From IMG/VR virus record IMGVR_UViG_3300031999_000006, positions 32,622 to 96,621 of that record: 64,000 bases of DNA. One strand, 5' to 3'. This stretch comes from a virus. Below the pieces are notes generated by a model, which made no database searches, was not told the origin of the DNA, and saw only the letters and a program-made list of their open reading frames with translations. This document shows positions 1 through 64,000 of the stretch, piece after piece (the first letter of the stretch is position 1; the number at the start of each line of letters is the position of its first letter). A program made the position numbers and the translations under genes.

Positions 1-1161
1 GGTTCCTCGAACCTCCACTACTCCAGTAGTCCAGAAGTTACCTCGTACAAGAATAACTTCCTGCCCTGTCTTTAGTATCTCATACGGAATGACTCCGACT
101 GGGCCTTTGCCCACTGCAGTCTCCAAAGCCTTCTGCAGTTGAAAGACGGATACTGTCGGGGTGACTCGAACTTTTGCTGATCCCGCCTTCTGAATGATCT
201 GGGCATTGAGATCACGACGGAGGGCAATCCACTCCTTCGCCTCAGGCGTTCCATGAGTCACCGTGATCATCTGCCGAGCCTTATACATCTGCTGGTACAG
301 GTCCTCAATATCCTTTGATAACTGCCCAACCATCGTCTCACCGCCTCGTGTCACCTGAGCCCACCGACCAGGCACTTCCATCGCCTTTGGTGTACCGGAG
401 CCTGGTGTGTATGGATTGAAACTCTGCCCAGTGGGTGCCGAGGCTTGCTTCGGGACGATCTCGAGTTCACACTTACAATTGAATAGACAAGGAGTATCAC
501 CCGCCCGGGGGGTGGTGGGCAACGTCTTCCATGTATAAACCTTCGAGGCCAGGACGGGGCAGAGATCGCAATGTTCCTCGACCGCCTCTGACATCACCCA
601 GTGAATCTCAACATTGTCACCTGCACCATTGACCATACCATTGAAGAATTGCGTCTTGCCCGAATCCGCATAGAACCCAGCTCGTTGCTGAAAAGAGAAT
701 CTCGGTTTAAAGTCTGGGTTCTTAATATCCATCAGAAACTTCCTGAGAAACTTTCCCTCGAAGTTCCTTGCCTTTTGAATGAACGATAGATCCCGCTTAG
801 TCAATCCAATGGCAGGATCATTATAGTAGGGATTGCCCATGGCGACAGCGCCTGCCTTAAACAAGGTCTGGTAATGCCCACTGGTTACCGACTTGAACTT
901 TGCGATGGCGCCAGCATAGTCCAACGATCCCCTCTGATAATCCGAGATCAGAGACATCATGTCAGTTTTGAAGGTTGCCATCGTCTGGGTGTAAAGTTCC
1001 ATACCCTTCTTCATCAGTTCCTTATTGGCAATTCCCAAATTGGCAAACATAGTTGTCTGCCCCCACATTAGCTGATCACGAGCAGTTGCACCACTGATCG
1101 CCTTATCCGACTCCTCGAGTCGATCTATGATATAGTTGATATTCTCTAGTGTGAGAAACAT
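1..1161 (-). CDS. MuF/SPP1 gp7-type head morphogenesis protein (partial, runs off left edge)
   Basis: An open frame reads without a stop from an ATG at 1161 to the window edge, giving the first 387 residues. A helical N-terminal part is followed at residues 187-233 by the Cys/His pattern of the MuF C-terminal domain: HWVM, HCDLCP (197-202), then CLFNCKCEL (225-233). Members are minor capsid proteins that sit near the portal and take part in head assembly or DNA ejection. The gene lies directly downstream of the portal gene, the usual place for this family. A ribosome binding site AAGGATTAG precedes the ATG. The C-terminus beyond residue 387 is not visible, so any fused effector domain, which occurs in some MuF proteins, cannot be judged. 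Confidence 0.85.
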   Translation of the reverse strand, partial: MFLTLENINYIIDRLEESDKAISGATARDQLMWGQTTMFANLGIANKELMKKGMELYTQTMATFKTDMMSLISDYQRGSLDYAGAIAKFKSVTSGHYQTLFKAGAVAMGNPYYNDPAIGLTKRDLSFIQKARNFEGKFLRKFLMDIKNPDFKPRFSFQQRAGFYADSGKTQFFNGMVNGAGDNVEIHWVMSEAVEEHCDLCPVLASKVYTWKTLPTTPRAGDTPCLFNCKCELEIVPKQASAPTGQSFNPYTPGSGTPKAMEVPGRWAQVTRGGETMVGQLSKDIEDLYQQMYKARQMITVTHGTPEAKEWIALRRDLNAQIIQKAGSAKVRVTPTVSVFQLQKALETAVGKGPVGVIPYEILKTGQEVILVRGNFWTTGVVEVRGT

Positions 1162-1165
1162 CGGC

Positions 1166-2770
1166 CTAATCCTTCTTGATCAAAGCATCCTTACGATCAA
1201 TACCAACCTTCCTCTTTCCAGCAATAAGTGTATCTCGCATAGCACGTGCGGCGACGAGGTCCTTCAAGTCATGAAGCATGGCCCGAACCTCTGGATCCTT
1301 ACGAACTAAGGCGGCCAACTGAGGAGGAATCTGAACCGCTCCCATACCCATGTCACCATCACCGCCATCCCCACCATCACCATCCGTCATGGCGGCATAC
1401 TTCTGAATCTCATCATCATCGAATCCCAGGAGTTCCTTCATGATGTACAGGTTATTGACAACCCCAACATCAACCGCCAGGATCTTGGCGATGCTGGCCT
1501 TGATCGCCAGGATCTCCCACTTGATCATCTCATCCGTGGTCGCCAATTCTGGGAAGACTATCTCCCACTTGAATGAATCAGGATCTTTTCCTGAAAGGAT
1601 GAATATCAACTTGTAATACTGACGCAGTCCAGGAATGAGTGACTGCTGACGCCGCCGTACCTGGCGAGCAAACTGAACGTCAATCTGTCCCAGAGTTGCC
1701 TTCGCATTGACGCCCTCCTCCAGCGCAACATACGCCTTCGGTGTCGTAGTCGCCATGAGGAACTTACTCTGAAGATACTCAACGTCTCGGATGTTACCAA
1801 TGTTTGTATCCCCAGATAGTGGCTTCACGTCCGCCTTCGAACCATCACCCACCGGGATGCCTACGTCTTCATCAGGAAGTAACGGAGCATCCATCACCGT
1901 CGTCCGTCCTGTCGTTTTATCAGTAATGGAACGCTGAGTCCGGAGTCTGGTCATGAACTTCTCAACGAAGGTCAGGGCCTCATCAGGGCCCAACTTTCCT
2001 GTGTCCACGAAATATGCGAATCGTTGCCACGCACGGCTAAGTCGAGCCAACACCAACGCCTCATCAACCCAGATCAACTGACGACCGATCCTCAAGGCCG
2101 CGTTGGCAAACAACGAATAATCAACCCCGTAGATATCATTACCGATCTTAAAGTGAATGATCCTCCACCAATCAAAAGGAATCGGCAGGGTGGTTCCCGC
2201 AACTACCTGGGCATAAGGAAACTTCGGATCTTTCCAGGCGCCACGTTCATCAACAACGGCAATCATTTCTTTGGTCGGAAGCATCTTCAGTTTTTCCAAC
2301 CGTAACTCTTCACCAGGATCCTTGCCGATGACCACTTCACCAAAGACATCACCATCTCGGTTCAGGGCCCTGGCAATACTCCAGATCATGTCTTTGATCA
2401 AGGTACGATCTTCAGCATCCTCAACGATCTCCTCCAACTCATCAATATTGGATTCGTCTTCGTCAATCATGACATAGTAACTATCATCACCGCCCACTGT
2501 CCCAGAGACCACATTGTCGGCGTAGACATTGAGAGACGCGGCCGCTTCCGCCAGATTCTTATCCAGATAGTTATACTGGTCATACTTGTCCGAACGGGAA
2601 CCGGATATCCCCATCAAATCCGAATACTGATCTCGCCAGGTTCTTAACAAAGAGGAGAATCCAAGACTCACATCAGGTCGAAGTTCAGTCGAGAACTTAG
2701 AATCGGTAGGACCGAAAAAGAAACGGGCAAGCCCCTTCCTCACTGTGTCTACGAATTTATCTTCAGCCAT
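1166..2770 (-). CDS. Portal protein
   Basis: A 534-residue portal protein, the dodecameric ring through which DNA enters and leaves the capsid. The middle and C-terminal part has the portal-family look: a segment ending in LMATTTPKAYVALEEG (around residue 370), then NAKATLGQIDVQFARQVRRR and a helical stretch before an acidic, Gly/Asp-rich tail. The nearest type I recognise is the T4 gp20 / large-phage portal group. I chose ATG 2770, which has GAAGGAAGAG upstream; a longer frame to 2851 would run deep into the preceding gene. It sits between the terminase block and the MuF gene. Packaging/head gene order supports the call. Confidence 0.85.
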   Translation of the reverse strand: MAEDKFVDTVRKGLARFFFGPTDSKFSTELRPDVSLGFSSLLRTWRDQYSDLMGISGSRSDKYDQYNYLDKNLAEAAASLNVYADNVVSGTVGGDDSYYVMIDEDESNIDELEEIVEDAEDRTLIKDMIWSIARALNRDGDVFGEVVIGKDPGEELRLEKLKMLPTKEMIAVVDERGAWKDPKFPYAQVVAGTTLPIPFDWWRIIHFKIGNDIYGVDYSLFANAALRIGRQLIWVDEALVLARLSRAWQRFAYFVDTGKLGPDEALTFVEKFMTRLRTQRSITDKTTGRTTVMDAPLLPDEDVGIPVGDGSKADVKPLSGDTNIGNIRDVEYLQSKFLMATTTPKAYVALEEGVNAKATLGQIDVQFARQVRRRQQSLIPGLRQYYKLIFILSGKDPDSFKWEIVFPELATTDEMIKWEILAIKASIAKILAVDVGVVNNLYIMKELLGFDDDEIQKYAAMTDGDGGDGGDGDMGMGAVQIPPQLAALVRKDPEVRAMLHDLKDLVAARAMRDTLIAGKRKVGIDRKDALIKKD

Positions 2771-3191
2771 TGTCTCTTCCTTCTGACATAATTGCGTTCT
2801 CCCCGAAGTACCGGACGAGATCGTCAATTGAATAAAACACTGGTATACCAAGCTCTTTTGCCAGGCCCAGTTCTCCCCTTACCCCCAAGGATGTGTCCCA
2901 TCCTGATAACAACAGAATCGCATCGGCAACTACCAACCACGACAGGTCACACGTTTGCATAGTTACTCCTGTGGGCAGGACGGTATCAGTCGGTCGTGCA
3001 ATCCAATACATGAAGTCTACGAAAGGACAGTACGGTGCGAATCCTTTAGCAATAAGTTCAGTCGCCGCAGTTATTCCCTGCCGAACATTATCCAGATATT
3101 CGGCCACCTGATTGTGTCCACCATTCTCTGAAGGAGATAGACGCCCAGTTGGTGTAATAGGTCCTGCTATAAAGACTCTTACTTTTCTCAT
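2763..3191 (-). CDS. Nucleoside 2-deoxyribosyltransferase-like / DUF4406-like protein
   Basis: A 142-residue protein starting MRKVRVFIAGPIT. The FIAGPIT start, the central aromatic segment CPFVDFMYW and a later LLSGWDTSLGVRGELGLA match the DUF4406 / nucleoside 2-deoxyribosyltransferase fold, where the Asp/Glu-containing SxG..xE segment holds the catalytic glutamate. Such enzymes exchange bases on deoxynucleosides, but many phage members are uncharacterised. The ATG at 3191 overlaps the stop of the upstream gene as ATGA. Its 3' end overlaps the portal start by 8 bases. Placement among packaging genes gives no extra clue to substrate. Confidence 0.65.
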   Translation of the reverse strand: MRKVRVFIAGPITPTGRLSPSENGGHNQVAEYLDNVRQGITAATELIAKGFAPYCPFVDFMYWIARPTDTVLPTGVTMQTCDLSWLVVADAILLLSGWDTSLGVRGELGLAKELGIPVFYSIDDLVRYFGENAIMSEGRDNG

Positions 3192-3466
3192 GGTTTCACT
3201 CCACACTTACGTAGTGCCTTTTTCAATGGTGTTCCAAATAGATCGAAGTGGGGTTGGTAATGCTTATGGTGCAACCACTCAGTTTTCAGACCGAGTTCCC
3301 GCATCACCTGACCCAACTGAGTCAACGAAAGTCCACCAATCATCAAGTGCATCGTTTCTTTGCCTTTGTATTGCACCACATTAGGATAGACAGCAATGTT
3401 TCCCATTCGTACCCAGGCTCGTGCCTCTCGGTACTTACCAAAGGGAAAGAATCGCCATTCCATCAT
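3188..3466 (-). CDS. DUF4031-like small protein
   Basis: 92 residues. The C-terminal half, with LTQLGQVMRELGLKTEWLHH, then HYQPHFDLFGTP and a final KKALRKCGV, resembles the short DUF4031 proteins (aromatic-His motif, then HYDL and AL..GA). No function is established for that family. A second in-frame ATG follows three bases after the first. It is tightly coupled to the next gene by an ATGA overlap. Confidence 0.5.
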   Translation of the reverse strand: MMEWRFFPFGKYREARAWVRMGNIAVYPNVVQYKGKETMHLMIGGLSLTQLGQVMRELGLKTEWLHHKHYQPHFDLFGTPLKKALRKCGVKP

Positions 3467-3769
3467 CTATCTCCTCTTCCTTCGTTTAACAGCAAATGTA
3501 AGGATGATCGTAACGAAGGGACTGAACGGCCCCAGGATCTTCCCCCACTCTACTAACTCCGTCTTTAACTTTTCATAGAATGTTGGCGGAGGAGGTGGGG
3601 TAGCTGGAGTGTAATGCTCAGGTGGAAGAACATACTCAGGAAGAGCCTTTGAGAGTTTATACATCTCAGCGAATTGTGGAGTTGCAGGTACCAGTGTTGG
3701 CTTCACCCAAAACCAGCCTACCAGGGCCAATGTCAAGATGATAAGAACCCAAACAATGATGTCGCGCAT
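3467..3769 (-). CDS. Small membrane protein with Pro-rich linker
   Basis: 100 residues. One hydrophobic helix lies at residues 4-22 (IIVWVLIILTLALVGWFW). A Pro-rich middle (ATPPPPPTF) follows, then a second hydrophobic stretch near residues 80-93 and a basic end VKRRKRR. It abuts terminase (2-base gap). The size and two-segment layout would suit a lysis protein such as a holin or spanin-like protein, but nothing specific proves this. Confidence 0.6.
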   Translation of the reverse strand: MRDIIVWVLIILTLALVGWFWVKPTLVPATPQFAEMYKLSKALPEYVLPPEHYTPATPPPPPTFYEKLKTELVEWGKILGPFSPFVTIILTFAVKRRKRR

Positions 3770-3771
3770 CT

Positions 3772-5751
3772 CTATCTCCTTATGATCTTGCTTCCACCCA
3801 TGAAGTGTCGAAGATCCTCTTCCATATTTGCCCTTTCCACTTTCATGCGCTCCGCCTTTTCATTCCTCAACGGATTCTGATGACCACCTGGTTGTGGTAA
3901 CCGTGCCTCTTGCTCAGCATCCGAGAGGCTAGAGGAGTTCAGATAGCACTTCCAAACTGCTCCGGCCAATCCATCCGAAACATCCTTAGATCCATTGGCA
4001 GGGTGATCAACCTTATCTCCCTTTTTCTCCAGACGAGACAACTCGGTAATCAATCGTTCGTAATGATAGATAATGATTCGAGAGTCAAAGAAGCAATCCT
4101 TCAGATAGGCATACGGAGCAATGTCCCTATCTACCGATAGCTCCTCAGCACGGAATCCCTTTGAGTTCAATTCCTGAATTGCCTCAGTTGAGTTCCAGGA
4201 GTCATAGGTGACACACCCAAATACCATGCCATGGTTCCTCAAAAGATAAAGGATCTCACGAACCTTCTTGAACCTAATCTCACCACCATGGGGTGGATTG
4301 ATCCGAAGAGTCAAGTCTGTCTCAAACATCGGTTCCTCAACCTGTCGTCCAGCGCGCATCACGTTCTTCCATCCTGACAGGTGCACCACAACGAATCCTG
4401 TTGAGTCTCCTGACTTTGAGGAGTCAATGTGAGCATAGCGGAGTTTGTTAGGATGTCGAATAGGTCGCAACCGCTTTTCCTTTTCGTCCATCTTAAAAAG
4501 TTTATCTATGATCAAAGAGGATCCATCCTCCAGAGTTGTCTCCTCAATCGTCCAAGGATGGCTTAGCACACCAGTCGGATCACAGGCGGCCCAGATCACA
4601 TCAGTGTCTTGAAAGAAAGGCGAGATCGCTCTAGTGACCTCACCACCGAAGTCTCGAACGGCGCCTTCAATATCTCGAACGAAGTCATCCCACAGCTCCA
4701 CCGGTGGGGTGATGATCTTTCCTTCTATGTTGTCCAACTCCTTACTGATCACCTCTCCCGTTTTCTTATTATAGGAATCTAAAAGGCGGGAGCCTCGACG
4801 AGAGGAACCCACCTCCATGCGAAAAGATTTCGAACCATATACTTCACTACCTTGAACGTAATGCCCCTTCTTTGCTTCCCAAATTGACTTTCGGATGACC
4901 TTTACTGTCTTTCCCAGTTCCCCAGACGCCTCAGCCTCGGCAATGCGCCGTTCAATGAAGTCGTCCGGATACTGAGCAGACGATAGAAGGAAAAACTTCC
5001 CCAGAGGCAAGCCCCCAGCCGAAAACCGACCCTTCATTCTTCGTGAGATAACATCGTACAAACGTTGGGCAGGATCAAAAGCTTCACCATAGGTGCGCTT
5101 AGATTTTTCAATCACCCGGAAGAAGTTTAACTCGTCACCTATCCCAGCATAGATATCGTCGCCCAAGGCCGACAACGAATCTCCTGTACCAGGTTTGAAC
5201 ATGATCTGTGAGCCTGTTCTATTTTTCAAATCACTGGAATCTTGACTAGTACGCCAAATCAACGAATCCATTAATCTCATGTCACGTGGGAAGCGTTCCT
5301 TAAAATATGGTGACGCGTCAACCATGTTCTTGACACGAGTGAAAATAACTTCACGTGCCTTCTGAGCATTCACTGACATATTGATCAAGACAATTGGTGA
5401 AGTCGCTGACCCACCTAACCACCGATGGGGCGAGTTAAAGGATCCTATCTTATAGATCATGTAACACATCCCCAATGCGGCTATGAATGACTTACCAATA
5501 CTAGTTGCACCAGTGAGAATCACTTCAATATATGTCTTGTTGGGATTGAAGATATCAATTAGTTCCGGCCTATTGTCTGGATAGAGATCCTTCGCCACCT
5601 TGCCCATGAAGTAATCGTCCTCAAGGAATCGCTCAATATCTACCGGAGGACTCCCCTCTCGATAAATCGTTGCCATATCCAGCCCAATCGTTTCAATGGA
5701 CAAGGAGTTACGATTCACTGACTCAACTATCTTCAAGAGATCGAGTTCCAT
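3772..5751 (-). CDS. terL: Terminase large subunit
   Basis: A 659-residue packaging motor. Walker A is LTGATSIGKSF (about residues 79-89) and the Walker B / catalytic glutamate region is IYAGIGDELNFF. The C-terminal RNase H-like nuclease begins at YAHIDSSKSGDSTGF, with later acidic residues in VTYDSWNSTEA and DVSDGLAGAVWK. It cuts concatemeric phage DNA and pumps it through the portal using ATP. ATG 5751 directly follows the stop of the upstream gene (TAGATG). Portal and MuF lie downstream. No obvious small subunit is recognisable; the 159-residue gene two positions upstream is the best positional candidate. Confidence 0.95.
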   Translation of the reverse strand: MELDLLKIVESVNRNSLSIETIGLDMATIYREGSPPVDIERFLEDDYFMGKVAKDLYPDNRPELIDIFNPNKTYIEVILTGATSIGKSFIAALGMCYMIYKIGSFNSPHRWLGGSATSPIVLINMSVNAQKAREVIFTRVKNMVDASPYFKERFPRDMRLMDSLIWRTSQDSSDLKNRTGSQIMFKPGTGDSLSALGDDIYAGIGDELNFFRVIEKSKRTYGEAFDPAQRLYDVISRRMKGRFSAGGLPLGKFFLLSSAQYPDDFIERRIAEAEASGELGKTVKVIRKSIWEAKKGHYVQGSEVYGSKSFRMEVGSSRRGSRLLDSYNKKTGEVISKELDNIEGKIITPPVELWDDFVRDIEGAVRDFGGEVTRAISPFFQDTDVIWAACDPTGVLSHPWTIEETTLEDGSSLIIDKLFKMDEKEKRLRPIRHPNKLRYAHIDSSKSGDSTGFVVVHLSGWKNVMRAGRQVEEPMFETDLTLRINPPHGGEIRFKKVREILYLLRNHGMVFGCVTYDSWNSTEAIQELNSKGFRAEELSVDRDIAPYAYLKDCFFDSRIIIYHYERLITELSRLEKKGDKVDHPANGSKDVSDGLAGAVWKCYLNSSSLSDAEQEARLPQPGGHQNPLRNEKAERMKVERANMEEDLRHFMGGSKIIRR

Positions 5752-6189
5752 CTACTTCTTTTCTTTCTGTATCTTCACTGAGATAGTCAGACGGATATAC
5801 CGCTCCCAGGTTCGACTTTGTTTACTACCTTCACCATGAAGAATCCAATCACGAGTGACTTCCGTAGCATCGCTAAAATCAATCTCAACCCCCTGCCGAA
5901 GGAACTGGTCGAACGCCAGATCGACCACCTTCCCTCTGATCTCATTGAAGAAGTGATTGTTGTAACGATTGAACTTAATAATCCCCCCCAGGTAATCCTG
6001 AACGACGAGTGCCGTCACTGCACACTGGCCGAGAGATGGATTACATTTATTCCACTGGTCAGCGCATTTCGGATAGGCAGTATCCTTACTCCACGAGTTC
6101 CTGATCTCATTGACGAATGCTGGAGGAACAATACATTCTTTGCCTTGACCTTCCTCAATGAATGAATAGTCTATTCGCTTTCTGTTCAT
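5752..6189 (-). CDS. YunG-like protein
   Basis: 145 residues from ATG 6189, which overlaps the preceding stop as TAATG. The pattern RNSWSKDTAYP, then NPSLGQCAVTALVVQDYLGG, HFFNEIRGKVVDLAFDQF matches the YunG-type family of Bacillus and phages as I remember it. The conserved Cys after LGQ, the His of HFFN and the Asp of VDLA could form a papain/transglutaminase-like triad, which is inference only. A role beside terminase is unknown. Confidence 0.55.
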   Translation of the reverse strand: MNRKRIDYSFIEEGQGKECIVPPAFVNEIRNSWSKDTAYPKCADQWNKCNPSLGQCAVTALVVQDYLGGIIKFNRYNNHFFNEIRGKVVDLAFDQFLRQGVEIDFSDATEVTRDWILHGEGSKQSRTWERYIRLTISVKIQKEKK

Positions 6190-6668
6190 TACGCAACCGC
6201 CTTCGCTAACTCCTGGGCTTTCTGAATCTCCTGCACGAACCACACCAGCAGTTCCTGCTTCCGTTTATTGAACTCATCTAAGAGTTGCGTCTTAAAAGGT
6301 TCGGGCAGTTTTTCAAAACTCTGCTCAACAAACCCTTTTCGGATGTTCCGTTCCGATTCACCAAGGAGGGGAGCAACGGCATCAAGGAACTGCTCCGACT
6401 CAATGACCCACAAAGAGATCAGTCGGGCAACACCAAGTTCCTTATAGGTAGATGCGGCGAAAGTCCCCTTCGCAAGCTTCTCGGCTTGATCAACTATGAA
6501 CTTCTCATAGTTATCGTAAACACTATTGTATGCTTTGAGTCTTGACTGTGCACGAGCTACTGTACGATAAGTAACATCAACCACATCACCACGTAAAACT
6601 TGAACCGCGGCATGCTCGGCGGCGATTTCTGCTTGGACAACTGCTAAGGACTCTTCAGCTTCGGCCAT
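6189..6668 (-). CDS. Hypothetical helical protein upstream of terminase
   Basis: 159 residues, almost wholly helical and rich in Ala and Glu/Lys. It opens with an acidic coiled-coil-like segment (residues 1-50) and ends in LLVWFVQEIQKAQELAKAVA. I do not recognise the family. It heads the packaging block after a 71-base non-coding stretch, a position where small terminase subunits often lie, but I see no helix-turn-helix that would support that role. The start has GAAGGAGAAATC before the ATG. Confidence 0.6.
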   Translation of the reverse strand: MAEAEESLAVVQAEIAAEHAAVQVLRGDVVDVTYRTVARAQSRLKAYNSVYDNYEKFIVDQAEKLAKGTFAASTYKELGVARLISLWVIESEQFLDAVAPLLGESERNIRKGFVEQSFEKLPEPFKTQLLDEFNKRKQELLVWFVQEIQKAQELAKAVA

Positions 6669-6691
6669 GATTTCTCCTTCTCTACGCGTAA

Positions 6692-6739
6692 CTGCTTACT
6701 TCATATTAATATATTATAAGTTTCTATTGGGATTACAAG
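6692..6739 (-). promoter_or_regulatory. Putative promoter of the packaging/head block
   Basis: The 71-base gap before the packaging block is strongly AT-rich and contains TATAAT (6713-6718, minus strand) followed by further TA steps. No TTGACA-like element sits 16-18 bases upstream; TTGTAA lies only 14 bases away. It differs from the consensus promoters of the early region, so a late promoter read by the phage-encoded sigma factor is a reasonable inference. Confidence 0.35.
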
Positions 6740-7153
6740 TCACTTAGAACCTAAGGCATCCTTTACGTCCTTGAGAAGATTATCCAACTCGTGCCGATAA
6801 ACACGACGAGCCGATTTAGCAAGGAGAGTATCAGTGACTTTCTTCTCCTTATCCTTTTCGGCGTGAAAGATCTCTGAAACTTTTCTGGTTGAGATCCCAA
6901 AGTAATTAGCCAACCGAGTTCTTGTTACCGAATTATTCTTGGTAACCAGTGAATTACGAATCACTTTTGATCGGTACGTCTTCCAAATAGTATCCAACTT
7001 TGGAAACAACACAGTATCACCAGCAAAAGTGGTTACCAACTTGACAGAAACTTCCGGAGGAAATAACATTAGCAGATCCCCCAGGACCGAAGTAGGATAA
7101 GTTTCCGCCACTGATACCATGGCCTCAAGGAATATCTTTTCAGCTTTGGTCAT
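6740..7153 (-). CDS. Mor-family-like transcription regulator
   Basis: 137 residues from ATG 7153; a GTG nine bases upstream is an alternative start. The order of features resembles the Mor/C activator family of phage Mu: a helix with VLGDLLMLFPPE, then VKLVTTFAGDTVLFPK (the family has a FGG..xyIPK strand), a basic YRSKVIRNS, and a C-terminal helix-turn-helix TRLANYFGISTRKVSEIF. Mor activates middle transcription in Mu. It follows the sigma factor gene with a 14-base overlap and precedes the packaging block, so a role in switching to late genes is likely but inferred. Confidence 0.55.
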   Translation of the reverse strand: MTKAEKIFLEAMVSVAETYPTSVLGDLLMLFPPEVSVKLVTTFAGDTVLFPKLDTIWKTYRSKVIRNSLVTKNNSVTRTRLANYFGISTRKVSEIFHAEKDKEKKVTDTLLAKSARRVYRHELDNLLKDVKDALGSK

Positions 7154-7820
7154 CGACTCCACTCTCTTCCAATACTTCCTGTAAAAGTTTCTTTACCCTA
7201 GCTAGTGCCTTTCGGTTATTCTTGTAATACGGGTGTGACGAGAGACGATCAAGAACCTTCAGGCACCATCCCTTCCTGGTTTCACTGATCTCTAGTTGCT
7301 TTGCAGGATCTAGGAACTCACCAATTACTTCCCCAGTTCCTCTTTGATCATCAGAATCTATCCTGATCATCCGATCTCGTTTCTGTCGGCCGATATAAAA
7401 AAGACATCTTACCGTAGAAGGTGCCAGCTCAGTTGCTTCGGAAATTTGGTCAAACGATAGCTCCTCATCTTCTTTTAATTTAATAATAAGCCTTTCTTTC
7501 TCGCTAAGAGCCATTGGTATTCCATTCTGCTTCGATACACCCGCAAGACTATAATAAATGTAAGGCCAGATTCTAGTATAAAGGAAGTTGGTGGGTGCCA
7601 CCAGGTGCCGTTTCAACTGATCAGGATTCCTCAAATTCTTCCACATCTTGAGGAGCACCTCTTGCGAGATATCCTCAAACCAAGGAGAGTAAGATGGATA
7701 CTTTGAAAGAATCACTGAAACTAATGGACGACAGGCACCTATCAGCTCCTCGAATATTTTAGGATCTTCCGTTGCGCAGTATTCAGTGAACAAGCGATCA
7801 ATCGTTTCTTTGTCGTACAC
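7140..7820 (-). CDS. RNA polymerase sigma factor, sigma-70 family
   Basis: 226 residues. Region 2 is visible around FEDISQEVLLKMWKNL (about residues 48-63), and a region-4-like helix-turn-helix lies in LSEKERLIIKLKEDEELS followed by FDQISEATELAPSTVR. A C-terminal helical tail is extra. Such small sigma factors redirect host RNA polymerase to phage late promoters. The start is GTG 7820 with GGAGACCCTCT upstream; the frame overlaps the primase end by 23 bases. Its neighbour downstream is the Mor-like regulator, making a two-gene regulatory pair. Confidence 0.8.
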   Translation of the reverse strand: MYDKETIDRLFTEYCATEDPKIFEELIGACRPLVSVILSKYPSYSPWFEDISQEVLLKMWKNLRNPDQLKRHLVAPTNFLYTRIWPYIYYSLAGVSKQNGIPMALSEKERLIIKLKEDEELSFDQISEATELAPSTVRCLFYIGRQKRDRMIRIDSDDQRGTGEVIGEFLDPAKQLEISETRKGWCLKVLDRLSSHPYYKNNRKALARVKKLLQEVLEESGVDDQS

Positions 7821-8745
7821 AGAGGGTCTCCAACAACAATTTCCCAGCGGCTAGATCATCAAACCCCGACTCTGCCTCCCCCACTGCTTTGGTCAAGTCC
7901 GCTACGGACGCCTCAGCAGGGTCTTTTGAATGTATGAAACAGATACGAATTTCGATATTCTCGTTACGTCTTGTCCTCAGCAACTTCGTTGCCAGGGTGA
8001 TAGCATCCACCCGGGCATCCTTGTCCAACATGACATAAAAGGCACTGGTTGGCAATCGCCACAATTTGGCCGTCTGATAGTTACTCAGCGACTTGCCCAA
8101 GATTGCCATAACATTGAACTCATCAGTACCCAGTTTCTTCCTAACTGCGATTGCATCGAAAACACCCTCGACCAAAAGCACCTTCTTTGTCGAGTATCCC
8201 TCATAACCAAAGATTGCCTCTCCGGCGGTCAGTATAGTTTCTCCACGATGAGGATAAAGATACTTTGGGTAGAGGGACTTGAATACTGCACGAGCGACGA
8301 AACAAACCAGCCGCCTTGACTCATAGATAGGAATGATCACCCGACCACCATACCTACCCGTATTCGTATATCGTATATCATACTTAGTAAAGTCACTCTC
8401 ATCAAGATCCCGTGCCTTCAAATACTCGACTGCTTTCCTTTCTGAAAACAAACCAGAAAGGCCGATAGGCTTGAAGTCAAACGGAATAGGCTGGTGCAGA
8501 AAAGCATCCGCCTTAGGAGCCCGGGATCTCATCTCCTCAATGATAGTTTCGTCAATACCAGAATCCCGAAGTAGTGCACGAAGTGCCCCACTAGCACCAC
8601 AACGAAAGCAGTGGTATACCTCTTTCTCGGGATTGAGAAAGCAATGACTATGGGTTGGATGATCACCATCTGGGCAGTAGGGACATGGAATGATAAACTC
8701 GTCAGAGTTTGCCCACTGCCCCTTCGGAAAGATTTGATCAAGCAT
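7798..8745 (-). CDS. DnaG-type DNA primase
   Basis: A 315-residue short primase. The N-terminal zinc-binding CHC2-type domain has CPYC (21-24) and CFRCG (46-50). A TOPRIM domain follows with KVLLVEGVFDAIAVRKKLG and the metal-binding FYVMLDKDARVDA. It makes RNA primers for lagging-strand synthesis. No C-terminal helicase domain is fused; the DnaB-like helicase is encoded separately at 30841-32208. ATG 8745 overlaps the upstream stop as TGATG. Confidence 0.9.
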   Translation of the reverse strand: MLDQIFPKGQWANSDEFIIPCPYCPDGDHPTHSHCFLNPEKEVYHCFRCGASGALRALLRDSGIDETIIEEMRSRAPKADAFLHQPIPFDFKPIGLSGLFSERKAVEYLKARDLDESDFTKYDIRYTNTGRYGGRVIIPIYESRRLVCFVARAVFKSLYPKYLYPHRGETILTAGEAIFGYEGYSTKKVLLVEGVFDAIAVRKKLGTDEFNVMAILGKSLSNYQTAKLWRLPTSAFYVMLDKDARVDAITLATKLLRTRRNENIEIRICFIHSKDPAEASVADLTKAVGEAESGFDDLAAGKLLLETLCVRQRND

Positions 8746-9491
8746 CACTTCGCCTTGAATCTATCAGTAAGCATCTTCATGTAGTCGATCTCGACTGTTC
8801 GATTATTTGGACACCCCTCAGGATGCCAGGAGGACTCGCCTAATGCCATGTCAATAAGAATCCATCGACCATCTCGTGCCTTACAAAAGTCCACCGACCA
8901 AAACCCCTTCATCACATCCGCTACTCGGAGAGCATATCCCATAAGTAATACTATTTCACCAGTGGTCTCCTCATTCATTTTATCGGACAACTTGGACCAG
9001 TTCTTGACACTAGGATTATCAATAGCTTCTTTTATCCAATATGAATGATGACAAAGGACCTTCCCGTTTTCTATAAAATACCTTCGTTCCGGGTTAACCG
9101 GCATAGCTCCATAGAAGGCAGTATACTTGGAAGCCATAGGAATGTATTCTCGAAAAGCAAAAGCATTGACTGGACGACCCATCATATCACACCCCAAAGT
9201 TGCATCGGTAAGAGCCCAGATGTGTTGCTGAAGATCCTTCTCGACATAACTGTTCAGGAAACAAGTCTTTGACCACTCGTGTTTCCCTGACAATTGATCA
9301 GTCCGAATAAAGACGGGGAGACCAAGTATTGTAACCGCCTCCTTAAACTCATCCATCTGGGGATACTTTCCACCATCCTCAACTTCGTATGCCATCTTAG
9401 GATCCACCTTCACCATAATTGTCTTGGGCTGAGGAATAGAAAGGTCCTTGACTTTAGGCCACCAATAAAGCATGCTATTTTTATCTTCCAT
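8745..9491 (-). CDS. ATP-grasp domain protein
   Basis: 248 residues from ATG 9491 (GGAGAG upstream). The segment VFIRTDQLSGKHEWSKTC looks like the ATP-binding strand, and FWSVDFCKARDGRWILID followed by MALGESSWHP carries the acidic metal ligands of the ATP-grasp fold. It resembles the DUF4343-type ATP-grasp proteins seen in phages. ATP-grasp enzymes ligate a carboxylate to an amine or thiol; the substrate here is unknown. It lies between the primase and a pair of small genes downstream of queE. Confidence 0.65.
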   Translation of the reverse strand: MEDKNSMLYWWPKVKDLSIPQPKTIMVKVDPKMAYEVEDGGKYPQMDEFKEAVTILGLPVFIRTDQLSGKHEWSKTCFLNSYVEKDLQQHIWALTDATLGCDMMGRPVNAFAFREYIPMASKYTAFYGAMPVNPERRYFIENGKVLCHHSYWIKEAIDNPSVKNWSKLSDKMNEETTGEIVLLMGYALRVADVMKGFWSVDFCKARDGRWILIDMALGESSWHPEGCPNNRTVEIDYMKMLTDRFKAK

Positions 9492-9492
9492 T

Positions 9493-9693
9493 CTACTCTC
9501 CAAGTATCAGGTTCAAGGCATCCCGGAGTAACCGATAGTATTTCTTCTTCCTCTCGTGTTCGATCTTAGGTTCCAAGAACCCTTCTGGCTTCATGATAGT
9601 GTACAAGCACTTGCCATCCTTAAGATCGTCCGTATTCTTAATATGGATCTCGTCGATCTGTCGAAGGTTGGAAAACACCCTGATAATCAACAT
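9493..9693 (-). CDS. Hypothetical protein, 66 residues
   Basis: Starts MLIIRVFSNL at ATG 9693, which overlaps the stop of the preceding small membrane gene as TAATG. It ends in a charged helix (HERKKKYYRLLRDALNLIL). A longer frame starting GTG 9729 is possible but would overlap the small membrane gene throughout. No family recognised. Confidence 0.55.
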   Translation of the reverse strand: MLIIRVFSNLRQIDEIHIKNTDDLKDGKCLYTIMKPEGFLEPKIEHERKKKYYRLLRDALNLILGE

Positions 9694-9812
9694 TACTTTA
9701 TCAATCCTAAATGAATAAGTGCCCAGCACATTGTGAACCCACTGACGAGGCCGATTACAACGAAGACCACCACATCACCCGTCGTTACTTGAAACCGTGC
9801 TTGTTGGCTCAT
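9693..9812 (-). CDS. Small single-span membrane protein, 39 residues
   Basis: A short gene starting MSQQARFQVTT and followed by one clear hydrophobic span, VVVFVVIGLVSGFTMCWALI, then HLGLIK. Its ATG overlaps the queE stop (ATGA) and its stop overlaps the next ATG (TAATG), which is the coupling seen throughout this genome and the main reason to believe it. Function unknown. Confidence 0.7.
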   Translation of the reverse strand: MSQQARFQVTTGDVVVFVVIGLVSGFTMCWALIHLGLIK

Positions 9813-10444
9813 CTTACCCCCACGATCTTGTGAGATTGGAATGATACCCGCCAAAGTGGTCGCTCCTTAGCGGCCCTGACGCAGATCTCTATTGCACTCT
9901 TGATCCTCTCCATGAAGTCAGCTACTTGCTCAGGCATTCCAGTAACTTTCCGAAGGTCATACTCAGGAAGTATCGGTTGAAGATAAAAGAATCGGAATCT
10001 CTTCTTCTCATATACTTCCAAGTTCTGAGTGCCATCGTATAGAAGTTTCAACTCATCTCCTTCCGACTGAATAAATTCTTCCGACTTCGGAGAGACTGTT
10101 ATCCAATCAAGAGGCAGATGGAAAGGATGGATATAGTTGGTCCCATTTGTTTCCATAGCGACTTGATACTCATAGTGTCGTAGACACTGCACCAGGTGCT
10201 GAAGATCCTCGAAAGGTTGGATAGTTGGCTCACCTCCGGTCAGGATAACAAACTTGGACTTGAACTCTCGGACCTTGTCCATGATCTCCTTGATTGAAAG
10301 TTCCATTCCATCCTTCCAGGAATACTTGGTATCACAGAACGAGCAACTCAAGTTACACCCAGTGAATCTGATGAAGATTGCTACTCGTCCGGCATTGTTG
10401 CCTTCGCCCTGTACTGACTCAAAAATCTCATTAACCTTTAACAT
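9809..10444 (-). CDS. queE: 7-carboxy-7-deazaguanine synthase (QueE), radical SAM
   Basis: 211 residues from ATG 10444. It opens MLKVNEIFESVQGEG, with the radical SAM cluster motif CNLSCSFCDTKYSW (CxxxCxxC) and the GGE motif in VILTGGEPT, all hallmark QueE features. QueE converts 6-carboxy-5,6,7,8-tetrahydropterin to 7-carboxy-7-deazaguanine (CDG) using S-adenosylmethionine, the third step towards preQ0. The other pathway genes lie further right: queC (24908), gat-queC (25627), folE fusion (29888) and queD (33368). queE is therefore about 14 kb from the main cluster, near primase and the ATP-grasp gene. Confidence 0.93.
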   Translation of the reverse strand: MLKVNEIFESVQGEGNNAGRVAIFIRFTGCNLSCSFCDTKYSWKDGMELSIKEIMDKVREFKSKFVILTGGEPTIQPFEDLQHLVQCLRHYEYQVAMETNGTNYIHPFHLPLDWITVSPKSEEFIQSEGDELKLLYDGTQNLEVYEKKRFRFFYLQPILPEYDLRKVTGMPEQVADFMERIKSAIEICVRAAKERPLWRVSFQSHKIVGVR

Positions 10445-10841
10445 GGTGACCTCCAAACAAAGACTTACTGGGAAGAGGCGGACGCATTCTAAGTTCTCGA
10501 CCAAACTCATCCGGTGTGATCAATAGACGGGTCTTACCAGGAGCCAACCAGTCTGTCATACTCTTCACTTCCTCGGCAAAGTCTGGTTGGGAAACCAATC
10601 TCTTGACTATGTCCAGGATTGCCTCCGACGAGAGATTACAAACTCTTGTTAATGTTAAGTGGCAGAAGTTTATCTCCGTAGTTAACCGAAGATCTAAAGG
10701 AGGAGTCAATCGTTTGGTAGTTCCCAAAAGAAACTTTGTTGCCCGGGCAAGTTCCATATAGGACACCAGATGACCAACCACCTGATCAAAGGGATCTATC
10801 TTTTTCTTAATGGGAGTTTGAGGAATAGCAGACTTATTCAC
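10431..10841 (-). CDS. Hypothetical protein, 136 residues
   Basis: GTG start at 10841 with a good GGAAGGAG site; GTGA overlaps the stop of the helix-turn-helix gene. The N-terminal third is basic and Pro-containing; the rest is mixed helix. Its C-terminus ends GGHHVKG, overlapping the queE start by 14 bases. No family recognised. Confidence 0.55.
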   Translation of the reverse strand: MNKSAIPQTPIKKKIDPFDQVVGHLVSYMELARATKFLLGTTKRLTPPLDLRLTTEINFCHLTLTRVCNLSSEAILDIVKRLVSQPDFAEEVKSMTDWLAPGKTRLLITPDEFGRELRMRPPLPSKSLFGGHHVKG

Positions 10842-11029
10842 AACGTCTCCTTCCTAATCTTAGGATAGTCATGAATCTTCTTAATTCCTCTCTTCTTCAG
10901 TATATAGTATATTGACCCCTGCTTCAAGCCCACTCGTCCGCCGATCTGCCTCTGAGTGAATCCTCGCCGATAGAGGTCAACTATATGATCATTCCTCTCT
11001 TCCCGTTCTCTCGAAGGTAACCAGTGCAT
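10838..11029 (-). CDS. Small helix-turn-helix protein
   Basis: 63 residues from ATG 11029. RNDHIVDLYRRGFTQRQIGG and then GLKQGSIYYILKKRGI form a clean helix-turn-helix of the kind found in resolvases and sigma region 4. It has no catalytic domain. A small DNA-binding regulator is likely; target unknown. AGAGG precedes the start. Confidence 0.65.
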   Translation of the reverse strand: MHWLPSREREERNDHIVDLYRRGFTQRQIGGRVGLKQGSIYYILKKRGIKKIHDYPKIRKETL

Positions 11030-11031
11030 GA

Positions 11032-11256
11032 TCAACCTCTCTTCAAACGATAGACATATTCAATAGTACCAGTGGTGTCGGCCCACTTCTTAGTTGCCGT
11101 CCGCATCCTCTCCACTATACCTTTCCTATCGAGTGCCCGAAGTTCATTCTTAGTCATGCCTGCATCACCATTGTGAATGAACTTCGTACCCATGATCTGA
11201 AAGGCCTGTTGAACTTTAAGGATCAGTTCGTTAGTCACTCTTACTTTGTGTGCCAT
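11032..11256 (-). CDS. Hypothetical protein, possible winged helix
   Basis: 74 residues from ATG 11256 (AGGAAA upstream). LILKVQQAFQIMG, then MTKNELRALDRKGIVERMR and a closing TGTIEYVYRLKRG give a helix-helix-strand pattern like a small winged helix. No specific family. It overlaps the upstream gene by 26 bases. Confidence 0.55.
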   Translation of the reverse strand: MAHKVRVTNELILKVQQAFQIMGTKFIHNGDAGMTKNELRALDRKGIVERMRTATKKWADTTGTIEYVYRLKRG

Positions 11257-11620
11257 CGTGTTTCCTTTCCTCATAATGTGGCATATCATCAAGATCCGTT
11301 CTGCCTATGTCTTCAAAGTGCATAATTGCCATGAGGTTGAAGATTGCCTGCCCCAGGTGGTCCTCATCGGTCATGCCCATCTTGAACTGAGTGATGTGTC
11401 TTTGAGCAGAATCAATGAAACGAGAGAACGGCATCCCCTTCTCCCAGTTCCTGGCGGCATACTTAAGCTCACCCTTCTCCATGATACGAGCCAGGCGCTG
11501 TTCCATATAGGGAGAGATCAGAACATATTTTCCCTTGCCCGTCTTCACTTCCTCAATAGCCCCAGTGTTGTATGTCTTCCTTTCCCCTTCGTCCTTCATG
11601 CCAAACTTATCATCAGCCAC
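11231..11620 (-). CDS. dATP/dGTP diphosphohydrolase-like protein (DUF5664 / MazG-like fold)
   Basis: 129 residues from GTG 11620, which has AAGGAGGATTCCA upstream; longer frames lack such a site. YVLISPYMEQRLARI, KYAARNWEKGMPFSR, DSAQRHITQF and DEDHLGQAIFNLMAIMHFE match the DUF5664 family, which includes the phage dATP/dGTP pyrophosphohydrolase MazZ. The acidic and His residues would bind Mg-nucleotide. In this phage it may adjust purine dNTP pools around thymidylate and 7-deazaguanine metabolism. I see no PurZ nearby, so a diaminopurine genome is not indicated. Confidence 0.7.
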   Translation of the reverse strand: MADDKFGMKDEGERKTYNTGAIEEVKTGKGKYVLISPYMEQRLARIMEKGELKYAARNWEKGMPFSRFIDSAQRHITQFKMGMTDEDHLGQAIFNLMAIMHFEDIGRTDLDDMPHYEERKHDGTQSKSD

Positions 11621-12236
11621 TGGAATCCTCCTTCGGTATGAGGCTACGAATATATCTTGTTGATGATGATAGACGAAATACCCCCCAGTCGACCCATTCC
11701 AAAAAGTCCTTGAGGAGGAAGAGGAAAAGTGAGGACTCAATCTCTCCTGACTCACCACTATAGTGAGTCAAAGCATAGCACTCATGACGATAGACTCCGA
11801 ACAACTCTTTGAACTTGGCGAAGTCAGTTGATCTTAGAACCGCAACGTCCGCGGTTCGGAAGAGACGAAAGACGACCAGAGGCATCTTCCCCTCAGAAGC
11901 CTCCACTGCCTGACGTATCCATCCCCACAACTCACACTCGGCGGAGTAAAGTCCACAGAACAGGGGCTTGACTTTGGTATAGTTTTTACACTCAACTGCA
12001 AAAGGAAAACTATTATCCAACACCAACGCCTTCTCCTCTTCACGATCAAGGGGACTACCGGTAACAATATACTTTAGCGCCTTGAGATCACCCCGCACTT
12101 CGCCCTTTTTAGGGATGGGGTGGGAGTAAATTCTCTGAAACTCTCCTCCACCATCGGGATAGTAGGAGGCCGTTAGGATGTCACGTATTCGCCTTTCATA
12201 TGCACTACCCTTTGACTTACCACCACCTGCCCTCAT
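11613..12236 (-). CDS. PD-(D/E)XK-type nuclease or Holliday junction resolvase-like protein
   Basis: 207 residues. KGSAYERRIRDIL at the N-terminus and FPFAVECKNYTKV near residue 90 give the helix-glutamate and E-x-K elements of PD-(D/E)XK nucleases. A hydrophobic strand region follows. It starts 4 bases inside the sbcC stop region (overlap), so it is in the recombination operon. A resolvase or DNA end-processing role is plausible. No exact family recognised. Confidence 0.6.
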   Translation of the reverse strand: MRAGGGKSKGSAYERRIRDILTASYYPDGGGEFQRIYSHPIPKKGEVRGDLKALKYIVTGSPLDREEEKALVLDNSFPFAVECKNYTKVKPLFCGLYSAECELWGWIRQAVEASEGKMPLVVFRLFRTADVAVLRSTDFAKFKELFGVYRHECYALTHYSGESGEIESSLFLFLLKDFLEWVDWGVFRLSSSTRYIRSLIPKEDSSG

Positions 12237-14173
12237 GACATGCCTCCTTCCTGTTGATTGACCAAAGTTGAGAATCCGTTTGACTTAGTTATGATCAATT
12301 CCTGAGAGAAGTAATCTCTAAACTCACTGAGATGGCTAATCACGTAGATCAGCTTTTCTCGAGACTCTTCCGCCAAAAGTCCAACCGCCCGCTCAATGCC
12401 CACTCGATCCAATGAGTCAAACACCTCATCTAAAACGATTAAGTTCGAGTTTGAGGCCCCGCGCTCATAGACCAGTGATTGAAGTGCCAACAGGATAGCA
12501 ACGTCAATCCTCCTCTTCTCACCACTCGAGCAGGCCGCGTAGTCAATCCGCTCACCGGCCTTGGTAATCCCCACATCGAACTTGTCCCGAGTATCCCCGC
12601 TTTTCAGAGTTGACTCGGTATCGAAGTCAATGGTGATCTCCTCATCCATCAAGGCATTCGCATAAAATGCTACTCGAGCATTTAACTGTGGGATAACTTC
12701 ATCAAGGAGAAGACTCTTGATCCCAGTATTTCCAAATCCCTCTTCCCAGAACCGGAGGAGTTGCTCTTCCATATTGAGTTCGCTCAACTGCCGATCAAGA
12801 TCATGAATCGTTTTCTCGTATGCAGAAATTCTCCCGCCTTCATAGTCTATACTTTTATGAAGTGCCTCTTCCTTTTCAGATAGGTTTTTCTGAAGATTGG
12901 AAATCTCTTGCTCGGTAATCCTAACTATGCCTTCAAGTTGCTTCGCCTCAAGGGCCTTTTCGGTATATGACTTCAATAGGGACGACAAGGTATCATCCAT
13001 TGAGGTCTTTGTTGCAACTATACTAGCGACTTCTTTGTCATACTTTGATCGAACTTCTTTCTCCTTCCCTTCAAACACGGAAACTTCAGAGGCCAACTCT
13101 ACCTGCTGAACTTTCAACTTGCCTATCTCTATGTCAAAGTGGGAGGTGACACCAGTCAATGAATCCGCAGTAATGTTCTGTCCACAGGTTGGGCATAAGG
13201 CCCCTGCCTTCATCCGCGAGGCATTAGACTTCTTGGTCTCCAAATCACGAATGGATCCCGAAGTTGATGCCAACAAAACTTTCTTCCCCATTCCAGAGTT
13301 CGTGATCTCACTAAGTGCAGATTGCTTTTCACGTTCTAGTTTCTGCACCATGGTAAAGATATTCTTGTTCTCAGCATCAAGGGCGGCATACTCTTTACGC
13401 CCCTCCTCCGCATCCTTTTGCTTTTCCTCCATCTTTGCCCTGGTATCACCAAGACCCGATCTCAACCAGCCGATGTGCTCTTCCGCCTCTGCCTTTTGAA
13501 GTTCCAACTGGGTTAACTCTTCCTCACGTTTAGCAAGAGTTTCACTAACCGCCTTCAACCCCTCTTCGGCGGCTTTGTGTTGAGTGTCATAGTCAGAGGA
13601 GGACTCCTTCAATTTCCTAAGATCCTCACGAACTTGCTTTTGTGCATCCTGATATTTCTGAAGCATGAGAATCTCGTCAAAGATTTGCTTCTTTTCAGAA
13701 TCCCTTGCCTCGGTGAACCTTTGGGCCTTCTCACCAAAGACAACTGCTGTTGAAAAGACCAACCAATTCATTCCCAGAATCGAGTCAATAATTACTTGAG
13801 TTTCCTTTGCCTCGGAGGATGTAAGTTCCTTGTCCCCCTTATAAAACAAAAGGGAGTGCTGGAGTTTCCTATCGTTTCGATACCGAGCAATCATGCAGGC
13901 CTCACCATGATCATCCTCAAAGATGATCTCGACCATGCAATCCTTTCCCACCGAACGATTAACTACATCCCCCTTGCCTACGTTGCGAAGCGTCTGTCCA
14001 TAAAGACCCCAACATAGGGCCTCAAAGACCGCTGATTTTCCCGCACCATTACTCGAACTGATTCTACCGTCCTCAATCTCACCACCAACGAATACCAGAC
14101 CATTGGGTGGGAAGGCAAGAGTGAACTCCTTAAAGCTCATGAAGTTTTTTGCTTGAAGTTGAAGGAATCTCAC
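12233..14173 (-). CDS. sbcC: SbcC/Rad50-like ATPase (T4 gp46 type)
   Basis: 646 residues. Walker A lies in SSSNGAGKSAVFEALCW (about residues 39-55). Two long coiled-coil arms flank a zinc hook at LCPTCGQN (CxxC, about residue 325). The ABC signature CSSGEKRRIDVA and Walker B LIVLDEVFDSLD are near the C-terminus. With SbcD it forms the nuclease complex that resects DNA ends for recombination-dependent replication. The GTG start at 14173 overlaps the sbcD stop by 4 bases and has GGAGG upstream. Length fits phage gp46 proteins, shorter than bacterial SbcC. Confidence 0.93.
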   Translation of the reverse strand: MRFLQLQAKNFMSFKEFTLAFPPNGLVFVGGEIEDGRISSSNGAGKSAVFEALCWGLYGQTLRNVGKGDVVNRSVGKDCMVEIIFEDDHGEACMIARYRNDRKLQHSLLFYKGDKELTSSEAKETQVIIDSILGMNWLVFSTAVVFGEKAQRFTEARDSEKKQIFDEILMLQKYQDAQKQVREDLRKLKESSSDYDTQHKAAEEGLKAVSETLAKREEELTQLELQKAEAEEHIGWLRSGLGDTRAKMEEKQKDAEEGRKEYAALDAENKNIFTMVQKLEREKQSALSEITNSGMGKKVLLASTSGSIRDLETKKSNASRMKAGALCPTCGQNITADSLTGVTSHFDIEIGKLKVQQVELASEVSVFEGKEKEVRSKYDKEVASIVATKTSMDDTLSSLLKSYTEKALEAKQLEGIVRITEQEISNLQKNLSEKEEALHKSIDYEGGRISAYEKTIHDLDRQLSELNMEEQLLRFWEEGFGNTGIKSLLLDEVIPQLNARVAFYANALMDEEITIDFDTESTLKSGDTRDKFDVGITKAGERIDYAACSSGEKRRIDVAILLALQSLVYERGASNSNLIVLDEVFDSLDRVGIERAVGLLAEESREKLIYVISHLSEFRDYFSQELIITKSNGFSTLVNQQEGGMS

Positions 14174-15189
14174 AGCAAGTACCTCCGCCCAGTTTCAATT
14201 AACAAATTCTCGTCAAGATCAGTGCCCCTTGACTTGACATATTTTGTAATCAAGTCCAAAGTTGAATCCGAAAAACTGATTGAAGTCCTTTTCTTCTTAT
14301 CCGACACCGCCTCAACCTTGACTCGTTTCCAATGGAATCGAGATAAATCAGGAATAGTTGACCCCTTGATGATAAACCGGAAAAAGTCGCGAGCGGCCTC
14401 CTCATCACTAATCGTGGGCAATTCGTCGCCGACCTCAACGATCGCCGTTCTAAAACGAGGAGAGACCGTATTAAGAAGTTGTTTGACCACCCCCTCATCC
14501 GTATCAAGGAATAGCCAGCCTTTTCCTTGATCCTGCTCCCCAAACGACAGCATCAGGGGTGAACCGATTGACCAGACAGTGGGTGACATTGACTTTTGAT
14601 CATGGAAGTGGCCCACGAAAGAGAACGGGAACCGATCGGCCAGTAACTCTGGATACAATCCCTTCTCAACCAGGAACTTTCCGTACATTGATCCTATCAT
14701 ATCTTGATGAAGGATAGCGATCGTTTTTGAAGTTCGGGGATGTGCCTTCAATTGATCATTGAGGGAGTCAATGTCTCGAGTAAAAGGAAAAATCTTGATA
14801 GTCCAGCCAAAGCATGTCACTTCATTATGAGTTCCGATAGTGGGTAGATGAATGTTTCCTGAAAACTCCGACAGTATTTCCAAAAGAATAGGATCACTTC
14901 CCCACCCACGATAGTCATGATTGCCCGGACAGATTACGATTGGGGCTATCTCCGAAAGTTCCTCCATCTTCTTCATGGTAAGTTTGATCACCTGAGAGTC
15001 CACAAAGTTTTTCAGATGAAAGATATCACCACCAAAAACAATCACGTCTACCTTAAGTTTCAGAGCATCCTCGGCAATCAGATCAAGGCATAGCAGATGC
15101 TCCAACAACCGGGAATTAACCCCCTCATTGATTGTCGAAAACTCTTGGTAATTGTGATCGTGAAGATCGGAGAAGATCAAGGTTCGCAT
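14170..15189 (-). CDS. sbcD: SbcD/Mre11-like nuclease (T4 gp47 type)
   Basis: 339 residues of the calcineurin-like phosphoesterase fold. The metal-binding motifs are FSDLHDHNY (6-14), VFGGDIFH, VICPGNHDYRG and FVGHFHDQ. It is the Mn-dependent nuclease partner of SbcC, encoded immediately downstream with a 4-base overlap. The start ATG 15189 lies inside the end of thyX (13-base overlap). Role: end resection feeding RecA. Confidence 0.93.
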   Translation of the reverse strand: MRTLIFSDLHDHNYQEFSTINEGVNSRLLEHLLCLDLIAEDALKLKVDVIVFGGDIFHLKNFVDSQVIKLTMKKMEELSEIAPIVICPGNHDYRGWGSDPILLEILSEFSGNIHLPTIGTHNEVTCFGWTIKIFPFTRDIDSLNDQLKAHPRTSKTIAILHQDMIGSMYGKFLVEKGLYPELLADRFPFSFVGHFHDQKSMSPTVWSIGSPLMLSFGEQDQGKGWLFLDTDEGVVKQLLNTVSPRFRTAIVEVGDELPTISDEEAARDFFRFIIKGSTIPDLSRFHWKRVKVEAVSDKKKRTSISFSDSTLDLITKYVKSRGTDLDENLLIETGRRYLL

Positions 15190-15833
15190 ATAATTTGCCC
15201 CTCGTAGTCTAGGTCATCAAAGATCACAGGAAATCTATCTCGGAAGTTAAGAAGAATTTCCTGCATTAGCAATCGCATCTGGGGGTGAGCGTTCTTGGCA
15301 CATCTTTGACCAAATATCAATCTCCACTCCCGCAGGTTCGCAGTCATGACAATCTCGGTCTTTAGATCGTTGGGTAGGACACCTCGTGCCTTTTCAGCTC
15401 CCCAACCTAGTCGACGTAATGTGAAGTAGGCCACCTCGGCATTCTTCATAGCATGCTCCCAAGCTAACGATGCCTCACTATCAGTATCTTTACCAAAACT
15501 TAGCCACACAGGAAGGATTACGGTGATGGATCCTTCCTTACCATAGTCACACCATCTAGTCGACTCTTGTGAATACGAAGCGATTCGATGGCGTACCAAC
15601 TCATGGCTGACTCCCCGATTGGTAATGATTCTCACGGTGACTGAAACATGCTCGAGTACGGAAGTATGCCCAGCCTTAATTAACTTAGCAACGAAGAACC
15701 TAGCTGAGTCGTCCGTAATTCTATTCTCAGACTTATAGCAGGTACGACCAATTCTCTCCAACTGGTATAGTACCAGAGAGCCGGAGATTGGTACAGATTC
15801 CACAAACGAGAATGACTGCTTGATGATTCTCAT
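15177..15833 (-). CDS. thyX: Flavin-dependent thymidylate synthase ThyX
   Basis: 218 residues with the ThyX signature RHRIASYSQESTRW (RHRxxS...ESxR), plus ARGVLPNDLKTEIVMTANLR and a C-terminal region MRLLMQEIL. It methylates dUMP to dTMP using methylene-tetrahydrofolate and FADH2. Phage ThyX keeps thymidine supply independent of the host. ATG 15833 overlaps the upstream stop (ATGA). Confidence 0.95.
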   Translation of the reverse strand: MRIIKQSFSFVESVPISGSLVLYQLERIGRTCYKSENRITDDSARFFVAKLIKAGHTSVLEHVSVTVRIITNRGVSHELVRHRIASYSQESTRWCDYGKEGSITVILPVWLSFGKDTDSEASLAWEHAMKNAEVAYFTLRRLGWGAEKARGVLPNDLKTEIVMTANLREWRLIFGQRCAKNAHPQMRLLMQEILLNFRDRFPVIFDDLDYEGQIICEP

Positions 15834-16747
15834 ACCTTACTCCTGTTCTGAAAAGCTAGAAAAGGTCCCATGAACCCCCCCACGTTCTCAAGTACACGAT
15901 CAAAGCCATACCGGTTGGCAATCTCGTAAATGTTTGTCAGGATATCCCCATCAGTTCCAGGAATGAATCCAGTGGCAATTTCCTCCTTAGTAATGGAACG
16001 AAACTCAATAAGATCAATCATCTTTTTATAGGTTTCGTATTGGTTGTCCAAAGCAGTAATTAAACCGGCATTCTTTTCAACCCATTCCTCGGGTGCACCG
16101 CCTTTCAAATACTCAATTAATTTCTTTGCTTTAGTGGGACCGATACCATAAACTCCAGGAAGATTATCACTTGGATCGCCAACCAGAGCTTTGTAATAGA
16201 GATAAAAGTCAATGGAGAATCCCAACTTGGCTTCGATCTCCTCCTTGGTATAGAGGATCTGCTTAATCGGTGAGTAGATAGCTACCTCAGGATAGTGAGC
16301 AACCAACTGAAACATATCCTCATCAGTTGAGATGATAAAGGCCTGCTCCTCCTCTCGGAGTGCAGGATTCAGCAAGCTGAAGATCACATCGTCAGCCTCG
16401 CGCCTTCGTACCCGGACTTGATCAATTCCCAACTTGGTAATACTATCCTTAAGTCGGTTCAACTGATCAAAGAAAATGTCTCGTTCCTTTTTCTCCGCCT
16501 CTGTCAATTCCTTATCCCGTTTCTTATACTCAGGATATATGGAAGTACGGGATTGATCATGCCCCCCATCCCATACCACCACCAGCCGATCAGGACTGAA
16601 AAGTTCAAGATAGTTCCGTAACATCATCAGACCTATCTTGATCACTTCGGTCCTTTGATCCTTATAAGATAGGGGGGACCGTCCATATGCCATCCAACCT
16701 AGATTGTTTCCATCAATCAGTAATAGTGAAGTAATCGTATCCATCAT
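15830..16747 (-). CDS. 5'-3' exonuclease / flap endonuclease (T4 RNase H-like)
   Basis: 305 residues. The acidic active-site motifs of the FEN/5'-nuclease family are LLLIDGNNLGWMAYG, VVVWDGGHDQSR, READDVIFSLL and IISTDEDMFQLV. The helix-hairpin-helix DNA-binding part has GDPSDNLPGVYGIGPTKAKK. It removes RNA primers and flaps. PolA at 20172-22769 lacks its own 5' nuclease, so this separate gene supplies it. Tandem ATGs at 16747 and 16744 leave the exact start open. Confidence 0.9.
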   Translation of the reverse strand: MMDTITSLLLIDGNNLGWMAYGRSPLSYKDQRTEVIKIGLMMLRNYLELFSPDRLVVVWDGGHDQSRTSIYPEYKKRDKELTEAEKKERDIFFDQLNRLKDSITKLGIDQVRVRRREADDVIFSLLNPALREEEQAFIISTDEDMFQLVAHYPEVAIYSPIKQILYTKEEIEAKLGFSIDFYLYYKALVGDPSDNLPGVYGIGPTKAKKLIEYLKGGAPEEWVEKNAGLITALDNQYETYKKMIDLIEFRSITKEEIATGFIPGTDGDILTNIYEIANRYGFDRVLENVGGFMGPFLAFQNRSKV

Positions 16748-16866
16748 GCCCTCCGAATCAGCTCAACAAATCTTTTCAGAAAGGCTCTAAGGCATCTTGG
16801 ACAGTAAACTCGGCCCTTTCGAAGCTTTGGTTTGCGAGTCTTTTTACCACACTCGTCGCAGATCAT
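16744..16866 (-). CDS. Small zinc-ribbon protein, 40 residues
   Basis: Opens MICDECGKKTR, with CPRCLRAFLK later, so two CxxC pairs separated by about 15 residues form a zinc ribbon. The tail is basic. ATG 16866 overlaps the upstream stop (TAATG), and its own stop overlaps the ATG of the exonuclease. The motif and coupling make it credible despite its length. Possibly a nucleic-acid-binding accessory protein. Confidence 0.7.
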   Translation of the reverse strand: MICDECGKKTRKPKLRKGRVYCPRCLRAFLKRFVELIRRA

Positions 16867-17132
16867 TATTGACATAACTCCCCTACCTTCCTCAAGTCGG
16901 TTGAGGAAAAGACAGGCACTCCTTTGTATGACTCTCCGATCTCGGCATCGGTCACCGCAAACTCATCACCACTATGTGCCTTCATCCGAACTACATGAGT
17001 CCTGAGAAATGTGCTATCCCCCTCCACCACAAAACCTTTCGGCCGCTGACCTGATAGCTGATAGACAAGCTGACTGACCAAAGTACGATCACTACGACGT
17101 AGATACATCTTTAGGAGTATGCACTTATTCAT
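16866..17132 (-). CDS. Hypothetical protein, 88 residues
   Basis: Opens MNKCILLKMYLRRSD, with SQLVYQLSGQRPKGFVVEGD in the middle; overlaps the recA stop by 4 bases. Mixed alpha/beta composition, no recognisable motif. Its place between recA and the exonuclease suggests a replication accessory role, without further support. Confidence 0.55.
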   Translation of the reverse strand: MNKCILLKMYLRRSDRTLVSQLVYQLSGQRPKGFVVEGDSTFLRTHVVRMKAHSGDEFAVTDAEIGESYKGVPVFSSTDLRKVGELCQ

Positions 17133-18082
17133 TTCTTGCCCACGAACTCTTCGTAATTCTTAGGAAAGTCCTCACTCCGAAACTTCTTAGTCTGTTCAGG
17201 AAACTTGTACCAGCCGGCAATGCTTTCCAACTCACCATGTCTGACCATGTAATCAAGCAATCCTGAGTAAGTGTCAATCGGTTTGTCTGTTAGCATCTCA
17301 AAGTTCACCACCCCGAAGGGCCGGCAAATCTTTGACTTCGCAACCTCTAAACGTCCTTTGTACCCGTCAAGTTCCTTGGTTGACTCATTCCTAATTGCCC
17401 CCGATAGGAAGCAGTGAAGGCGAAGGGAAGCAGTGAACTTGATCGCCTTACCGCCCACCGTCTCCGTTTTCTCTCCATACATAACCCCGATCTTGTCTCG
17501 GATCTGATTGATGAAGATCAGACAGATTTTACTTTGGTAAACCTTCGCCATGACTTGCTTGAGGCCGTCACCGATTACCTTTGCCCTTCGCATTGAGGCC
17601 TCACTACGACCAATCTCCTTCTCTAAGTCCTCAATTCCTGGAGTAGCGGCAACAGAATCCCAGATTATCGTAAGTAGCTGATCTGGGTCATCATCACGAA
17701 GCAGTTTCACACTTTCACCAATGACCTTGAAAACATCCTCAATAGTTTTTAACTGGGTATCAGGATCGGGATAGAAAAAGGTATCGTCCAACTTGACACC
17801 GGTCAGAGTTATCAACCCCTGATCAAGAGCGCGTTCGGTATCAATCAGGACGGCTCGACCACCTAGACGCTGAGTCTCAGCAATGACATGACAAGCGATC
17901 CTACTTTTCCCTGTACTGAAGTCACCATATATTTCGGACAGTTTCCCTGCAGGGATACCGCCTCCGATAACCCGATCAATAGCCAGGATACCAGTGGGCA
18001 CTCTGAACTTGACCAATTCACTAATACGATCGGCCAGATTGATAGTCCCCAGTTTATTGTGAAGATCACCTGTCTTAGTCAT
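17129..18082 (-). CDS. recA: RecA/UvsX-type recombinase
   Basis: 317 residues from ATG 18082 (AAAGGTGAG upstream). It has Walker A GDFSTGKSR (53-61), a Walker B region LLTIIWDSVAATPG, a loop-1 region EIGRSEASMRRAKVIGDGL and KICLIFINQIRDKIG. The product forms filaments on single-stranded DNA and drives strand exchange, with SSB encoded just upstream and SbcCD nearby. It is shorter than E. coli RecA at the C-terminus and close to phage UvsX/RadA-like forms. Confidence 0.92.
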   Translation of the reverse strand: MTKTGDLHNKLGTINLADRISELVKFRVPTGILAIDRVIGGGIPAGKLSEIYGDFSTGKSRIACHVIAETQRLGGRAVLIDTERALDQGLITLTGVKLDDTFFYPDPDTQLKTIEDVFKVIGESVKLLRDDDPDQLLTIIWDSVAATPGIEDLEKEIGRSEASMRRAKVIGDGLKQVMAKVYQSKICLIFINQIRDKIGVMYGEKTETVGGKAIKFTASLRLHCFLSGAIRNESTKELDGYKGRLEVAKSKICRPFGVVNFEMLTDKPIDTYSGLLDYMVRHGELESIAGWYKFPEQTKKFRSEDFPKNYEEFVGKK

Positions 18083-18099
18083 TGTCTCACCTTTCACCT

Positions 18100-18165
18100 A
18101 AAAAAGAATCCGGACCGGAGGGAGGAAAGTTGGGCGCCACGATCGCTACCCCAGCCAGTCCGGAT
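18100..18165 (-). terminator. Stem with T-tract between ssb and recA
   Basis: On the minus strand ATCCGGACTGG (18165-18155) pairs with CCGGTCCGGAT (18118-18108), ten of eleven bases. The stem is followed by a run of six T (18105-18100). The loop is long, about 36 bases, so this is a weaker or partial intrinsic terminator. It would lower recA transcription relative to the abundantly needed SSB. Confidence 0.55.
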
Positions 18166-18173
18166 CCTCACTG

Positions 18174-19334
18174 TTACTTTTTCCCTAACCGAGCCTTGGC
18201 GGCCTCGATCTTCTTCTTGATCTCGTCCAGCTTTTCCTGCGGCGGCGGGGTACTAGTCGCCTTCTCCGTAGGAGCCTTCGTGGTGGGCGGAACCGGTTTG
18301 GGGGCCGCTGGTTTAGGTTTGGGTGCCTCTTCCTTAGGCTTCTCAACCTTCGCCTTTTTCTCCGCCTCTTCCTTTGCCTGCTTAGTAGCAAGGGCCTTCC
18401 GTTCCTTAAGCTCCTTCATCTGGGCCTCAAGCTTAGCCATAGTGTCGTCCTCAGACTCAGCCGGGACCGCTTCCTCAGCCGCTTCCTCAGCCGCTTCCTC
18501 GACCACGTCCTCAGCCACTTCCTCAGCGCCCGCTTCGGCGGAAGTTTCTTCAGCGACCGGTGCCTCTTCGGCACTAGCCGCTTCGCGTTGCTTTCTCAGG
18601 TCGTCACGAAGAAGATCTCTCTCCTCCGCATTGCCAAAAGTCTTGATCGTCACCAAATCGAAGTCCGCTTCCGGATACAATGCCTTCACATCCAGGTCGA
18701 CGATCTGTTCTGCCCAGGCAGACATCTCTTCCTCCGTACCCAGCGGTGAGGGGTCGGTAGGATAAACATTGTACATAGACTGTGGTAGGGCCGTCTTGTC
18801 AAATACCAACATAAGATCCCGACCTGAAGTCTCGAGTTTACCGGACTTGTCGAACTTGTCGAACAAGTTGGACATCCTGCCCTTGGACGAGATGATCTGC
18901 ATGATCTTCTGGTAGACACCCTGTACCGGTGCCTCGTAGAGCTTCACTCCATCTTCCGGCTTTTCTCTGTCAATGACGTTGAAGACGCCGAACCTCTTGG
19001 GCCGGTACTTGTTGGCCTCCTCAGGTTGTTTGGCCTTGATCAAACGGAACATTTCTTCGCAGGCAGGACACTTTGTCCCGTAGGTCTCCCGGTTACAGAC
19101 GAACCGCTCGGTCTTGTCATCCTCGGCGTGCTTGATGAAGTGCACAGCCGCGTACAGGTGATAGGAAACCTTCGCTCCTGCCCGGGCGGGGAGGAGTCGG
19201 ATCTGGTTTCCATCGGGCCCACTCTTGGGTCTCCAGTGCTTCTCTGACCAGTCAAAGCCCTGAGCACGCTTTTTCTCCTGATCAACCACTCGTTGAGCCG
19301 ATTCAGTATCCGGCTCACCAAAAAGTTTTGCCAT
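18174..19334 (-). CDS. Single-stranded DNA-binding protein (T4 gp32-like)
   Basis: 386 residues. The N-terminal half carries a zinc-binding pattern FVCNRETYGTKCPACEEMF with upstream His residues, as in gp32-type SSBs, within an OB-fold-like region (NQIRLLPARAGAKVSYHLY, then VFNVIDREKPEDG). From about residue 235 the protein turns into a long low-complexity tail: first Ala/Glu-rich, then Lys/Pro-rich, ending AAKARLGKK. Acidic SSB tails recruit partner proteins; the alternating acid and base blocks here are unusually long. It lies upstream of recA and downstream of polA. Confidence 0.8.
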   Translation of the reverse strand: MAKLFGEPDTESAQRVVDQEKKRAQGFDWSEKHWRPKSGPDGNQIRLLPARAGAKVSYHLYAAVHFIKHAEDDKTERFVCNRETYGTKCPACEEMFRLIKAKQPEEANKYRPKRFGVFNVIDREKPEDGVKLYEAPVQGVYQKIMQIISSKGRMSNLFDKFDKSGKLETSGRDLMLVFDKTALPQSMYNVYPTDPSPLGTEEEMSAWAEQIVDLDVKALYPEADFDLVTIKTFGNAEERDLLRDDLRKQREAASAEEAPVAEETSAEAGAEEVAEDVVEEAAEEAAEEAVPAESEDDTMAKLEAQMKELKERKALATKQAKEEAEKKAKVEKPKEEAPKPKPAAPKPVPPTTKAPTEKATSTPPPQEKLDEIKKKIEAAKARLGKK

Positions 19335-19346
19335 TGGTTACCTCCT

Positions 19347-19814
19347 TTAAGGTTTGGCTAATTCTTGCTTCTTTATGTAAATAGACGGGTCTGCCTGCAC
19401 CCGCATATTTGAAGCCAACGAGATAAGGATGTCCTTCCGATGATAAAAGGACTCCTTAATCGCACCCAAGATACCAACGTTCTTCCGTGCCGTCGCAAAG
19501 TTCTCCTGGGCTCCCTGGAAGGTAGGATCCAAACGAATCCTGTTCTTAACCATGGTCTCAGTGACTTTGTCACCGGCCGACTCCTTCCGTATTCTCTCAT
19601 CCAGGATTGCCTCGGCCATCTCAAGTGTAGTCTTCGCCTCGGCCATCTCAGCCTGGGCGACTTCAGAGAGTACGGCATACCAAGCAAACAAACTTGGCTG
19701 GTCCTTCAGATCATCATTAATAGTCTCCTCACTGCACTTGAGTTCCTTCTGATAGTCGATGGTATATGTCTTCCCACCGACCACCATCTCAACGGGAAAG
19801 AATTCTTTATCCAT
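19347..19814 (-). CDS. Hypothetical helical phage protein next to SSB
   Basis: 155 residues. A short beta start (EMVVGGKTYTIDYQKELKC) is followed by long helices (EVAQAEMAEAKTTLEMAEAI) and a conserved-looking end RKDILISLASNMR. I know similar unnamed proteins adjacent to phage SSB or recombinase genes. A recombination mediator is possible but unproven. Confidence 0.6.
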   Translation of the reverse strand: MDKEFFPVEMVVGGKTYTIDYQKELKCSEETINDDLKDQPSLFAWYAVLSEVAQAEMAEAKTTLEMAEAILDERIRKESAGDKVTETMVKNRIRLDPTFQGAQENFATARKNVGILGAIKESFYHRKDILISLASNMRVQADPSIYIKKQELAKP

Positions 19815-19817
19815 GTT

Positions 19818-20162
19818 TTACTCCTGACACCGCCACACGGAAAAGGTTCCGTTGTGTAGATCCTCCATGACTTTATAGACATAATCCTCAACCTTGAACT
19901 CCTGGTTGCCCTGACCCGGTCGCCATACTCCTACATGGATAGGATGCCCACAGACATCTATATCTGGACGATCCAGACGGACAAGGTCAATAATGTCAAC
20001 CCCTGACTCCATTTTCACAAATGGATATGGTTTTAAACAAAGGAACTTAGGATCAATTTTCTCCCACGCATAGGCCTTAGGGAAGATGATCTTCAGACCT
20101 TTCTCCGAATCCGGACCAAGAAGATGTACCAACTGCCTAATCTGACTTGCACAAAGTCTCAT
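19818..20162 (-). CDS. Hypothetical protein, 114 residues
   Basis: Mixed alpha/beta protein with KFLCLKPYPFVKM, VDIIDLVRLDRPDID and HPIHVGVWRPGQ segments. No family recognised. It sits between polA and the small SSB-adjacent gene, each separated by only a few bases. Confidence 0.55.
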   Translation of the reverse strand: MRLCASQIRQLVHLLGPDSEKGLKIIFPKAYAWEKIDPKFLCLKPYPFVKMESGVDIIDLVRLDRPDIDVCGHPIHVGVWRPGQGNQEFKVEDYVYKVMEDLHNGTFSVWRCQE

Positions 20163-20171
20163 ACTGTCCTC

Positions 20172-22769
20172 CTATTCAATTCCCACCAAAGCTCCCCAGT
20201 TTGTCCCGATGGCCACGTCGACTTTGATTGGAACATTGACCCACGGATGGTCAAATCTCTCCATCTGATCATAGATCATCAGTAGCATCTCGGGAACTTC
20301 ATTCTCTGGGCAGTCAAAAAGAATCATGTCATGGACATTCATGACCATACACGACTCCATTCCCCTCTTCCGCATTAGCATCCACACACGACTCGCCGCA
20401 TCCAATACCAGATCACTAGCGGTACCTTGTATGGGTGCATTAACTCCTTCACGGAAAAGGGCTTCCCAACCAGCCTGGTCACGAACATTCTCCGTAGCAA
20501 AATATCGACGCCTTCCAAAAAAGGTTTCAACATAACCACGACTCCGAATCTGCTTCCGTATTGTATCAACATAACCTTTAATCCCAGTATACTTGGTATA
20601 GAAGGCCTCAATCTTTTTATCTGCTTCCCGCATTGATATCTTTAACTGCTTAGACAGACCATGTGCAGACTCACCATAGACAATTCCGAAGTTTACACTC
20701 TTTGCCTCAACCCTTTGCTTTGCTTTAGCCAACTCAGATAGATCATCATTGGGTCCGAAGATAGCCATCCGAGTCACCTCATGGATATCCTCACCACTCC
20801 TAAAGGCATCAATCAACGCCTGGTCATGCGAGTACATGGCTAGTACCCGAAGCTCCATTTGGGAATAGTCAACCTCGACAAACAATCCCCTCTTTGATCG
20901 AAACACCGGACGAATCTCTTTCGGTATGTTCTGGAAGTTTGGCTTTTGACACGATGGACGACCAGTTGCCGTTCTGGTTAACATATACTCACCCCTAACC
21001 ACACCATCGATGTTTAACTTTGTATAAGGAATGAGATAGGTACTAATAATTTTTGCTGTCGTACGATACTTCAATAAGTCAGTGACAAAGGGGTGCTTAC
21101 CCTTAATCGTCTCTAATGCCTCTTCATCCACTGACATCTTTTGTGTCTTTTTTGTTTTCTTTTCCGAGACAAGCTTCATCTCCTCCAAGATAGAACGAAG
21201 ATGGGAACCTGAATTAAAGTTTACATCCCTCTGAAGTTTCTCAGCAACCGTTCTCACCTCTTTATAGGAGGCCAACTTGTTGAATAGAGTACACGCCTCT
21301 TTGTTATACTCCTGATAGGTTTCCTCAAGTACCTTAAGGTCCAGAGTCACACCCTCCAACTCCATCTCAATGAGAGTATAAACCGCCTTCGTCAAGATTG
21401 TGATGAGGAACTCAAAGGCTGTGGGTGACAATCTTTTCTCATATATCATCGCCAACTCATCACCAACAAAAGTATCCATCGTATTGTAGTTGGCAATCTT
21501 TTCCAAACTTTCCTCAACTAAGTTACTAGCATCAATGTCCCACCCACCATGGTCCGTAAACTTCCACGCGCACTGATGAAGTCCCTGAGGACTATGCTTT
21601 CCTTCCAAAAGGAAAACCGCCAGTTGAGTATCAAGCCAGAGGTTTGTTGATCTAACCCCATAGATGGCCTGCATGAACTTAAGATCAAACTTTGCATTCT
21701 GGGCAACCATCTTAACTCGAGAGTCAATAAAAAGAGGACTAACTATCTTCGCTATTTCTTTGTGATAATCAAGATTGGGACTTTCACGATGGTTCATTGG
21801 TATCCACCAAGTCGGACCATTACGCAAAGTGAAGGACATAGACACAATTACAGCATCAGGAGCCAGTGGGTCAAAACCTGATGACTCAACGTCGAAGGTC
21901 ACAATTGCACCCTCATCTCTTTTGTTGGCCTCATCCAGAATTGACTTCACCATCGCTTCTGTCTTATCGCAATCATCAACTATATTATAAGGGATCTTGT
22001 GTTCCGAATCAAGAAATACTTTGATCTTGCGCATCTCCTCAAGATACATCGCATCGTGACGCTGTCTTTGATCACGCAGAATATATGAAGGATGATACAT
22101 CACATAGAACCGACGACCATCCTTGAGGAAACCATGGCCGTGAGCGGCACCCACATGCCAGCGCCCCAGAAGAGTATCGAGTGGTGTGTTGCCTAAGAGA
22201 ACGATCAACTTTCCGTGGAACCTCTGTAGGTCCTCCTCAAGATACCGGGAACAGCAAGCAATCTCCACTGCCTCAGGTGGACGATTAGAAGGCACCACCT
22301 CATAGGGACGATCCTTGACTGGAGGCCGGCATCGGACAGTATTCACAAAAGCACAGTCCTCCTCAACTAGTCCGGCAAGCCGTATGAACTTGCGAAGGCA
22401 TCGGCCGGCCGGTCCAACAAACGGAATACCCTTCTCAACTTCCTCCACACCAGGTGCCTCACCAACGAATAGAACGCTCGCCGTCCCAATGTTCTCAGAG
22501 GCCTTGACTTCATTCTTCTTGACTCCCTTGCCCAGTGGGCACCTCAAGCAAGAGTCGACTCCAGAAGAAGATGACCGAGATTTGGATGGTGGACGAACCG
22601 GACGAAGTGCCTCCTCAACAAGCATTTGTTTAATCTCTTCCAATGTATATAGTCTATACTCATAACGCCGATTACGTGATATCCTAAGACCAAACTCATC
22701 CGTAATCTCACGAGGAGACAGTTTCTCCAACTCAGGGAAGAAGACCATCGTATCGTTACGTTTTTTCAC
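20172..22769 (-). CDS. polA: Family A DNA polymerase with N-terminal uracil-DNA-glycosylase domain
   Basis: 865 residues from GTG 22769 (GAGGGATTAG upstream). Residues about 75-245 form a family-4-type UDG domain with SCLRCPLG, GEAPGVEEVEKGIPFVGPAG, NTVRCRPP, EIACC (iron-sulfur cysteines) and HPSYILRD. A DnaQ-like 3'-5' exonuclease follows (FDVESSGFDP). The polymerase domain has motif A VEVDYSQMELRVLAMYS, motif B RVEAKSVNFGIVYGES and motif C MNVHDMILFD. There is no 5' nuclease domain; that activity is encoded at 15830-16747. SPO1-type phages have a comparable UDG-polymerase arrangement. It is the replicative polymerase, next to the clamp. Confidence 0.93.
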   Translation of the reverse strand: MKKRNDTMVFFPELEKLSPREITDEFGLRISRNRRYEYRLYTLEEIKQMLVEEALRPVRPPSKSRSSSSGVDSCLRCPLGKGVKKNEVKASENIGTASVLFVGEAPGVEEVEKGIPFVGPAGRCLRKFIRLAGLVEEDCAFVNTVRCRPPVKDRPYEVVPSNRPPEAVEIACCSRYLEEDLQRFHGKLIVLLGNTPLDTLLGRWHVGAAHGHGFLKDGRRFYVMYHPSYILRDQRQRHDAMYLEEMRKIKVFLDSEHKIPYNIVDDCDKTEAMVKSILDEANKRDEGAIVTFDVESSGFDPLAPDAVIVSMSFTLRNGPTWWIPMNHRESPNLDYHKEIAKIVSPLFIDSRVKMVAQNAKFDLKFMQAIYGVRSTNLWLDTQLAVFLLEGKHSPQGLHQCAWKFTDHGGWDIDASNLVEESLEKIANYNTMDTFVGDELAMIYEKRLSPTAFEFLITILTKAVYTLIEMELEGVTLDLKVLEETYQEYNKEACTLFNKLASYKEVRTVAEKLQRDVNFNSGSHLRSILEEMKLVSEKKTKKTQKMSVDEEALETIKGKHPFVTDLLKYRTTAKIISTYLIPYTKLNIDGVVRGEYMLTRTATGRPSCQKPNFQNIPKEIRPVFRSKRGLFVEVDYSQMELRVLAMYSHDQALIDAFRSGEDIHEVTRMAIFGPNDDLSELAKAKQRVEAKSVNFGIVYGESAHGLSKQLKISMREADKKIEAFYTKYTGIKGYVDTIRKQIRSRGYVETFFGRRRYFATENVRDQAGWEALFREGVNAPIQGTASDLVLDAASRVWMLMRKRGMESCMVMNVHDMILFDCPENEVPEMLLMIYDQMERFDHPWVNVPIKVDVAIGTNWGALVGIE

Positions 22770-23784
22770 TATCTAATCCCTCAAACATATTTGACGCTTC
22801 CAGCTGAAGATAGAGATCCCACACTGACGCCTTACCCGTCTTCTTCCTTTCCTGATTGACCCAGTCCTCGAACTTCGTCCATGACCGGAAACAGGCCTCA
22901 ACACGAAGCCAAAAGTTCTTCGACAACTCATCCATAGTCGATTCTATTCCAACCTTCTTAAGTTGGGAAACCAGATAGTTATCCTGAACGCTCGCGGCCA
23001 TGACCGCGCCTTGACGGGCTCGAATAGGAGAAACTGAAACAACCATGACTTTTTTCTTATCCTTCTTATCCTCATCGAACAAATAGATATGACCATAACC
23101 AGCCGACTTCGTGATTGTTGCGTCCACTGAATACCAAGGAAAGTCACCAAGTACATCTGGCATACAAAGGCCAAGCATATGAACCTTCCCACGATAATTA
23201 TACTCACGAAATCGCTCAAACAAATGACTGAACGCCTCTTTCTTCAGCGTTGAACCCTTAATCTTTCCTGACATACCACCCAACGCTATATACTGACAAC
23301 CAGCATCCACCATTCGCTTCAACCATTGATCATTCTCACCATAGTGAAAGATAGGAACAATAAAATCTAGGCCTTTCTTCTCAGTTAAGTAAATGTAATT
23401 ATTGAATGATTCTGCGGCGGCGCGTTCAACCTCAAGTCTCGCCGCCTCTCCACTAAGATCCCGGGACTTAGGAATAACATCAAGATTAAACGCATGAAGA
23501 GTTTGAAAGTTATCCTCATCACGAAACTTTTTAAGATAGTCAGCATAGAAGTCAATGTTAACTTCCTGCCCTAAAGTCATAACAGTAAACGCACCGGAGT
23601 CCACAAACAAGTCCATCTTCTTTGTATACTCCTTACCAAGCGTGGCTGTAAGCTTCTCAAGTGGGCCCTTATACGCAAAGCTTGACAAGACTCTCCTAAA
23701 TACCCCCGCCTTTGCATACTCCACCAGACGCCCCATACCTTCAGAGGTCATAACAAAGAAAACTTTGAAGGTTAGATCTCTCAT
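22756..23784 (-). CDS. dpdA: DpdA-like DNA 7-deazaguanine transglycosylase
   Basis: 342 residues from ATG 23784 (ATGA overlap with the clamp stop). It has the TIM-barrel TGT-like pattern of phage DpdA: LFVDSGAFTVMTLGQEVNID (Asp62 in the nucleophile/general-base position), DFIVPIFHYGENDQWLKR, QYIALGGMSGK, KVHMLGLCMPDVL and YSVDATITKSAG. It lacks the CxCxxC zinc site of tRNA TGT. DpdA exchanges guanine in DNA for preQ0 or a derivative. The presence of FolE, QueD, QueE, QueC and Gat-QueC makes this assignment much stronger than similarity alone. Confidence 0.82.
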   Translation of the reverse strand: MRDLTFKVFFVMTSEGMGRLVEYAKAGVFRRVLSSFAYKGPLEKLTATLGKEYTKKMDLFVDSGAFTVMTLGQEVNIDFYADYLKKFRDEDNFQTLHAFNLDVIPKSRDLSGEAARLEVERAAAESFNNYIYLTEKKGLDFIVPIFHYGENDQWLKRMVDAGCQYIALGGMSGKIKGSTLKKEAFSHLFERFREYNYRGKVHMLGLCMPDVLGDFPWYSVDATITKSAGYGHIYLFDEDKKDKKKVMVVSVSPIRARQGAVMAASVQDNYLVSQLKKVGIESTMDELSKNFWLRVEACFRSWTKFEDWVNQERKKTGKASVWDLYLQLEASNMFEGLDSEKT

Positions 23785-24920
23785 CTTATTGATCCCACCT
23801 TCCAACCAATGTAATGTTCTTCACTCGTGCCTGGAGTATAAGCATAGATACACCGACCAGGAACAATAACAAATCTGGAATATCGCTCAATAGCGGTTAA
23901 CAAAAAGTCCGAATGTATTCTAACCTTTTCAAAGTCTGGGCATCCCCTAAGAGGAAGAGTAATGGTCATATTCTTTCCAGAGGACGCCTGAAGAAGGATG
24001 GGAATAATAGTAAGGATACCATCTTTAGCACTGATCTCAGCGTCTGAATACTCCATAGCATCCTTAAAAAGTAAGGCCACTCCAGATAAATCCGTTCCTA
24101 ACAGTTCCTTCGGAAAGTCAAACTTAATCTCTGCCTTATCTATCTCTTCATTGAGTGTATCCAAAAGATGATTATGCGCAGGCATAAGAAAAGAGACACC
24201 CGTTACAAATACCAGAAATCCTTCCTCCTTATTGACGTCAACACCAAAGTCAAATACCACAAAACCTTCAGAAGTTACCCCCAACCGTTCCAATTTATAC
24301 TTAGGTCGAATAAGTTGCTCAACTACCTCTGCCGACATAAAGAAATCTTGATCAATGCCCTTCAAAGGTTCATCTAGAGTATAACGAGTCACTCTATAAT
24401 TGTCAGAGGCGATCAACGCATTCTGATCCTTGACAAACCAGATCCCGCAGAATGCCGGCTGATAAGTATTCTTTGACATACAAAAAGATAATGACTTAAG
24501 TGCGGCAAGAAACTCTTGTCCAGGACACTCCTTAATTTGGCCAAGAAGACTTTCAGGTGTTACAATCCCCATTGACTCAACCAAATCGACTTCACCATGA
24601 AAGTGCCCAATACTAAAACCAAGAGTTTGATCAGTAATAGTAAAGATAATCTCCTTATCGAGATGCCCAGACAATAGTCCCCAAATCTTTTTTGTAGCAC
24701 CAACAGGGAGGCCAACAGTGTGATAGTTCTCCTTCAAGTCCAGCACCCTATCCTTACATGCCGCCCCTCCCCAAAGCTGGGACGCAATGACATAAGATTG
24801 GTGAAAAATAAACACACACGAGGTGGGAAGAATGTTGGTTGGAGAAGAGAAGTCAAAAAGAATATCCATAAGTTTCTTAAGTGTCTTCGCCTTCTTGCTT
24901 ATTGTAATTACTTCATCCAT
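23781..24920 (-). CDS. Sliding clamp (DnaN-like)
   Basis: 379 residues, the length of bacterial beta clamps. The second-domain signature AFCGIWFVKDQNALIASDNY followed by RVTRYTL corresponds to the conserved GI.....L..VATD.yRLa of DnaN. A third-domain pattern SGKNMTITLPL and a C-terminal SRFVIVPGRCIYAY fit too. The clamp would tether PolA. It lies between queC and dpdA, mixing replication and base-modification genes in one operon. Confidence 0.82.
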   Translation of the reverse strand: MDEVITISKKAKTLKKLMDILFDFSSPTNILPTSCVFIFHQSYVIASQLWGGAACKDRVLDLKENYHTVGLPVGATKKIWGLLSGHLDKEIIFTITDQTLGFSIGHFHGEVDLVESMGIVTPESLLGQIKECPGQEFLAALKSLSFCMSKNTYQPAFCGIWFVKDQNALIASDNYRVTRYTLDEPLKGIDQDFFMSAEVVEQLIRPKYKLERLGVTSEGFVVFDFGVDVNKEEGFLVFVTGVSFLMPAHNHLLDTLNEEIDKAEIKFDFPKELLGTDLSGVALLFKDAMEYSDAEISAKDGILTIIPILLQASSGKNMTITLPLRGCPDFEKVRIHSDFLLTAIERYSRFVIVPGRCIYAYTPGTSEEHYIGWKVGSIR

Positions 24921-25624
24921 AGTTCATGCCTCCTTAAAACTACTTCAATTTCACGAGCACGCTCTATATCATACTCGCCTGCCTTAATTCTTTTGATGTA
25001 GCCCGGTATGCCCGACCACTCTTTGATATCTGCACGAAGGGCAAGACTCAATCCATTATTCTCAAAGGCTATCCATCGCCTGAAACAGGCGGCGCACTCT
25101 CCGCAAGGAACCTTTGTTGAGTCCGATCCAAAGCAAGAGAACGACTTATAGAGAACATCGACCGGACACTTTTCGTTGCCTTGATCAAGGTACCACTTGA
25201 TCATGCCTGACTTTGTCATACCTTGGAAAGGACTGTCCACCACGATCCTTCGCTCATTAAGGAAAGATAGCATCTCTGACGCCTTATCCAGGAACTCAGG
25301 CGAACGATCAGGAATGGACTGCTCACCTTTTTGGAAAACCAAGTAAATGTCATCCCCGTAAAGTGCACCAATCATGGCAAGGAAAAGATTACGCATTGGG
25401 ATATAGGCATCAGGTGCTTCCTGATCACCGAGGTACAATCGTTTCTCAATGATCAAGTCCATGCCCAATCTTTTCGCAAGACTCATGGAAGTGAAGTATT
25501 CCGATGCTCCGTAGCGGTGACCCAAGTGGACATGAACTGCCTTTGGCTTGCCCAAAACAAACCAGGCAATCAATGAGTCAAGCCCCCCGCTAAACATCAG
25601 AACAGGACGTCTGCTTTTTGCCAT
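24908..25624 (-). CDS. queC: 7-cyano-7-deazaguanine (preQ0) synthase, QueC-like
   Basis: 238 residues from ATG 25624 (AAGGAATTGATC before it). It has the PP-loop ATPase motif FSGGLDSL (residues 11-18), YIPMRNLFLAMIGAL (QueC: P.RN..F...A) and a zinc site CFGSDSTKVPCGECAACFRR. QueC converts CDG to preQ0 with ammonia and ATP. It is somewhat diverged but keeps all key residues, and it follows gat-queC by 2 bases. Because Gat-QueC also has a QueC domain, the division of labour is presumed: QueC makes preQ0, Gat-QueC amidates it. Confidence 0.85.
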   Translation of the reverse strand: MAKSRRPVLMFSGGLDSLIAWFVLGKPKAVHVHLGHRYGASEYFTSMSLAKRLGMDLIIEKRLYLGDQEAPDAYIPMRNLFLAMIGALYGDDIYLVFQKGEQSIPDRSPEFLDKASEMLSFLNERRIVVDSPFQGMTKSGMIKWYLDQGNEKCPVDVLYKSFSCFGSDSTKVPCGECAACFRRWIAFENNGLSLALRADIKEWSGIPGYIKRIKAGEYDIERAREIEVVLRRHELWMK

Positions 25625-25626
25625 GA

Positions 25627-27252
25627 TCAATTCCTTGGACCCATCAGAAGATCGGCCAACTTATCGTAGTCCTTTTTACTAGGCAGTTTAATTCGGCGAA
25701 CCAGATCGGCATAGTCAACCTTGCCTTTACTTCCTTTGGTAATCCTCTTTTCCATGACGGGCAGTCCCTCCAAGTCATAAAACTGTCTTGGATCTTCAAC
25801 ACCAGCCATCTCAGCCGCCCAGATGCTAAGAAGAGTTGAACCGCACTGCCGGCATAAGAAGATCTCTCCCTTTTCCGATACATAGGGCTGGTCACAACTT
25901 ACTGTCATCCCAAAGGGAAAGTCTAGCTCCTTACCAAGGATCCACTCCTCGGACTTCATAATCTGTTGCATGACCGAAACGTAAGTGATGCGATCACCGA
26001 CTAGTGTTGAGTATTTAGTCATCTCCAGGAAGGCACGAACGAAGTACTCTGAGTTGTCAGGATAGAAGCCCTCCTCGGTGAGGTTACTCATTCCGGTAAC
26101 GAGGTGAACTCGATCCGACTTGTTACTCAGGATCTGCTGTTCCGCCAACGAGGCAAGGATGGATAGGAAAATTGCGTTGCGATTGCTCACCCACGCAGTC
26201 GTTGTCTTGATGTAACTCTCCGTCCCTGTCTCGATAGGAATGGTCGGTCTAATCAATGACGAAGGATCCCCCTTGAAGATGTTCTGTAAATCAATGCCGA
26301 CCCACTCCGAGCCCATGTAATCAGCAAGACGCCTGGAGGCCAAACTCTCTGCCTCCCAGCCCCGCTGACCATAGTTGAAGTTCACCAGAGTCACTCGGTA
26401 TCCCAGGCGCCTCATGACAAACGCGGACAGGCCACTATCAATCCCGCCGGAAGAGGAGACCAGGACAGACTCGCTATTGATCTTCACTGATGGCTTCCAT
26501 ACCGGATGGTATCGGTTGGGTTGGAAGGTCATGATCCTTTCCATCCCACTATCAAGATCAATCTCCCGAATGGTGTTTCCATCCTGCCAATGATAATACC
26601 AATCCTCCCACACATTCATTCCGCAACGCGGGGAGTCGGTGATCTTCCTAGTTACTGATTCGATCACGTCAAGACATGAGTGAAGTATAACCCCCTTTCC
26701 TCTGATACAACAGATTGCCAAAGGTTTGAAGTCATTGACACAGAACAGACGATTAGCTTCTTGATCATAGAGAAGAAAAGCAAACCCACCCACCATCTCC
26801 CCCATAACTTTCTCCATATTATGACTCGTTTGATAGGACTTGAGAATAACTTCACTATCAATCTTTGTTTGATAGTTGGAGTATTTGTCCACCACGAAAT
26901 TTGCCACTGAACCATTATGGGAAAGAATCAGCGCCCCCTCCTTTGTATATACAATCGGCTGAAGATTCTTATCTGAACTTTCAACTTCAGTCTCTGGTTG
27001 GGCACGGAAGTTCGCAATGATCAAACTACCCTTTACCGGGGCAGGATCCATCAACCAATTCTTAACCGCCCACTTGTCAATAGAATAGGTCTTCGTGGAC
27101 TTAAAGGTCAGTATCTCTTTCTTCCGGACATCAGGAACCAGAGCGATACCAAAGCCATCCTGTCCTCTATTCTCCGCCGCAGAGAACAACGCATCGTACG
27201 TATCCCAATCAAAGACCCCATCCCGATTCCAAACGCCCACTATGCCACACAT
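25627..27252 (-). CDS. gat-queC: Gat-QueC: class II glutamine amidotransferase fused to QueC-like domain
   Basis: 541 residues. The protein begins MCGIVGVWN, so Cys2 is the Ntn amidotransferase nucleophile; ENRGQDGFGIAL, NFRAQPET and ILSHNGSVANF complete the GATase II domain (about 1-230). The second domain has the PP-loop VSSSGGIDSGLS (266-277), VSNRNAIFLSILASLAEQQ, TGMSNLTEEGFYPDNSEYF and a zinc site ending LCRQCGS. In archaea Gat-QueC converts preQ0 to archaeosine (G+) on tRNA, and a relative accounts for deoxy-G+ in phage 9g. Its presence here predicts dG+ in DNA. Confidence 0.9.
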   Translation of the reverse strand: MCGIVGVWNRDGVFDWDTYDALFSAAENRGQDGFGIALVPDVRKKEILTFKSTKTYSIDKWAVKNWLMDPAPVKGSLIIANFRAQPETEVESSDKNLQPIVYTKEGALILSHNGSVANFVVDKYSNYQTKIDSEVILKSYQTSHNMEKVMGEMVGGFAFLLYDQEANRLFCVNDFKPLAICCIRGKGVILHSCLDVIESVTRKITDSPRCGMNVWEDWYYHWQDGNTIREIDLDSGMERIMTFQPNRYHPVWKPSVKINSESVLVSSSGGIDSGLSAFVMRRLGYRVTLVNFNYGQRGWEAESLASRRLADYMGSEWVGIDLQNIFKGDPSSLIRPTIPIETGTESYIKTTTAWVSNRNAIFLSILASLAEQQILSNKSDRVHLVTGMSNLTEEGFYPDNSEYFVRAFLEMTKYSTLVGDRITYVSVMQQIMKSEEWILGKELDFPFGMTVSCDQPYVSEKGEIFLCRQCGSTLLSIWAAEMAGVEDPRQFYDLEGLPVMEKRITKGSKGKVDYADLVRRIKLPSKKDYDKLADLLMGPRN

Positions 27253-27253
27253 C

Positions 27254-27448
27254 CTACTTCCCCTCTGGTATTAACTTTGACAAAGAGGCAACCAACGATT
27301 CGAATGCCCCCCGCATTGCTTTATCGGCTCCCCGTGCCTTTATAACATGAGCAACTGCATGATAAGTTCCCTTCCCATCTACATAATAAAAGCAGGGATA
27401 GTGTCGTTTTGTTTGGGGTGCCTGCTCAAGATAAATAAGTTGCACCAT
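27254..27448 (-). CDS. Hypothetical protein, 64 residues
   Basis: Begins MVQLIYLEQAPQTKRHYPCF, with YHAVAHVIKARGADKAMRGA later, so a beta start and an amphipathic helix. It sits between the SDR gene and gat-queC, one base from the latter. No family recognised; could be a small partner of the modification enzymes. Confidence 0.55.
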   Translation of the reverse strand: MVQLIYLEQAPQTKRHYPCFYYVDGKGTYHAVAHVIKARGADKAMRGAFESLVASLSKLIPEGK

Positions 27449-27457
27449 TGTTTCCTC

Positions 27458-28162
27458 CTACAGAGACTTTCCTCCGTCTATGATCAAGTCTTGACCAGTG
27501 ATATAGTCACCTGCCTTTGAGCACAGGAAAGCGACCAACTCGGCAACCTCCTCAGGTTTGGCTTCTCTCTTCTTTGGAATTGACTGTACCAAATGCTCAG
27601 GTGTGGGTTGATTGATGTTCACAAGATTAGTAGGTGCAACAAAGCCTGGTGATACTGAGTTGATACAAAGAGTCGGGAATAATTTGGCAAGTGACTTAGT
27701 GAGCATAATCAAACCTGCCTTACTCACACAGTACTCGACTATGTCAATGTCCGCCTCCGCCCGACTGCCTGAGATTGAAGCGATGTTGATGATCCTTCCC
27801 CCCCCAGGCATCTTCTCAATAACTGCCTGGGACAGAAAGAACGGAGCCCGAAGATTCGTATCCAAGACCCGATTGTATTCACTTATCCCCACTACTCCGA
27901 ACTTGTGAAACGGCATCACTCCAGCATTGTTAACCAAGATGTCGATAGTTTGTCTACCCAACTCTCGACAGACATGCTCAAGATCAACACCAATGGAGAG
28001 GTCGGTCGCCACCTGGTCAAGGTTGCAAGGTGACGGTACCCTATCCTTAGGAATGAAGGAACGACCAACGTGTATGAACTTAGCATTTGGAAACTCGTCA
28101 TTGAGTCGAGTAAGGATTGCCAAGCCGATACCTTGACTAGCTCCGGTGATAATTATTCTCAT
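27458..28162 (-). CDS. Short-chain dehydrogenase/reductase (SDR)
   Basis: 234 residues, classical SDR length. The NAD(P)-binding motif is ITGASQGIGLAI, the structural motif DILVNNAGVMPF, the catalytic Ser in NIASISGSR and the Tyr/Lys pair in YCVSKAGLIML. SVSPGFVAPTN and YITGQDLIIDGGKSL match the family C-terminus. SDRs are uncommon in phages. It lies between the methyltransferase and gat-queC, inside the 7-deazaguanine gene block, so it may act on a base intermediate or on an independent small molecule; the substrate is not visible in the sequence. Confidence 0.88.
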   Translation of the reverse strand: MRIIITGASQGIGLAILTRLNDEFPNAKFIHVGRSFIPKDRVPSPCNLDQVATDLSIGVDLEHVCRELGRQTIDILVNNAGVMPFHKFGVVGISEYNRVLDTNLRAPFFLSQAVIEKMPGGGRIINIASISGSRAEADIDIVEYCVSKAGLIMLTKSLAKLFPTLCINSVSPGFVAPTNLVNINQPTPEHLVQSIPKKREAKPEEVAELVAFLCSKAGDYITGQDLIIDGGKSL

Positions 28163-28174
28163 TTCTTTTTCTCC

Positions 28175-28876
28175 TCACTTCATAAACCAATCTCGGTCCT
28201 CTAAAAAGTTATTAATTGTTCCTCCCACAACGAAAGGAGCCAACAACATATCTTCTACAAAGTCTTGTACCTTCTCGAGTACAAAACCAACACGATAATG
28301 TCTCGGGGTAGTGGGCTCACAAAATCTTAACCTCTCCACCACCTCAAAACCAAACGAACGGGTATATCTACAAAAGGACAGCTCATCCACAGTCTGTGCC
28401 ATTGGGAGAATGGTACTAGAAACAGTATCAACTACAAGGTACCCACCAACCTTGAGTACTCGATTGCACTCAATAAGGGATTCAACCAGACTCCTGACAA
28501 AGCACAGAACACCCCAGACAATTACACAGTCAAAAAAGTTACTGGTAAAGGGGATGTTTTCACAAAATCCTTGCTCTACCGGTTTCCCTTTTGCACAAGC
28601 ATTCTGAAACTTTACTTCGTTCGGTTCCACTCCGTGTGTAATAAAAGGCAGTTGATCAAAAGTAAACCCCGAACCACAGCCAACATCCAAAACAAAACGA
28701 CCAGTCCAACCATTTGGAAAGCGTTGGCATACGTCATTCAACTCCCGCAAGAGGACTGGGGAACCACTGACAACCCCCTTGTACAGTTCGTTATTCTGTA
28801 TCTGATCATCGAATGCATCTCGATTGATCAAACTATCCAAGCGGGCCAAAAGTTCAAGATTGTAACTTTTTATCAT
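28175..28876 (-). CDS. SAM-dependent methyltransferase (class I)
   Basis: 233 residues from ATG 28876, which has a strong AAAGGAG site; the longer frame to 29017 only shadows the upstream gene. Motif I is RFVLDVGCGSGFTFDQL, followed by HGVEPNE (acidic loop), IPFTSNFFDCVIVWGVLCF and NRVLKVGGYLVVDT, the layout of UbiE/COQ5-like small-molecule methyltransferases. It has none of the NPPY-type motifs of DNA adenine/cytosine N-methylases. Gene neighbours are a radical SAM protein and an SDR. A role in tailoring 7-deazaguanine is an inference. Confidence 0.85.
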   Translation of the reverse strand: MIKSYNLELLARLDSLINRDAFDDQIQNNELYKGVVSGSPVLLRELNDVCQRFPNGWTGRFVLDVGCGSGFTFDQLPFITHGVEPNEVKFQNACAKGKPVEQGFCENIPFTSNFFDCVIVWGVLCFVRSLVESLIECNRVLKVGGYLVVDTVSSTILPMAQTVDELSFCRYTRSFGFEVVERLRFCEPTTPRHYRVGFVLEKVQDFVEDMLLAPFVVGGTINNFLEDRDWFMK

Positions 28877-29891
28877 ACTGTTCTCCTTTATAATATTTCG
28901 AGTCATGGAACTGAAAGACACCCATCCCAAATTCTTTTTGGTCGGTCTCGTAAAAGTGATCTGCCTGCCACCAGTAACTCCAGAAGCATCCCGGGCAATC
29001 TTGTCGATCTTGATCATTTGCGATTACAAAGTTGGAAAGGTTTTTCCTCACATCAAAAATCGAGAACTTAGGAGAGTGAGTGCCCCGCCGATAACCACAA
29101 CATCGCATCCGCCCATCAGCATCCACCGAATAGATCAGAGGCATCTTACAATGCCATGACATATCCATTCCATGCTTGATTGCATCGTCAAAGTATTCAG
29201 GTGGGTTTTGAACTTGGACGGTTCCTTTAATCACCTCTTCCTTGATCTTGAAGATGGAGTCCTCAAACCAAGACCTATCACTTTCCCGAAATACCAGATC
29301 AGGAATCTCCTCTGCCTTCGGGAAGAAATCGAAGCCACCGTCCTTATCCCAGTGAAGGAAGTTGATCGCCACCCAGATATCCTTGTCAGTCATCTGCTTT
29401 ACTGTAGCAAGTGCGTGTGCTAGTGTCTGACGAGATACCGTAAGTGTCCCATGCCTATCAGGGACTCCCAGAACCTTCGCCTCCTGAAGCGCAGAATAGG
29501 CACGACGTGACTTAATCTCCATGTCTCCCAATTTGACTTCTCGAGAGAAGTCCAGAATATCACATCCGCAACTCAGATTCTTGAGACCAGCCCGTACCAA
29601 GTCATACTTCAGTCGATCAAAAAGGCCAGGCGAGCAACTGCTGTACATAGCGTACGGCATCCTATCACCCAACCAACGAATGAAGTCAACAATACCTTGA
29701 ACCGCTAGAGGTTCGTTGCCTAGGATCAAGTGGAAAGAAACACCCAACTCCTCCAACTCCTCGAATGCCCTCTTCCACTGTGTGGTATCCATTTCCGATT
29801 CAGTCAACTTAGAATCCCGCAGACGGCAGTAGTCACACCGCATCGGACAGAACCGAGTCAGATAAACACAGGAGAATAGATACTTGTTCAT
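28854..29891 (-). CDS. Radical SAM protein with C-terminal Cys cluster (deazaguanine block)
   Basis: 345 residues. The cluster motif is FCPMRCDYCRLR (CxxxCxxC, about residues 14-25). The usual GGE is replaced by LILGNEPLAVQG. The C-terminal part has WHCKMPLIYSVDADGRMRCC and DCPGCFWSYWWQ, an auxiliary-cluster (SPASM/twitch-like) arrangement. It is unlike QueE, so it is a second, separate radical SAM activity. ATG 29891 overlaps the folE-fusion stop (ATGA), and the gene overlaps the methyltransferase start by 23 bases. Substrate unknown; genomic position suggests base or nucleotide chemistry. Confidence 0.85.
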   Translation of the reverse strand: MNKYLFSCVYLTRFCPMRCDYCRLRDSKLTESEMDTTQWKRAFEELEELGVSFHLILGNEPLAVQGIVDFIRWLGDRMPYAMYSSCSPGLFDRLKYDLVRAGLKNLSCGCDILDFSREVKLGDMEIKSRRAYSALQEAKVLGVPDRHGTLTVSRQTLAHALATVKQMTDKDIWVAINFLHWDKDGGFDFFPKAEEIPDLVFRESDRSWFEDSIFKIKEEVIKGTVQVQNPPEYFDDAIKHGMDMSWHCKMPLIYSVDADGRMRCCGYRRGTHSPKFSIFDVRKNLSNFVIANDQDRQDCPGCFWSYWWQADHFYETDQKEFGMGVFQFHDSKYYKGEQYDKKLQS

Positions 29892-30838
29892 TTCGATCCC
29901 AATCTTCCAAGGAACTCTGACTTGACCGCCGCCTCACGGAAGGATCCTCCAAGATAGTTGGTAAGCATCTTCACATTTTCCTTCTCAACTCCCCGAATCA
30001 TCATGCACAAATGTACACCCTCCACCACTACTCCTACTCCAAGTGGAGAAACTATTTTCTCAAACTCACGACCAATCTGCATGGTCATCCGTTCTTGAAT
30101 CTGAAGGCGACGAGAAAAGCAGTCCACCAGACGAGCGATCTTTGATACTCCAACGATTCGCTTATCCGGAATATAAGCAAAGTGTACCACGCCATAGAAG
30201 GGAAGCATGTGATGCTCACACATTGAGTAAAAGTGAATATCCCTTAGCATGATCATCTCATCGTATGACTCAGTTGAGAAAGCAGTACCTAGAATGGCTT
30301 CAGGATCCTGCCGGTACCCACTGGTCAACTCATTCCACATCTTGTCAATCCGCCGAGGAGTGTCACGAAGACCTTCTCGCATCGGATCCTCTCCGATTGA
30401 TCGTAACAGAGTAATGGTTGCCTGCTTTCGTCCGCCGGCCTCATCAGAATCTGTCTCCCACGGAAACTGATACCAGACATCCTTGGCCTTGTCCTCAGGT
30501 GTCTTGACGAATAAGGCATACGCCTTGAGATTCAACTTCCTTTTGGCGGCCTCGTCTTGGATGAACTGCAACGTAGCCCCTGAGTCCCAGATATCATCAA
30601 TGACCAGGATCGCTTCGTCCTTGAACTCATCCATCCACTTGGTAGTGAAAGGATCAACGACCTTGAAGTCAAACCTCTTACCGGTAATTGATGATAGGAG
30701 CGACTGAACCCTAATAGCGGGATAGATGCCTCCACGAGACACCCCCACGATCACGTCCGGAGGATACGGAACTTGCGTGTGCACCAGATCCTTCACCATC
30801 TCCCACACTTGATCAAAAGTCAGAAGTATCTTCTCCAT
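29888..30838 (-). CDS. folE: Phosphoribosyltransferase-GTP cyclohydrolase I (FolE) fusion
   Basis: 316 residues in one frame. Residues 1-135 are a purine-type phosphoribosyltransferase: VIVGVSRGGIYPAIR (29-43), PRPP loop LVIDDIWDSGAT (78-89) and VWYQFPWE, as in Gpt-like enzymes. Residues about 141-316 are FolE: IGEDPMREGLRDTPRRIDKM, the zinc site SMCEHHMLPF, DKRIVGVSKIARLVD, RLQIQERMTMQI and HLCMMIRGVE. FolE makes 7,8-dihydroneopterin triphosphate from GTP, the first step to 7-deazaguanine. A fused guanine-salvage domain could raise GTP supply. ATG 30838 has GAGGATTGATC before it. I do not recall this fusion being described. Confidence 0.9.
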   Translation of the reverse strand: MEKILLTFDQVWEMVKDLVHTQVPYPPDVIVGVSRGGIYPAIRVQSLLSSITGKRFDFKVVDPFTTKWMDEFKDEAILVIDDIWDSGATLQFIQDEAAKRKLNLKAYALFVKTPEDKAKDVWYQFPWETDSDEAGGRKQATITLLRSIGEDPMREGLRDTPRRIDKMWNELTSGYRQDPEAILGTAFSTESYDEMIMLRDIHFYSMCEHHMLPFYGVVHFAYIPDKRIVGVSKIARLVDCFSRRLQIQERMTMQIGREFEKIVSPLGVGVVVEGVHLCMMIRGVEKENVKMLTNYLGGSFREAAVKSEFLGRLGSK

Positions 30839-30840
30839 GA

Positions 30841-32208
30841 TCAATCCTCCATACCCGGCTCAACTATCAGACACTTTCCTTTGTTTACCTTTAGTGGAAT
30901 ACACCACTTGTCCGCCACCTCCCGACCGCCGGCCGAATAGATCCGGCAATCCTGATATCCATTGGTTGGCTCCGCCTTCGCCTCATCCTCTGACTGATTA
31001 AATGTCAGGATAATATCGGCATCCCGCATTGGTTCAATGGAGTCCCCAGAGTCCACCATTCCGATTACTTCCTTCTCTCCACCTCTGATTAATGTGCCAC
31101 GGTTGGCCTGGTGAACCAACCAGATCGCAACATCATACTCTTGTGCGACTGCCAATAGCTCCTTTGTAATCTGTCCCAGTTTTGCATACTTACCGCCGTC
31201 ACGATCAATAAGTTTTCCTGCGACTTCCATCAATCCCAGGTAGTCAAGCAATAGAACATCTATCCGAAGATTCTTCACGTTCCGAAGTTTTTGAAGATGG
31301 GCCTCGATGGTAGCGGCTGTGCACTTAAGAGGAGGAAAGTTCTTTATCACCAGTACTCCACACTGCATAGTTGCTAGCATTTCTCCGATCCTCGTTCGGA
31401 TCGCATCCTCGTTATCCTTTAGATTGTCTTTCACCACTCCTGAAAAGTGGGCGTCATATAAAACCATTGTTCGTCTAGCACTACTTTCCATTCCAATGTG
31501 CAAAACGTTTTTCCCCCTCAACAATGCCCCCCTAGCAAAATTCACCAGAGTAATTGTCTTACCCCGTTTCGTTGGGCCCATAATGATACCCAACTCCCCC
31601 TGCGCCAAACCACCACCTAAATGCCTATCAAGTGTTGGTATCCCTGTTGGAATAGCAACCTCACCTCGACACCAGCCGCTTTTTCTATCTGCCAATCGTT
31701 GCTCCAGTTCCTCAAAGTAGAATGACCCCATCTCATGCGTTGACTCTCCAACCGAAACGGCATCCTTGATCTCCTTAAGGATGCCCGGGTAGTCCCTTTT
31801 CTTTTGCAGTAAATTAATACTTTTCAGAATTGCTATCTTGACCAGTTGGTATTGTGCCCATGCTACCACTTGGTCACGAATGTAATGATAGTCCGTAACC
31901 TGGGCGCCCTCGAGCATAAGTTTGCTATACTGTTCCGTGTACACCTCACGAGGAAGAGGGCGCTTGGACATATCTAGATGAACATCCAGCTCCTGAGTTA
32001 ACTCCTCAAACTCAATACACCGGCCATACTTATCATGGAACTTTAGCATGATCCGAACCAGATCAGACAGAACAGGATTCTCAAAGTACTCTGGCTTCAC
32101 TATTTCTTTTACCATGAGAAATGACTCATGATCAAAAAACATCATGGCAACAATACGATGCTGTATTTCTTCCGTAAAGTCTTTTGTATATGTTTCTGGA
32201 TTAGACAT
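30841..32208 (-). CDS. dnaB: Replicative DNA helicase, DnaB-like
   Basis: 455 residues. A DnaB-type N-terminal helical domain (HRIVAMMFFDHESFLMVKEI, then PVLSDLVRIMLKFHDKYG) precedes a RecA-fold ATPase: PTGIPTLDRHLGGGLAQGEL, Walker A IIMGPTKRGKTITLVNFARG, Walker B VLLLDYLGLMEVAG and IWLVHQANRG. It unwinds the fork together with the primase at 7798-8745. It overlaps the upstream gene by 8 bases. Confidence 0.92.
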   Translation of the reverse strand: MSNPETYTKDFTEEIQHRIVAMMFFDHESFLMVKEIVKPEYFENPVLSDLVRIMLKFHDKYGRCIEFEELTQELDVHLDMSKRPLPREVYTEQYSKLMLEGAQVTDYHYIRDQVVAWAQYQLVKIAILKSINLLQKKRDYPGILKEIKDAVSVGESTHEMGSFYFEELEQRLADRKSGWCRGEVAIPTGIPTLDRHLGGGLAQGELGIIMGPTKRGKTITLVNFARGALLRGKNVLHIGMESSARRTMVLYDAHFSGVVKDNLKDNEDAIRTRIGEMLATMQCGVLVIKNFPPLKCTAATIEAHLQKLRNVKNLRIDVLLLDYLGLMEVAGKLIDRDGGKYAKLGQITKELLAVAQEYDVAIWLVHQANRGTLIRGGEKEVIGMVDSGDSIEPMRDADIILTFNQSEDEAKAEPTNGYQDCRIYSAGGREVADKWCIPLKVNKGKCLIVEPGMED

Positions 32209-32950
32209 ACTTTCCTACCTCACTACTTTCAACTGCCTTGGACAACTCATCCCGAACTCTCTGTAGTTCGTATGACTCTTCTTTTGTCAAGGTTTCCCAT
32301 GTCTCCGAAATATACTTGGTTAAGAAAATTGACCACCCCTCAACCTGTCTAAGTAAAGGAGAGGTGGCCACGTAAAAGCGAGTCACCATTCCTGATCTGG
32401 CCATTACCTCCAGAACCTCCAGTACCTCCTTCGGTTCCGGCAGTCGACCCAGTCGTTCCTGTTTCTTGGTCAGGACAGAAAGGAACGCATACCCCGAGTT
32501 GAGTATCGAGATCGTCAGATCCTTTTTGGGCAGACTGTAGAAAGCGCGCTCACGATCTGACTCGAGTTTGTATTGTGCCTTGATCCTTTCCTTATATCTC
32601 AGGAAGCGATCAATGGCTTTGTCTGTGAGCATCATGTCAAAGGTGACAGGAATCTTTTGTGCGGAGAAATAAGGTACGAGTATTTCGAACTGAGCCTTCA
32701 AGAATATCTCGATCTCAGTCTCTAACGCGACTACCAGCAGAATCAAACGCCGGATTTTCTCCTCAGCCTTAGCCCGGGCCGTGGGCGAGTTAATCATAGC
32801 ACCTTTGTAAAACCAACTCGGTCGCTTCTGGTAGTAGTGACAGTAAGCGGCGAACGTGTTGGCGATGTGACGGAATGTCTCGTGAGTCAAAAGCATCTCG
32901 ACTGCGTCAGCACCTGTTAACTCAACTGAGGCAAACTTCTTCTTATTCAC
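32201..32950 (-). CDS. Hypothetical protein upstream of replicative helicase
   Basis: 249 residues, largely helical and basic-acidic mixed. GTG start 32950 with AGGATTGATCA before it. Segments such as KIRRLILLVVALETEIEIF and FMVTR-like strands give no known family. As the gene directly before dnaB and behind a structured leader it may be a helicase loader or other replication-initiation factor; position is the only support. Confidence 0.6.
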   Translation of the reverse strand: MNKKKFASVELTGADAVEMLLTHETFRHIANTFAAYCHYYQKRPSWFYKGAMINSPTARAKAEEKIRRLILLVVALETEIEIFLKAQFEILVPYFSAQKIPVTFDMMLTDKAIDRFLRYKERIKAQYKLESDRERAFYSLPKKDLTISILNSGYAFLSVLTKKQERLGRLPEPKEVLEVLEVMARSGMVTRFYVATSPLLRQVEGWSIFLTKYISETWETLTKEESYELQRVRDELSKAVESSEVGKYV

Positions 32951-32965
32951 TGATCAATCCTGTCT

Positions 32966-33092
32966 CGCGGCTCTGCCGCGTGCGGACGCCTCGTCCGCTT
33001 CTATCACATAGTGCTAAAGCACTATGTTCTAGTGTAAAAATTACTAAAGATAATACTGATAAACAATTGGAGCCTATTGGTCGTATATAGGC
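32966..33092 (-). promoter_or_regulatory. Array of perfect hairpins in the leader of the helicase operon
   Basis: Four inverted repeats follow each other: GCCTAT/ATAGGC (33092-33072, ten-base-scale loop), ACATAGTGCT/AGCACTATGT (33027-33006), GCGGAC/GTCCGC (32998-32982) and CGCGGC/GCCGCG (32980-32966). The last three have perfect arms, short loops and almost no spacing. They lie between a TATAAT box and the GTG at 32950. No U-tract follows, so they are not simple terminators. RNA-stability elements, attenuation or protein binding are possible. Confidence 0.7.
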
Positions 33093-33095
33093 CTT

Positions 33096-33124
33096 ATTAT
33101 AATTAAGCACGACTAATCTTCACA
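33096..33124 (-). promoter_or_regulatory. Possible promoter before the hairpin leader
   Basis: TATAAT at 33101-33096 on the minus strand lies in an AT-rich patch. The hexamer 17 bases upstream (TGTGAA) is a poor -35. It could be a weak or activator-dependent promoter for the 32201-32950 gene and dnaB. Confidence 0.35.
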
Positions 33125-33125
33125 G

Positions 33126-33341
33126 TCACAATGGAAACAATCTGGCAAACGCCCTCTTGGCATCAGGTGAGATGAGGTCAAGACAGTCAAGAACTTTTAC
33201 ACGATCGTTAGCATTGAAGTAGTAACACTCATGAAGAAAAGCAACGAGGTTGTCCTTTATAACCTTCGTTGGTAAAGGTTCATCTTTTGCAATCCCCAAG
33301 CGGGTTTCCACCAGTTGACTTGGTGTTGTTACCTTACTCAT
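33126..33341 (-). CDS. Hypothetical protein, 71 residues
   Basis: Begins MSKVTTPSQLVETRL and ends SPDAKRAFARLFPL; helical in the C-terminal half. The ATG has CAAGGAGAAAAC before it. It lies between queD and the helicase leader. No family recognised. Confidence 0.6.
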   Translation of the reverse strand: MSKVTTPSQLVETRLGIAKDEPLPTKVIKDNLVAFLHECYYFNANDRVKVLDCLDLISPDAKRAFARLFPL

Positions 33342-33367
33342 CAGTTTTCTCCTTGTTCAAGATTTTA

Positions 33368-33787
33368 CTACAGCCCGCAGTAACGAGCCGAGGCGTGATC
33401 AGATTCCCACACAGTGACTGACGACAGAATAAAAGTGAAAAGCGAGCAGTCCAACTTTTCCCTGATCTTGTCAAAGATTACCTTAGCCAGATTTTCGCAG
33501 GTAGGTTCGCCATCAATGAGGAACAACTTGTGGTCCTCAAGGGCCATCCACAACTCACGATCTCTTGAGTTTAGGATAGTAGCATGATCAAAGAAATGCA
33601 TGACCAAGTTGATCGCCGAGAGTTTCAGAATGGCAAAATCCACAACCATTCCTGTCTTAGGATCTGGGTTACCAGCTACTCCGATTGAGACCCTCCAAGT
33701 ATGCCCATGAAGATTCCTGCACTTGCCTTCATGGTGCATCAATCGGTGGGCCGCATCGAACTTTGCTTCGTAGAAGAGTTCAAGCAT
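33368..33787 (-). CDS. queD: 6-carboxy-5,6,7,8-tetrahydropterin synthase (QueD)
   Basis: 139 residues of the PTPS/QueD fold. Zinc ligands appear as FDAAHRL and HGHTWRV, preceded by the catalytic Cys in GKCRNLHGH. FFDHATIL, EPTCENLAKVIF and SVTVWES complete the pattern. QueD converts dihydroneopterin triphosphate, the FolE product, to 6-carboxy-tetrahydropterin, the QueE substrate. ATG 33787 overlaps the upstream stop (TAATG). It is 2.5 kb upstream of the FolE fusion gene. Confidence 0.93.
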   Translation of the reverse strand: MLELFYEAKFDAAHRLMHHEGKCRNLHGHTWRVSIGVAGNPDPKTGMVVDFAILKLSAINLVMHFFDHATILNSRDRELWMALEDHKLFLIDGEPTCENLAKVIFDKIREKLDCSLFTFILSSVTVWESDHASARYCGL

Positions 33788-34143
33788 TATACTGCCCCCG
33801 CCTTAGCGGTTTCATCATGGTTGATCATTTTCTGAACGCTCTTGTTTTTAAACTCCCCAGGAAGAAGTCGGACAAGGACATAACTAACCAACCATGAGGG
33901 CAACTTTAGTTTTCGAGCAGTGGCAATCTGGGACTGAGTTTCCGCATAGCTAGCACCAATGCTAATAGCATGCTCGTTGAAAAACTCTAGTCGGTTGATC
34001 CTCTTTTTTACTGGTACTGGGGAAACTGGGTTTGCTTTCTTGAACCTTGCAACGGACTCGGCTTCCTTCGCTTCCCTTTTCAGGAGCGATTTGGACTTGC
34101 CGACCTTCTCGGCGGTCGCCTTGATACTGTTTTTCTTAGCCAT
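33787..34143 (-). CDS. Hypothetical basic protein, 118 residues
   Basis: A very Lys-rich N-terminal half (MAKKNSIKATAEKVGKSK) with the motif VSPVPVKKRINR, then a helical region ISIGASYAETQSQIATARKL and a hydrophobic segment LPSWLVSYVLVRLLPG. Nucleic-acid binding is plausible from charge. Stop overlaps the queD start. Confidence 0.55.
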   Translation of the reverse strand: MAKKNSIKATAEKVGKSKSLLKREAKEAESVARFKKANPVSPVPVKKRINRLEFFNEHAISIGASYAETQSQIATARKLKLPSWLVSYVLVRLLPGEFKNKSVQKMINHDETAKAGAV

Positions 34144-34156
34144 GATTTACTCCTCC

Positions 34157-34726
34157 TCATCTGTGAACGAGATTAAAATTATCAGGTCGTTGACTCATTA
34201 TATCAGCAACCTCAACAAATGACAAGGGAAAAAAATTATTCGCATCAACTCCGATGTCGAACGATTTGCCTTGGCCGGCAAGACGCCCGTGACTATGGCC
34301 ATACAAGTGCCATGAGTTATAATGACTCGCCGACCAAACTCGCATGCTGTAATGGCACATAATGATTCTTACTTTTTCATTCTGACCTCCTATCGGAAAA
34401 CTTTTCTCCAGGATGGGCGGATGTATGATCAACCGTTCCTGCCAATCCCGGTTTGACTGTCCTGGGTTTCGTTTCAAGAACTGAAGCAGTCGCTCATCAT
34501 GCCCGCCTGGGATTAGATGGATCTCACCAACTAGTTGAGGAATGATCACACCAAACCCCTCCCACACGAAGTCGCCGATAACATAGATCACATCGCCTGG
34601 TCGAACTCTGGAATTCCAGTTCATGATCATAGTCGAGTTCATCTCCTCAACATTTTGGAAGGGACGAGAACAGTGTCGGATAATGTTCCCGTGGTTGAAG
34701 TGTGGGTCGGCGGTAAAGAAGTTCAT
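34157..34726 (-). CDS. Calcineurin-like metallophosphoesterase
   Basis: 189 residues. Motifs FFTADPHFNHGNIIRHC, VIYVIGDFVW, IPGGHDERLLQ, IMCHYSMRVW and LYGHSHGRL give the two-metal site of the small phosphoesterases often carried by phages; the usual GNHD is GGHD here. Substrate unknown (nucleotide or nucleic acid). It overlaps the upstream gene by 4 bases. Confidence 0.85.
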   Translation of the reverse strand: MNFFTADPHFNHGNIIRHCSRPFQNVEEMNSTMIMNWNSRVRPGDVIYVIGDFVWEGFGVIIPQLVGEIHLIPGGHDERLLQFLKRNPGQSNRDWQERLIIHPPILEKSFPIGGQNEKVRIIMCHYSMRVWSASHYNSWHLYGHSHGRLAGQGKSFDIGVDANNFFPLSFVEVADIMSQRPDNFNLVHR

Positions 34727-35616
34727 TGCTTGTTGGCCGCCTCGCGAGCAATCATCTCCTTAAATCTAAGATAGTCCTGGTACTCAGGTTCGTTCTTGTA
34801 GGTTGGGCCATCACCAGACGAGCTTTTTTTGTGGGTTGGTAAAAGCATGTCCTCATACTTTTTAAGTATGGAACGATTTTCAAGAATACCGATCGCATAA
34901 AGAAGGCCCACCGAGGCCGTGACTTCCATGTCATAGTATATAGTCACTCCGTTCTTGGTATAATAGCGACGCCCACTCTTTGCTCGATCAACCGTTCCTG
35001 ATGTGACCCCGGCTAAGAAAGCAACCTTTTTAGTTTCGTTGCCTATATCTGCCTTTTTTCTCTTTCGACCGAACAGTATCTGAAACATTTTTGCCGAGGC
35101 ACTTCCTTCACGGAAGGGCATAAGGTACTTTGCCACTTCCTCCCTTGCTCGATCACTAAGAACCTTTCGTAAAGCTGGACGTAGCTGGAATCGGTGAACC
35201 AGCTTTTGATCAACCGGCGTTAGATTGTCCATTTTTTGGACCTCCTCTTTTAATTGATCAATCGGGCACTCATTCATGCCCGGTCTCTCTTTTGGACTAT
35301 AATACTTTCCGTTAATACTAATACCGCATCCCCACTGATCACAAAAGATATGATCAAAGTCCTTTTGTGAGATCAGTTCCGCACCTCCCTGAATGGCATC
35401 ATAGAGGGTTTGTTTCCACACTCGAAGTGTGGGGGTACCCGAATAACGATCGGACCCACCCGCAAACGAGATGGGGATACCTACTTCGCGTGCGAAACGT
35501 TCAAGTAGGTTGGTGGTGGAGGCAACAAGTATTCGAGCTTTTGTTCCGGGGGCTTCTACCAACCAGACGCGGTCAAGGACCTTTCCTATCAATTTCTTTG
35601 CTGATTCATAACTCAT
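34723..35616 (-). CDS. Hypothetical protein, 297 residues
   Basis: No family recognised. The N-terminal part has RILVASTTNLLERFAREVG and a short Cys-containing segment HIFCDQWGCGISINGKYY; a basic stretch ILFGRKRKKADIG follows, then DRAKSGRRYYTKNGVTIYYD. The overlap ATGA with the UvsW-like helicase upstream and the phosphoesterase downstream places it in the replication/repair operon. Confidence 0.55.
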   Translation of the reverse strand: MSYESAKKLIGKVLDRVWLVEAPGTKARILVASTTNLLERFAREVGIPISFAGGSDRYSGTPTLRVWKQTLYDAIQGGAELISQKDFDHIFCDQWGCGISINGKYYSPKERPGMNECPIDQLKEEVQKMDNLTPVDQKLVHRFQLRPALRKVLSDRAREEVAKYLMPFREGSASAKMFQILFGRKRKKADIGNETKKVAFLAGVTSGTVDRAKSGRRYYTKNGVTIYYDMEVTASVGLLYAIGILENRSILKKYEDMLLPTHKKSSSGDGPTYKNEPEYQDYLRFKEMIAREAANKQ

Positions 35617-37022
35617 GGTGTCTCCTTTATGAACCCCTCTGACTCATAGACTGAGCGGCGTTCCTTCGAATGCTTATTCAAGTACTCCGAACTGTCGTTA
35701 AAGTCAAAGACTTGAAGAGTTGAACCGTCCTTCTTCTTTCTCAAACCACGTCCTACCCTTTGTATTGTTTTGACTTCACTTAATCCACCAGAGGCTATGA
35801 TCAAGACATTCACTTCGGGGAGATCAATCCCTTCATCATAAATTGTACTGGCAATTAAAATGAAGTTTCCATTCTCATTAAACTCTTCTTTTCGCTCCTT
35901 ACGATCGTCACGTCCACTTTGTCCACTCAAGAATACGGTAGGAATACTCCTCTGCTCGTTAAGCAGACGAGTTAGGGTCTTTCCATGATCAATATACCTA
36001 ATCAGTAGTAGAACTCGTTTATTCTCTCGGAAAGCCTTTTCGGCAATATCTACGACCATCTTGTTCCGAGACTCTGACTTCACAATCCCATTCTGGTATA
36101 TCTCTTGCCAGTTACTACCTTCAACCACTTCAGGATTATCAATCATAGTGATCTGAATCTTGCTTAGATATCCATCGTCAACTAGGTCCATTGTCCGTTT
36201 AGTATAGATCGGTTCACCGAAAAGAGCTAACATCTTCATGTTTGAAAGTTCGTCTCGGCGAAGGACAGTTCCGGACAATCCGAATCGGAACCTTGCCGAC
36301 AAGGTTTTCTGACCGATGCTGTACCACGTACTCGCGCTGGCGTGGTGCACTTCGTCCTGGAAGACTACTTCGGCCCGCTCCAGTAATTGTTTTATCTCAG
36401 TTCGCTTGTCTTGTTCCTTCGACTTGAGGCGGGCATGGCAAGATTGAATGGTCGCAACAACGCATCGTTTTTCTATATCGTATTCACCATCCCCGATCTT
36501 GCCGATAGGAATATCAAGACGGTTGGTGAATCGTTCGGCGGTCTGATGTAAGAGGTCCTGCGTGTGTACCAAAAAGAGTGTGGGCCGATTAAGGAGTTTA
36601 ATGATACCTGCGGCTACTTCGGTCTTGCCTGACCCGGTGGGCAGTTCAAGAACGCCCCGCCTTTTTCGGATTGCTTCCTCAATCGCGGTAATCTGATACT
36701 CCCGGAGGGTAATACCATTCAGTAGATCGGGGGAAACTGGAGCTAACATGCCATCGGAATACTTGATCGGCATGCGAGGATCAATGAGTTCATAGTCCAG
36801 ACCCTTCTCTTTGAGGAACTCCTCCACGATGAAAAGAAGCCCAGTGGGAAAGTGGACTGTCGGAGTTAGTTTGAGGAAGTGTGTCTTACCATCCCAAATA
36901 TGCATCTTGAACTGTGGGCTGAACCAGTAGTTAGGATGAGCGACGGCCAGCCGCTGTTCCAGTTCGGTGGGATAGTCATTGAGTTCGGAGAACACATTTC
37001 CTAGAGTGATCTTATAAGTCAC
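35613..37022 (-). CDS. SF2 DNA/RNA helicase, UvsW-like
   Basis: 469 residues. An N-terminal domain with WFSPQFKMHIWDGKTHFL is typical of T4 UvsW. The helicase core shows LREYQITAIEEAI (Q-motif-like), Walker A LELPTGSGKTEVAAG, VFQDEVHHASA (DExH), FGLSGTVLRRDE, then in domain 2 STIYDEGIDLPEVNVLIIA and QRVGRGLRKKKDG. UvsW unwinds branched and R-loop structures and switches replication mode. The GTG start at 37022 has TCTGGAGTACGGT before it and lies within the 3' end of a short leader frame. Confidence 0.9.
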   Translation of the reverse strand: MTYKITLGNVFSELNDYPTELEQRLAVAHPNYWFSPQFKMHIWDGKTHFLKLTPTVHFPTGLLFIVEEFLKEKGLDYELIDPRMPIKYSDGMLAPVSPDLLNGITLREYQITAIEEAIRKRRGVLELPTGSGKTEVAAGIIKLLNRPTLFLVHTQDLLHQTAERFTNRLDIPIGKIGDGEYDIEKRCVVATIQSCHARLKSKEQDKRTEIKQLLERAEVVFQDEVHHASASTWYSIGQKTLSARFRFGLSGTVLRRDELSNMKMLALFGEPIYTKRTMDLVDDGYLSKIQITMIDNPEVVEGSNWQEIYQNGIVKSESRNKMVVDIAEKAFRENKRVLLLIRYIDHGKTLTRLLNEQRSIPTVFLSGQSGRDDRKERKEEFNENGNFILIASTIYDEGIDLPEVNVLIIASGGLSEVKTIQRVGRGLRKKKDGSTLQVFDFNDSSEYLNKHSKERRSVYESEGFIKETP

Positions 37023-37131
37023 ACCGTACTCCAGAGAAAAGAGGAGAGGAGGTACAAGTCACCGAAAGTGAGGAGGCAACGATAAGTTGAGTCAATCGCG
37101 AATTAGCGACGATTCGAAAATCGGCGAGCAT
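37012..37131 (-). CDS. Putative 39-codon leader peptide of the helicase gene
   Basis: ATG 37131 has a near-perfect AGGAGG site six bases away, and both lie in the 5' arm of a 15-bp helix. The frame (MLADFRIVANSRLTQ at its start) stays open until TAA at 37012, ten bases past the helicase GTG, so translation would be coupled. The peptide has no known motif. It may be a regulatory leader or a chance frame; the ribosome site is what makes it notable. Confidence 0.35.
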   Translation of the reverse strand: MLADFRIVANSRLTQLIVASSLSVTCTSSPLFSGVRCDL

Positions 37132-37145
37132 TGTACCTCCTCTCC
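37043..37145 (-). ncRNA. Structured leader RNA with 15-bp closing helix and three inner hairpins
   Basis: GGAGAGGAGGTACAA (37145-37131) is perfectly complementary to TTGTACCTCCTCTCC (37057-37043). Inside lie CGATT-TTCG-AATCG (37123-37110, a UUCG tetraloop), TCGC/GCGA (37109-37096) and TCAC/GTGA (37071-37059), a multi-branched fold. The AGGAGG ribosome site is in the closing helix. A second CCTCCT at 37076-37071 could pair with it instead. It begins about 6 bases after the expected transcription start of a consensus promoter. A U-rich run TCTTTTCTCT follows the helix. Confidence 0.6.
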
Positions 37146-37158
37146 TTAATGAGTTTTA

Positions 37159-37187
37159 ATTATAAAGGAATCCAAAACAAAAATCAA
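37159..37187 (-). promoter_or_regulatory. Sigma-70 promoter of the helicase/replication block
   Basis: TTGATT (37187-37182), a 17-base spacer and TATAAT (37164-37159) on the minus strand. The expected start is near 37152, just upstream of the structured leader. The -35 overlaps the stop of the 73-residue gene. Confidence 0.8.
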
Positions 37188-37405
37188 GCATTTTTTTTCG
37201 GCCGCTGAAAGGCATGGCAGACGAATACTATCAAGCCGGATGCCCCGTGAACTTTGCAGGAACTTGCACAAGCCTTGCACAAAGGCAGGAGTGGTTGAGT
37301 CTGGTTTCGATTCTTAACATCCTCAAGCAACTCATAGCGGTAACCGTGCAGTATTCCAGCCACCCCGACTAATTGATCAACTGGAATCTTTGGAAGCACG
37401 GTCAC
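37184..37405 (-). CDS. Small Cys-containing protein, 71-73 residues
   Basis: GTG 37405 overlaps the upstream stop (GTGA), but a GTG at 37399 is better placed for the GAGGAG site. It has LCKACASSCKVHG, a CxxCxxxC group that may bind zinc, followed by a hydrophobic LIVFVCHAF. No family recognised. Last gene before the 37.16 kb promoter. Confidence 0.55.
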   Translation of the reverse strand: MTVLPKIPVDQLVGVAGILHGYRYELLEDVKNRNQTQPLLPLCKACASSCKVHGASGLIVFVCHAFQRPKKNA

Positions 37406-37794
37406 TCCTCATACTTGAAGGTCGCGAAGGTACCACCGGTGGCTTTGAATTGGCGGATCTGACTATCCACCTCCCACCCCTTGACTGTCATGGCATAAAC
37501 GGGATTGAGTCCCGTACCATGTAGCTTGATCAAGCCAGCCTTCTCGAGATCGTCCAAGCAATCCCAATCGTCATGCCCCTTAGCGGCGATCTTTCCTTCA
37601 GCAAGACGGGTGGGATAGGGAAATACGTCAAGGAAATTCTGAGTTCCCCGGTGACTGTGTTGAGGATGGGTCTTGATATTGACCCGAAGATGCTCCTTGT
37701 TCAAGGTGCCTTCATTGTCCACGCACCGGCAACCGAGATAGGCCAGGAGTGACCAGTGATCCTTGCCGAACTTGCTGATCGGTATGGTTTTCAT
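37402..37794 (-). CDS. Hypothetical protein, 130 residues
   Basis: Contains WSLLAYLGCRCVDNEG, a His-rich KTHPQHSHRGTQNF and a CLDDLEKAGLIKLHGTG segment that looks like a winged-helix recognition region with a following strand hairpin. Overlaps neighbours by 4 bases on both sides. No family recognised. Confidence 0.55.
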   Translation of the reverse strand: MKTIPISKFGKDHWSLLAYLGCRCVDNEGTLNKEHLRVNIKTHPQHSHRGTQNFLDVFPYPTRLAEGKIAAKGHDDWDCLDDLEKAGLIKLHGTGLNPVYAMTVKGWEVDSQIRQFKATGGTFATFKYEE

Positions 37795-38093
37795 CTGAGC
37801 CCAGCTCCTTCCTTCCTTGCTCTGGTTCGGGACCAGATGTTCTTGGGGTGGAACATGAAGCGCGCATCCATGACCGGATCATACTTCTCAAGGATCTTGT
37901 GGATGGTGTCGCAGTCCGGCTTGAAGCCATCCGCACCCTTCCTGATCAAGCAGTGAAGGTAGGAAGGGGTCAGGTTGACTTTGACCACTACCTTCTTGAT
38001 GTTGTCTGCCTTGAACTTGAGACCCTCCCGATAGATCCGATACATGGTCAGATCCCAGGCGGCCCGAGCAAACTTCTTCTTCCAGGTTCTCAT
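37791..38093 (-). CDS. Hypothetical basic protein, 100 residues
   Basis: Basic N-terminus MRTWKKKFARAAWD, then VNLTPSYLHCLIRKGADGF, which resembles a helix-turn-helix scaffold, and KPDCDTIHKILEKYD. A DNA-binding role is possible. Four-base overlaps on both sides. Confidence 0.5.
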   Translation of the reverse strand: MRTWKKKFARAAWDLTMYRIYREGLKFKADNIKKVVVKVNLTPSYLHCLIRKGADGFKPDCDTIHKILEKYDPVMDARFMFHPKNIWSRTRARKEGAGLR

Positions 38094-38461
38094 GCTTCCT
38101 CCTCGTCTTCCTTTTTATCGATCAGCATCCGCAACTCTCTAAGATTCTTTTGCCACTTGTCCATGATCTCAGGAGTCGCATCCTTACTGGTGACTATATT
38201 CTTAGTGGATAGAACATAGGCATCCAGCAGTCGGGTAGCTCGGTCAGAGGAATGGAATCTGAGGAACTCTTCCATATCCTCATAGGTGAATGCCCAACTG
38301 ATCAGTGGGCGGTTTGGCCCATTGATCAATACTGGATTTAGTGGGGTGACATTCCCTATCTTAACTTGATTAGCGGCACTGGTTCGTGAAGTAGCTTCCG
38401 TAAATCCCACTAGTTCCCCCACCAGATGGAACACGAAGAAAAGATGCTTATCGTTTTTCAT
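38090..38461 (-). CDS. Hypothetical protein, 123 residues
   Basis: Begins MKNDKHLFFVFHLVGELVGF and ends in the acidic KKEDEEEA. Resembles short phage proteins of unknown role with a beta N-terminal half and helical C-terminal half. Four-base overlap with the upstream gene. Confidence 0.5.
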   Translation of the reverse strand: MKNDKHLFFVFHLVGELVGFTEATSRTSAANQVKIGNVTPLNPVLINGPNRPLISWAFTYEDMEEFLRFHSSDRATRLLDAYVLSTKNIVTSKDATPEIMDKWQKNLRELRMLIDKKEDEEEA

Positions 38462-38757
38462 TCGGGCACCTCTTCCAACTCGATGCCTAGAACGACTTCG
38501 CCTAGGGACGGCTGACCGGGCATGCTGATGTGCCCGTAGTAGGCCTGGGTCCCAAGTGCGGCCGGTCCTTGCTCACGCCCCAGCCGAAAGGCCGCAAGAC
38601 AGCAGGCCGGATTCCCGACCATGTCCAGCCATGACTTACCGAAGACGGCCTTGTCGGTGTCCTCGATAATGATCATGGGGTTGGGCGTCCCATACTTCTC
38701 CTTGAAGTACTCCGACTCGCCCTTGATCCGATACTTCTTCCGGGGAACGATGCTCAT
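38458..38757 (-). CDS. Hypothetical protein, 99 residues
   Basis: Beta-rich: MSIVPRKKYRIKGES, NPMIIIEDTDKAVFG, a Cys pair in NPACCLAAFRLGRE, and a closing LGEVVLGIELEEVPE. A small metabolic-accessory fold is conceivable. Overlaps neighbours by 4 bases. Confidence 0.5.
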   Translation of the reverse strand: MSIVPRKKYRIKGESEYFKEKYGTPNPMIIIEDTDKAVFGKSWLDMVGNPACCLAAFRLGREQGPAALGTQAYYGHISMPGQPSLGEVVLGIELEEVPE

Positions 38758-39077
38758 AGTGCCTCCTTTTGATGACGAAGCATCTTCTCGGCTTGTCTGT
38801 AGGTCTCTCCAGTATAGTTCATCCTCTTGATCACTTGGTCGTGAAGTTCAAGACGCTTCTGGAGCTTTGGTACGAGTATCTCGGGGGACGTGGCTATATC
38901 CTTCTTGGATAGGAACTCTAATCCCTGCGGATTGTTATCTCCCCAAAGGAACACAACACCCCTTGCTCGATCCTTGGAAATGAGAACTGCGTGATGTAGG
39001 GGCTTACCAGATTCTGTCACTTCCAAGGGTACCGGATAGATTTTCTCCAACCGATTCCTTAGTGCTTTCCAGACCAT
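38754..39077 (-). CDS. Hypothetical protein, 107 residues
   Basis: Segments HHAVLISKDRARGVVFLWGD and KLQKRLELHDQVIKRMNYTG. Beta core then a charged helix. No family recognised. Confidence 0.5.
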   Translation of the reverse strand: MVWKALRNRLEKIYPVPLEVTESGKPLHHAVLISKDRARGVVFLWGDNNPQGLEFLSKKDIATSPEILVPKLQKRLELHDQVIKRMNYTGETYRQAEKMLRHQKEAL

Positions 39078-39079
39078 TG

Positions 39080-39583
39080 TTACCTCCTCTTAGATTGCAA
39101 CTCTTCTAATGCTATTCCCAAATTGATCACTGCGTCTTGCCAGTCGGGCCGACGGCCTTGATCAAACTTGGCCATGACACACTTGGCAGTTCGGATCGCT
39201 CGTTTCTCATGAGGTCGGTTCCTCCAGTTACGTTGATAGTCACCGAACCGCTTGTGCTCCTTGAAGTCTCTGATGTGTTTGAACTCATGAGACGAGGTAG
39301 AAAAGAAACTGCGTGCTGTAAACAATGGATCCCAGTCATAGGGAAGATAGAGTGTCACGAACCCTTGACATGATAGGTACTTATGGGGTTTTGTTTCGTC
39401 CCACTTTTTGCCCATCACATTCTCACGAACCATTGAGTAATCATTGGCAAGGCCGTGAACGTGTGCTCCCCACTTGATTAGGATGGCCACTTTGGTAGGC
39501 ACTGATCCCACGGCCGTCTTAGCGGCTCGGAGGACAGGCAATAGGATCTTGGTGGGAATCCTGGTCGCGTTATGGACGATCAC
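39080..39583 (-). CDS. Putative zincin-like metalloprotein (HEFKH)
   Basis: 167 residues from GTG 39583 (GGAGAAG upstream; GTGA overlap with the upstream stop). It contains FSTSSHEFKHIRDFKEHKR, a HExxH motif in a helix followed by further His residues, as in small zinc metallopeptidases. The N-terminal half has KVAILIKWGAHVHGLAN. Substrate and activity unknown; a third ligand is not certain. Confidence 0.5.
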   Translation of the reverse strand: MIVHNATRIPTKILLPVLRAAKTAVGSVPTKVAILIKWGAHVHGLANDYSMVRENVMGKKWDETKPHKYLSCQGFVTLYLPYDWDPLFTARSFFSTSSHEFKHIRDFKEHKRFGDYQRNWRNRPHEKRAIRTAKCVMAKFDQGRRPDWQDAVINLGIALEELQSKRR

Positions 39584-40044
39584 TTTTTCTTCTCCAGTTT
39601 GCAGGCCACGCAGTAGGTATCGTCTGCCATCATGTTCTCTCGGACCATTCGGTGACACGATTCACAAAAGCAGAGGGGGGAGTAATTACGAAGTGCTCCG
39701 TAGTGGAAGTTGTCGGTGTCCGGTTTAACTATGATTGATGATCCGCCTGTACTTCTCAGTAGAATCCGATGCTCCCGATTCTCTCTAGCCAGTTCCCTTT
39801 TGATCTTGTTGGTGACTGTCTTGAGTTTCCTGGCGAATCGGATCCCAAACTGCTTTGACCTAGGATGCTTGATCACCTCACTCAGCTTGAATCGCTGGTT
39901 GGTGAGTGTCACTGTCTTGGCCTCCTCGTCCACAGTGACTTCAATGATGAGATCCTTGCCGAAGGTTGCTACCCATCGGCCGTCCTTAGCTTGAAACCGA
40001 TACTCACTGAGAACGGCTTCAAACTCATCGGTGACGACTTTCAT
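39580..40044 (-). CDS. Zinc-ribbon protein, first gene after an early promoter
   Basis: 154 residues. A beta-rich N-terminal domain (IIEVTVDEEAKTVTLTNQRF) precedes a basic helix KIKRELARENREHR, and a C-terminal zinc ribbon has CFCESCHRM and TYCVACK. ATG 40044 has ATAGGAGGCAAAG before it. Nucleic-acid or host-protein binding is plausible. Confidence 0.6.
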   Translation of the reverse strand: MKVVTDEFEAVLSEYRFQAKDGRWVATFGKDLIIEVTVDEEAKTVTLTNQRFKLSEVIKHPRSKQFGIRFARKLKTVTNKIKRELARENREHRILLRSTGGSSIIVKPDTDNFHYGALRNYSPLCFCESCHRMVRENMMADDTYCVACKLEKKK

Positions 40045-40078
40045 CTTTGCCTCCTATCGTCATCTCATTCTCATCATT

Positions 40079-40107
40079 ATTATATAGCATCGTTTTCTAA
40101 GTGTCAA
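40079..40107 (-). promoter_or_regulatory. Consensus early promoter (cassette copy 1)
   Basis: TTGACA (40107-40102), 17 bases, TATAAT (40084-40079). Starts the operon led by the zinc-ribbon gene. The initial transcribed bases and the GGAGGCAAAGATG ribosome site closely match those of the promoters at 48402 and 53453. The 90 bases upstream (40108-40197) contain no gene. Confidence 0.9.
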
Positions 40108-40197
40108 TACCCCTCTCCCAGAAATGAGGTTTTCACATTGCTAACCTGCAGTTAATATACGAGAAACAATTTGCATAAATCGCCTTTTCGATGAATC

Positions 40198-40680
40198 TCA
40201 TATTCCCTCAAAACGCCTCGGAAAGTCGATGGAATCCAAGGCACGAATGATCTTTGGGAGTTCATTCAATATCCATTCTGTTGCTCGATCAAGCCCCTCA
40301 AAGTTAACTGGTTTTTCCTGTCGATCCTTTTTGATCATCAGTAAGACATTCTGCAAACGAGTAACAGCATAAAGCACTTGTTGTCGTCTTGATGGTGCCT
40401 TCTTTCGATTTTCAGAAAAAGTTATTTCCTTTTCTTTGAGTCTTATGGATAGATGGTCAAATGATAGCATGAGGAGATTGTCATACTCATGCTCCAGAAC
40501 CTGATGAATCCACTTTACATTCTGATAACGAGGATCATCGACAGGAAACTTTTTGGTCATCTCGTTCCGCCACTCCTTCATTTCTTGACGAAGTTTATCT
40601 ATCCAACTAAAGGCACTGGTTGTGGCGAACTCAACTGTCTCAGTTACTTCCTGAACTCCCCATTTTCTTTTACGTCCCAT
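40198..40680 (-). CDS. Hypothetical helical protein, 160 residues
   Basis: Mostly helix: WIDKLRQEMKEWRNEMTKKF, WIHQVLEHEYDNLLMLSFD, ENRKKAPSRRQQVLYAVTRL. Last gene of its operon, ending just before the promoter at 40079. No family recognised. Confidence 0.55.
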   Translation of the reverse strand: MGRKRKWGVQEVTETVEFATTSAFSWIDKLRQEMKEWRNEMTKKFPVDDPRYQNVKWIHQVLEHEYDNLLMLSFDHLSIRLKEKEITFSENRKKAPSRRQQVLYAVTRLQNVLLMIKKDRQEKPVNFEGLDRATEWILNELPKIIRALDSIDFPRRFEGI

Positions 40681-40937
40681 GATCGTCTCTCCTTTTTCTG
40701 AAGTTCCTTTATTGACTCAGCCAAAGACTCCTCAGATGAAGTGAGGCCAAGATTGAATAGATCACTAGGGACTGGATACCTTCGATAGGCATCCTTGTAT
40801 AGGATCAGTACTGCAACTGCTATCTTTTTCCTGTCCTCCTCAGTAAGGGTTTCACGAAGTCCGACTCCACACCCCGCCGCCCACTTAGCGGCATAGGTGA
40901 TCAAAGTTCGGAGTGCCCAGGTCTTGGTAAGTTTCAT
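40644..40937 (-). CDS. Hypothetical protein, 97 residues
   Basis: Begins MKLTKTWALRTLITYAAKWA and has KKIAVAVLILYKDAYRRYP; helical. Overlaps the next gene by 37 bases, more than is usual here, so its last residues may be unimportant. No family recognised. Confidence 0.5.
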   Translation of the reverse strand: MKLTKTWALRTLITYAAKWAAGCGVGLRETLTEEDRKKIAVAVLILYKDAYRRYPVPSDLFNLGLTSSEESLAESIKELQKKERRSWDVKENGEFRK

Positions 40938-41146
40938 TCCTTTTCCTGAAGTTCTCGAAATCTCTTCTTACTGATTGGACGGAACCAGCGGAGACCTTTG
41001 GTAGTCTGTACAGCAACATACCCCCTTAGTCCGATGATAAATCTGAAAAAGATACCAATCTTTTTCCAGCGAGAGAGGCGGAGTAACCGCATGGGGATTT
41101 CTTCAACCCAATCCTTTTTCTTTCCGTCAGTGATCTCATAAAGCAT
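40934..41146 (-). CDS. Hypothetical basic protein, 70 residues
   Basis: ATG 41146 has a strong GGAGGCAGT site. Basic with WKKIGIFFRFIIGLRGYVAV and FRPISKKRFRELQ. Membrane-surface association is possible from the hydrophobic-basic mix. No family recognised. Confidence 0.55.
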   Translation of the reverse strand: MLYEITDGKKKDWVEEIPMRLLRLSRWKKIGIFFRFIIGLRGYVAVQTTKGLRWFRPISKKRFRELQEKE

Positions 41147-41163
41147 ACTGCCTCCTACCACGA

Positions 41164-41619
41164 TTAGCTCTTGGACAGTTTGTACTTGGTCATCAGTTCT
41201 TGAAGTGCCTTCTGTACCGCCTTCGCTGAGGCTTCCTTAACTGCCTTCTCTAGATCCTTGATAGTGAAAGTTGGTACTTCCTTCTTTACAAATCCTTTGG
41301 GATTGTCCCTATGGAACTCGGCTTCTTTTAAGAAACGAGACAATGATTCCTCAGGAACTCTTCCTGGTCCGAAGGTAGTAAGTACGGTGACACAAACAGA
41401 ACCTGTGGGTTTGTATCTTCGATAGATCGTCGAGTAAATGTCACCATCTCTCTTCGAGGAGCCCAGGACTTTTTCTGCGAACTCAAGAACTCGCGCCTTA
41501 CGTCCTGGTCCATAGTCCTCGAATCCGCAAGCCTCACACACTGCGGCAGTTAGAAGATTGCACACCGTATTAATCATAGGAGACCACCGGTGTATCTTCT
41601 TTCTCTTAGTTGTGTTCAT
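41164..41619 (-). CDS. Hypothetical protein, 151 residues
   Basis: Basic start MNTTKRKKIHRW, a middle with CEACGFEDYGPGRKARVLEF and a C-terminal coiled-coil-like helix DLEKAVKEASAKAVQKALQE. No family recognised. Confidence 0.55.
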   Translation of the reverse strand: MNTTKRKKIHRWSPMINTVCNLLTAAVCEACGFEDYGPGRKARVLEFAEKVLGSSKRDGDIYSTIYRRYKPTGSVCVTVLTTFGPGRVPEESLSRFLKEAEFHRDNPKGFVKKEVPTFTIKDLEKAVKEASAKAVQKALQELMTKYKLSKS

Positions 41620-41630
41620 AGAACACCTCC

Positions 41631-42602
41631 TTATAAAGATTGTTTAACCTGCGCCGCTACCCAGCGGTAGGTTGGAACCAAGCCATCGTGGAGTGAGTAC
41701 AGAGGATGCCAGTTAAGCATCTCCTCGATTAGTTCGTTATCTGAATTTCGACCCATCACTCCCAGTGGGCCAGGAATACTCTTGAGATTGATACCGGACT
41801 TGTCGGCTATCTCCATGATCATCCCGGCAAGTTGGCCTATCGTGACCATCTCCTCCGAGCCGATGTTGACGGGACCGATAAAGTCGGAGTTCATGAGTAA
41901 GCGTGTGGCATCAATGCAGTCATCAATGTACAGGAAGGATCGAGTCTGCTTGCCCGAGCCCCACATCTCGATAGTCCCGAGGTTTGGGGTCATGGCGACC
42001 TTCCTGCAGAACGCCGCTGGGGCCTTCTCCCGCCCGCCCCGCCATGTTCCCTCGGGTCCGAATATATTATGGTAGCGAGCGATCCGAACCTCCATCTTAT
42101 GGTTTCTGTGGTAGGCCAGATAGAGGCGCTCGGAGAAAAGTTTCTCGAATCCATAATCACTGTCAGGTGCCGCAGGATAGGCCGACTCTTCGTTGCACTT
42201 CGGATTGTCCGGATCTATCTGGTTATACTCGGGATAGATGCAGGCGGACGAGGAAAAGAAAATCTTCCCGATACCGGCCCGCCTCGCGATCTCGAGCATG
42301 TTCAAATTGATTAGGGCGTTGTTGTGCAGGATATCTGCGTCGTTCGCCCCGGTGAAGACGAAACCGGCCCCACCCATGTCAGCGGCCAACTGGTACACCT
42401 CATCGAACTCAGTATATTTCGTGACCCTCTCGCAGATCGCTGGACTGCGAAGATCGCCGACCACGAAGTGATCGGCCTTCGTCGGAGAGAACTCCGGATG
42501 CTTCAGATCAACTCCTCGCACCGAGTATCCCTCTTCCTTTAGACGCTTGACTAGATGACTACCGATGAAACCACCGGCTCCACAAACTAAAGCTTTTTTC
42601 AT
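41631..42602 (-). CDS. NAD-dependent epimerase, GDP-mannose 3,5-epimerase-like
   Basis: 323 residues, extended SDR family. NAD motif CGAGGFIGSHLV, then FFSSSACIYPE (catalytic Ser), DSDYGFEKLFSERLYL (Tyr and Lys of YxxxK), RYHNIFGPEGTWRGGREKAP, GKQTRSFLYIDDCIDA and GPLGVMGRNSDNELI. The HNI(F/Y)GP..TW.GGREKAPAAFCRK pattern is close to plant-type GDP-D-mannose 3,5-epimerase. It probably remodels a GDP-hexose. Phage uses could be DNA or capsid glycosylation or host surface change; no glycosyltransferase is recognisable in this window. Confidence 0.88.
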   Translation of the reverse strand: MKKALVCGAGGFIGSHLVKRLKEEGYSVRGVDLKHPEFSPTKADHFVVGDLRSPAICERVTKYTEFDEVYQLAADMGGAGFVFTGANDADILHNNALINLNMLEIARRAGIGKIFFSSSACIYPEYNQIDPDNPKCNEESAYPAAPDSDYGFEKLFSERLYLAYHRNHKMEVRIARYHNIFGPEGTWRGGREKAPAAFCRKVAMTPNLGTIEMWGSGKQTRSFLYIDDCIDATRLLMNSDFIGPVNIGSEEMVTIGQLAGMIMEIADKSGINLKSIPGPLGVMGRNSDNELIEEMLNWHPLYSLHDGLVPTYRWVAAQVKQSL

Positions 42603-42808
42603 ATTCTTTTCTCCCTAACTCGAATATAAATTGCGGTGAGTTTGAATCCATCCCGCTTCATTACGTCTATATAATTGCATCGACCAAAGTAGCCAGTCTC
42701 TTCGGCGGCATACCACCACGAATGAGTGGAGTCTGGAGCAATAACAAGGATCCTATTATAAGGATTACGAACCGCCCACATCCTCTTCCGACGGTACTTG
42801 GTAGCCAT
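42599..42808 (-). CDS. Hypothetical protein, 69 residues
   Basis: Basic start MATKYRRKRMWAVRNPYNR, aromatic middle STHSWWYAAEETGYFGR, beta end KLTAIYIRVREKRI. Stop overlaps the epimerase ATG. No family recognised. Confidence 0.55.
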   Translation of the reverse strand: MATKYRRKRMWAVRNPYNRILVIAPDSTHSWWYAAEETGYFGRCNYIDVMKRDGFKLTAIYIRVREKRI

Positions 42809-43159
42809 TTATTCCTTATCCTTTTTCGTGATGGTCAGGGCATACATGCCCTTTTGGGCGATACGAACAAGTTCGATTTTCTTTTCGAGTCTTTCCCTGG
42901 CTACGCGCACGGTCTCTCGGACGGCCTTCCTTGGGTCTCTGAAAGATTTATCGCAATACCATCCTGGGTTCCCAACTCCAGGAATTTCGCTAAGCATGCA
43001 GTAAAATTTTCCCTCACTCTCATGGACGGAGAGTTCTCCTTTTCCGTACCTGGCCTCAAACCACCAGCCGAGATTTTCCCAGACTCGATAACCCCAACCG
43101 GGGCCAAGAATCTTGACGAGTTTTTTGCCTGCCACTAGGGCCTCGTTTTGTGTTTTCAT
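42809..43159 (-). CDS. Hypothetical protein, 116 residues
   Basis: Contains GPGWGYRVWENLGWWFEARY, then SVHESEGKFYCMLSEIPG and a basic C-terminal helix. The Trp-rich start suggests a small beta domain. No family recognised. Confidence 0.55.
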   Translation of the reverse strand: MKTQNEALVAGKKLVKILGPGWGYRVWENLGWWFEARYGKGELSVHESEGKFYCMLSEIPGVGNPGWYCDKSFRDPRKAVRETVRVARERLEKKIELVRIAQKGMYALTITKKDKE

Positions 43160-43455
43160 GTTTTCTCCTTTACCTGATGAAGATTGTGGACTGTCGCGAT
43201 CATGTAGGCCACCCCAAGTAGAAGGTTAACCCACGCATAGGGTTTTGTATAGAGTGCTACTCCTAGAACACCTAGAAGAATGAACTTCAGGATGATAGCG
43301 GGAAGTACTCCTAGAACGTCCATGAGTCCACGAACGATAGGATTCTTTTCCCCCTGGATTCCAAAACGTTTCGCACAAATGTAGGTACTGACTGAGTCGC
43401 CTAAACTACCGAGTAGAAAGATGAGTAAGCAGATTAACTTAATAAGTCCAGTCAT
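43156..43455 (-). CDS. Small membrane protein (DUF5658-like)
   Basis: 99 residues from ATG 43455 with GGAGGCGATTGATC before it. Three hydrophobic spans: LIKLICLLIFLLGSLGD, LPAIILKFILLGVLGVAL and AWVNLLLGVAYMIATV. GDSVSTYICAKRFGIQGEKN matches small membrane proteins with a D..ST..a...G..E.NP pattern (DUF5658-like). Function unknown. Confidence 0.65.
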   Translation of the reverse strand: MTGLIKLICLLIFLLGSLGDSVSTYICAKRFGIQGEKNPIVRGLMDVLGVLPAIILKFILLGVLGVALYTKPYAWVNLLLGVAYMIATVHNLHQVKEKT

Positions 43456-43909
43456 GATCAATCGCCTCCTTCAACATATCCGCATTCTCGTGAATGTTGC
43501 CTATGACTTCATAGGTGTAGATCGTTTCCTGATCAAGGTTTAGATCAAGATCGGTTAGCCCCTCACGAGTCTCCTTTTCCTTGGTAACGTATCGCATGAA
43601 GAAAGCTCGGAGAAGAAACTCACCATGCTTCTTCACCACCACCCCCCGGTGCATCTCATGGTCACACCAGAGGCCGTGGGGTCGGACCTTTTCAATGATG
43701 TCCCCTTCATAGACCTCAGTCCCGTTCTTGTCTAGGAAGATCAACTGCTCACTACGCTCCTGTGCCTCCTCCATCTTCAAAGGCTCACCACCATGCGAGG
43801 CAACACTTGCGAAGGACAGGAAGGGTGAGTCTAAAGGACAGTAGACAAATCCCCAGTAACTGAACCGTCCTGCGGCGAAGAGACGATACTTGATTCTTTT
43901 CTTATCCAT
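43439..43909 (-). CDS. YopX-like protein
   Basis: 156 residues from ATG 43909 (GGAGATCAAGA upstream). LIFLDKNGTEVYEGDIIEK and the ending YTYEVIGNIHEN are the conserved ends of the YopX family found in phages of many bacteria. A Cys/His segment WCDHEMHRGVVVKKHGEF sits between. Function unknown. Confidence 0.75.
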   Translation of the reverse strand: MDKKRIKYRLFAAGRFSYWGFVYCPLDSPFLSFASVASHGGEPLKMEEAQERSEQLIFLDKNGTEVYEGDIIEKVRPHGLWCDHEMHRGVVVKKHGEFLLRAFFMRYVTKEKETREGLTDLDLNLDQETIYTYEVIGNIHENADMLKEAIDHDWTY

Positions 43910-44615
43910 TCTTGATCTCCTTCTCTCCTTCAATCTCATGACCGAGTTCGCGGAGTCTTCTTTTCAGAACACCATAACCATCAGCGAATGCCAGAATTTC
44001 CCGAATGGTTTTTTTAACCCACTCCCTCGTCACGACCTTGGGCCGGAGCGCGGCCTTGATGACGGCATATGCAGACAGCAATCTTTCCCGTCCCGCGTCG
44101 ATTGGCCCGCCATCATCTGTACCGAATATAACCGGGTCAAAGTCAGCGCCGAAGAAATGCCCATCTAACGTCTTCGTCGCCTCCTCGACCTCTTTGGGAA
44201 GTGGGGCTGGTGGGGTAGATAAAGCGGCCTTGATTACGGCAATACCAGCGTCCAAATCGGCCAGTCTTGTATTCAATTCATTGGGGTGTTCGCGCCACCA
44301 TTTTGTATCTGAATAGATATTTCGACGACTCTGTAACTCCATGATGGATACGGATAGATTCACTGGCTCCATCACCGCCTCGATGAGCGGTGCTTGCTTG
44401 GCGAGTTCGGCCTTGAGTTTATCCACTATCATTGACAACATTAAGTGACTTCCCCGAAGCCTTTGGTAGTCGTCGAGGATGGCGAGGGCGTCGGCCCTAA
44501 ATGAGTCATCAACCTTCCAACTAACTGACGCATCACATGACCCGGCTCGCCCAAGCCACTCCTTCAACTTCTCGATCCTCTCACTTGTCACTTTGCTAGG
44601 AATCTGTTTACTCAT
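43902..44615 (-). CDS. Hypothetical helical protein, 237 residues
   Basis: ATG 44615 has AAGGAGGACAGG before it; the longer frame to 44690 would overlap the upstream gene. Helical throughout (LSMIVDKLKAELAKQ, ELNTRLADLDAGIAVIKAAL, ending EIEGEKEIKNG). Internal similarity between AVIKAALSTPPAP and AVIKAALRPKVVT suggests a duplicated helix. No family recognised. Confidence 0.55.
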   Translation of the reverse strand: MSKQIPSKVTSERIEKLKEWLGRAGSCDASVSWKVDDSFRADALAILDDYQRLRGSHLMLSMIVDKLKAELAKQAPLIEAVMEPVNLSVSIMELQSRRNIYSDTKWWREHPNELNTRLADLDAGIAVIKAALSTPPAPLPKEVEEATKTLDGHFFGADFDPVIFGTDDGGPIDAGRERLLSAYAVIKAALRPKVVTREWVKKTIREILAFADGYGVLKRRLRELGHEIEGEKEIKNG

Positions 44616-44625
44616 CCTGTCCTCC

Positions 44626-45273
44626 TTAGTACCAGCTCCGGCTTCGATCCTGGCGCCGCTGGTAGGCGAAGTCATCTTCACGCCAGGCACCGATCCAGGA
44701 CGCTGGATTGTCTTTGCGAAGTAAGGGCCGGTAACTCCGCTTCAGCCGCCCGACCTCATAGGCATTGTCACTGCAGACATTCGCCCAGATGTCGAAGTAG
44801 ATGAAGTCGAAGCGCCGTGCCCGATCAATGGCTTTCTTGTCGAAGATGTCCCCCTTGATTATCGTCACCTTAGAGGTGAGTGGGAGATGAGTAGCTACTA
44901 GATCAATAACGTCCTGTTCTTTCTCTAGCACCAGTATGCTATTGACCTCTGACTTATCCTGTAGTTGAAGAATGAAGATACCCAGACCAAGGCCACCAAT
45001 CAGGCAGTCCCCGGTCGCATACCTCACTGGAGAGGCTTGAGTACGTAGTTCCATGGGCGTATCTGACATGACACACTCGTAGCCCTTCCAAACCAGGCGG
45101 CAGTAGTTTCCTGGCTCGAGATCACAAACCTCTCCCCAACCACCGGGTCGCATGGCTCCCATTATCTTCGCATGCTCAACCTCCTCCTTGGTCATGGTGA
45201 AGTGATTGATCACCCAGTCACCCTTCGTCCCCGTAGGAATAATCTTGCTCATAGCACCGGTGAACCTATCCAT
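44626..45273 (-). CDS. Rossmann methyltransferase/spermidine-synthase-fold protein
   Basis: 215 residues. GDCLIGGLGLGIFILQLQ is a glycine-rich SAM-binding loop, followed by SILVLEKEQDVIDLV, VTIIKGDIFD and FDFIYFDIWANV, the order seen in spermidine synthases and class I methyltransferases. The acceptor is unknown. The ATG 45273 has GAGGAGTCACC. Confidence 0.7.
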   Translation of the reverse strand: MDRFTGAMSKIIPTGTKGDWVINHFTMTKEEVEHAKIMGAMRPGGWGEVCDLEPGNYCRLVWKGYECVMSDTPMELRTQASPVRYATGDCLIGGLGLGIFILQLQDKSEVNSILVLEKEQDVIDLVATHLPLTSKVTIIKGDIFDKKAIDRARRFDFIYFDIWANVCSDNAYEVGRLKRSYRPLLRKDNPASWIGAWREDDFAYQRRQDRSRSWY

Positions 45274-45463
45274 GGTGACTCCTCTCGAGTGTGATCTTGT
45301 AAAACTTCTCCTTGATCGAATCCTTCATCTCGTCGAGGAGATGACCCAGTCGGATATCTTCCTTGTCAATGGGATCTTCCGTTCCCATCTTGATCAATTC
45401 ATATCTAGCCTGCTGGGCGATGGTAAGGACCGAAGCAAAAATCTTGATGCCTTCGTCACTCAC
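45266..45463 (-). CDS. Hypothetical protein, 65 residues
   Basis: GTG start; helical: MSDEGIKIFASVLTIAQQA and LLDEMKDSIKEKFYKI. Lies directly after ArdC with an 8-base overlap. No family recognised. Confidence 0.5.
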   Translation of the reverse strand: MSDEGIKIFASVLTIAQQARYELIKMGTEDPIDKEDIRLGHLLDEMKDSIKEKFYKITLERSHHG

Positions 45464-46304
45464 TTTCTTCCTCCTCTTTCTTTTTAGTGAACCGTCTAAG
45501 GATCTTGTCGGCGGTCTTGAAAACAGCGAACGCAGAGTTCGCCAACTTTTCCTTGTTACCGTTCCAACTCATGATGTAATGGACTGCATCCTCTGACTCA
45601 ATGCCGAAGCAGGAGCCCACCACATACGCAGTCGCCTCCGCCTCGAGTTCGGCTATGTCATGTGGGATCTTGGATGCCTTAGCCTTATCCGTGTGCTCAA
45701 GGAGGATATGTGCCAACTCATGCAGGTAGGTGAAGATCATCTGAACCGGATTCGCTCGCCTAGCGACCTCGATCGTGTTCTCGTATGCACGACCATCTTC
45801 TCGCCTCTCGACGATCGTCATAGGGAACTCAGGAAACTTGGAGGCGATCTCTTGAAGTGTAAGTGACTCACCAACAAACTTGGCTTTGTTCGCCCCGATG
45901 TCCAGAGGTTCACCATCCGTTTGGGAAACATCAAAGGTTGCCACCGGGAAGTATCCGACGATACGAGTATCCTCTTCCATCGTGGTCTGACCAGTGATGG
46001 GATTGCGAGTCTTGAACTCTCCCGTTTTAATATAGGGGCCTAAGATCCAAATCGCATGCTCACCTTTTCGGACGTAACGTTTATGAGTGCGCCATGTCTT
46101 AAAACCAGCACACAAAGTTGCGCTAGGTTTCTGCATCCAAATAAGAATGATATTATTCCACGAGTACCGATGGAATCCCGCCTGCCACCGCTGGGATAGT
46201 TCCTTAATCTTTTTAGGATTGAGGATCAATTGTGAGGAGAGTTCTGTTAACTTCTCCTGAAGTTTTTCTTTCCTCTCCTTGCTATCCATCTCTGAAAAAT
46301 TCAT
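45456..46304 (-). CDS. ardC: ArdC-like antirestriction protein
   Basis: 282 residues. The N-terminal ssDNA-binding domain has SQRWQAGFHRYSWNNIILIW, CAGFKTWRTHKRYVRKGEHA and WILGPYI. The C-terminal zincin domain has YLHELAHILLEHTDK (HExxH) and an E-rich AELEAEATAYVV with the third ligand. ArdC protects incoming plasmid or phage DNA from host restriction. It lies in the early region, where a counter-defence gene would be expected, and ends in an acidic tail. Confidence 0.85.
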   Translation of the reverse strand: MNFSEMDSKERKEKLQEKLTELSSQLILNPKKIKELSQRWQAGFHRYSWNNIILIWMQKPSATLCAGFKTWRTHKRYVRKGEHAIWILGPYIKTGEFKTRNPITGQTTMEEDTRIVGYFPVATFDVSQTDGEPLDIGANKAKFVGESLTLQEIASKFPEFPMTIVERREDGRAYENTIEVARRANPVQMIFTYLHELAHILLEHTDKAKASKIPHDIAELEAEATAYVVGSCFGIESEDAVHYIMSWNGNKEKLANSAFAVFKTADKILRRFTKKKEEEESE

Positions 46305-46744
46305 GACTGATTCCTATTGATGATCAAGCATCTTTTACCAAGGCGACGAGCCATACGAATGGTCGACCAGGTGCCTGATCTCAACTGCTCCTTATCAGTA
46401 AGAGGAGTTGCGATCAATAGATCACAAGCCTTAACTATATCTTCATTACGAATCAGGTAGGGCTTGCGTCCCGCCGACACAAAGGGGCCTGATAAGTTGG
46501 CCTCATGCTTTCGGTTCTCAGGCCAGTGCACCACGATCCTATAACCAAGGGTCCTGGCCATCTGGTGTGCCTCAGCATCGGCACCTACACACCCACCATG
46601 GTGAAACTCTGGAGTAGCACCCACCGCAGTGAACCCAGTGGTGATCTCAAAGTCCGCTCGTGCATATGCCCTGAGTTCACTAAAAAGTAGGATTCGTTGC
46701 CAGGCACTCAAGCCTTGGCGAGTTCCAGTGAAACCAATGATCAT
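46301..46744 (-). CDS. SLOG-domain protein (DprA/LOG-like Rossmann fold)
   Basis: 147 residues. MIIGFTGTRQGLS, then HHGGCVGADAEAHQMARTLG, VVHWPENRK, LIRNEDIVKACDLLIATP and GTWSTIRMARRLGKR follow the SLOG layout with the GG.(x)GAD nucleotide-binding site. Such phage proteins may bind or cleave nucleotide signals. ATGA overlap with ArdC makes a counter-defence link attractive but unproven. Confidence 0.7.
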   Translation of the reverse strand: MIIGFTGTRQGLSAWQRILLFSELRAYARADFEITTGFTAVGATPEFHHGGCVGADAEAHQMARTLGYRIVVHWPENRKHEANLSGPFVSAGRKPYLIRNEDIVKACDLLIATPLTDKEQLRSGTWSTIRMARRLGKRCLIINRNQS

Positions 46745-47037
46745 GACGCCTTCCTTAAAGTGACCTTCGCTTCGGCAAAGGCCTGCTTAATGATCTCAAC
46801 ATCCTCCCTCTTCTTCAGACCGAAAGCCAGACCAAGATGAAGAGACGACCCAGAGGCTCCGGGAGTTAAGAACAGGAACTTGTAATACTCGAGTTGGGTA
46901 ACCTCGGAAGGCAAAGTTATTGTAAACCTTGCCCCGTGCACTTCGTCAAAGTCGTCTCCGACCTTTGCCGTCGGATACTGCTTGACGAATGCCTCCTTGA
47001 GCTCGGCATTATAGATGAGGTCGTTGATGGGTTCCAT
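46741..47037 (-). CDS. Hypothetical protein, 98 residues
   Basis: Begins MEPINDLIYNAELKEAFVKQ and contains GARFTITLPSEVTQLEYYKF and HLGLAFGLKKREDVEII. Alpha/beta. Overlaps the SLOG gene by 4 bases. No family recognised. Confidence 0.55.
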   Translation of the reverse strand: MEPINDLIYNAELKEAFVKQYPTAKVGDDFDEVHGARFTITLPSEVTQLEYYKFLFLTPGASGSSLHLGLAFGLKKREDVEIIKQAFAEAKVTLRKAS

Positions 47038-47042
47038 GATTG

Positions 47043-47228
47043 TTATCCTTTCGCTTTGCTGATCAGATCGGCAAAGTCCCTTTGCTGATCAACGAGTTCC
47101 TTGCACTGGGAAAAGTCCAGGCATCCTTGGCACTGCGGATCACGGAACTGCGGGCCCTCACCACACGGGAACTCCATCTTGAAGACCTTAGCACCGAGCA
47201 TCTCGACTGCCTTGATGAGTTCATTCAT
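47043..47228 (-). CDS. Small Cys-cluster protein, 61 residues
   Basis: ATG 47228 lies two bases after the upstream stop; the longer frame is mostly the shadow of that gene. It has KMEFPCGEGPQFRDPQCQGC and LDFSQCKELV, four Cys that could hold zinc or an Fe-S cluster. No family recognised. Confidence 0.6.
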   Translation of the reverse strand: MNELIKAVEMLGAKVFKMEFPCGEGPQFRDPQCQGCLDFSQCKELVDQQRDFADLISKAKG

Positions 47229-47230
47229 GG

Positions 47231-47716
47231 TTAGTCCCTCGGATCGGTGACGTCGCCGCTCAGATACCGCTCGTATTCCACGGCCTCGTCCCGGTTGCGG
47301 TCCCGCACCAACCGAAGGCACACGAAGATACCATACTTGAACTCTGCCCGGTTGCGCGAGTACACGCGAACTACCTCGACCATCGGATCGAGTTTGATGA
47401 TTGATCGTGCCTCCTGCGGATTAAATCCCTCAGGTTGTTTTAACTCCCACGTCTTGTCGTTCCAGGTATTCGACTCGACGAGGACGTCAGGCGGGCTTGC
47501 CAAAAAGGTCGCTAGGTTCTCCTTCTGTTCCTTTAGCCAGGATTCCATCCTTACGATGGCCGGTGGGATGGCATCACACGACACCTCATAGGGAAGGTGC
47601 CGGGCGCCTATGCAGGAACTGGTTTGCCAGCCCCCGCCTGGGCGCCGATAGCCATGGTGCGCGATGAGGCCCAACTTTGAGAGGATGGGCCGAGCGCAGA
47701 TTTGGCAGGTAGTCAT
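47231..47716 (-). CDS. Zinc-finger-containing hypothetical protein, 161 residues
   Basis: Starts MTTCQICARPILSKLGLIAH followed by HGYRRPGGGWQTSSC, a CxxC...H...C treble-clef-like finger also known from other phage proteins. The C-terminal half has MVEVVRVYSRNRAEFKYGIF. A similar VEEVRVYSKNSPMHRYGM segment occurs in the 50351-50587 gene, so the two share a small domain. The ribosome site is weak; TTG 47728 is an alternative start. Confidence 0.6.
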   Translation of the reverse strand: MTTCQICARPILSKLGLIAHHGYRRPGGGWQTSSCIGARHLPYEVSCDAIPPAIVRMESWLKEQKENLATFLASPPDVLVESNTWNDKTWELKQPEGFNPQEARSIIKLDPMVEVVRVYSRNRAEFKYGIFVCLRLVRDRNRDEAVEYERYLSGDVTDPRD

Positions 47717-47720
47717 TTGA

Positions 47721-47951
47721 TCAACCAACGGCGTTGCGGCGACGAAGGTCCTGCATCCTGCTACGACGGCATTCGGCCTCTTCGGCCATGAACTCGTCCG
47801 CCTGCCGCTCGCTCATGTCATAGGGCTCCTCAGGTTCGGACGCTATCGGCTCAGGTACCTGGCTCATGCCTTCGACCATCTCGATCTTCGCCCAGGCGCT
47901 GATCGCCTCGAGGATCTGCCCGTTCGGTGTCAGGACTTTAGGATTGATCAT
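47721..47951 (-). CDS. Hypothetical protein, 76 residues
   Basis: Starts MINPKVLTPNGQILEAISAW; the C-terminal half is strongly charged (QADEFMAEEAECRRSRMQDL). Overlaps the upstream gene by 4 bases. No family recognised. Confidence 0.5.
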   Translation of the reverse strand: MINPKVLTPNGQILEAISAWAKIEMVEGMSQVPEPIASEPEEPYDMSERQADEFMAEEAECRRSRMQDLRRRNAVG

Positions 47952-48364
47952 GACCGCCTCCCACTGTCGTGAAGTTCGCCAACTTCCACGTCCATGATTG
48001 CCAGATCGCCGCAGGTGCTGAATAGTCCGCTGACTTCCTCAGTAACCTCTTTGATGAAGGCGGCTTCATCGTCCACGCCTCGGACGGCGATGGTGAGGCT
48101 CACGTGGCAGTCCAGGAACTTACTGGTCTTCTTGGGCTTGCTGATGGGGGCCGGGTTCCCAACCTCCAGCCTGAAACGATTGCCCGACTCGTCCTGAACT
48201 TCGACTTCTGTGATCTTGACTTCGCCCGGCATGGGTTCCGACTTGAGGGCGTAATCAATGACCTTGAAGCCAAAGGCCGCCAGGTTCTCTTGAGCCTTCA
48301 CGACCGCCTCGGCCATCTGAGCGATCGCTCTCTGCCCTTCACTCTGATTCTTCTGCTTGATCAT
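47948..48364 (-). CDS. Hypothetical protein, first gene after an early promoter
   Basis: 138 residues from ATG 48364, with AAGGAGGCAAAG before it; the promoter at 48402-48430 rules out the longer frame. Helical start (AIAQMAEAVVKAQENLAAFG) and a beta-rich end with CHVSLTIAVRGVDDEAAFIK. No family recognised. Confidence 0.6.
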   Translation of the reverse strand: MIKQKNQSEGQRAIAQMAEAVVKAQENLAAFGFKVIDYALKSEPMPGEVKITEVEVQDESGNRFRLEVGNPAPISKPKKTSKFLDCHVSLTIAVRGVDDEAAFIKEVTEEVSGLFSTCGDLAIMDVEVGELHDSGRRS

Positions 48365-48401
48365 CTTTGCCTCCTTATGATCAATTTTCATTCTCATCTT
48401 T

Positions 48402-48430
48402 ATTATATAGTATAGGTTTCTGAGTGTCAA
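48402..48430 (-). promoter_or_regulatory. Consensus early promoter (cassette copy 2)
   Basis: TTGACA (48430-48425), 17 bases, TATAAT (48407-48402). Initial transcribed region AATAAAGATGAGAATGA and site GGAGGCAAAGATG closely match copy 1. The 156 bases upstream (48431-48586) hold no convincing gene: a 44-codon frame is present without a ribosome site, and a weak 20-base tandem repeat (48541-48580). Confidence 0.9.
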
Positions 48431-48586
48431 GCGTTATTTTCGTTTTCTGGGAATTATTTTTCCTAACGAATTATATGGGTAGATGCCACATCCTCTGATA
48501 CGGTAGCAAGAGTCTCTACGCCCATTTGCGAGGCGATTGTATGGGGGCCCAGTAAATGGGATGGGGACCTAGTATGGGAGGCTCTA

Positions 48587-48778
48587 CTAACGAACATCAA
48601 AGTATTCCATCATCGTTTGTAACAAATGATCATAGTCGCCGGACTTGGCCTTGTTCATCATCTGGTCGATCTTCTCCTGGGGCCAACCGGCCTGCCTAGC
48701 AACTCGTTGAGCCTTGCCTAGGATGGCAAAGGCGTTGCCGTCCTCACCGATGATCTTCAGAATTGGTCCAGTAATCAT
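48587..48778 (-). CDS. Conserved phage hypothetical protein, 63 residues
   Basis: GEDGNAFAILGKAQRVARQA and SGDYDHLLQTMMEYFDV match a small, widely distributed phage/bacterial family that I know only as hypothetical. ATG overlaps the upstream gene by 4 bases. Confidence 0.65.
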   Translation of the reverse strand: MITGPILKIIGEDGNAFAILGKAQRVARQAGWPQEKIDQMMNKAKSGDYDHLLQTMMEYFDVR

Positions 48779-48978
48779 GGTTCCTCCTCGGGGTTGATCT
48801 CAAGGTCAGACTCGTCTAGACACTCCTCATAGAGCAGGCACGCGGGACCGCAGTTGTCCATTTCCTCATCAGTTGCATCAGGGTTCTGACATTCGGAAGT
48901 ATCCATCGGGCAGTTGCCTGATCCGAACGGAGTGGGGACCCAATCGGTGCAGGTCTTCTCAAACTTGCAGGGACTCAT
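48775..48978 (-). CDS. Cys-rich acidic small protein, 67 residues
   Basis: Eight Cys: MSPCKFEKTC, SGNCPMDTSEC, NCGPACLLYEEC. The remainder is acidic. Probably a zinc or disulfide-stabilised fold. The spacing is irregular, unlike the tail-module CxxC repeats. No family recognised. Confidence 0.6.
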   Translation of the reverse strand: MSPCKFEKTCTDWVPTPFGSGNCPMDTSECQNPDATDEEMDNCGPACLLYEECLDESDLEINPEEEP

Positions 48979-49154
48979 CTTTTCCCTTTGGTCTCGGCCG
49001 GCCCCTTCCGTTCAGGATAGGCCCTCTTATACTCTGCCTTTGAGACGTAGATGGCCTCACCCCGGGCAACTCGGTTTCGTGCCTCTTGATCAGGGACACG
49101 AAGCACCCTGATTGCTCGAAAGCCTGCTACTTCTTGAGTCATGATGGTTTTCAC
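48975..49154 (-). CDS. Hypothetical basic protein, 59 residues
   Basis: GTG 49154 with GGAGACAAA before it and a GTGA overlap; internal ATG 49142 is an alternative. Contains GFRAIRVLRVPDQEARNRVA and KAEYKRAYPERKGP. No family recognised. Confidence 0.5.
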   Translation of the reverse strand: MKTIMTQEVAGFRAIRVLRVPDQEARNRVARGEAIYVSKAEYKRAYPERKGPAETKGKR

Positions 49155-49396
49155 TTTGTCTCCTTTATCTTTATACATTCGCCTAAGTCGAAGCAGTATT
49201 CTGGAGTCGTAGGAACGACTGTTCCGTAATCAAGATCGACTCGTTTCACTTCTAGAAGTTTAGGCAATCCATTACGCTCGGCGATGTATAGGTCGCCTGG
49301 CTTCAGATCGCCTTCGTCTTTCTTGAAGAACATACCACCTAACTCAACCACCTCACCACGACGAAGTTTGGTAAGTGTTGGATATTCTCGTATCAT
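49151..49396 (-). CDS. Hypothetical protein, 81 residues
   Basis: Beta-rich, SH3/Hint-like texture: LRRGEVVELGGMFFKKDEGD, KPGDLYIAERNGLPKLLEVK. Four-base overlap with the next upstream gene. No family recognised. Confidence 0.5.
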   Translation of the reverse strand: MIREYPTLTKLRRGEVVELGGMFFKKDEGDLKPGDLYIAERNGLPKLLEVKRVDLDYGTVVPTTPEYCFDLGECIKIKETK

Positions 49397-49704
49397 GGTT
49401 CCGGTTCCTCTACTGGTTCAGGAAAAGGTTCCTCCTGCTCCTGTGACTCATAGTAGGCATCCTCCTGCGCCTTATCAAGCATGGCCTGATGGTGACGCCC
49501 CTCTTCACGCCGTTCCTCTTCTCGTTCCTCACGTCGGTGCTCTTCTTCGCGCCGTTCGTCCTCTCGACCCTCGAAGTAGGCACGGTCCTGCTCCTGGTCC
49601 CTGTACCTATCGTAGTCATAGTTGGAATGATGGAACCGCTCATCCCGATGGCCCTCCTCATGGGCTCGTTCGGAGTCATAGTCCCAGTAGTAGTGATAGG
49701 ACAT
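49393..49704 (-). CDS. Low-complexity Tyr/Glu/Arg-rich protein, 103 residues
   Basis: Starts MSYHYYWDYDSERAHEEGH; the middle (residues 45-75) is a run of Glu/Arg pairs such as DERREEEHRREEREEERREE, and the end is EPFPEPVEEPEP. Likely disordered or a charged single helix. ATG overlaps the upstream stop by one base. Function unknown. Confidence 0.6.
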   Translation of the reverse strand: MSYHYYWDYDSERAHEEGHRDERFHHSNYDYDRYRDQEQDRAYFEGREDERREEEHRREEREEERREEGRHHQAMLDKAQEDAYYESQEQEEPFPEPVEEPEP

Positions 49705-49889
49705 TACACCGCTCCGAATGGTTTGGTCGCCTCGAATACTTTTTTGTCGAGGCTCTTATAAAATTCAGGAAACTCTTTTGCCATTTTCTCACAAAACTTG
49801 AGGTCTTCTGGCCTTAGATATTCCCCCCGCTTGCCTTGACAACGGATGTCGAAAAGACGGTCAGCATCCAACGGATTGGGCTTGATCAC
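49704..49889 (-). CDS. Conserved hypothetical protein, 61 residues
   Basis: RLFDIRCQGKRGEYLRPEDL and KFCEKMAKEFPEFYKSLDKK resemble small proteins I have seen repeated in phage and plasmid genomes. GTG 49889 overlaps the preceding stop (GTGA). No function known. Confidence 0.6.
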   Translation of the reverse strand: MIKPNPLDADRLFDIRCQGKRGEYLRPEDLKFCEKMAKEFPEFYKSLDKKVFEATKPFGAV

Positions 49890-50146
49890 TTTTTGGATTC
49901 CTTATCCTTGAACGACTTGTATCCCTGAGCCTGGGCAACCAAGTTCTGGTTCGGTCTGGCGATGACCCGGGCGGAGAGTTCAATGTCATTGAACGCATAG
50001 CCGAGGTCCTTCGACAGCATTTCGAGAGCCCGTTCGTTGGTTAGATCAAACCCATCCTCTACCCAGGTCTCTGAAACTCCTAGTTCAACCACCCAAGTAA
50101 ACTTTCTCTTTCCGTCCCTACCCTTGGTAATCTTTGTCTCGTCCAT
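49886..50146 (-). CDS. Hypothetical protein, 86 residues
   Basis: Beta then helix: RKFTWVVELGVSETWVEDGF and NERALEMLSKDLGYAFNDIE. No family recognised. Confidence 0.55.
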   Translation of the reverse strand: MDETKITKGRDGKRKFTWVVELGVSETWVEDGFDLTNERALEMLSKDLGYAFNDIELSARVIARPNQNLVAQAQGYKSFKDKESKK

Positions 50147-50156
50147 AATCGTCTCC

Positions 50157-50354
50157 TTATGAAACTCGTATAAGATGGGTCGTACCGGAGAAGGCCACCC
50201 TCTCTCCTACGTTCATCTTATCATAGACACCAGTATGATCCCAGAGTCGACTGGAGCCCATTAGCATATTGATCGGACACTTGGGATCACAAGGAAGGAA
50301 AAACTTGTCTATGATGTCATAGGTGAAGTTGTGGATCTGATGGAATCGTTTCAT
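50157..50354 (-). CDS. Hypothetical protein, 65 residues
   Basis: Contains LPCDPKCPINMLMGSSRLWD and VGERVAFSGTTHLIRVS. Two Cys, short beta end. Overlaps the upstream stop by 4 bases. No family recognised. Confidence 0.5.
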   Translation of the reverse strand: MKRFHQIHNFTYDIIDKFFLPCDPKCPINMLMGSSRLWDHTGVYDKMNVGERVAFSGTTHLIRVS

Positions 50355-50587
50355 CTATTCTCCAGTTCCTTTCGGTTGAGGGAGAAAACTATTGACATGC
50401 CGTACCGATGCATAGGGGAGTTCTTTGAATAGACACGGACCTCTTCTACGCCTGCCTGATGATTGTATTGGTACCACGCCTCGGCCTTGGCGCTCGAGAG
50501 TGTGGAAAAGCAGAAATGAAACTTCCCTCTACTTTCTCCAGTATACCGAATTGTGACTTTGTAACCGACCAGATATTGAGTTACCAT
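50351..50587 (-). CDS. Hypothetical protein, 78 residues
   Basis: ATG 50587 has GGAGGCATA and overlaps the preceding stop (TAATG). YKVTIRYTGESRGKFHFCFS and VEEVRVYSKNSPMHRYGM; the latter resembles a segment of the 47231-47716 product. A small beta domain. Confidence 0.6.
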   Translation of the reverse strand: MVTQYLVGYKVTIRYTGESRGKFHFCFSTLSSAKAEAWYQYNHQAGVEEVRVYSKNSPMHRYGMSIVFSLNRKELENR

Positions 50588-50781
50588 TATGCCTCCTTCT
50601 TCTTCAGTTCCGAGACGAGGACGGTATCCACCATCACCCCATTGGAACGTGGTCGTGAAAGGGCAACAACACAAAGGGAGCCCGGTAAGGGAAGATCGTG
50701 ATCATTAATAATCCGATAGACGGTGCCCGCCTCTCCGCCAGGTAGGAGAACTTTATCTCCTATCTTGAGTTCGTTACTCAT
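50587..50781 (-). CDS. Hypothetical SH3-like protein, 64 residues
   Basis: MSNELKIGDKVLLPGGEAGT and VDTVLVSELKKKEA suggest a small beta barrel. First gene after the promoter at 50802-50831, with a GAGGAGATACCA site. Confidence 0.6.
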   Translation of the reverse strand: MSNELKIGDKVLLPGGEAGTVYRIINDHDLPLPGSLCVVALSRPRSNGVMVDTVLVSELKKKEA

Positions 50782-50801
50782 TGGTATCTCCTCATGCTCA
50801 T

Positions 50802-50831
50802 ATTATATAGGATTACTTTTCTCAGTGTCAA
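50802..50831 (-). promoter_or_regulatory. Consensus early promoter (cassette copy 3, 18-base spacer)
   Basis: TTGACA (50831-50826), 18 bases, TATAAT (50807-50802). Shares the ACTGAGAAAA-type spacer start with the other copies but has a shorter leader. The -35 lies inside the last codons of the upstream gene. Confidence 0.85.
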
Positions 50832-51051
50832 GGATGGTGGTATCCTCTGGAAGCCAGTAGAATTTTCTATATCCAGGCCTATTAGTAGGAATGTCAACTC
50901 GATAATAAAGGACACCAGCCAGATCGGTGACCGCCATTATGATTCCGGTTCCATGCTTGTTGACTTCATAGTTCGACTTGGTAAAGTATCTGGGGGCAAG
51001 ATGGAATGCTCTTTTCCCGATGTTTGCTAAAAGCTCCGACTTATTGATCAT
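50803..51051 (-). CDS. Hypothetical protein, 82 residues
   Basis: ATG 51051 with GGGAGAGTGAAG before it. LLANIGKRAFHLAPRYFTKS and VLYYRVDIPTNRPGYRKFYW. Its stop (TAA) is formed inside the promoter that follows. No family recognised. Confidence 0.55.
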   Translation of the reverse strand: MINKSELLANIGKRAFHLAPRYFTKSNYEVNKHGTGIIMAVTDLAGVLYYRVDIPTNRPGYRKFYWLPEDTTILDTEKSNPI

Positions 51052-51053
51052 CT

Positions 51054-52382
51054 TCACTCTCCCTGATAGGGTTGCTCATGCTGGAGTCCCTCAAAGGTCA
51101 GTCGGGTTATGGAAGTTTCTTTCCAACTATGCCACTCCTTGTGCTCCTTCACCGTGGCCTTTTTGATCAGGACCGCTTCTCCGATCTCGACCTTTTTGTA
51201 ATTGGTCTGATAACCTTCCTTCGTATAGACCTTAATCTCGTGATTGAGAACCGTCCCGGTGAACCAAGTGAAAACGAAGTTATCCTTTTTAAACTTATAA
51301 AGGCGAGAGGGGCCCCACGGACTGTCGAAGGGACCATAGACGCCAATGAGTTCAACTTCGCCGATAGGTAATCTTTTCCCAACTTCTCCAAAGTATTCAC
51401 TAAAGATATAATCTGCAACTTTCCTAGCTTGATCTGTAGCTCTACGATAGGCGGCAACCATTGAGCAAGCAAAGCCGAACCGACGGAAAGTAGTAACTCC
51501 AGCTTTCGCAATGATGCTCAGATTGTAAAGGTAATCATCTCCAGTTACTTCGTTCTGAGGAAGGTTGCTAGCCCATTTAATAATTTGATCAGTCTCGGCC
51601 ATCATCTCCTTCGTGTAGATAAGTTTCTCATCATGCCCAGTGGGATCGGGCGCAAAGTAATCTCCCACCCTATCCGCAGTAGCACGTCCCGATCCTGTTT
51701 CTGCCTTTGATCGGGATAACCATCCGTAGGCCGCAATGGCCGCGATAGTGTGGGCCAGGACCTGGGAGAGTTCAAAGTACTCTTCCTCATAATGTCCACC
51801 GCCCCAACTATACTCCTCAGCATCGTCCGCCATGCGGAAGACCGCTAGGAAGTACTCGGCATACGAGGCGGCATGCTCAGGATTCTCATGCCCCAAGAAA
51901 TCACGAAGGCACTGACGACCGACCTGTTTGTGTACGCCTTCATCATTCCGGACAATGAAGGTATCCCGGCGCCAGAGTTTTTTGTGACAGTGATCGCAAG
52001 TATAACGATCGGCATCCCGGAACTCAATCGGAATCTCATAACCAGGCAGGGTCTTGACTGCGGTACCGATGGTTTCGTCATGCTCCAACTTGGCGACGAA
52101 GGTCCACCCGGACAACTTGGGCGTATCACCCCAAACCTTAATAGTGCGCCACTTGATCAGGCGCTTGTCTTCCTTGATCTCATCGCCGCCCTGATCATAG
52201 GCACCCTTAATAATGATGGGCGGAGCCTGCTTGATCGCCTCACTGATAACTTCGTAGCCGACCTCTCCGCAGTTCAACTTTTTAGAGCGCTTCAGGATCT
52301 TGAGGAATCGTTCCTCAAAGAGGCGCCAATTACAATCCGGGATCTCGAAGATTCGTTCCTCTTTGATCGGCTGGTCGTTCAT
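51054..52382 (-). CDS. Large conserved hypothetical protein with zinc finger
   Basis: 442 residues from ATG 52382 (TGATG overlap). The finger YTCDHCHKKLWRRDTFIVRN followed by GVHKQVGRQCLRDFLGH is a pattern I know from plasmid and phage proteins of unknown function. A later helical region (IAAIAAYGWLSRSKAETGSG) and a beta-rich OB-like C-terminus (VFTWFTGTVLNHEIKVYTKE) follow. DNA or RNA binding is plausible. Confidence 0.65.
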   Translation of the reverse strand: MNDQPIKEERIFEIPDCNWRLFEERFLKILKRSKKLNCGEVGYEVISEAIKQAPPIIIKGAYDQGGDEIKEDKRLIKWRTIKVWGDTPKLSGWTFVAKLEHDETIGTAVKTLPGYEIPIEFRDADRYTCDHCHKKLWRRDTFIVRNDEGVHKQVGRQCLRDFLGHENPEHAASYAEYFLAVFRMADDAEEYSWGGGHYEEEYFELSQVLAHTIAAIAAYGWLSRSKAETGSGRATADRVGDYFAPDPTGHDEKLIYTKEMMAETDQIIKWASNLPQNEVTGDDYLYNLSIIAKAGVTTFRRFGFACSMVAAYRRATDQARKVADYIFSEYFGEVGKRLPIGEVELIGVYGPFDSPWGPSRLYKFKKDNFVFTWFTGTVLNHEIKVYTKEGYQTNYKKVEIGEAVLIKKATVKEHKEWHSWKETSITRLTFEGLQHEQPYQGE

Positions 52383-52942
52383 CACTTAATCCCCTTGGCT
52401 CCGTGCTTCTCAACCAGGTCATTATAGCGCATGAGCCACCGGGCAGATATCTGATAGTACCTCTCTGCCTTCGCCTTCAGACCCTTCTCACTGGCCTCGT
52501 TGGCCCTGCACAACCATTGGGCGGAGAACTGATAGGCGCGTTCGGCCTTGGCATCAATGAGGGGGGAGGAAGCTGGTGCCAATTGTTCATCGGCAGAGGC
52601 GGAATTCTCCGCCCCGGGTGCCAGCCCCTCACGACCCCTGCTCTCAGGACCAATCAATCCAGTTAGGCGCGAGGATTCGAGCGCCGACTGATCCTGAGAG
52701 GAGGAGCCATGATTGACTCTTACTTCCCGCTCCTCAACAACGACCACCGGGTCACCATCGGCTCGGCGGGTCTGAAGGCGAACGACCAGGAGTGCAGGAC
52801 CAAAGGCGCTGGTTTTGAAAACGCGCTCAACTACTGCTAGTTCGTTGGTTTCAATGATGACCACATGGTCGCCATGATTGATCTTGTTGATCAAGTTATC
52901 TCCGATAGTCCGCGATGGATCGTAAGTCACGAAATTATCCAT
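52382..52942 (-). CDS. Hypothetical protein with duplicated helical C-terminal repeat
   Basis: 186 residues. N-terminal beta domain (HGDHVVIIETNELAVVERVF), a Ser/Ala-rich linker, then two copies of a 22-residue unit: KAERAYQFSAQWLCRANEA and KAERYYQISARWLMRYNDL. The repeats look like a helical hairpin. No family recognised. Confidence 0.6.
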   Translation of the reverse strand: MDNFVTYDPSRTIGDNLINKINHGDHVVIIETNELAVVERVFKTSAFGPALLVVRLQTRRADGDPVVVVEEREVRVNHGSSSQDQSALESSRLTGLIGPESRGREGLAPGAENSASADEQLAPASSPLIDAKAERAYQFSAQWLCRANEASEKGLKAKAERYYQISARWLMRYNDLVEKHGAKGIK

Positions 52943-52944
52943 GG

Positions 52945-53421
52945 TCAGACTCCCTTCGCAAGCGCAAACGATTCGGCGAAGAACTCCTCAACGTTCTTCT
53001 CACTATACTTCGTGGGGAAGGAAACCAACCCCTTCTTGGCCTGATCAAAAAGTTCCTCAACGTCCTTACGTTCACTCTGCGTCAACCGAAGGAACCAAAC
53101 TGCATGACCAATCTCATGAAGGATGTTATACTCGGTCACCACCACACCAGGAGTTGCACGAAGGAGGATCCGACCACCATCACTCTCACACATCCCCAAA
53201 GCACTCTTCGGCCGATATCCGGAGAGTTCAGTTGCCCACTCATCTTCTGAAGTAATGATCCGAATTTCCCAGATGCACCGCCGATCCCACCCACTCAATT
53301 TATTGATACTTTGCCGGATGGTTTGTTCCGAAACTGAATCGGCTCCAATGATCAAAGGATGCTTTGCAAATCCAAAAAGGAAAAGGCTTAGGCTCAGGAC
53401 CTGAAGGATTTCTTTTACCAT
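52945..53421 (-). CDS. Putative exported zinc metallopeptidase (HEIGH)
   Basis: 158 residues from ATG 53421; the promoter at 53453-53481 excludes the longer frame. The N-terminus MVKEILQVLSLSLFLFGFAK looks like a signal or anchor segment. YNILHEIGHAVWFLRL (HExxH) and EEFFAESFALA supply zincin ligands. An envelope-acting protease or hydrolase, or an enzyme acting on a host cell-surface target, is possible. First gene of its operon. Confidence 0.6.
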   Translation of the reverse strand: MVKEILQVLSLSLFLFGFAKHPLIIGADSVSEQTIRQSINKLSGWDRRCIWEIRIITSEDEWATELSGYRPKSALGMCESDGGRILLRATPGVVVTEYNILHEIGHAVWFLRLTQSERKDVEELFDQAKKGLVSFPTKYSEKNVEEFFAESFALAKGV

Positions 53422-53452
53422 CTTTGCCTTTCTCATTTTCATCCTCACTATT

Positions 53453-53481
53453 ATTATATATGATGGTTTTCTAAGTGTCAA
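53453..53481 (-). promoter_or_regulatory. Consensus early promoter (cassette copy 4)
   Basis: TTGACA (53481-53476), 17 bases, TATAAT (53458-53453), followed by AATAGTGAGGATGA and a GGCAAAGATG start like copies 1 and 2. It begins the early region after the tail module. The 93 bases upstream (53482-53574) are AT-rich without a gene or clear terminator. Confidence 0.9.
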
Positions 53482-53574
53482 GCATTACTTTCCTAAAATG
53501 GGTACTATAAACTATTGATAAGAAAGAGAATAGAAAATATTTTCAATTTCCTTTGATCATGTCCCCAGAGTCCC

Positions 53575-53880
53575 CTAAAAAATAGGTAGTTCAGGGGAGT
53601 TACCCATGGGCTCAGGATACCGTACCTTTGGTCGCCTGATCACCTCTCGCCTCAGATTTTCTCGGATAACATCAAGGAACCCATCGAGTTCGGACTTGAC
53701 CTTTCGTAGTGAATGAATAGCCTCCTCATAGACAGTGCCGATGCCCACAAACTTACCATAGGAGGGACCGAACTTTGTAGTTAAATCCTGGTTCCTTTTT
53801 CGGCACTCCTCAAGTACGGCATTGATAAACTTGACCTGACTAAGTGCGCTTCGTTCCGCCTCTTCGATTGAGCAATTCAT
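53575..53880 (-). CDS. Hypothetical protein, end of tail module
   Basis: 101 residues, helical: EEAERSALSQVKFINAVLEE and ELDGFLDVIRENLRREVIRR, ending PMGNSPELPIF. One base from the upstream holin-like gene. No family recognised. Confidence 0.55.
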   Translation of the reverse strand: MNCSIEEAERSALSQVKFINAVLEECRKRNQDLTTKFGPSYGKFVGIGTVYEEAIHSLRKVKSELDGFLDVIRENLRREVIRRPKVRYPEPMGNSPELPIF

Positions 53881-53881
53881 A

Positions 53882-54184
53882 TTAGTTCCCTCCGAATAGT
53901 TTTAACTTCAACAACGCCGAAACAAGAAATAGAAGTATGGCTGATGCGAACCCACCCACTGCTCCATACATACCATTCTTGACCTTCTGTACTGCTTTTT
54001 GGATAGCAATTTCTTGTTGTATATCTTCAACCGCTTGCTTTACTTCACAAATACATTCGTGATTGCTTTTTAGTGAACCAATAATAGCGGTAATGTTTTC
54101 ATTCGCTACCCTTAGTGCTTCCTCAGCTCGTCCTTTAAATTCAGCGACTTCCCGCAGGTAACGTTCAAATTCTTCTGGTGCCAT
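53882..54184 (-). CDS. XhlA-like coiled-coil membrane protein (possible holin partner)
   Basis: 100 residues from ATG 54184. A long helix (PEEFERYLREVAEFKGRAEE to QQEIAIQKAVQKV) is followed by one hydrophobic span GAVGGFASAILLFLVSALL near the C-terminus. This layout is that of XhlA/hemolysin-type lysis proteins that sit next to holins. Confidence 0.6.
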   Translation of the reverse strand: MAPEEFERYLREVAEFKGRAEEALRVANENITAIIGSLKSNHECICEVKQAVEDIQQEIAIQKAVQKVKNGMYGAVGGFASAILLFLVSALLKLKLFGGN

Positions 54185-54419
54185 GTTTAACTCTCCTTTT
54201 TCTACATCCAAGAAAGGTTCCAGCTCCAGTTCCCAACGCATACGCGAGGAAGAGGGAATCTGATCCGAATGTAAGATTGAATACTTTCATAGTTCCATAC
54301 GTAATGACCATGGCCAAGATAGAGGCCAACCAGACCGAGTGACGTGATAGGGCTAGATAGTACTTTGCGATCAAAAAGTCCTGAACGACTCCGATCAAGA
54401 AGTACAGGCCAAGGATCAT
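54165..54419 (-). CDS. Small multi-span membrane protein (holin candidate)
   Basis: 84 residues from ATG 54419 with GGAGGGTCAG before it. Spans: MILGLYFLIGVVQDFLIA, VWLASILAMVITYGTMKVF and SLFLAYALGTGAGTFLG, then a basic tail CRKRRVKHGTRR. Three helices, basic end and lysis-like neighbour suit a holin. No endolysin is visible in the window. Confidence 0.6.
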   Translation of the reverse strand: MILGLYFLIGVVQDFLIAKYYLALSRHSVWLASILAMVITYGTMKVFNLTFGSDSLFLAYALGTGAGTFLGCRKRRVKHGTRRI

Positions 54420-54452
54420 CTGACCCTCCTTCAACATTTGTTTTCTGTACCA

Positions 54453-55703
54453 TTAGTCCCTCAAGTCCCAATACCAGTTTGTCGCAATTTGAAGATCGTC
54501 GAAATCAAGGTTAATACGAGCCGCCGTGCCCGTGGTATTACAATAAAAGGATACCTGAGTCCACAACTCACTCATGGTTCGACATGCCTTTGGAGCACCC
54601 ATCTGAACTCCATCAATGAAAACGAGTGCGTAGGGATTGGCCGCTCCTCCGACAATGAACAAGTCAACTTCGTACCACTGATTATTGTTTATGGGATTCA
54701 CTAACGAGATGATAGCCGTCCCAGTCCAAAAGGCCAAACTACCACCACTCACACTATTAAAATAAACCTGAGCGCAATCGGCATTGGATAATGTCCCAAT
54801 CTGAAATCCCTTTGTTCCCACCGTTTTATCTGACGTTCTCATTTTACAGTGGAAACGAGTCCCAAACGCGAGGCCCCAGGGCCATGCCGCACCAGTCAAT
54901 ATCCAACACCGTGAAGTCCCCTCTGTAACTGTATCACCATCGAGCTGTCCCATCTTATCCGCACCAGCATTAACGACAACCTTCGCCGTGGTATCCCCAA
55001 TTAAACTAGCATCCCATGCCGCAAAGTTAGTATAGGAACCTTGTCCAAGAATATTGGCAGTATTAAGCCCGTCGAATAGCTCACTAATAAGAGTACGCAT
55101 TCCTGGTTTAAGCCAGGTCCCAGCCCCACTCAAGAAGCTCTCGGTATCTCCGTCTCGCTTCGGAGCAAGGCCATGGAGTGTCGGCGAAACATCAAGGTCT
55201 GTGTTATCGTCCGGAGCGGCTAAATCGTCCAGCTTGATCGCATCAGCACCCCCACCACTTTCGTGTTGTGCCTTATGTAACGCGTCGGCAAACGCTGAGG
55301 CATGCTCTCCATCAACCTTGTCTGAATCACCTACCTGAGAGATAATGTCTCCACCGCCATGCTGATGGGAGACAGGAGCAAAGTCAGCAGCATGGTCTCC
55401 ATCGACCGTATCAGCATCCCCCGCCTCAGTGGCATAGTCAGACGCATCCACCACACCATCGTCGTTGGTATCGTAGATGGCCTTCATCATGTCGCCTGCA
55501 CCAGCGGCGGCAAACTCAAGACCATCTACAGTCGCCTTTACCACAACAACCTTTCCACCTTCCCCAACATAACTATTTGGAACATCCGTCAGGTCAGTAA
55601 AGGCAGATGCGCCACCCCCTATTGCCTTTATTCTTTTTAGATAGTTCTGTAGAATGCGATCAAGCTCCGCCTCAGTAATGAACCGCTCTCTGCTTCCAGG
55701 CAT
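54453..55703 (-). CDS. Tail fibre / receptor-binding protein
   Basis: 416 residues. After an N-terminal helix (EAELDRILQNYLKRIKAIGG) come fibre repeats of the type DTVDGDHAADFAPVSHQHGG and DKVDGEHASAFADALHK, and a calcium-loop-like DTNDDGVVDASDY. The C-terminal ~200 residues (ISELFDGLNTANILGQGSYT onward) look like a concanavalin/laminin-G-type lectin domain, with VDLFIVGGAANPYALVFIDG. Probably binds host surface sugars. It directly follows the radical SAM gene. Confidence 0.75.
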   Translation of the reverse strand: MPGSRERFITEAELDRILQNYLKRIKAIGGGASAFTDLTDVPNSYVGEGGKVVVVKATVDGLEFAAAGAGDMMKAIYDTNDDGVVDASDYATEAGDADTVDGDHAADFAPVSHQHGGGDIISQVGDSDKVDGEHASAFADALHKAQHESGGGADAIKLDDLAAPDDNTDLDVSPTLHGLAPKRDGDTESFLSGAGTWLKPGMRTLISELFDGLNTANILGQGSYTNFAAWDASLIGDTTAKVVVNAGADKMGQLDGDTVTEGTSRCWILTGAAWPWGLAFGTRFHCKMRTSDKTVGTKGFQIGTLSNADCAQVYFNSVSGGSLAFWTGTAIISLVNPINNNQWYEVDLFIVGGAANPYALVFIDGVQMGAPKACRTMSELWTQVSFYCNTTGTAARINLDFDDLQIATNWYWDLRD

Positions 55704-55705
55704 TG

Positions 55706-57046
55706 TTATCTCTCGCTAGGTTGATCTTCACACGTACCAGGTTTCTTATATTTCTTTCCCCAAAGTTCACCTGTACGAGCAAGTGTGACCAAGGATATCT
55801 CCGCCCACATTCTCTGAAACTTACAATGGTTGGTGAGAATCATCTTACGATCACCCGTGCACTGAAAGTTCATCGCATTACATCCACCCCGACAACGCCA
55901 ACGAGCAACACAATCGTCACACTTGAACCCCGAGGTGGGATCAGGATACATATACTCTCTCTTGAGATCCTGAACCTCAGCCAGTTTATGCTCATCAAAC
56001 CCTTTCCAAATATCACCTATCGCCAGTGATGGATCCGAGAACGAGGCGTATCGTTGGCAGGCAAACAACTTCCCTTCGGAATCAACGCCTACCACTCCTC
56101 GTGCAATTCCGCAAACGTGGCCGGTTTGTTCTTGGGCTCCGAGGAATCCAAGTCCATCCTCAATAAACTTCATCCAGATAGGCAGACCCGCCCGCCTTCG
56201 TTCTACATAAATCTCGGCAAGATTCTCATACATTAACCGGGCCTCTTGAAGGCTCTCATCTGTCCAATCCGCCTCGTAAGCCACCTCAGTAGCCACAATA
56301 TACAACCCCTTGCTATGAAACCAGCGAAGGTCAGCCAACCAGTCTGCTACCGTATCAGGGGTAATGGTCGGACGTATTTCCGGAGTTGGATAATACTCCA
56401 GGATCAAATCCAACGGAATAAGATGATGGGAGTTTCCCCCACCAACTGTCTTCCTATGATGATCATGAGTCTCGGGACGACCATCAATACTGAAGAGAGG
56501 AACCATCTCCCACTTCTTCATGAACTCCAAACGCTCCCGATTGAGAAGGGTTGCGTTGGTGGTCATGCCCCAACGAACTTTCCGTCCATACAACTTATTG
56601 TAATAGTCAGAGAACTCCTCTACAAATTGAGTGAGACTGTCCCACTCAACCGTTGGCTCTCCTCCGAAGAATTGAATACTGATGTCATGAGCGCCCAACC
56701 GTTTGTCTTCCTCCTCGGTGAGAAAGACTTTCAGCCGATCAAGCATTTCCTTAGTTGCGGAGATCGGTTTCTTCGTTGCGTAACAATAGGTACAACGAAG
56801 GTTACATTCGTTCGTTAGAAAAACGAAATAGTTTGCTTCGTTCTGCCCACTAGTACCTTTGTCTTTTTGATCAGCATAGCACTTTTGGCAGTGGTAACAA
56901 TCGGCACAGTCAATGGAATCATCCTTCACGAACCACTCCTCAGGAATCTTCCCATCGGCTTGAGCCTGAAGAAACATTTCTGCGTTCACATGTTTTGCTA
57001 CCCCTTTCTCGCAATGGTAACAGTTAAGACATGCTTTATCATTCAT
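55706..57046 (-). CDS. Radical SAM/SPASM peptide maturase
   Basis: 446 residues. The radical SAM motif is FLTNECNLRCTYCYATK (C81, C85, C88), with FFGGEPTVEWDS and SIDGRPETHDHHR as in anSME-type enzymes. The C-terminal SPASM domain is canonical: CGIA, LFACQRY, then CDDCVARWRCRGGC (CxxCx5Cx3C), FQC and NHC. The first 56 residues are an extra Cys region (C6, C9, C12, C47, C50, C53, C56) with CLNCYHC and CADCYHCQKC, the motif found in the neighbouring tail protein repeats. SPASM enzymes modify peptides, for example by thioether crosslinking. Gene order (tail protein, Cys peptide, this enzyme) points to those as substrates. Confidence 0.88.
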   Translation of the reverse strand: MNDKACLNCYHCEKGVAKHVNAEMFLQAQADGKIPEEWFVKDDSIDCADCYHCQKCYADQKDKGTSGQNEANYFVFLTNECNLRCTYCYATKKPISATKEMLDRLKVFLTEEEDKRLGAHDISIQFFGGEPTVEWDSLTQFVEEFSDYYNKLYGRKVRWGMTTNATLLNRERLEFMKKWEMVPLFSIDGRPETHDHHRKTVGGGNSHHLIPLDLILEYYPTPEIRPTITPDTVADWLADLRWFHSKGLYIVATEVAYEADWTDESLQEARLMYENLAEIYVERRRAGLPIWMKFIEDGLGFLGAQEQTGHVCGIARGVVGVDSEGKLFACQRYASFSDPSLAIGDIWKGFDEHKLAEVQDLKREYMYPDPTSGFKCDDCVARWRCRGGCNAMNFQCTGDRKMILTNHCKFQRMWAEISLVTLARTGELWGKKYKKPGTCEDQPSER

Positions 57047-57055
57047 AGTTTACTC

Positions 57056-57379
57056 CTATTGGTGCGTAACACATAACTGACAATTATTACAAATCTGACA
57101 AGTGGGACACTCCCCTGAATAACACGCCGACTGGCATGTATTACAAATCTGACACGTCGAACACTGAGCCGTATAACAACTTTGACACGAATCGCATAAC
57201 TGACAAGTGGGACACTGCCCTGTATAGCAGGCGGCTTGACAGGTATTACAAAGTTCACAAGTACCACACTGTCCTGTATAGCAGGCGGCTTGACATGCCA
57301 CACAAACCTGACAACTTCCGCATACGGCGGCAAAACATGCCTGACAGGCATCACAACTCTGACATGTTGGGCAAGCCAT
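57056..57379 (-). CDS. Cys-rich six-repeat peptide (putative maturase substrate)
   Basis: 107 residues from ATG 57379, which overlaps the tail gene stop (TAATG). Apart from MA and the final THQ it consists of six units of 17-18 residues, each of the form CxxCxxCxxCxxxC or CxxCxxCxxCxxC, for example CPTCQLCDSCQSCYTAQ. That makes 30 Cys, more than a quarter of the protein, with Gln, Thr, Ala and Tyr in fixed places. No signal peptide or separate leader is visible. The spacing recalls ranthipeptide/CXXX-repeat precursors and also Cys-core beta solenoids. It is 9 bases upstream of the radical SAM gene. Confidence 0.85.
   Translation of the reverse strand: MACPTCQSCDACQACFAAVCGSCQVCVACQAACYTGQCGTCELCNTCQAACYTGQCPTCQLCDSCQSCYTAQCSTCQICNTCQSACYSGECPTCQICNNCQLCVTHQ
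57100..57360 (-). repeat. Tandem 51-54 bp coding repeats in the Cys-rich gene
   Basis: The DNA encoding the Cys units is itself repetitive. The 20-mer at 57221-57240 recurs exactly at 57275-57294, 54 bases away, so these units were duplicated recently. Others are diverged in DNA but kept in protein, so both expansion and purifying selection are visible. Not a CRISPR: units are adjacent and coding. Confidence 0.8.
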
Positions 57380-59949
57380 TATGGTAAAATTCCTCCGTAG
57401 CATTTTTGACAGCTATCACATTTTTGACAGCTATCACAATGCATACAAGTAGTACACTCACCAGTGACACACTGTTGACAAGTTACACAAATTCCACACT
57501 GACCACCTTGACAAGCATCACATGACTGACATGTGTTACAAATCTGACAAGTGGTACATTGTCCCGAGACACACGCCTGGCAGTAATAGCAGGTTTGACA
57601 AGTCGCACATTGACCAGAGACACAAAGTTGGCAGGCATAACAACTTGTACAAGCACCAGACTGCACCGTATTACAAACTTGGCAGTGATAACACACCTCA
57701 CAAAACCCACCGCCCGACGATTGTAAATCTTCCCAAGCAATGACTCCAACCTTTCCTGACTGCATGGACTTTTTAAGGTCTAGCAATCTGTACGGTTCGG
57801 AAGCCAGAACGGAGTAAACTGTCCCATCGGAAAGCAATCGTGTCTTTGTGATGATCACCTTACTCCCGGGGAAAGAAGAAAACATTTTAGAGGGAAGTAT
57901 ACCAGTAACCTTTTTCAAAGGATCTTGTAAAACGCCGACGTAATAAGCCCCCAACTCCTCGGCATCGGCCTGCAATCGAAGTGAGGTGGTTAAGGGAAGT
58001 GTTAGCTCGTTTCCATGCTTCCACTCAGTCTTTGCCGAAACAATCTCAACACTAGAGTAATGATTCTCACTAGGTAGAAGACCATAATTAATCTGGATTG
58101 TTTTGTAGACACCTTCAGTATCAAACTCCAAACCAAAGTCCTCAATCTCCTCATCAACAACTACTGGAGTATTACTATCCGTTCCTTCATAATATCGAAA
58201 CGCGCCTAGTTGCCCGTTAAGTAAAGGGGACAAGTGGAAGAGGGCGGACACCTGAAGAGTACGAACGCTCTCTAGTGCGGGGGATGACGTACTTAGATAA
58301 AGATGATGCTTTTGTGAACGTCCGGATTGTAGATCAAGAAAGGACTTTAACTCAATGTAACTGAACTCAACTCCAGCATAGGTGGTCAAGAGATCGAATA
58401 AGATATCGGCAACGTTCTCGGAGTAGGCGCCATCAAGTATTCCGCACTTCCGGCCCTTAACATGGGCCACAACAAAGGCCTGACCAGGGTCGGCCACGAG
58501 AGAGAACTCACCATTGGCAAGGTCAACTGAGTAGTCAGCCGGGGTGGCCAGTAGTTGACCATTCTTCCAAACATTCACGATCGCCTCAAGTTCGTGGCAG
58601 GCCAACTTGAATGTGTAGGGATCTTTCCCACCGACTATTCCAGAGGAGGCATTAATACAAGTGGCAACCACTTCCTCAAACTCACCATAGATAATCGGTA
58701 TAGGAGTACCTTCAGCACCATCCTCAAGTTCGGAATAGTTATCTACCTCATAGGTTGTTAGAGGAACGTTCTTATATGTGAACGCCTTATGGTCAATTAC
58801 GTCAACTGAAACTATAAGATCACTAGCCTTTGGATATCTAGCCAAACCATGGAAGACATCTTCATATTGATCATAAGTGAAGTCCTTGGCACCGAATCGT
58901 ATTACCACATCCTTTAGATTCCAATAATACTTCTGCACCTGCTCATACCACCAACCATCGTTCAAGAATTGAAGTGAACCAAACTCCATCGTCATCGCGC
59001 TCTCGTGAAAGGGAGAAACCGACTGGTGAAGTTCAGGCATTCCTGCGGTAGTGATATAAGGAAGATAAGGATTCTGTTCCCGTTCAATGATCAAGCTTGC
59101 CTTGTCGAAGTAACAGGATGCTGAAGCAGACGAGTCACTCTTAAAGGTTATAATGTAATCTATGTACGAGGCATTGGCAACAAAGGTCAAAGTGTGGGTG
59201 GTCCACTCTGTCTGGTTACTGAGTGCAATCTGATCTGGTGAAGCACCCCAAGATCCATCACTGGCCAAGTAGACATTATCTGCTGAATCTTTGATCTCAA
59301 TAGCTGAAGTTGCCGAACCGGTATGCTTGTATCGAACGATCACCTTACAAGTTGCATCAGGAACCAATCGGATATGTTGGTGTACTGAGGCCTCATTGTT
59401 CCCAGCATCAATGTCCAACCGAACGCAAAAAGCACCATCGTCAGCCTCAGTCTGCTCCCGATTGACAGTAGAGGTACCAGCTTCACCTTTCGTCCAGTTC
59501 ACTGGTGTAGTCGCGTCACTCCAACGCTCATAGCTACCATCAATCAGCGCGGAACCTATTCTGGGAAGGACGATTAAAGCATCACCATACTGAGTGTTGG
59601 CGAAGTATCTCCAGAAGTAGGCCAAGACAACATAGTCATATAATGGAGGTGCTGTCTGGGTTCCAGGATCATCAGTATCAGTCGTATGCAGATAAAGTTT
59701 TTGGTTAGCCAAGTCATAATAAAAATACTCGGCGTTGTCGTCTGCCTCCTGAAGGGAGTAGGCTTCGGTATACTCAACTCCGTCTTGGGTTACTCGAGAG
59801 ACCACACCGTCTGTATATGAAGACCACCAAAGATTTGTATAGACACCATCCTGCTCCCAAGCCAAGGACTCAACTTCGTGACACGGTTCGATCTCAGCGA
59901 GAAAGACCTTCCACGAATCAGTCTTGGCAATCAATTGCTGGAAGTTCAC
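57379..59949 (-). CDS. Tail/baseplate protein with inserted carbohydrate-binding-like domain and Cys-repeat C-terminus
   Basis: 856 residues, GTG start 59949 (GAGGAGTTAAGATA). Residues 1-110 resemble a hub/distal tail N-terminus. About 130-290 is an inserted beta domain (YERWSDATTPVNWTKGEAGT, then HTLTFVANASYIDYIITF) like a carbohydrate-binding module. The middle looks like phage tail-associated proteins (NVADILFDLLTTYAG, then FGLEFDTEGVYKTIQINYG). From about residue 749 to the end there are 30 Cys in roughly 100 residues: CYHCQVC, CATCQTCYYCQAC, CTTCQICNTCQSCDAC and similar. The same unit type makes up the next gene. The Cys domain should protrude from the baseplate or tip. Confidence 0.75.
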   Translation of the reverse strand: MNFQQLIAKTDSWKVFLAEIEPCHEVESLAWEQDGVYTNLWWSSYTDGVVSRVTQDGVEYTEAYSLQEADDNAEYFYYDLANQKLYLHTTDTDDPGTQTAPPLYDYVVLAYFWRYFANTQYGDALIVLPRIGSALIDGSYERWSDATTPVNWTKGEAGTSTVNREQTEADDGAFCVRLDIDAGNNEASVHQHIRLVPDATCKVIVRYKHTGSATSAIEIKDSADNVYLASDGSWGASPDQIALSNQTEWTTHTLTFVANASYIDYIITFKSDSSASASCYFDKASLIIEREQNPYLPYITTAGMPELHQSVSPFHESAMTMEFGSLQFLNDGWWYEQVQKYYWNLKDVVIRFGAKDFTYDQYEDVFHGLARYPKASDLIVSVDVIDHKAFTYKNVPLTTYEVDNYSELEDGAEGTPIPIIYGEFEEVVATCINASSGIVGGKDPYTFKLACHELEAIVNVWKNGQLLATPADYSVDLANGEFSLVADPGQAFVVAHVKGRKCGILDGAYSENVADILFDLLTTYAGVEFSYIELKSFLDLQSGRSQKHHLYLSTSSPALESVRTLQVSALFHLSPLLNGQLGAFRYYEGTDSNTPVVVDEEIEDFGLEFDTEGVYKTIQINYGLLPSENHYSSVEIVSAKTEWKHGNELTLPLTTSLRLQADAEELGAYYVGVLQDPLKKVTGILPSKMFSSFPGSKVIITKTRLLSDGTVYSVLASEPYRLLDLKKSMQSGKVGVIAWEDLQSSGGGFCEVCYHCQVCNTVQSGACTSCYACQLCVSGQCATCQTCYYCQACVSGQCTTCQICNTCQSCDACQGGQCGICVTCQQCVTGECTTCMHCDSCQKCDSCQKCYGGILP

Positions 59950-60713
59950 TATCTTAACTCCTCAATGGAACACACCGCATTGAAGTATGCCTCTCCGAAG
60001 ACATGATCAATCGTAGGTTTGGATGAAAACCGGACATACCAGGTCGTGGTGGAAGGGAGATCCCGGTCTCTGGTGAAAAAGAATTCTCGTCCGATACCAC
60101 GATCTAGAAACATCGCATCAAAGTTATCAGCATCAACAGCGGGTAGATTTTCAAACTTCATATCCATAGTGCGGTAGCGAGTTTTCTGATTAGTAACAAT
60201 CTGCCCACCAGAAGAAAACATCACATCTGACGGATCCTCGGTCGACTTTTTATAATCAATGGACATATTGATTGACGGACTGAGGTAGGGACCAAGGAAG
60301 ATCCGTCCGATCTCCAGATAAGCCGCCACCGGTGCAGTGTCAACAATCAATACTCGCCAGTATTGATAGGGAGTTTGAGGTGCCAACCAAAAGTAGGCCA
60401 TGAGTTCCGCAACTGGTACCTCAACATCAATGTACAAATTCCCGAAAGCAGGATCATCATCGGCTTGAATACTAACCACCGCCGAAGGTGAGAAATTATG
60501 CTTTTTTATAGCGAAGGCTTGTATCGCTGGAGGAGAGGCACCAAAGTCGGCTACAATGGACTCCGTCAATGTCCCGGTATTGTTGATGCTTCGCCAGGTT
60601 CTTGTATGCCACCGGTGCTGGGTATTGATCGCTGGGAAGAGGGGGTTCTCCGTACTAGGAGTCAGCGTGGCGAGATCCCACTTGTTACTATACATAAATG
60701 TGCAGTTGGTCAT
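59949..60713 (-). CDS. Tail protein (distal-tail / minor tail type)
   Basis: 254 residues between tape measure and hub-like gene, the place of distal tail proteins. Beta-rich with TESIVADFGASPPAIQAFAI, PYQYWRVLIVDTAPVAAYLE, IGRIFLGPYLSP and FFFTRDRDLPSTTTWYVRFS. The first part resembles discoidin-like beta domains seen in minor tail proteins. Its stop overlaps the next GTG. Confidence 0.65.
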   Translation of the reverse strand: MTNCTFMYSNKWDLATLTPSTENPLFPAINTQHRWHTRTWRSINNTGTLTESIVADFGASPPAIQAFAIKKHNFSPSAVVSIQADDDPAFGNLYIDVEVPVAELMAYFWLAPQTPYQYWRVLIVDTAPVAAYLEIGRIFLGPYLSPSINMSIDYKKSTEDPSDVMFSSGGQIVTNQKTRYRTMDMKFENLPAVDADNFDAMFLDRGIGREFFFTRDRDLPSTTTWYVRFSSKPTIDHVFGEAYFNAVCSIEELR

Positions 60714-63700
60714 TATCCTCTCCCTCTAACCGCCCGAGGCCGTACCAAGATTCGTTCATCAGCACTGGCCTTTTGAACCCACTCAATCACTAACGACTGA
60801 AGATGCTTGAAAGGAATGATCACCGGTTCAAAGGTCACATTCTTTTCAATCACGGTAACTTGGGATCCATCACTCTCTACCTTGCCCGGTCTTCCGATCC
60901 TCACCGCCTCGGTCACTCCAGGTTCAACATAGAATGTTCTTGGTCCTGTTACCGTACCTTCAAACCCATGCTGGGCTCTTGTGGTCTGCCGCCCTCCCGC
61001 CTCTTGACTATCTCGCGTCTCTTCACCAATTTTTATGAGGCGGTCAGCACGACCAATAAGATCACTAAACCCTTCCGCAAGTATCGTATTAATATCCTTG
61101 CCTCTCTCTTTCCAAGTACCGGCCAACTTTGCTTGGGCAATCAGCATCTCCGTACCAGCATCAAGTTTTAGTCCATATTGTTCAGCATAATAGGCCAGAT
61201 CAGATAAGGTCGGAGAGACCATCGCCATCGCTTGTTTAGGATCAAGTCCGGCCGAGATCAGTTTATCATAATATCCAGTAGCCTGTGTAGAAAGATCCGC
61301 CAGTGATTCGGCAGTTAGGAAGCCGGTATCACCAAGTGCCTTAAGTAGTTGTCTTGTTCCTTCAAGACCCTCAAACAATCCCTCGTTCGCTTTTTGTATA
61401 TCAACCAATTTGAAAAGATCCTCAATCGCGGCTCCACCAGTGAGACCCAACTCCGTGTACTTGTCACGAAGGGCAACAAGGGAGTCCCCCATCAGAGCAA
61501 AGGTTTCAGACATACTTTTGCCTTGCTGAATAAACGAACTGAACATCGCCACAGTCAGGCGACCAACTCTCTCCAACTCTGGAGCAAGTCCAGAAGCCAG
61601 AGAAGTTTTCAGATCGTCATACTTTTTGCGCAACTCCTCCAACTGGGCCTTTTTCTGGAGGTACTCACGCTGGGCGGCCCGCTCAGAGATCTTAGACATG
61701 GACAACTTATCAACTTCTTCGCCCAAAGTCTTTATCTCATCACGATAGGTGATCAACTGCTTATAACCTGAACCGCCGACCGACTCAACCATAGACTTCA
61801 AGCCGCCCGCACCTTTCTCAAGGGCTCCAAAGACATAGTCATCCACTTCAGCAATACTTACTCCGATCTTCCTGAGATACTGCATGAAAGAGACCAATGC
61901 CTTAGATCCCTCCTTATCGAACTTTTGTGCCCAGGTGATCAAGGCGTTGAAAGCTGAACCTATTGCATCCATCCCCTTCTGTACATCAACTGTTCCGCTT
62001 GCCATATCCCGAAGTGCCTGAGTCATCTTCGTAACATAACCCTGAAGGTTCTTCATTGAGATTCCGGCGTCGTTCATCACATCAGTCAATGTCATGATCG
62101 TAGCGGTTTGTTTGTTATACTGCTTGGTTAGATCAATAATCTTTTTCGCTGTGGCCTCAGTAATGTCTCCCAAACTCTTATACGACTTGGTCACGGAGTC
62201 AACTTGCTTCTTCAGTTCCTCGGCGGCCTTTTGTTCGGCAGTTTTCTTTTTCTTGAACAACCCACCAAAGAGTCCACCAACAAGCGATCCGATCACATTA
62301 CCAACACCAGGGAGGATGGAACCGAGAGCACCACCTAACGCGGCTCCGATGCCTCCGTAAGTATTCGCTCCACCTCCACCAATCAATCCACCCAAGGCGG
62401 CGCCCAACGCACCGGCCAGTTCACCACTCAATTCCTTAAAGGCTTTCTTCAAATTCTTGAAGTCCATCTTTCCTTTACCACCCATCTCATTAAACTGTCT
62501 GGTCAAACTGGAAGCTATCTGTCCGGCAACAGAGGCGGCCGCTGTCACTAGTGGTTTCAACTTTTCGCCAGCAGTGTCACCAAAGACCTGCAAGGCAGTG
62601 CCTAAAGCTGAGAAACCTTTGATCATATCACTACTCATTCCCTTTGCGGCTTCTGCGGCCTTGTCAATGATCTTCTGATACTCCTTAGGAACCGTCAAAC
62701 CCAACTGATGATAAAGATCGGCGATCATGGTCACCGCCGTAACTTCATCCTGGTGAGTGATGTCGGCAGTTGCCTTTAGTGAACGATAGGCTTCCTCAAC
62801 TTCAACGAGTTTGTATTTATACTGAGTTGCCCTTTGTATTCCAAGTAGAGCGGCCTTCTCGTCCATAAATCCTGAAAAGTATCGAGGAGGAGGAGTGGGA
62901 TACTGAACCGCAGGACCCATCATCTGTTCCTCAGTCATAAGTCCTGGGGCCTCAAGATTCCATTTCTTTGGCGAAGGAAGCGGAGTTTCGGCCACCTTGG
63001 TCATATTGTTTAGCGTGGCAGTAAGAGTAGGATCTAATTTCTTCAACGCCTCATTGATCGCATCAATTCCTGCTTGATAGTTTGCCCAAGTGATGTTGCC
63101 GGCTTCCATTTCCTTTTTCAGATCCCAGAAGTCCTTTGTAATCTTGATGACTTCGACGGAGACTTCCGTCTTGGTCAGTATGCCGAGATTCAGGAGAGCT
63201 TGACTATTCTTTCCTAATACAGCGCCCAGTTCCCTTAGTTCTTTCTTCATACGATCGTAGTCAATCTTGGTCATCTGGTCGCCGAAGTCCGCAAGACCCT
63301 GCTTTAGTGTGTCATAACGATCCTGAACTTCTGTCTTCAGAGTGTAACCATAACCCTTCAGCATCTCACGCAAACCAGCTAGGCGATTGGTTTCGGCTTC
63401 TGCCGCAGTTGCCGCCGCCTGGGAAGACTCACTTAAGGCCTTCTTCTCTTCCACCTTTGCCTTGATCAATTTCTCAGTCCCGTTGTTAACTGCCTCTAGT
63501 GCCGCACTATATGAACCGTACTTGATCTTTAGTTGAATAGCACTCTCACCAGTATCCCGGAGTGCGGCTTTTAGATCAGTCATGGCTTTTAGTTGCTTCG
63601 TATTCTCGGCTCCGGCTCCCCAGTCACCGATCTCGAGAATCTTTTTCTTCAGACCGGTCACATCACTAAGCCATTCACCAATCTTCCAACCTGCGGCGAA

Positions 63701-64000
63701 GGCGGCTAACGCGGCGACTGCTGTGCCCAAGGCGGCAGTGATGCCACTCATCGCTCCGGCAAGGCGGGGCATGGTAGTGAGTCCAGTTTCTATCCCGGCC
63801 ATCAATAGTCTTCCGAAAGAGACCGCCTTGGAGGCAACAGTAAAGGCCAACCAGACCTTAAACAACAGAACCAACTCATCCTTGAACTTGACTATGAACT
63901 TGATCGCATCACCAATTGCCTTACCGATGCTAAGTCCAGTGGTAATTACACTCTGAGTCAATGCGTCAATTCGCTTCTTCATCTCCTCAGCAGACCCAGC
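60713..64000 (-). CDS. Tape measure protein (partial, runs off right edge)
   Basis: At least 1,095 residues; the frame is open to the window edge. The ATG at 63982 lacks a spaced ribosome site and follows coding-like AGSAEE, so the true start is outside. Features: long amphipathic helices, hydrophobic Gly/Ala-rich stretch (GALGAALGGLIGGGG to GNVIGSLVGGLFGGLF, about residues 530-590) next to a basic KKKKTAEQKAAEELKK, and many coiled-coil segments. It sets tail length and may enter the membrane during DNA ejection. Followed by distal tail genes, as usual. Confidence 0.85.
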   Translation of the reverse strand, partial: AGSAEEMKKRIDALTQSVITTGLSIGKAIGDAIKFIVKFKDELVLLFKVWLAFTVASKAVSFGRLLMAGIETGLTTMPRLAGAMSGITAALGTAVAALAAFAAGWKIGEWLSDVTGLKKKILEIGDWGAGAENTKQLKAMTDLKAALRDTGESAIQLKIKYGSYSAALEAVNNGTEKLIKAKVEEKKALSESSQAAATAAEAETNRLAGLREMLKGYGYTLKTEVQDRYDTLKQGLADFGDQMTKIDYDRMKKELRELGAVLGKNSQALLNLGILTKTEVSVEVIKITKDFWDLKKEMEAGNITWANYQAGIDAINEALKKLDPTLTATLNNMTKVAETPLPSPKKWNLEAPGLMTEEQMMGPAVQYPTPPPRYFSGFMDEKAALLGIQRATQYKYKLVEVEEAYRSLKATADITHQDEVTAVTMIADLYHQLGLTVPKEYQKIIDKAAEAAKGMSSDMIKGFSALGTALQVFGDTAGEKLKPLVTAAASVAGQIASSLTRQFNEMGGKGKMDFKNLKKAFKELSGELAGALGAALGGLIGGGGANTYGGIGAALGGALGSILPGVGNVIGSLVGGLFGGLFKKKKTAEQKAAEELKKQVDSVTKSYKSLGDITEATAKKIIDLTKQYNKQTATIMTLTDVMNDAGISMKNLQGYVTKMTQALRDMASGTVDVQKGMDAIGSAFNALITWAQKFDKEGSKALVSFMQYLRKIGVSIAEVDDYVFGALEKGAGGLKSMVESVGGSGYKQLITYRDEIKTLGEEVDKLSMSKISERAAQREYLQKKAQLEELRKKYDDLKTSLASGLAPELERVGRLTVAMFSSFIQQGKSMSETFALMGDSLVALRDKYTELGLTGGAAIEDLFKLVDIQKANEGLFEGLEGTRQLLKALGDTGFLTAESLADLSTQATGYYDKLISAGLDPKQAMAMVSPTLSDLAYYAEQYGLKLDAGTEMLIAQAKLAGTWKERGKDINTILAEGFSDLIGRADRLIKIGEETRDSQEAGGRQTTRAQHGFEGTVTGPRTFYVEPGVTEAVRIGRPGKVESDGSQVTVIEKNVTFEPVIIPFKHLQSLVIEWVQKASADERILVRPRAVRGRG

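What the first reader, a model, noticed from the sequence alone, without database searches (positions are those of the whole stretch)
55706..59949. Radical SAM/SPASM enzyme coupled to a Cys-repeat phage tail protein
The sequence shows three consecutive genes: a tail/baseplate protein ending in about 100 residues with 30 Cys in CxxC steps, a separate 107-residue peptide of the same repeat type, and a radical SAM/SPASM enzyme with a canonical SPASM Cys pattern. Known biology: SPASM radical SAM enzymes install thioether, C-C or epimerised residues on ribosomal peptides, and Cys-rich CxxC/CXXX repeat precursors are typical substrates of ranthipeptide-like systems. Inference: the phage modifies its own tail tip, perhaps to build a rigid crosslinked spike, an adhesin resistant to reduction or proteolysis, or an Fe-S/metal-bearing tip. 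I know of no described phage structural protein matured this way.
Basis: partly seen in the sequence, partly recalled or inferred. Interest (0 to 1): 0.95.

Follow-up and report, generated by a model that had tools for sequence, protein, structure and literature searches.

The report
Phage tail tip with dedicated radical-SAM maturase
This virus of bacteria ends the hub protein of its tail tip in a long cysteine-repeat tail, makes a second protein of the same length and repeat, and carries next to them an enzyme of the kind that staples cysteines to other residues; the same trio recurs in other viruses, so it looks like a chemically stapled tail tip, a kind of virus part that I found no description of.

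Summary
Three adjacent minus-strand genes encode a tail-tip hub (T5 pb3/lambda gpJ fold) ending in 107 residues with 30 Cys, a separate 107-residue protein with 30 Cys, and a radical SAM/SPASM enzyme nearest to thioether-forming maturases. All 12 distinct virus loci with this enzyme clade carry a Cys-repeat neighbour. New findings: (1) in every virus the hub Cys tail and the separate Cys protein match in length (101-309 residues, mean difference 5.7, r=0.995) although they are no more alike within a virus than between viruses, so they probably pair; (2) the enzyme's own N-terminus carries 2-5 copies of the repeat, tracking that length (rho 0.91); (3) one hub homologue has 18 His-X-Asp motifs instead of Cys, followed by a different radical SAM enzyme; (4) cultured phages (SPN3US, Caitlin, CPt10) have Cys-repeat proteins near radical SAM genes, several unannotated. 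Best explanation: the enzyme cross-links (probably thioether, Cys to the residue four on) two paired repeat chains into a tail-tip spike. Coupling is well supported; chemistry and spike are inferred. No paper describing it was found in the open-licence library. Novelty: new variant of a known kind (maturase plus Cys-repeat target).

The parts
57703..59949 (-). tail-tip hub protein, body (residues 1-749), similar in fold to T5 pb3 / lambda gpJ
   Evidence: AlphaFold model then Foldseek: 7zqp/7zhj T5 tail tip E 3e-15, 8xcg lambda E 3e-12; lies after tape measure and distal tail genes; all 8 hubs match phrog_8917
59080..59526 (-). carbohydrate-binding-like insertion in the hub (residues about 142-290); absent from the L013/L029/L032 hubs
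   Evidence: NF048003 GTA_spike_fiber partial match below cut-off; homologue L007 matches CBM_4_9 at 23.8 bits, cut-off 25.9; CBM4 structures among Foldseek matches; gap in alignment
57382..57702 (-). C-terminal Cys-repeat tail of the hub (residues 750-856; 30 Cys, mostly in steps of 3 and 5)
   Evidence: low confidence in the model (pLDDT about 30)
57056..57379 (-). separate Cys-repeat protein, 107 aa, 30 Cys, length-matched partner of the hub tail
55706..57046 (-). radical SAM/SPASM maturase, 446 aa
   Evidence: PF04055 42 bits; PapB family best, 193 bits with cut-off 340; CteB by profile (213 bits) and by fold
56837..57046 (-). N-terminal stretch of the enzyme (residues 1-70) with two tethered repeat units CxxC[YFV]xC[QE]K
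56783..56806 (-). CxxxCxxC motif of the radical SAM core (residues 81-88)
55823..56113 (-). SPASM domain with seven canonical Cys (residues 312-408)
54453..55703 (-). probable tail fibre protein downstream of the module
   Evidence: weak match to phrog_11660 tail protein; a fibre-like gene follows the enzyme in L004 and L013
59949..60713 (-). probable distal tail protein upstream of the hub
   Evidence: phrog_8610, unknown function, 77 bits; homologues sit in the same place in L003-L007 and L013; role inferred from gene order
60713..63982 (-). tape measure protein (gene probably cut by the end of the virus record)
   Evidence: phrog_167, TMP_3 below cut-off

Best explanation
The trio is a self-contained maturation module for the phage tail tip. 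The hub protein (a trimer in T5-like tails) carries at its distal C-terminus a Cys-repeat chain; the separate Cys protein is a second chain of the same length that pairs with it; the radical SAM/SPASM enzyme, which carries tethered copies of the repeat, modifies both chains before or during tail assembly. The most likely chemistry is a ladder of thioether cross-links from Cys to the residue four positions on (Cys-X3-Asp/Glu/Asn/Gln), each rung nested in the next as PapB can do, giving a stapled, reduction-resistant spike or fibre at the tip. Shown: the genes, their co-occurrence, the hub fold (by model), the enzyme's nearest relatives, the length matching, the repeat grammar. Inferred: that the enzyme acts on these Cys, the thioether chemistry (Gln/Asn acceptors would be new), pairing in the virion, and the mechanical role.
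For: 12/12 distinct loci of this enzyme clade have a Cys-repeat neighbour, against 4/69 for cellular radical SAM relatives; every Cys tail found by the DNA pattern has the enzyme, or its first codons at a contig end, next to it. Hub fold = T5/lambda tail tip. Enzyme nearest to thioether formers: PapB profile best (193 bits), CteB best structure. C-X3-[DENQ] at 76% of non-Cys +4 positions (995 observed, shuffle mean 482, max 542) but 27% in CxxC-run phage proteins without the enzyme. PapB accepts nested Cys-X3-Asp/Glu rungs (PMC9413430). Length matching r=0.995, 0 of 100000 permutations, not due to sequence homogenisation. A hub homologue with 18 HxD motifs (0 of 20000 shuffles reach it) is followed by a different radical SAM enzyme whose best profiles are largely cyclophane-forming maturases.
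Against: No direct chemical data. In the window itself only 4 of 30 Cys in each chain have Asp/Glu at +4; most have Gln, which is not a reported PapB acceptor in the paper read. The enzyme falls below the curated cut-off of every named maturase family. No leader peptide or RRE domain was recognised (library scans only). The Cys tail could not be modelled. Radical SAM enzymes need low-oxygen cytoplasm; host and habitat are unknown.
Confidence: 0.6

Rival explanations
1. The Cys repeats are a metal or Fe-S binding array (a polyferredoxin-like or zinc-rich tip) and the enzyme makes a minor or different change, or helps cluster loading.
For: CxxC steps are typical ligands; the separate protein contains CxxCxxCxxxC stretches like the 4Fe-4S motif (established knowledge); the zf-NF-X1 profile matches weakly, below cut-off.
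Against: The hub tail uses spacings 3 and 5, not the ferredoxin pattern. A strict link to a SPASM peptide maturase is not expected for Fe-S or zinc proteins; CxxC-run phage proteins without the enzyme exist and have a different residue grammar. Replacement of Cys by His-X-Asp with another radical SAM enzyme fits cross-linking better.
Confidence: 0.15
2. Another radical SAM chemistry on the same chains: Cys-alpha (sactionine) thioethers, carbon-carbon links, epimerisation, or formylglycine formation.
For: The superfamily is broad; anaerobic sulfatase maturase is the second structural relative.
Against: No CxPxR sulfatase motif in the chains (sequences printed). Sactipeptide and cyclophane families score far lower than PapB/SCIFF for the window enzyme, and PapB and SCIFF match all 11 members.
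Confidence: 0.15
3. The separate Cys protein is the real product (an effector or bacteriocin-like modified peptide) and the hub tail is only a docking copy or decoy.
For: Small size; RiPP precedents are small peptides.
Against: Length matching to the hub tail in every virus is unexplained by this; the module's neighbours in the window and relatives are tail genes.
Confidence: 0.05
4. The Cys tail is a disulfide- or solenoid-type fibre needing no enzyme, and the radical SAM gene is an unrelated cargo gene in the same place.
For: CxxC-run phage proteins without a radical SAM gene in the fetched stretch exist.
Against: 12/12 co-occurrence, repeats fused on the enzyme itself and tracking substrate length, and independent recurrence in other phage groups.
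Confidence: 0.05

Closest known systems
PapB ranthipeptide maturase (NF047865) with PapA
   Same: Best NCBIfam match; radical SAM + SPASM; Cys-X3-acidic motifs, nested cross-links allowed (PMC9413430)
   Different: 193 bits against a cut-off of 340; the likely substrates are a virion hub tail and a partner chain, not a small precursor with leader; +4 positions mostly Gln/Asn here
CteB / SCIFF thioether maturase (TIGR03974, PDB 5wgg/5why)
   Same: Closest solved structure by profile and by fold
   Different: 124.9 bits against 425; no six-Cys-in-45 peptide; N-terminus is Cys repeats, with no recognised RRE
CXXX-repeat radical SAM maturase and target (TIGR04115/TIGR04117)
   Same: Cys-repeat protein plus maturase; members found here in phage fibre modules (L061: 455 bits, above its cut-off of 350)
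   Different: Window enzyme 76.8 bits; the Gly/Ser-rich targets are separate proteins with their own N-terminal domain, not fused to the hub
QhpD, maturase of quinohemoprotein amine dehydrogenase (TIGR03906)
   Same: Multiple Cys-acidic thioethers inside a protein subunit (established knowledge)
   Different: 122.3 bits against 453; cellular enzyme subunit, not a virion
T5 pb3 / lambda gpJ baseplate hub
   Same: Fold and gene order
   Different: No Cys-repeat C-terminus described for them, to my knowledge

Membership tests
Radical SAM/SPASM peptide maturases (superfamily level) | CxxxCxxC core and 7-Cys SPASM set | tested here: met
   Invariant in 11 sequences; PF04055 42 bits above its cut-off; fold matches CteB, anSME, ChlB
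PapB ranthipeptide maturase family NF047865 | Curated score cut-off 340 bits | tested here: not met
   193.2 bits; L015 relative 280.6
PapB ranthipeptide maturase family NF047865 | Cys-X3-Asp/Glu target motifs | tested here: inconclusive
   4 of 30 Cys per chain in the window with Asp/Glu at +4; 20-22 of 30 if Asn/Gln are allowed
PapB ranthipeptide maturase family NF047865 | Thioether between Cys and a non-alpha carbon | not testable with these tools
   Needs mass spectrometry or NMR
SCIFF/CteB TIGR03974 | Curated cut-off 425 bits and a six-Cys-in-forty-five target | tested here: not met
   124.9 bits; targets have 29-83 Cys in 101-309 residues
CXXX-repeat maturase TIGR04115 | Curated cut-off 350 bits; Cys every fourth residue in the target | tested here: not met
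   76.8 bits; dominant Cys step is 3
QhpD TIGR03906 | Curated cut-off 453 bits | tested here: not met
   122.3 bits
RiPP maturase with leader recognition | RRE domain or leader peptide | tested here: inconclusive
   No Pfam/NCBIfam RRE match in enzyme residues 1-70, which carry Cys repeats and are low-confidence in the model; profile-profile search not run
Siphophage baseplate hub (T5 pb3/lambda gpJ) | Hub fold and place after tape measure and distal tail genes | tested here: met
   Foldseek E 3e-15, TM-score 0.36-0.45 with T5 on a mid-confidence model; gene order

The most novel reading that the evidence does not exclude
Many tailed phages build a covalently stapled tail-tip or fibre element from two length-matched repeat chains using their own radical SAM enzyme; the enzyme carries tethered copies of the repeat that track chain length, and the chemistry is exchangeable (Cys thioether ladder in most, His-X-Asp cyclophane in one hub). 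This would be a new class of virion maturation and a large reservoir of protein-scale radical SAM cross-linking, with Gln/Asn as possible new acceptors.
Probability: 0.4. Interest if true: 0.95.

Novelty: new variant of a known kind. Interest (0 to 1): 0.9.

Why it matters
I know of, and found, no virus structural protein matured by a radical SAM enzyme. If true, it adds enzymatic stapling to the ways phages toughen their tails, extends radical SAM peptide chemistry from small peptides to long structural chains, and explains a set of overlooked or wrongly framed Cys-repeat genes in cultured phages such as SPN3US, Caitlin and CPt10, where it can be tested now.

Tried and rejected
Cultured phages by protein search with the hub or the separate Cys protein: no match. 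Gene conversion as the cause of the length match: rejected, within-virus hub-versus-separate identity 0.33 equals between-virus 0.33. Formylglycine formation: no CxPxR. More relatives of the L313 His-Asp enzyme, or more hubs without a Cys tail: none. Literature: 10 searches of the open-licence library, none describing phage radical SAM plus Cys-repeat tails; subscription journals and preprints are not held.
Full report
OBSERVATION. The hub ends in 107 residues with 30 Cys; the separate protein is 107 residues with 30 Cys. The repeat core pattern is found 5 times in the window and never in 100 shuffles. The virus record is 96,621 bases and carries phage replication genes.

WHAT THE PARTS ARE. 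The hub model (mean pLDDT 62) matches the T5 tail tip (E 3e-15) and lambda tail tip (E 3e-12), which agrees with its place after the tape measure. The Cys tail is C-terminal to that hub fold and could not be modelled. The enzyme has invariant CxxxCxxC and a full SPASM Cys set in 11 sequences. By profile it is nearest to PapB (193 bits, cut-off 340), then the SCIFF maturase; by structure and by sequence profile the nearest solved protein is CteB, a thioether-forming maturase. It reaches the cut-off of no named maturase family.

CO-OCCURRENCE. Scans of 2.9 million viral contigs found relatives in further viruses. In all 12 distinct loci of this enzyme clade a Cys-repeat protein lies beside it, in the order structural protein with Cys tail, separate Cys protein, enzyme with Cys-repeat N-terminus; two of the 12 (window and L002) are the same species or nearly so. 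In L005, not counted, the contig ends inside the enzyme's N-terminus. Among 69 cellular radical SAM loci only 4 meet the same criterion, one of them a low-complexity frame. Ten members form one clade (support 99); L015, whose structural protein is not recognisably homologous to the hub, lies nearby. Between the window and L007 or L302 the Cys are kept 29/29 or 30/30 while other residues of the Cys chains are 47-58% identical.

LENGTH MATCHING. In each of 12 viruses the hub (in L015, fibre-like) Cys tail and the separate Cys protein have nearly the same length (101-309 residues; mean difference 5.7; r=0.995; 0 of 100000 permutations of Cys counts as close), also within each of the two subclades. 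This is not because one is a recent copy of the other: non-Cys identity between the two in one virus (0.33) equals that between viruses (0.33) and is below that of orthologues in subclade 1 (0.42-0.50). The number of repeat units on the enzyme follows the hub tail's Cys count (rho 0.91). These counts were not corrected for shared ancestry beyond the subclade split. The simplest reading is that the two chains pair along their length and that the enzyme's units dock on them. In L259, a phage with baseplate genes of another tail type, two small Cys proteins before a radical SAM gene span 65 and 66 residues with 18 and 19 Cys.

REPEAT GRAMMAR. Steps of three dominate. The residue four after each Cys, usually also the one directly after the next Cys, is Gln, Glu, Asp or Asn in 76% of non-Cys cases (995 observed, shuffle maximum 542). 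In CxxC-run phage proteins with no radical SAM gene in the fetched stretch the value is 27%, below their own shuffle mean. PapB joins Cys to Asp or Glu in Cys-X3-Asp/Glu, including nested rungs (PMC9413430). In the window most +4 residues are Gln, so a strict PapB chemistry would use only 4 of 30 Cys per chain; either amide acceptors are used or the chemistry differs.

EXCHANGEABLE TAIL. L313 has a hub homologue (28-31% identical) without a Cys tail; instead its last 118 residues hold 18 His-X-Asp motifs (shuffle mean 4.3, 0 of 20000 as many), and the next gene, overlapping its end, is a different radical SAM enzyme whose best profiles are mostly cyclophane-forming maturases (AmcB, FxsB, DynA, YhhB), all far below cut-off. 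That one hub position is followed by a radical SAM gene whether the repeat is Cys or His-X-Asp supports modification of the hub tail as the shared theme. It rests on one contig.

WIDER SETTING. Other phage groups pair radical SAM enzymes with Cys-repeat proteins: 13 of 14 loci in a clade whose tested member L061 exceeds the TIGR04115 cut-off, phages with CQTCQGC chains, and CTCDCNY repeats. The link also appears in cultured phages: SPN3US has, 2-3 kb from its radical SAM genes, two Cys-repeat reading frames of 133 and 134 codons (Cys spans 81 and 84 residues) that are not annotated in RefSeq, one overlapped by the wrong-frame gp100; Erwinia phage Caitlin has a similar pair; Campylobacter phage CPt10 gp145 carries 35 Cys near radical SAM gp141.

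CONCLUSION. My estimates: coupling of enzyme, hub tail and partner chain about 0.95; hub tail and partner as substrates about 0.85; cross-link of thioether type about 0.5; a paired spike at the tip about 0.5. The kind (maturase plus Cys-repeat target) is known; its use on a phage tail hub, the paired chains and the enzyme-borne repeats are new as far as I could search.

Noticed in passing
L313:1066-4442: Tail hub homologue with a His-X-Asp repeat tail in place of Cys, followed by a different radical SAM/SPASM-like enzyme.
   Followed up: partly
L322 (SPN3US NC_027402.1, 143194-144229, minus strand): Tandem Cys/Gly/Ser-repeat reading frames not annotated in RefSeq for a cultured phage (gp100 is called in the wrong frame), near two radical SAM genes; the stretch matches 35 phage records.
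   Followed up: partly
L324 (Caitlin NC_031120.1, 142218-143011) and L323 (CPt10 NC_027996.1, 160062-161687): Cys-repeat proteins near radical SAM genes in two more cultured phage groups.
   Followed up: partly
L006:7273-9597: Radical SAM gene interrupted by an intein (LAGLIDADG_3 59.8 bits, Hint match below cut-off) placed inside the CxxxCxxC motif.
   Followed up: yes
L018:9103-10650 (Phage Phass-1): Radical SAM gene followed by a reading frame, read with TAG as Gln, with Cys-rich ends.
   Followed up: no
L061, L044, L067, L038, L041, L051, L063, L099, L222: Phage Cys/Gly/Ser-repeat proteins beside radical SAM enzymes, several in fibre modules; the tested enzyme (L061) is TIGR04115, the named CXXX-repeat maturase family.
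   Followed up: partly
L200:2383-4224 and L240, L070: Phages with CQTCQGC-repeat proteins and a radical SAM gene; in L200 two such proteins follow the tail fibre.
   Followed up: no
L259:2-890: Phage with baseplate and fibre genes of another type, then two length-matched Cys-repeat proteins (65 and 66 residues) and a radical SAM gene cut by the contig end.
   Followed up: partly
window:57703-59949 compared with L301: Hub body differs from its closest relative at dS 0.87 while the adjoining Cys tail has no difference at all and the tape measure only 0.07: a recombination mosaic in the probable receptor-binding part.
   Followed up: no
window:25627-27252 and 29888-30844: QueC-like, glutamine aminotransferase-like and GTP cyclohydrolase/phosphoribosyltransferase-like genes, suggesting a 7-deazaguanine DNA modification pathway.
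   Followed up: no
L208, L258, L277, L280, L299 and others: A separate family of CxxC-run phage proteins (x-[DN]-C steps) with no radical SAM gene in the fetched stretch and a different residue grammar.
   Followed up: partly
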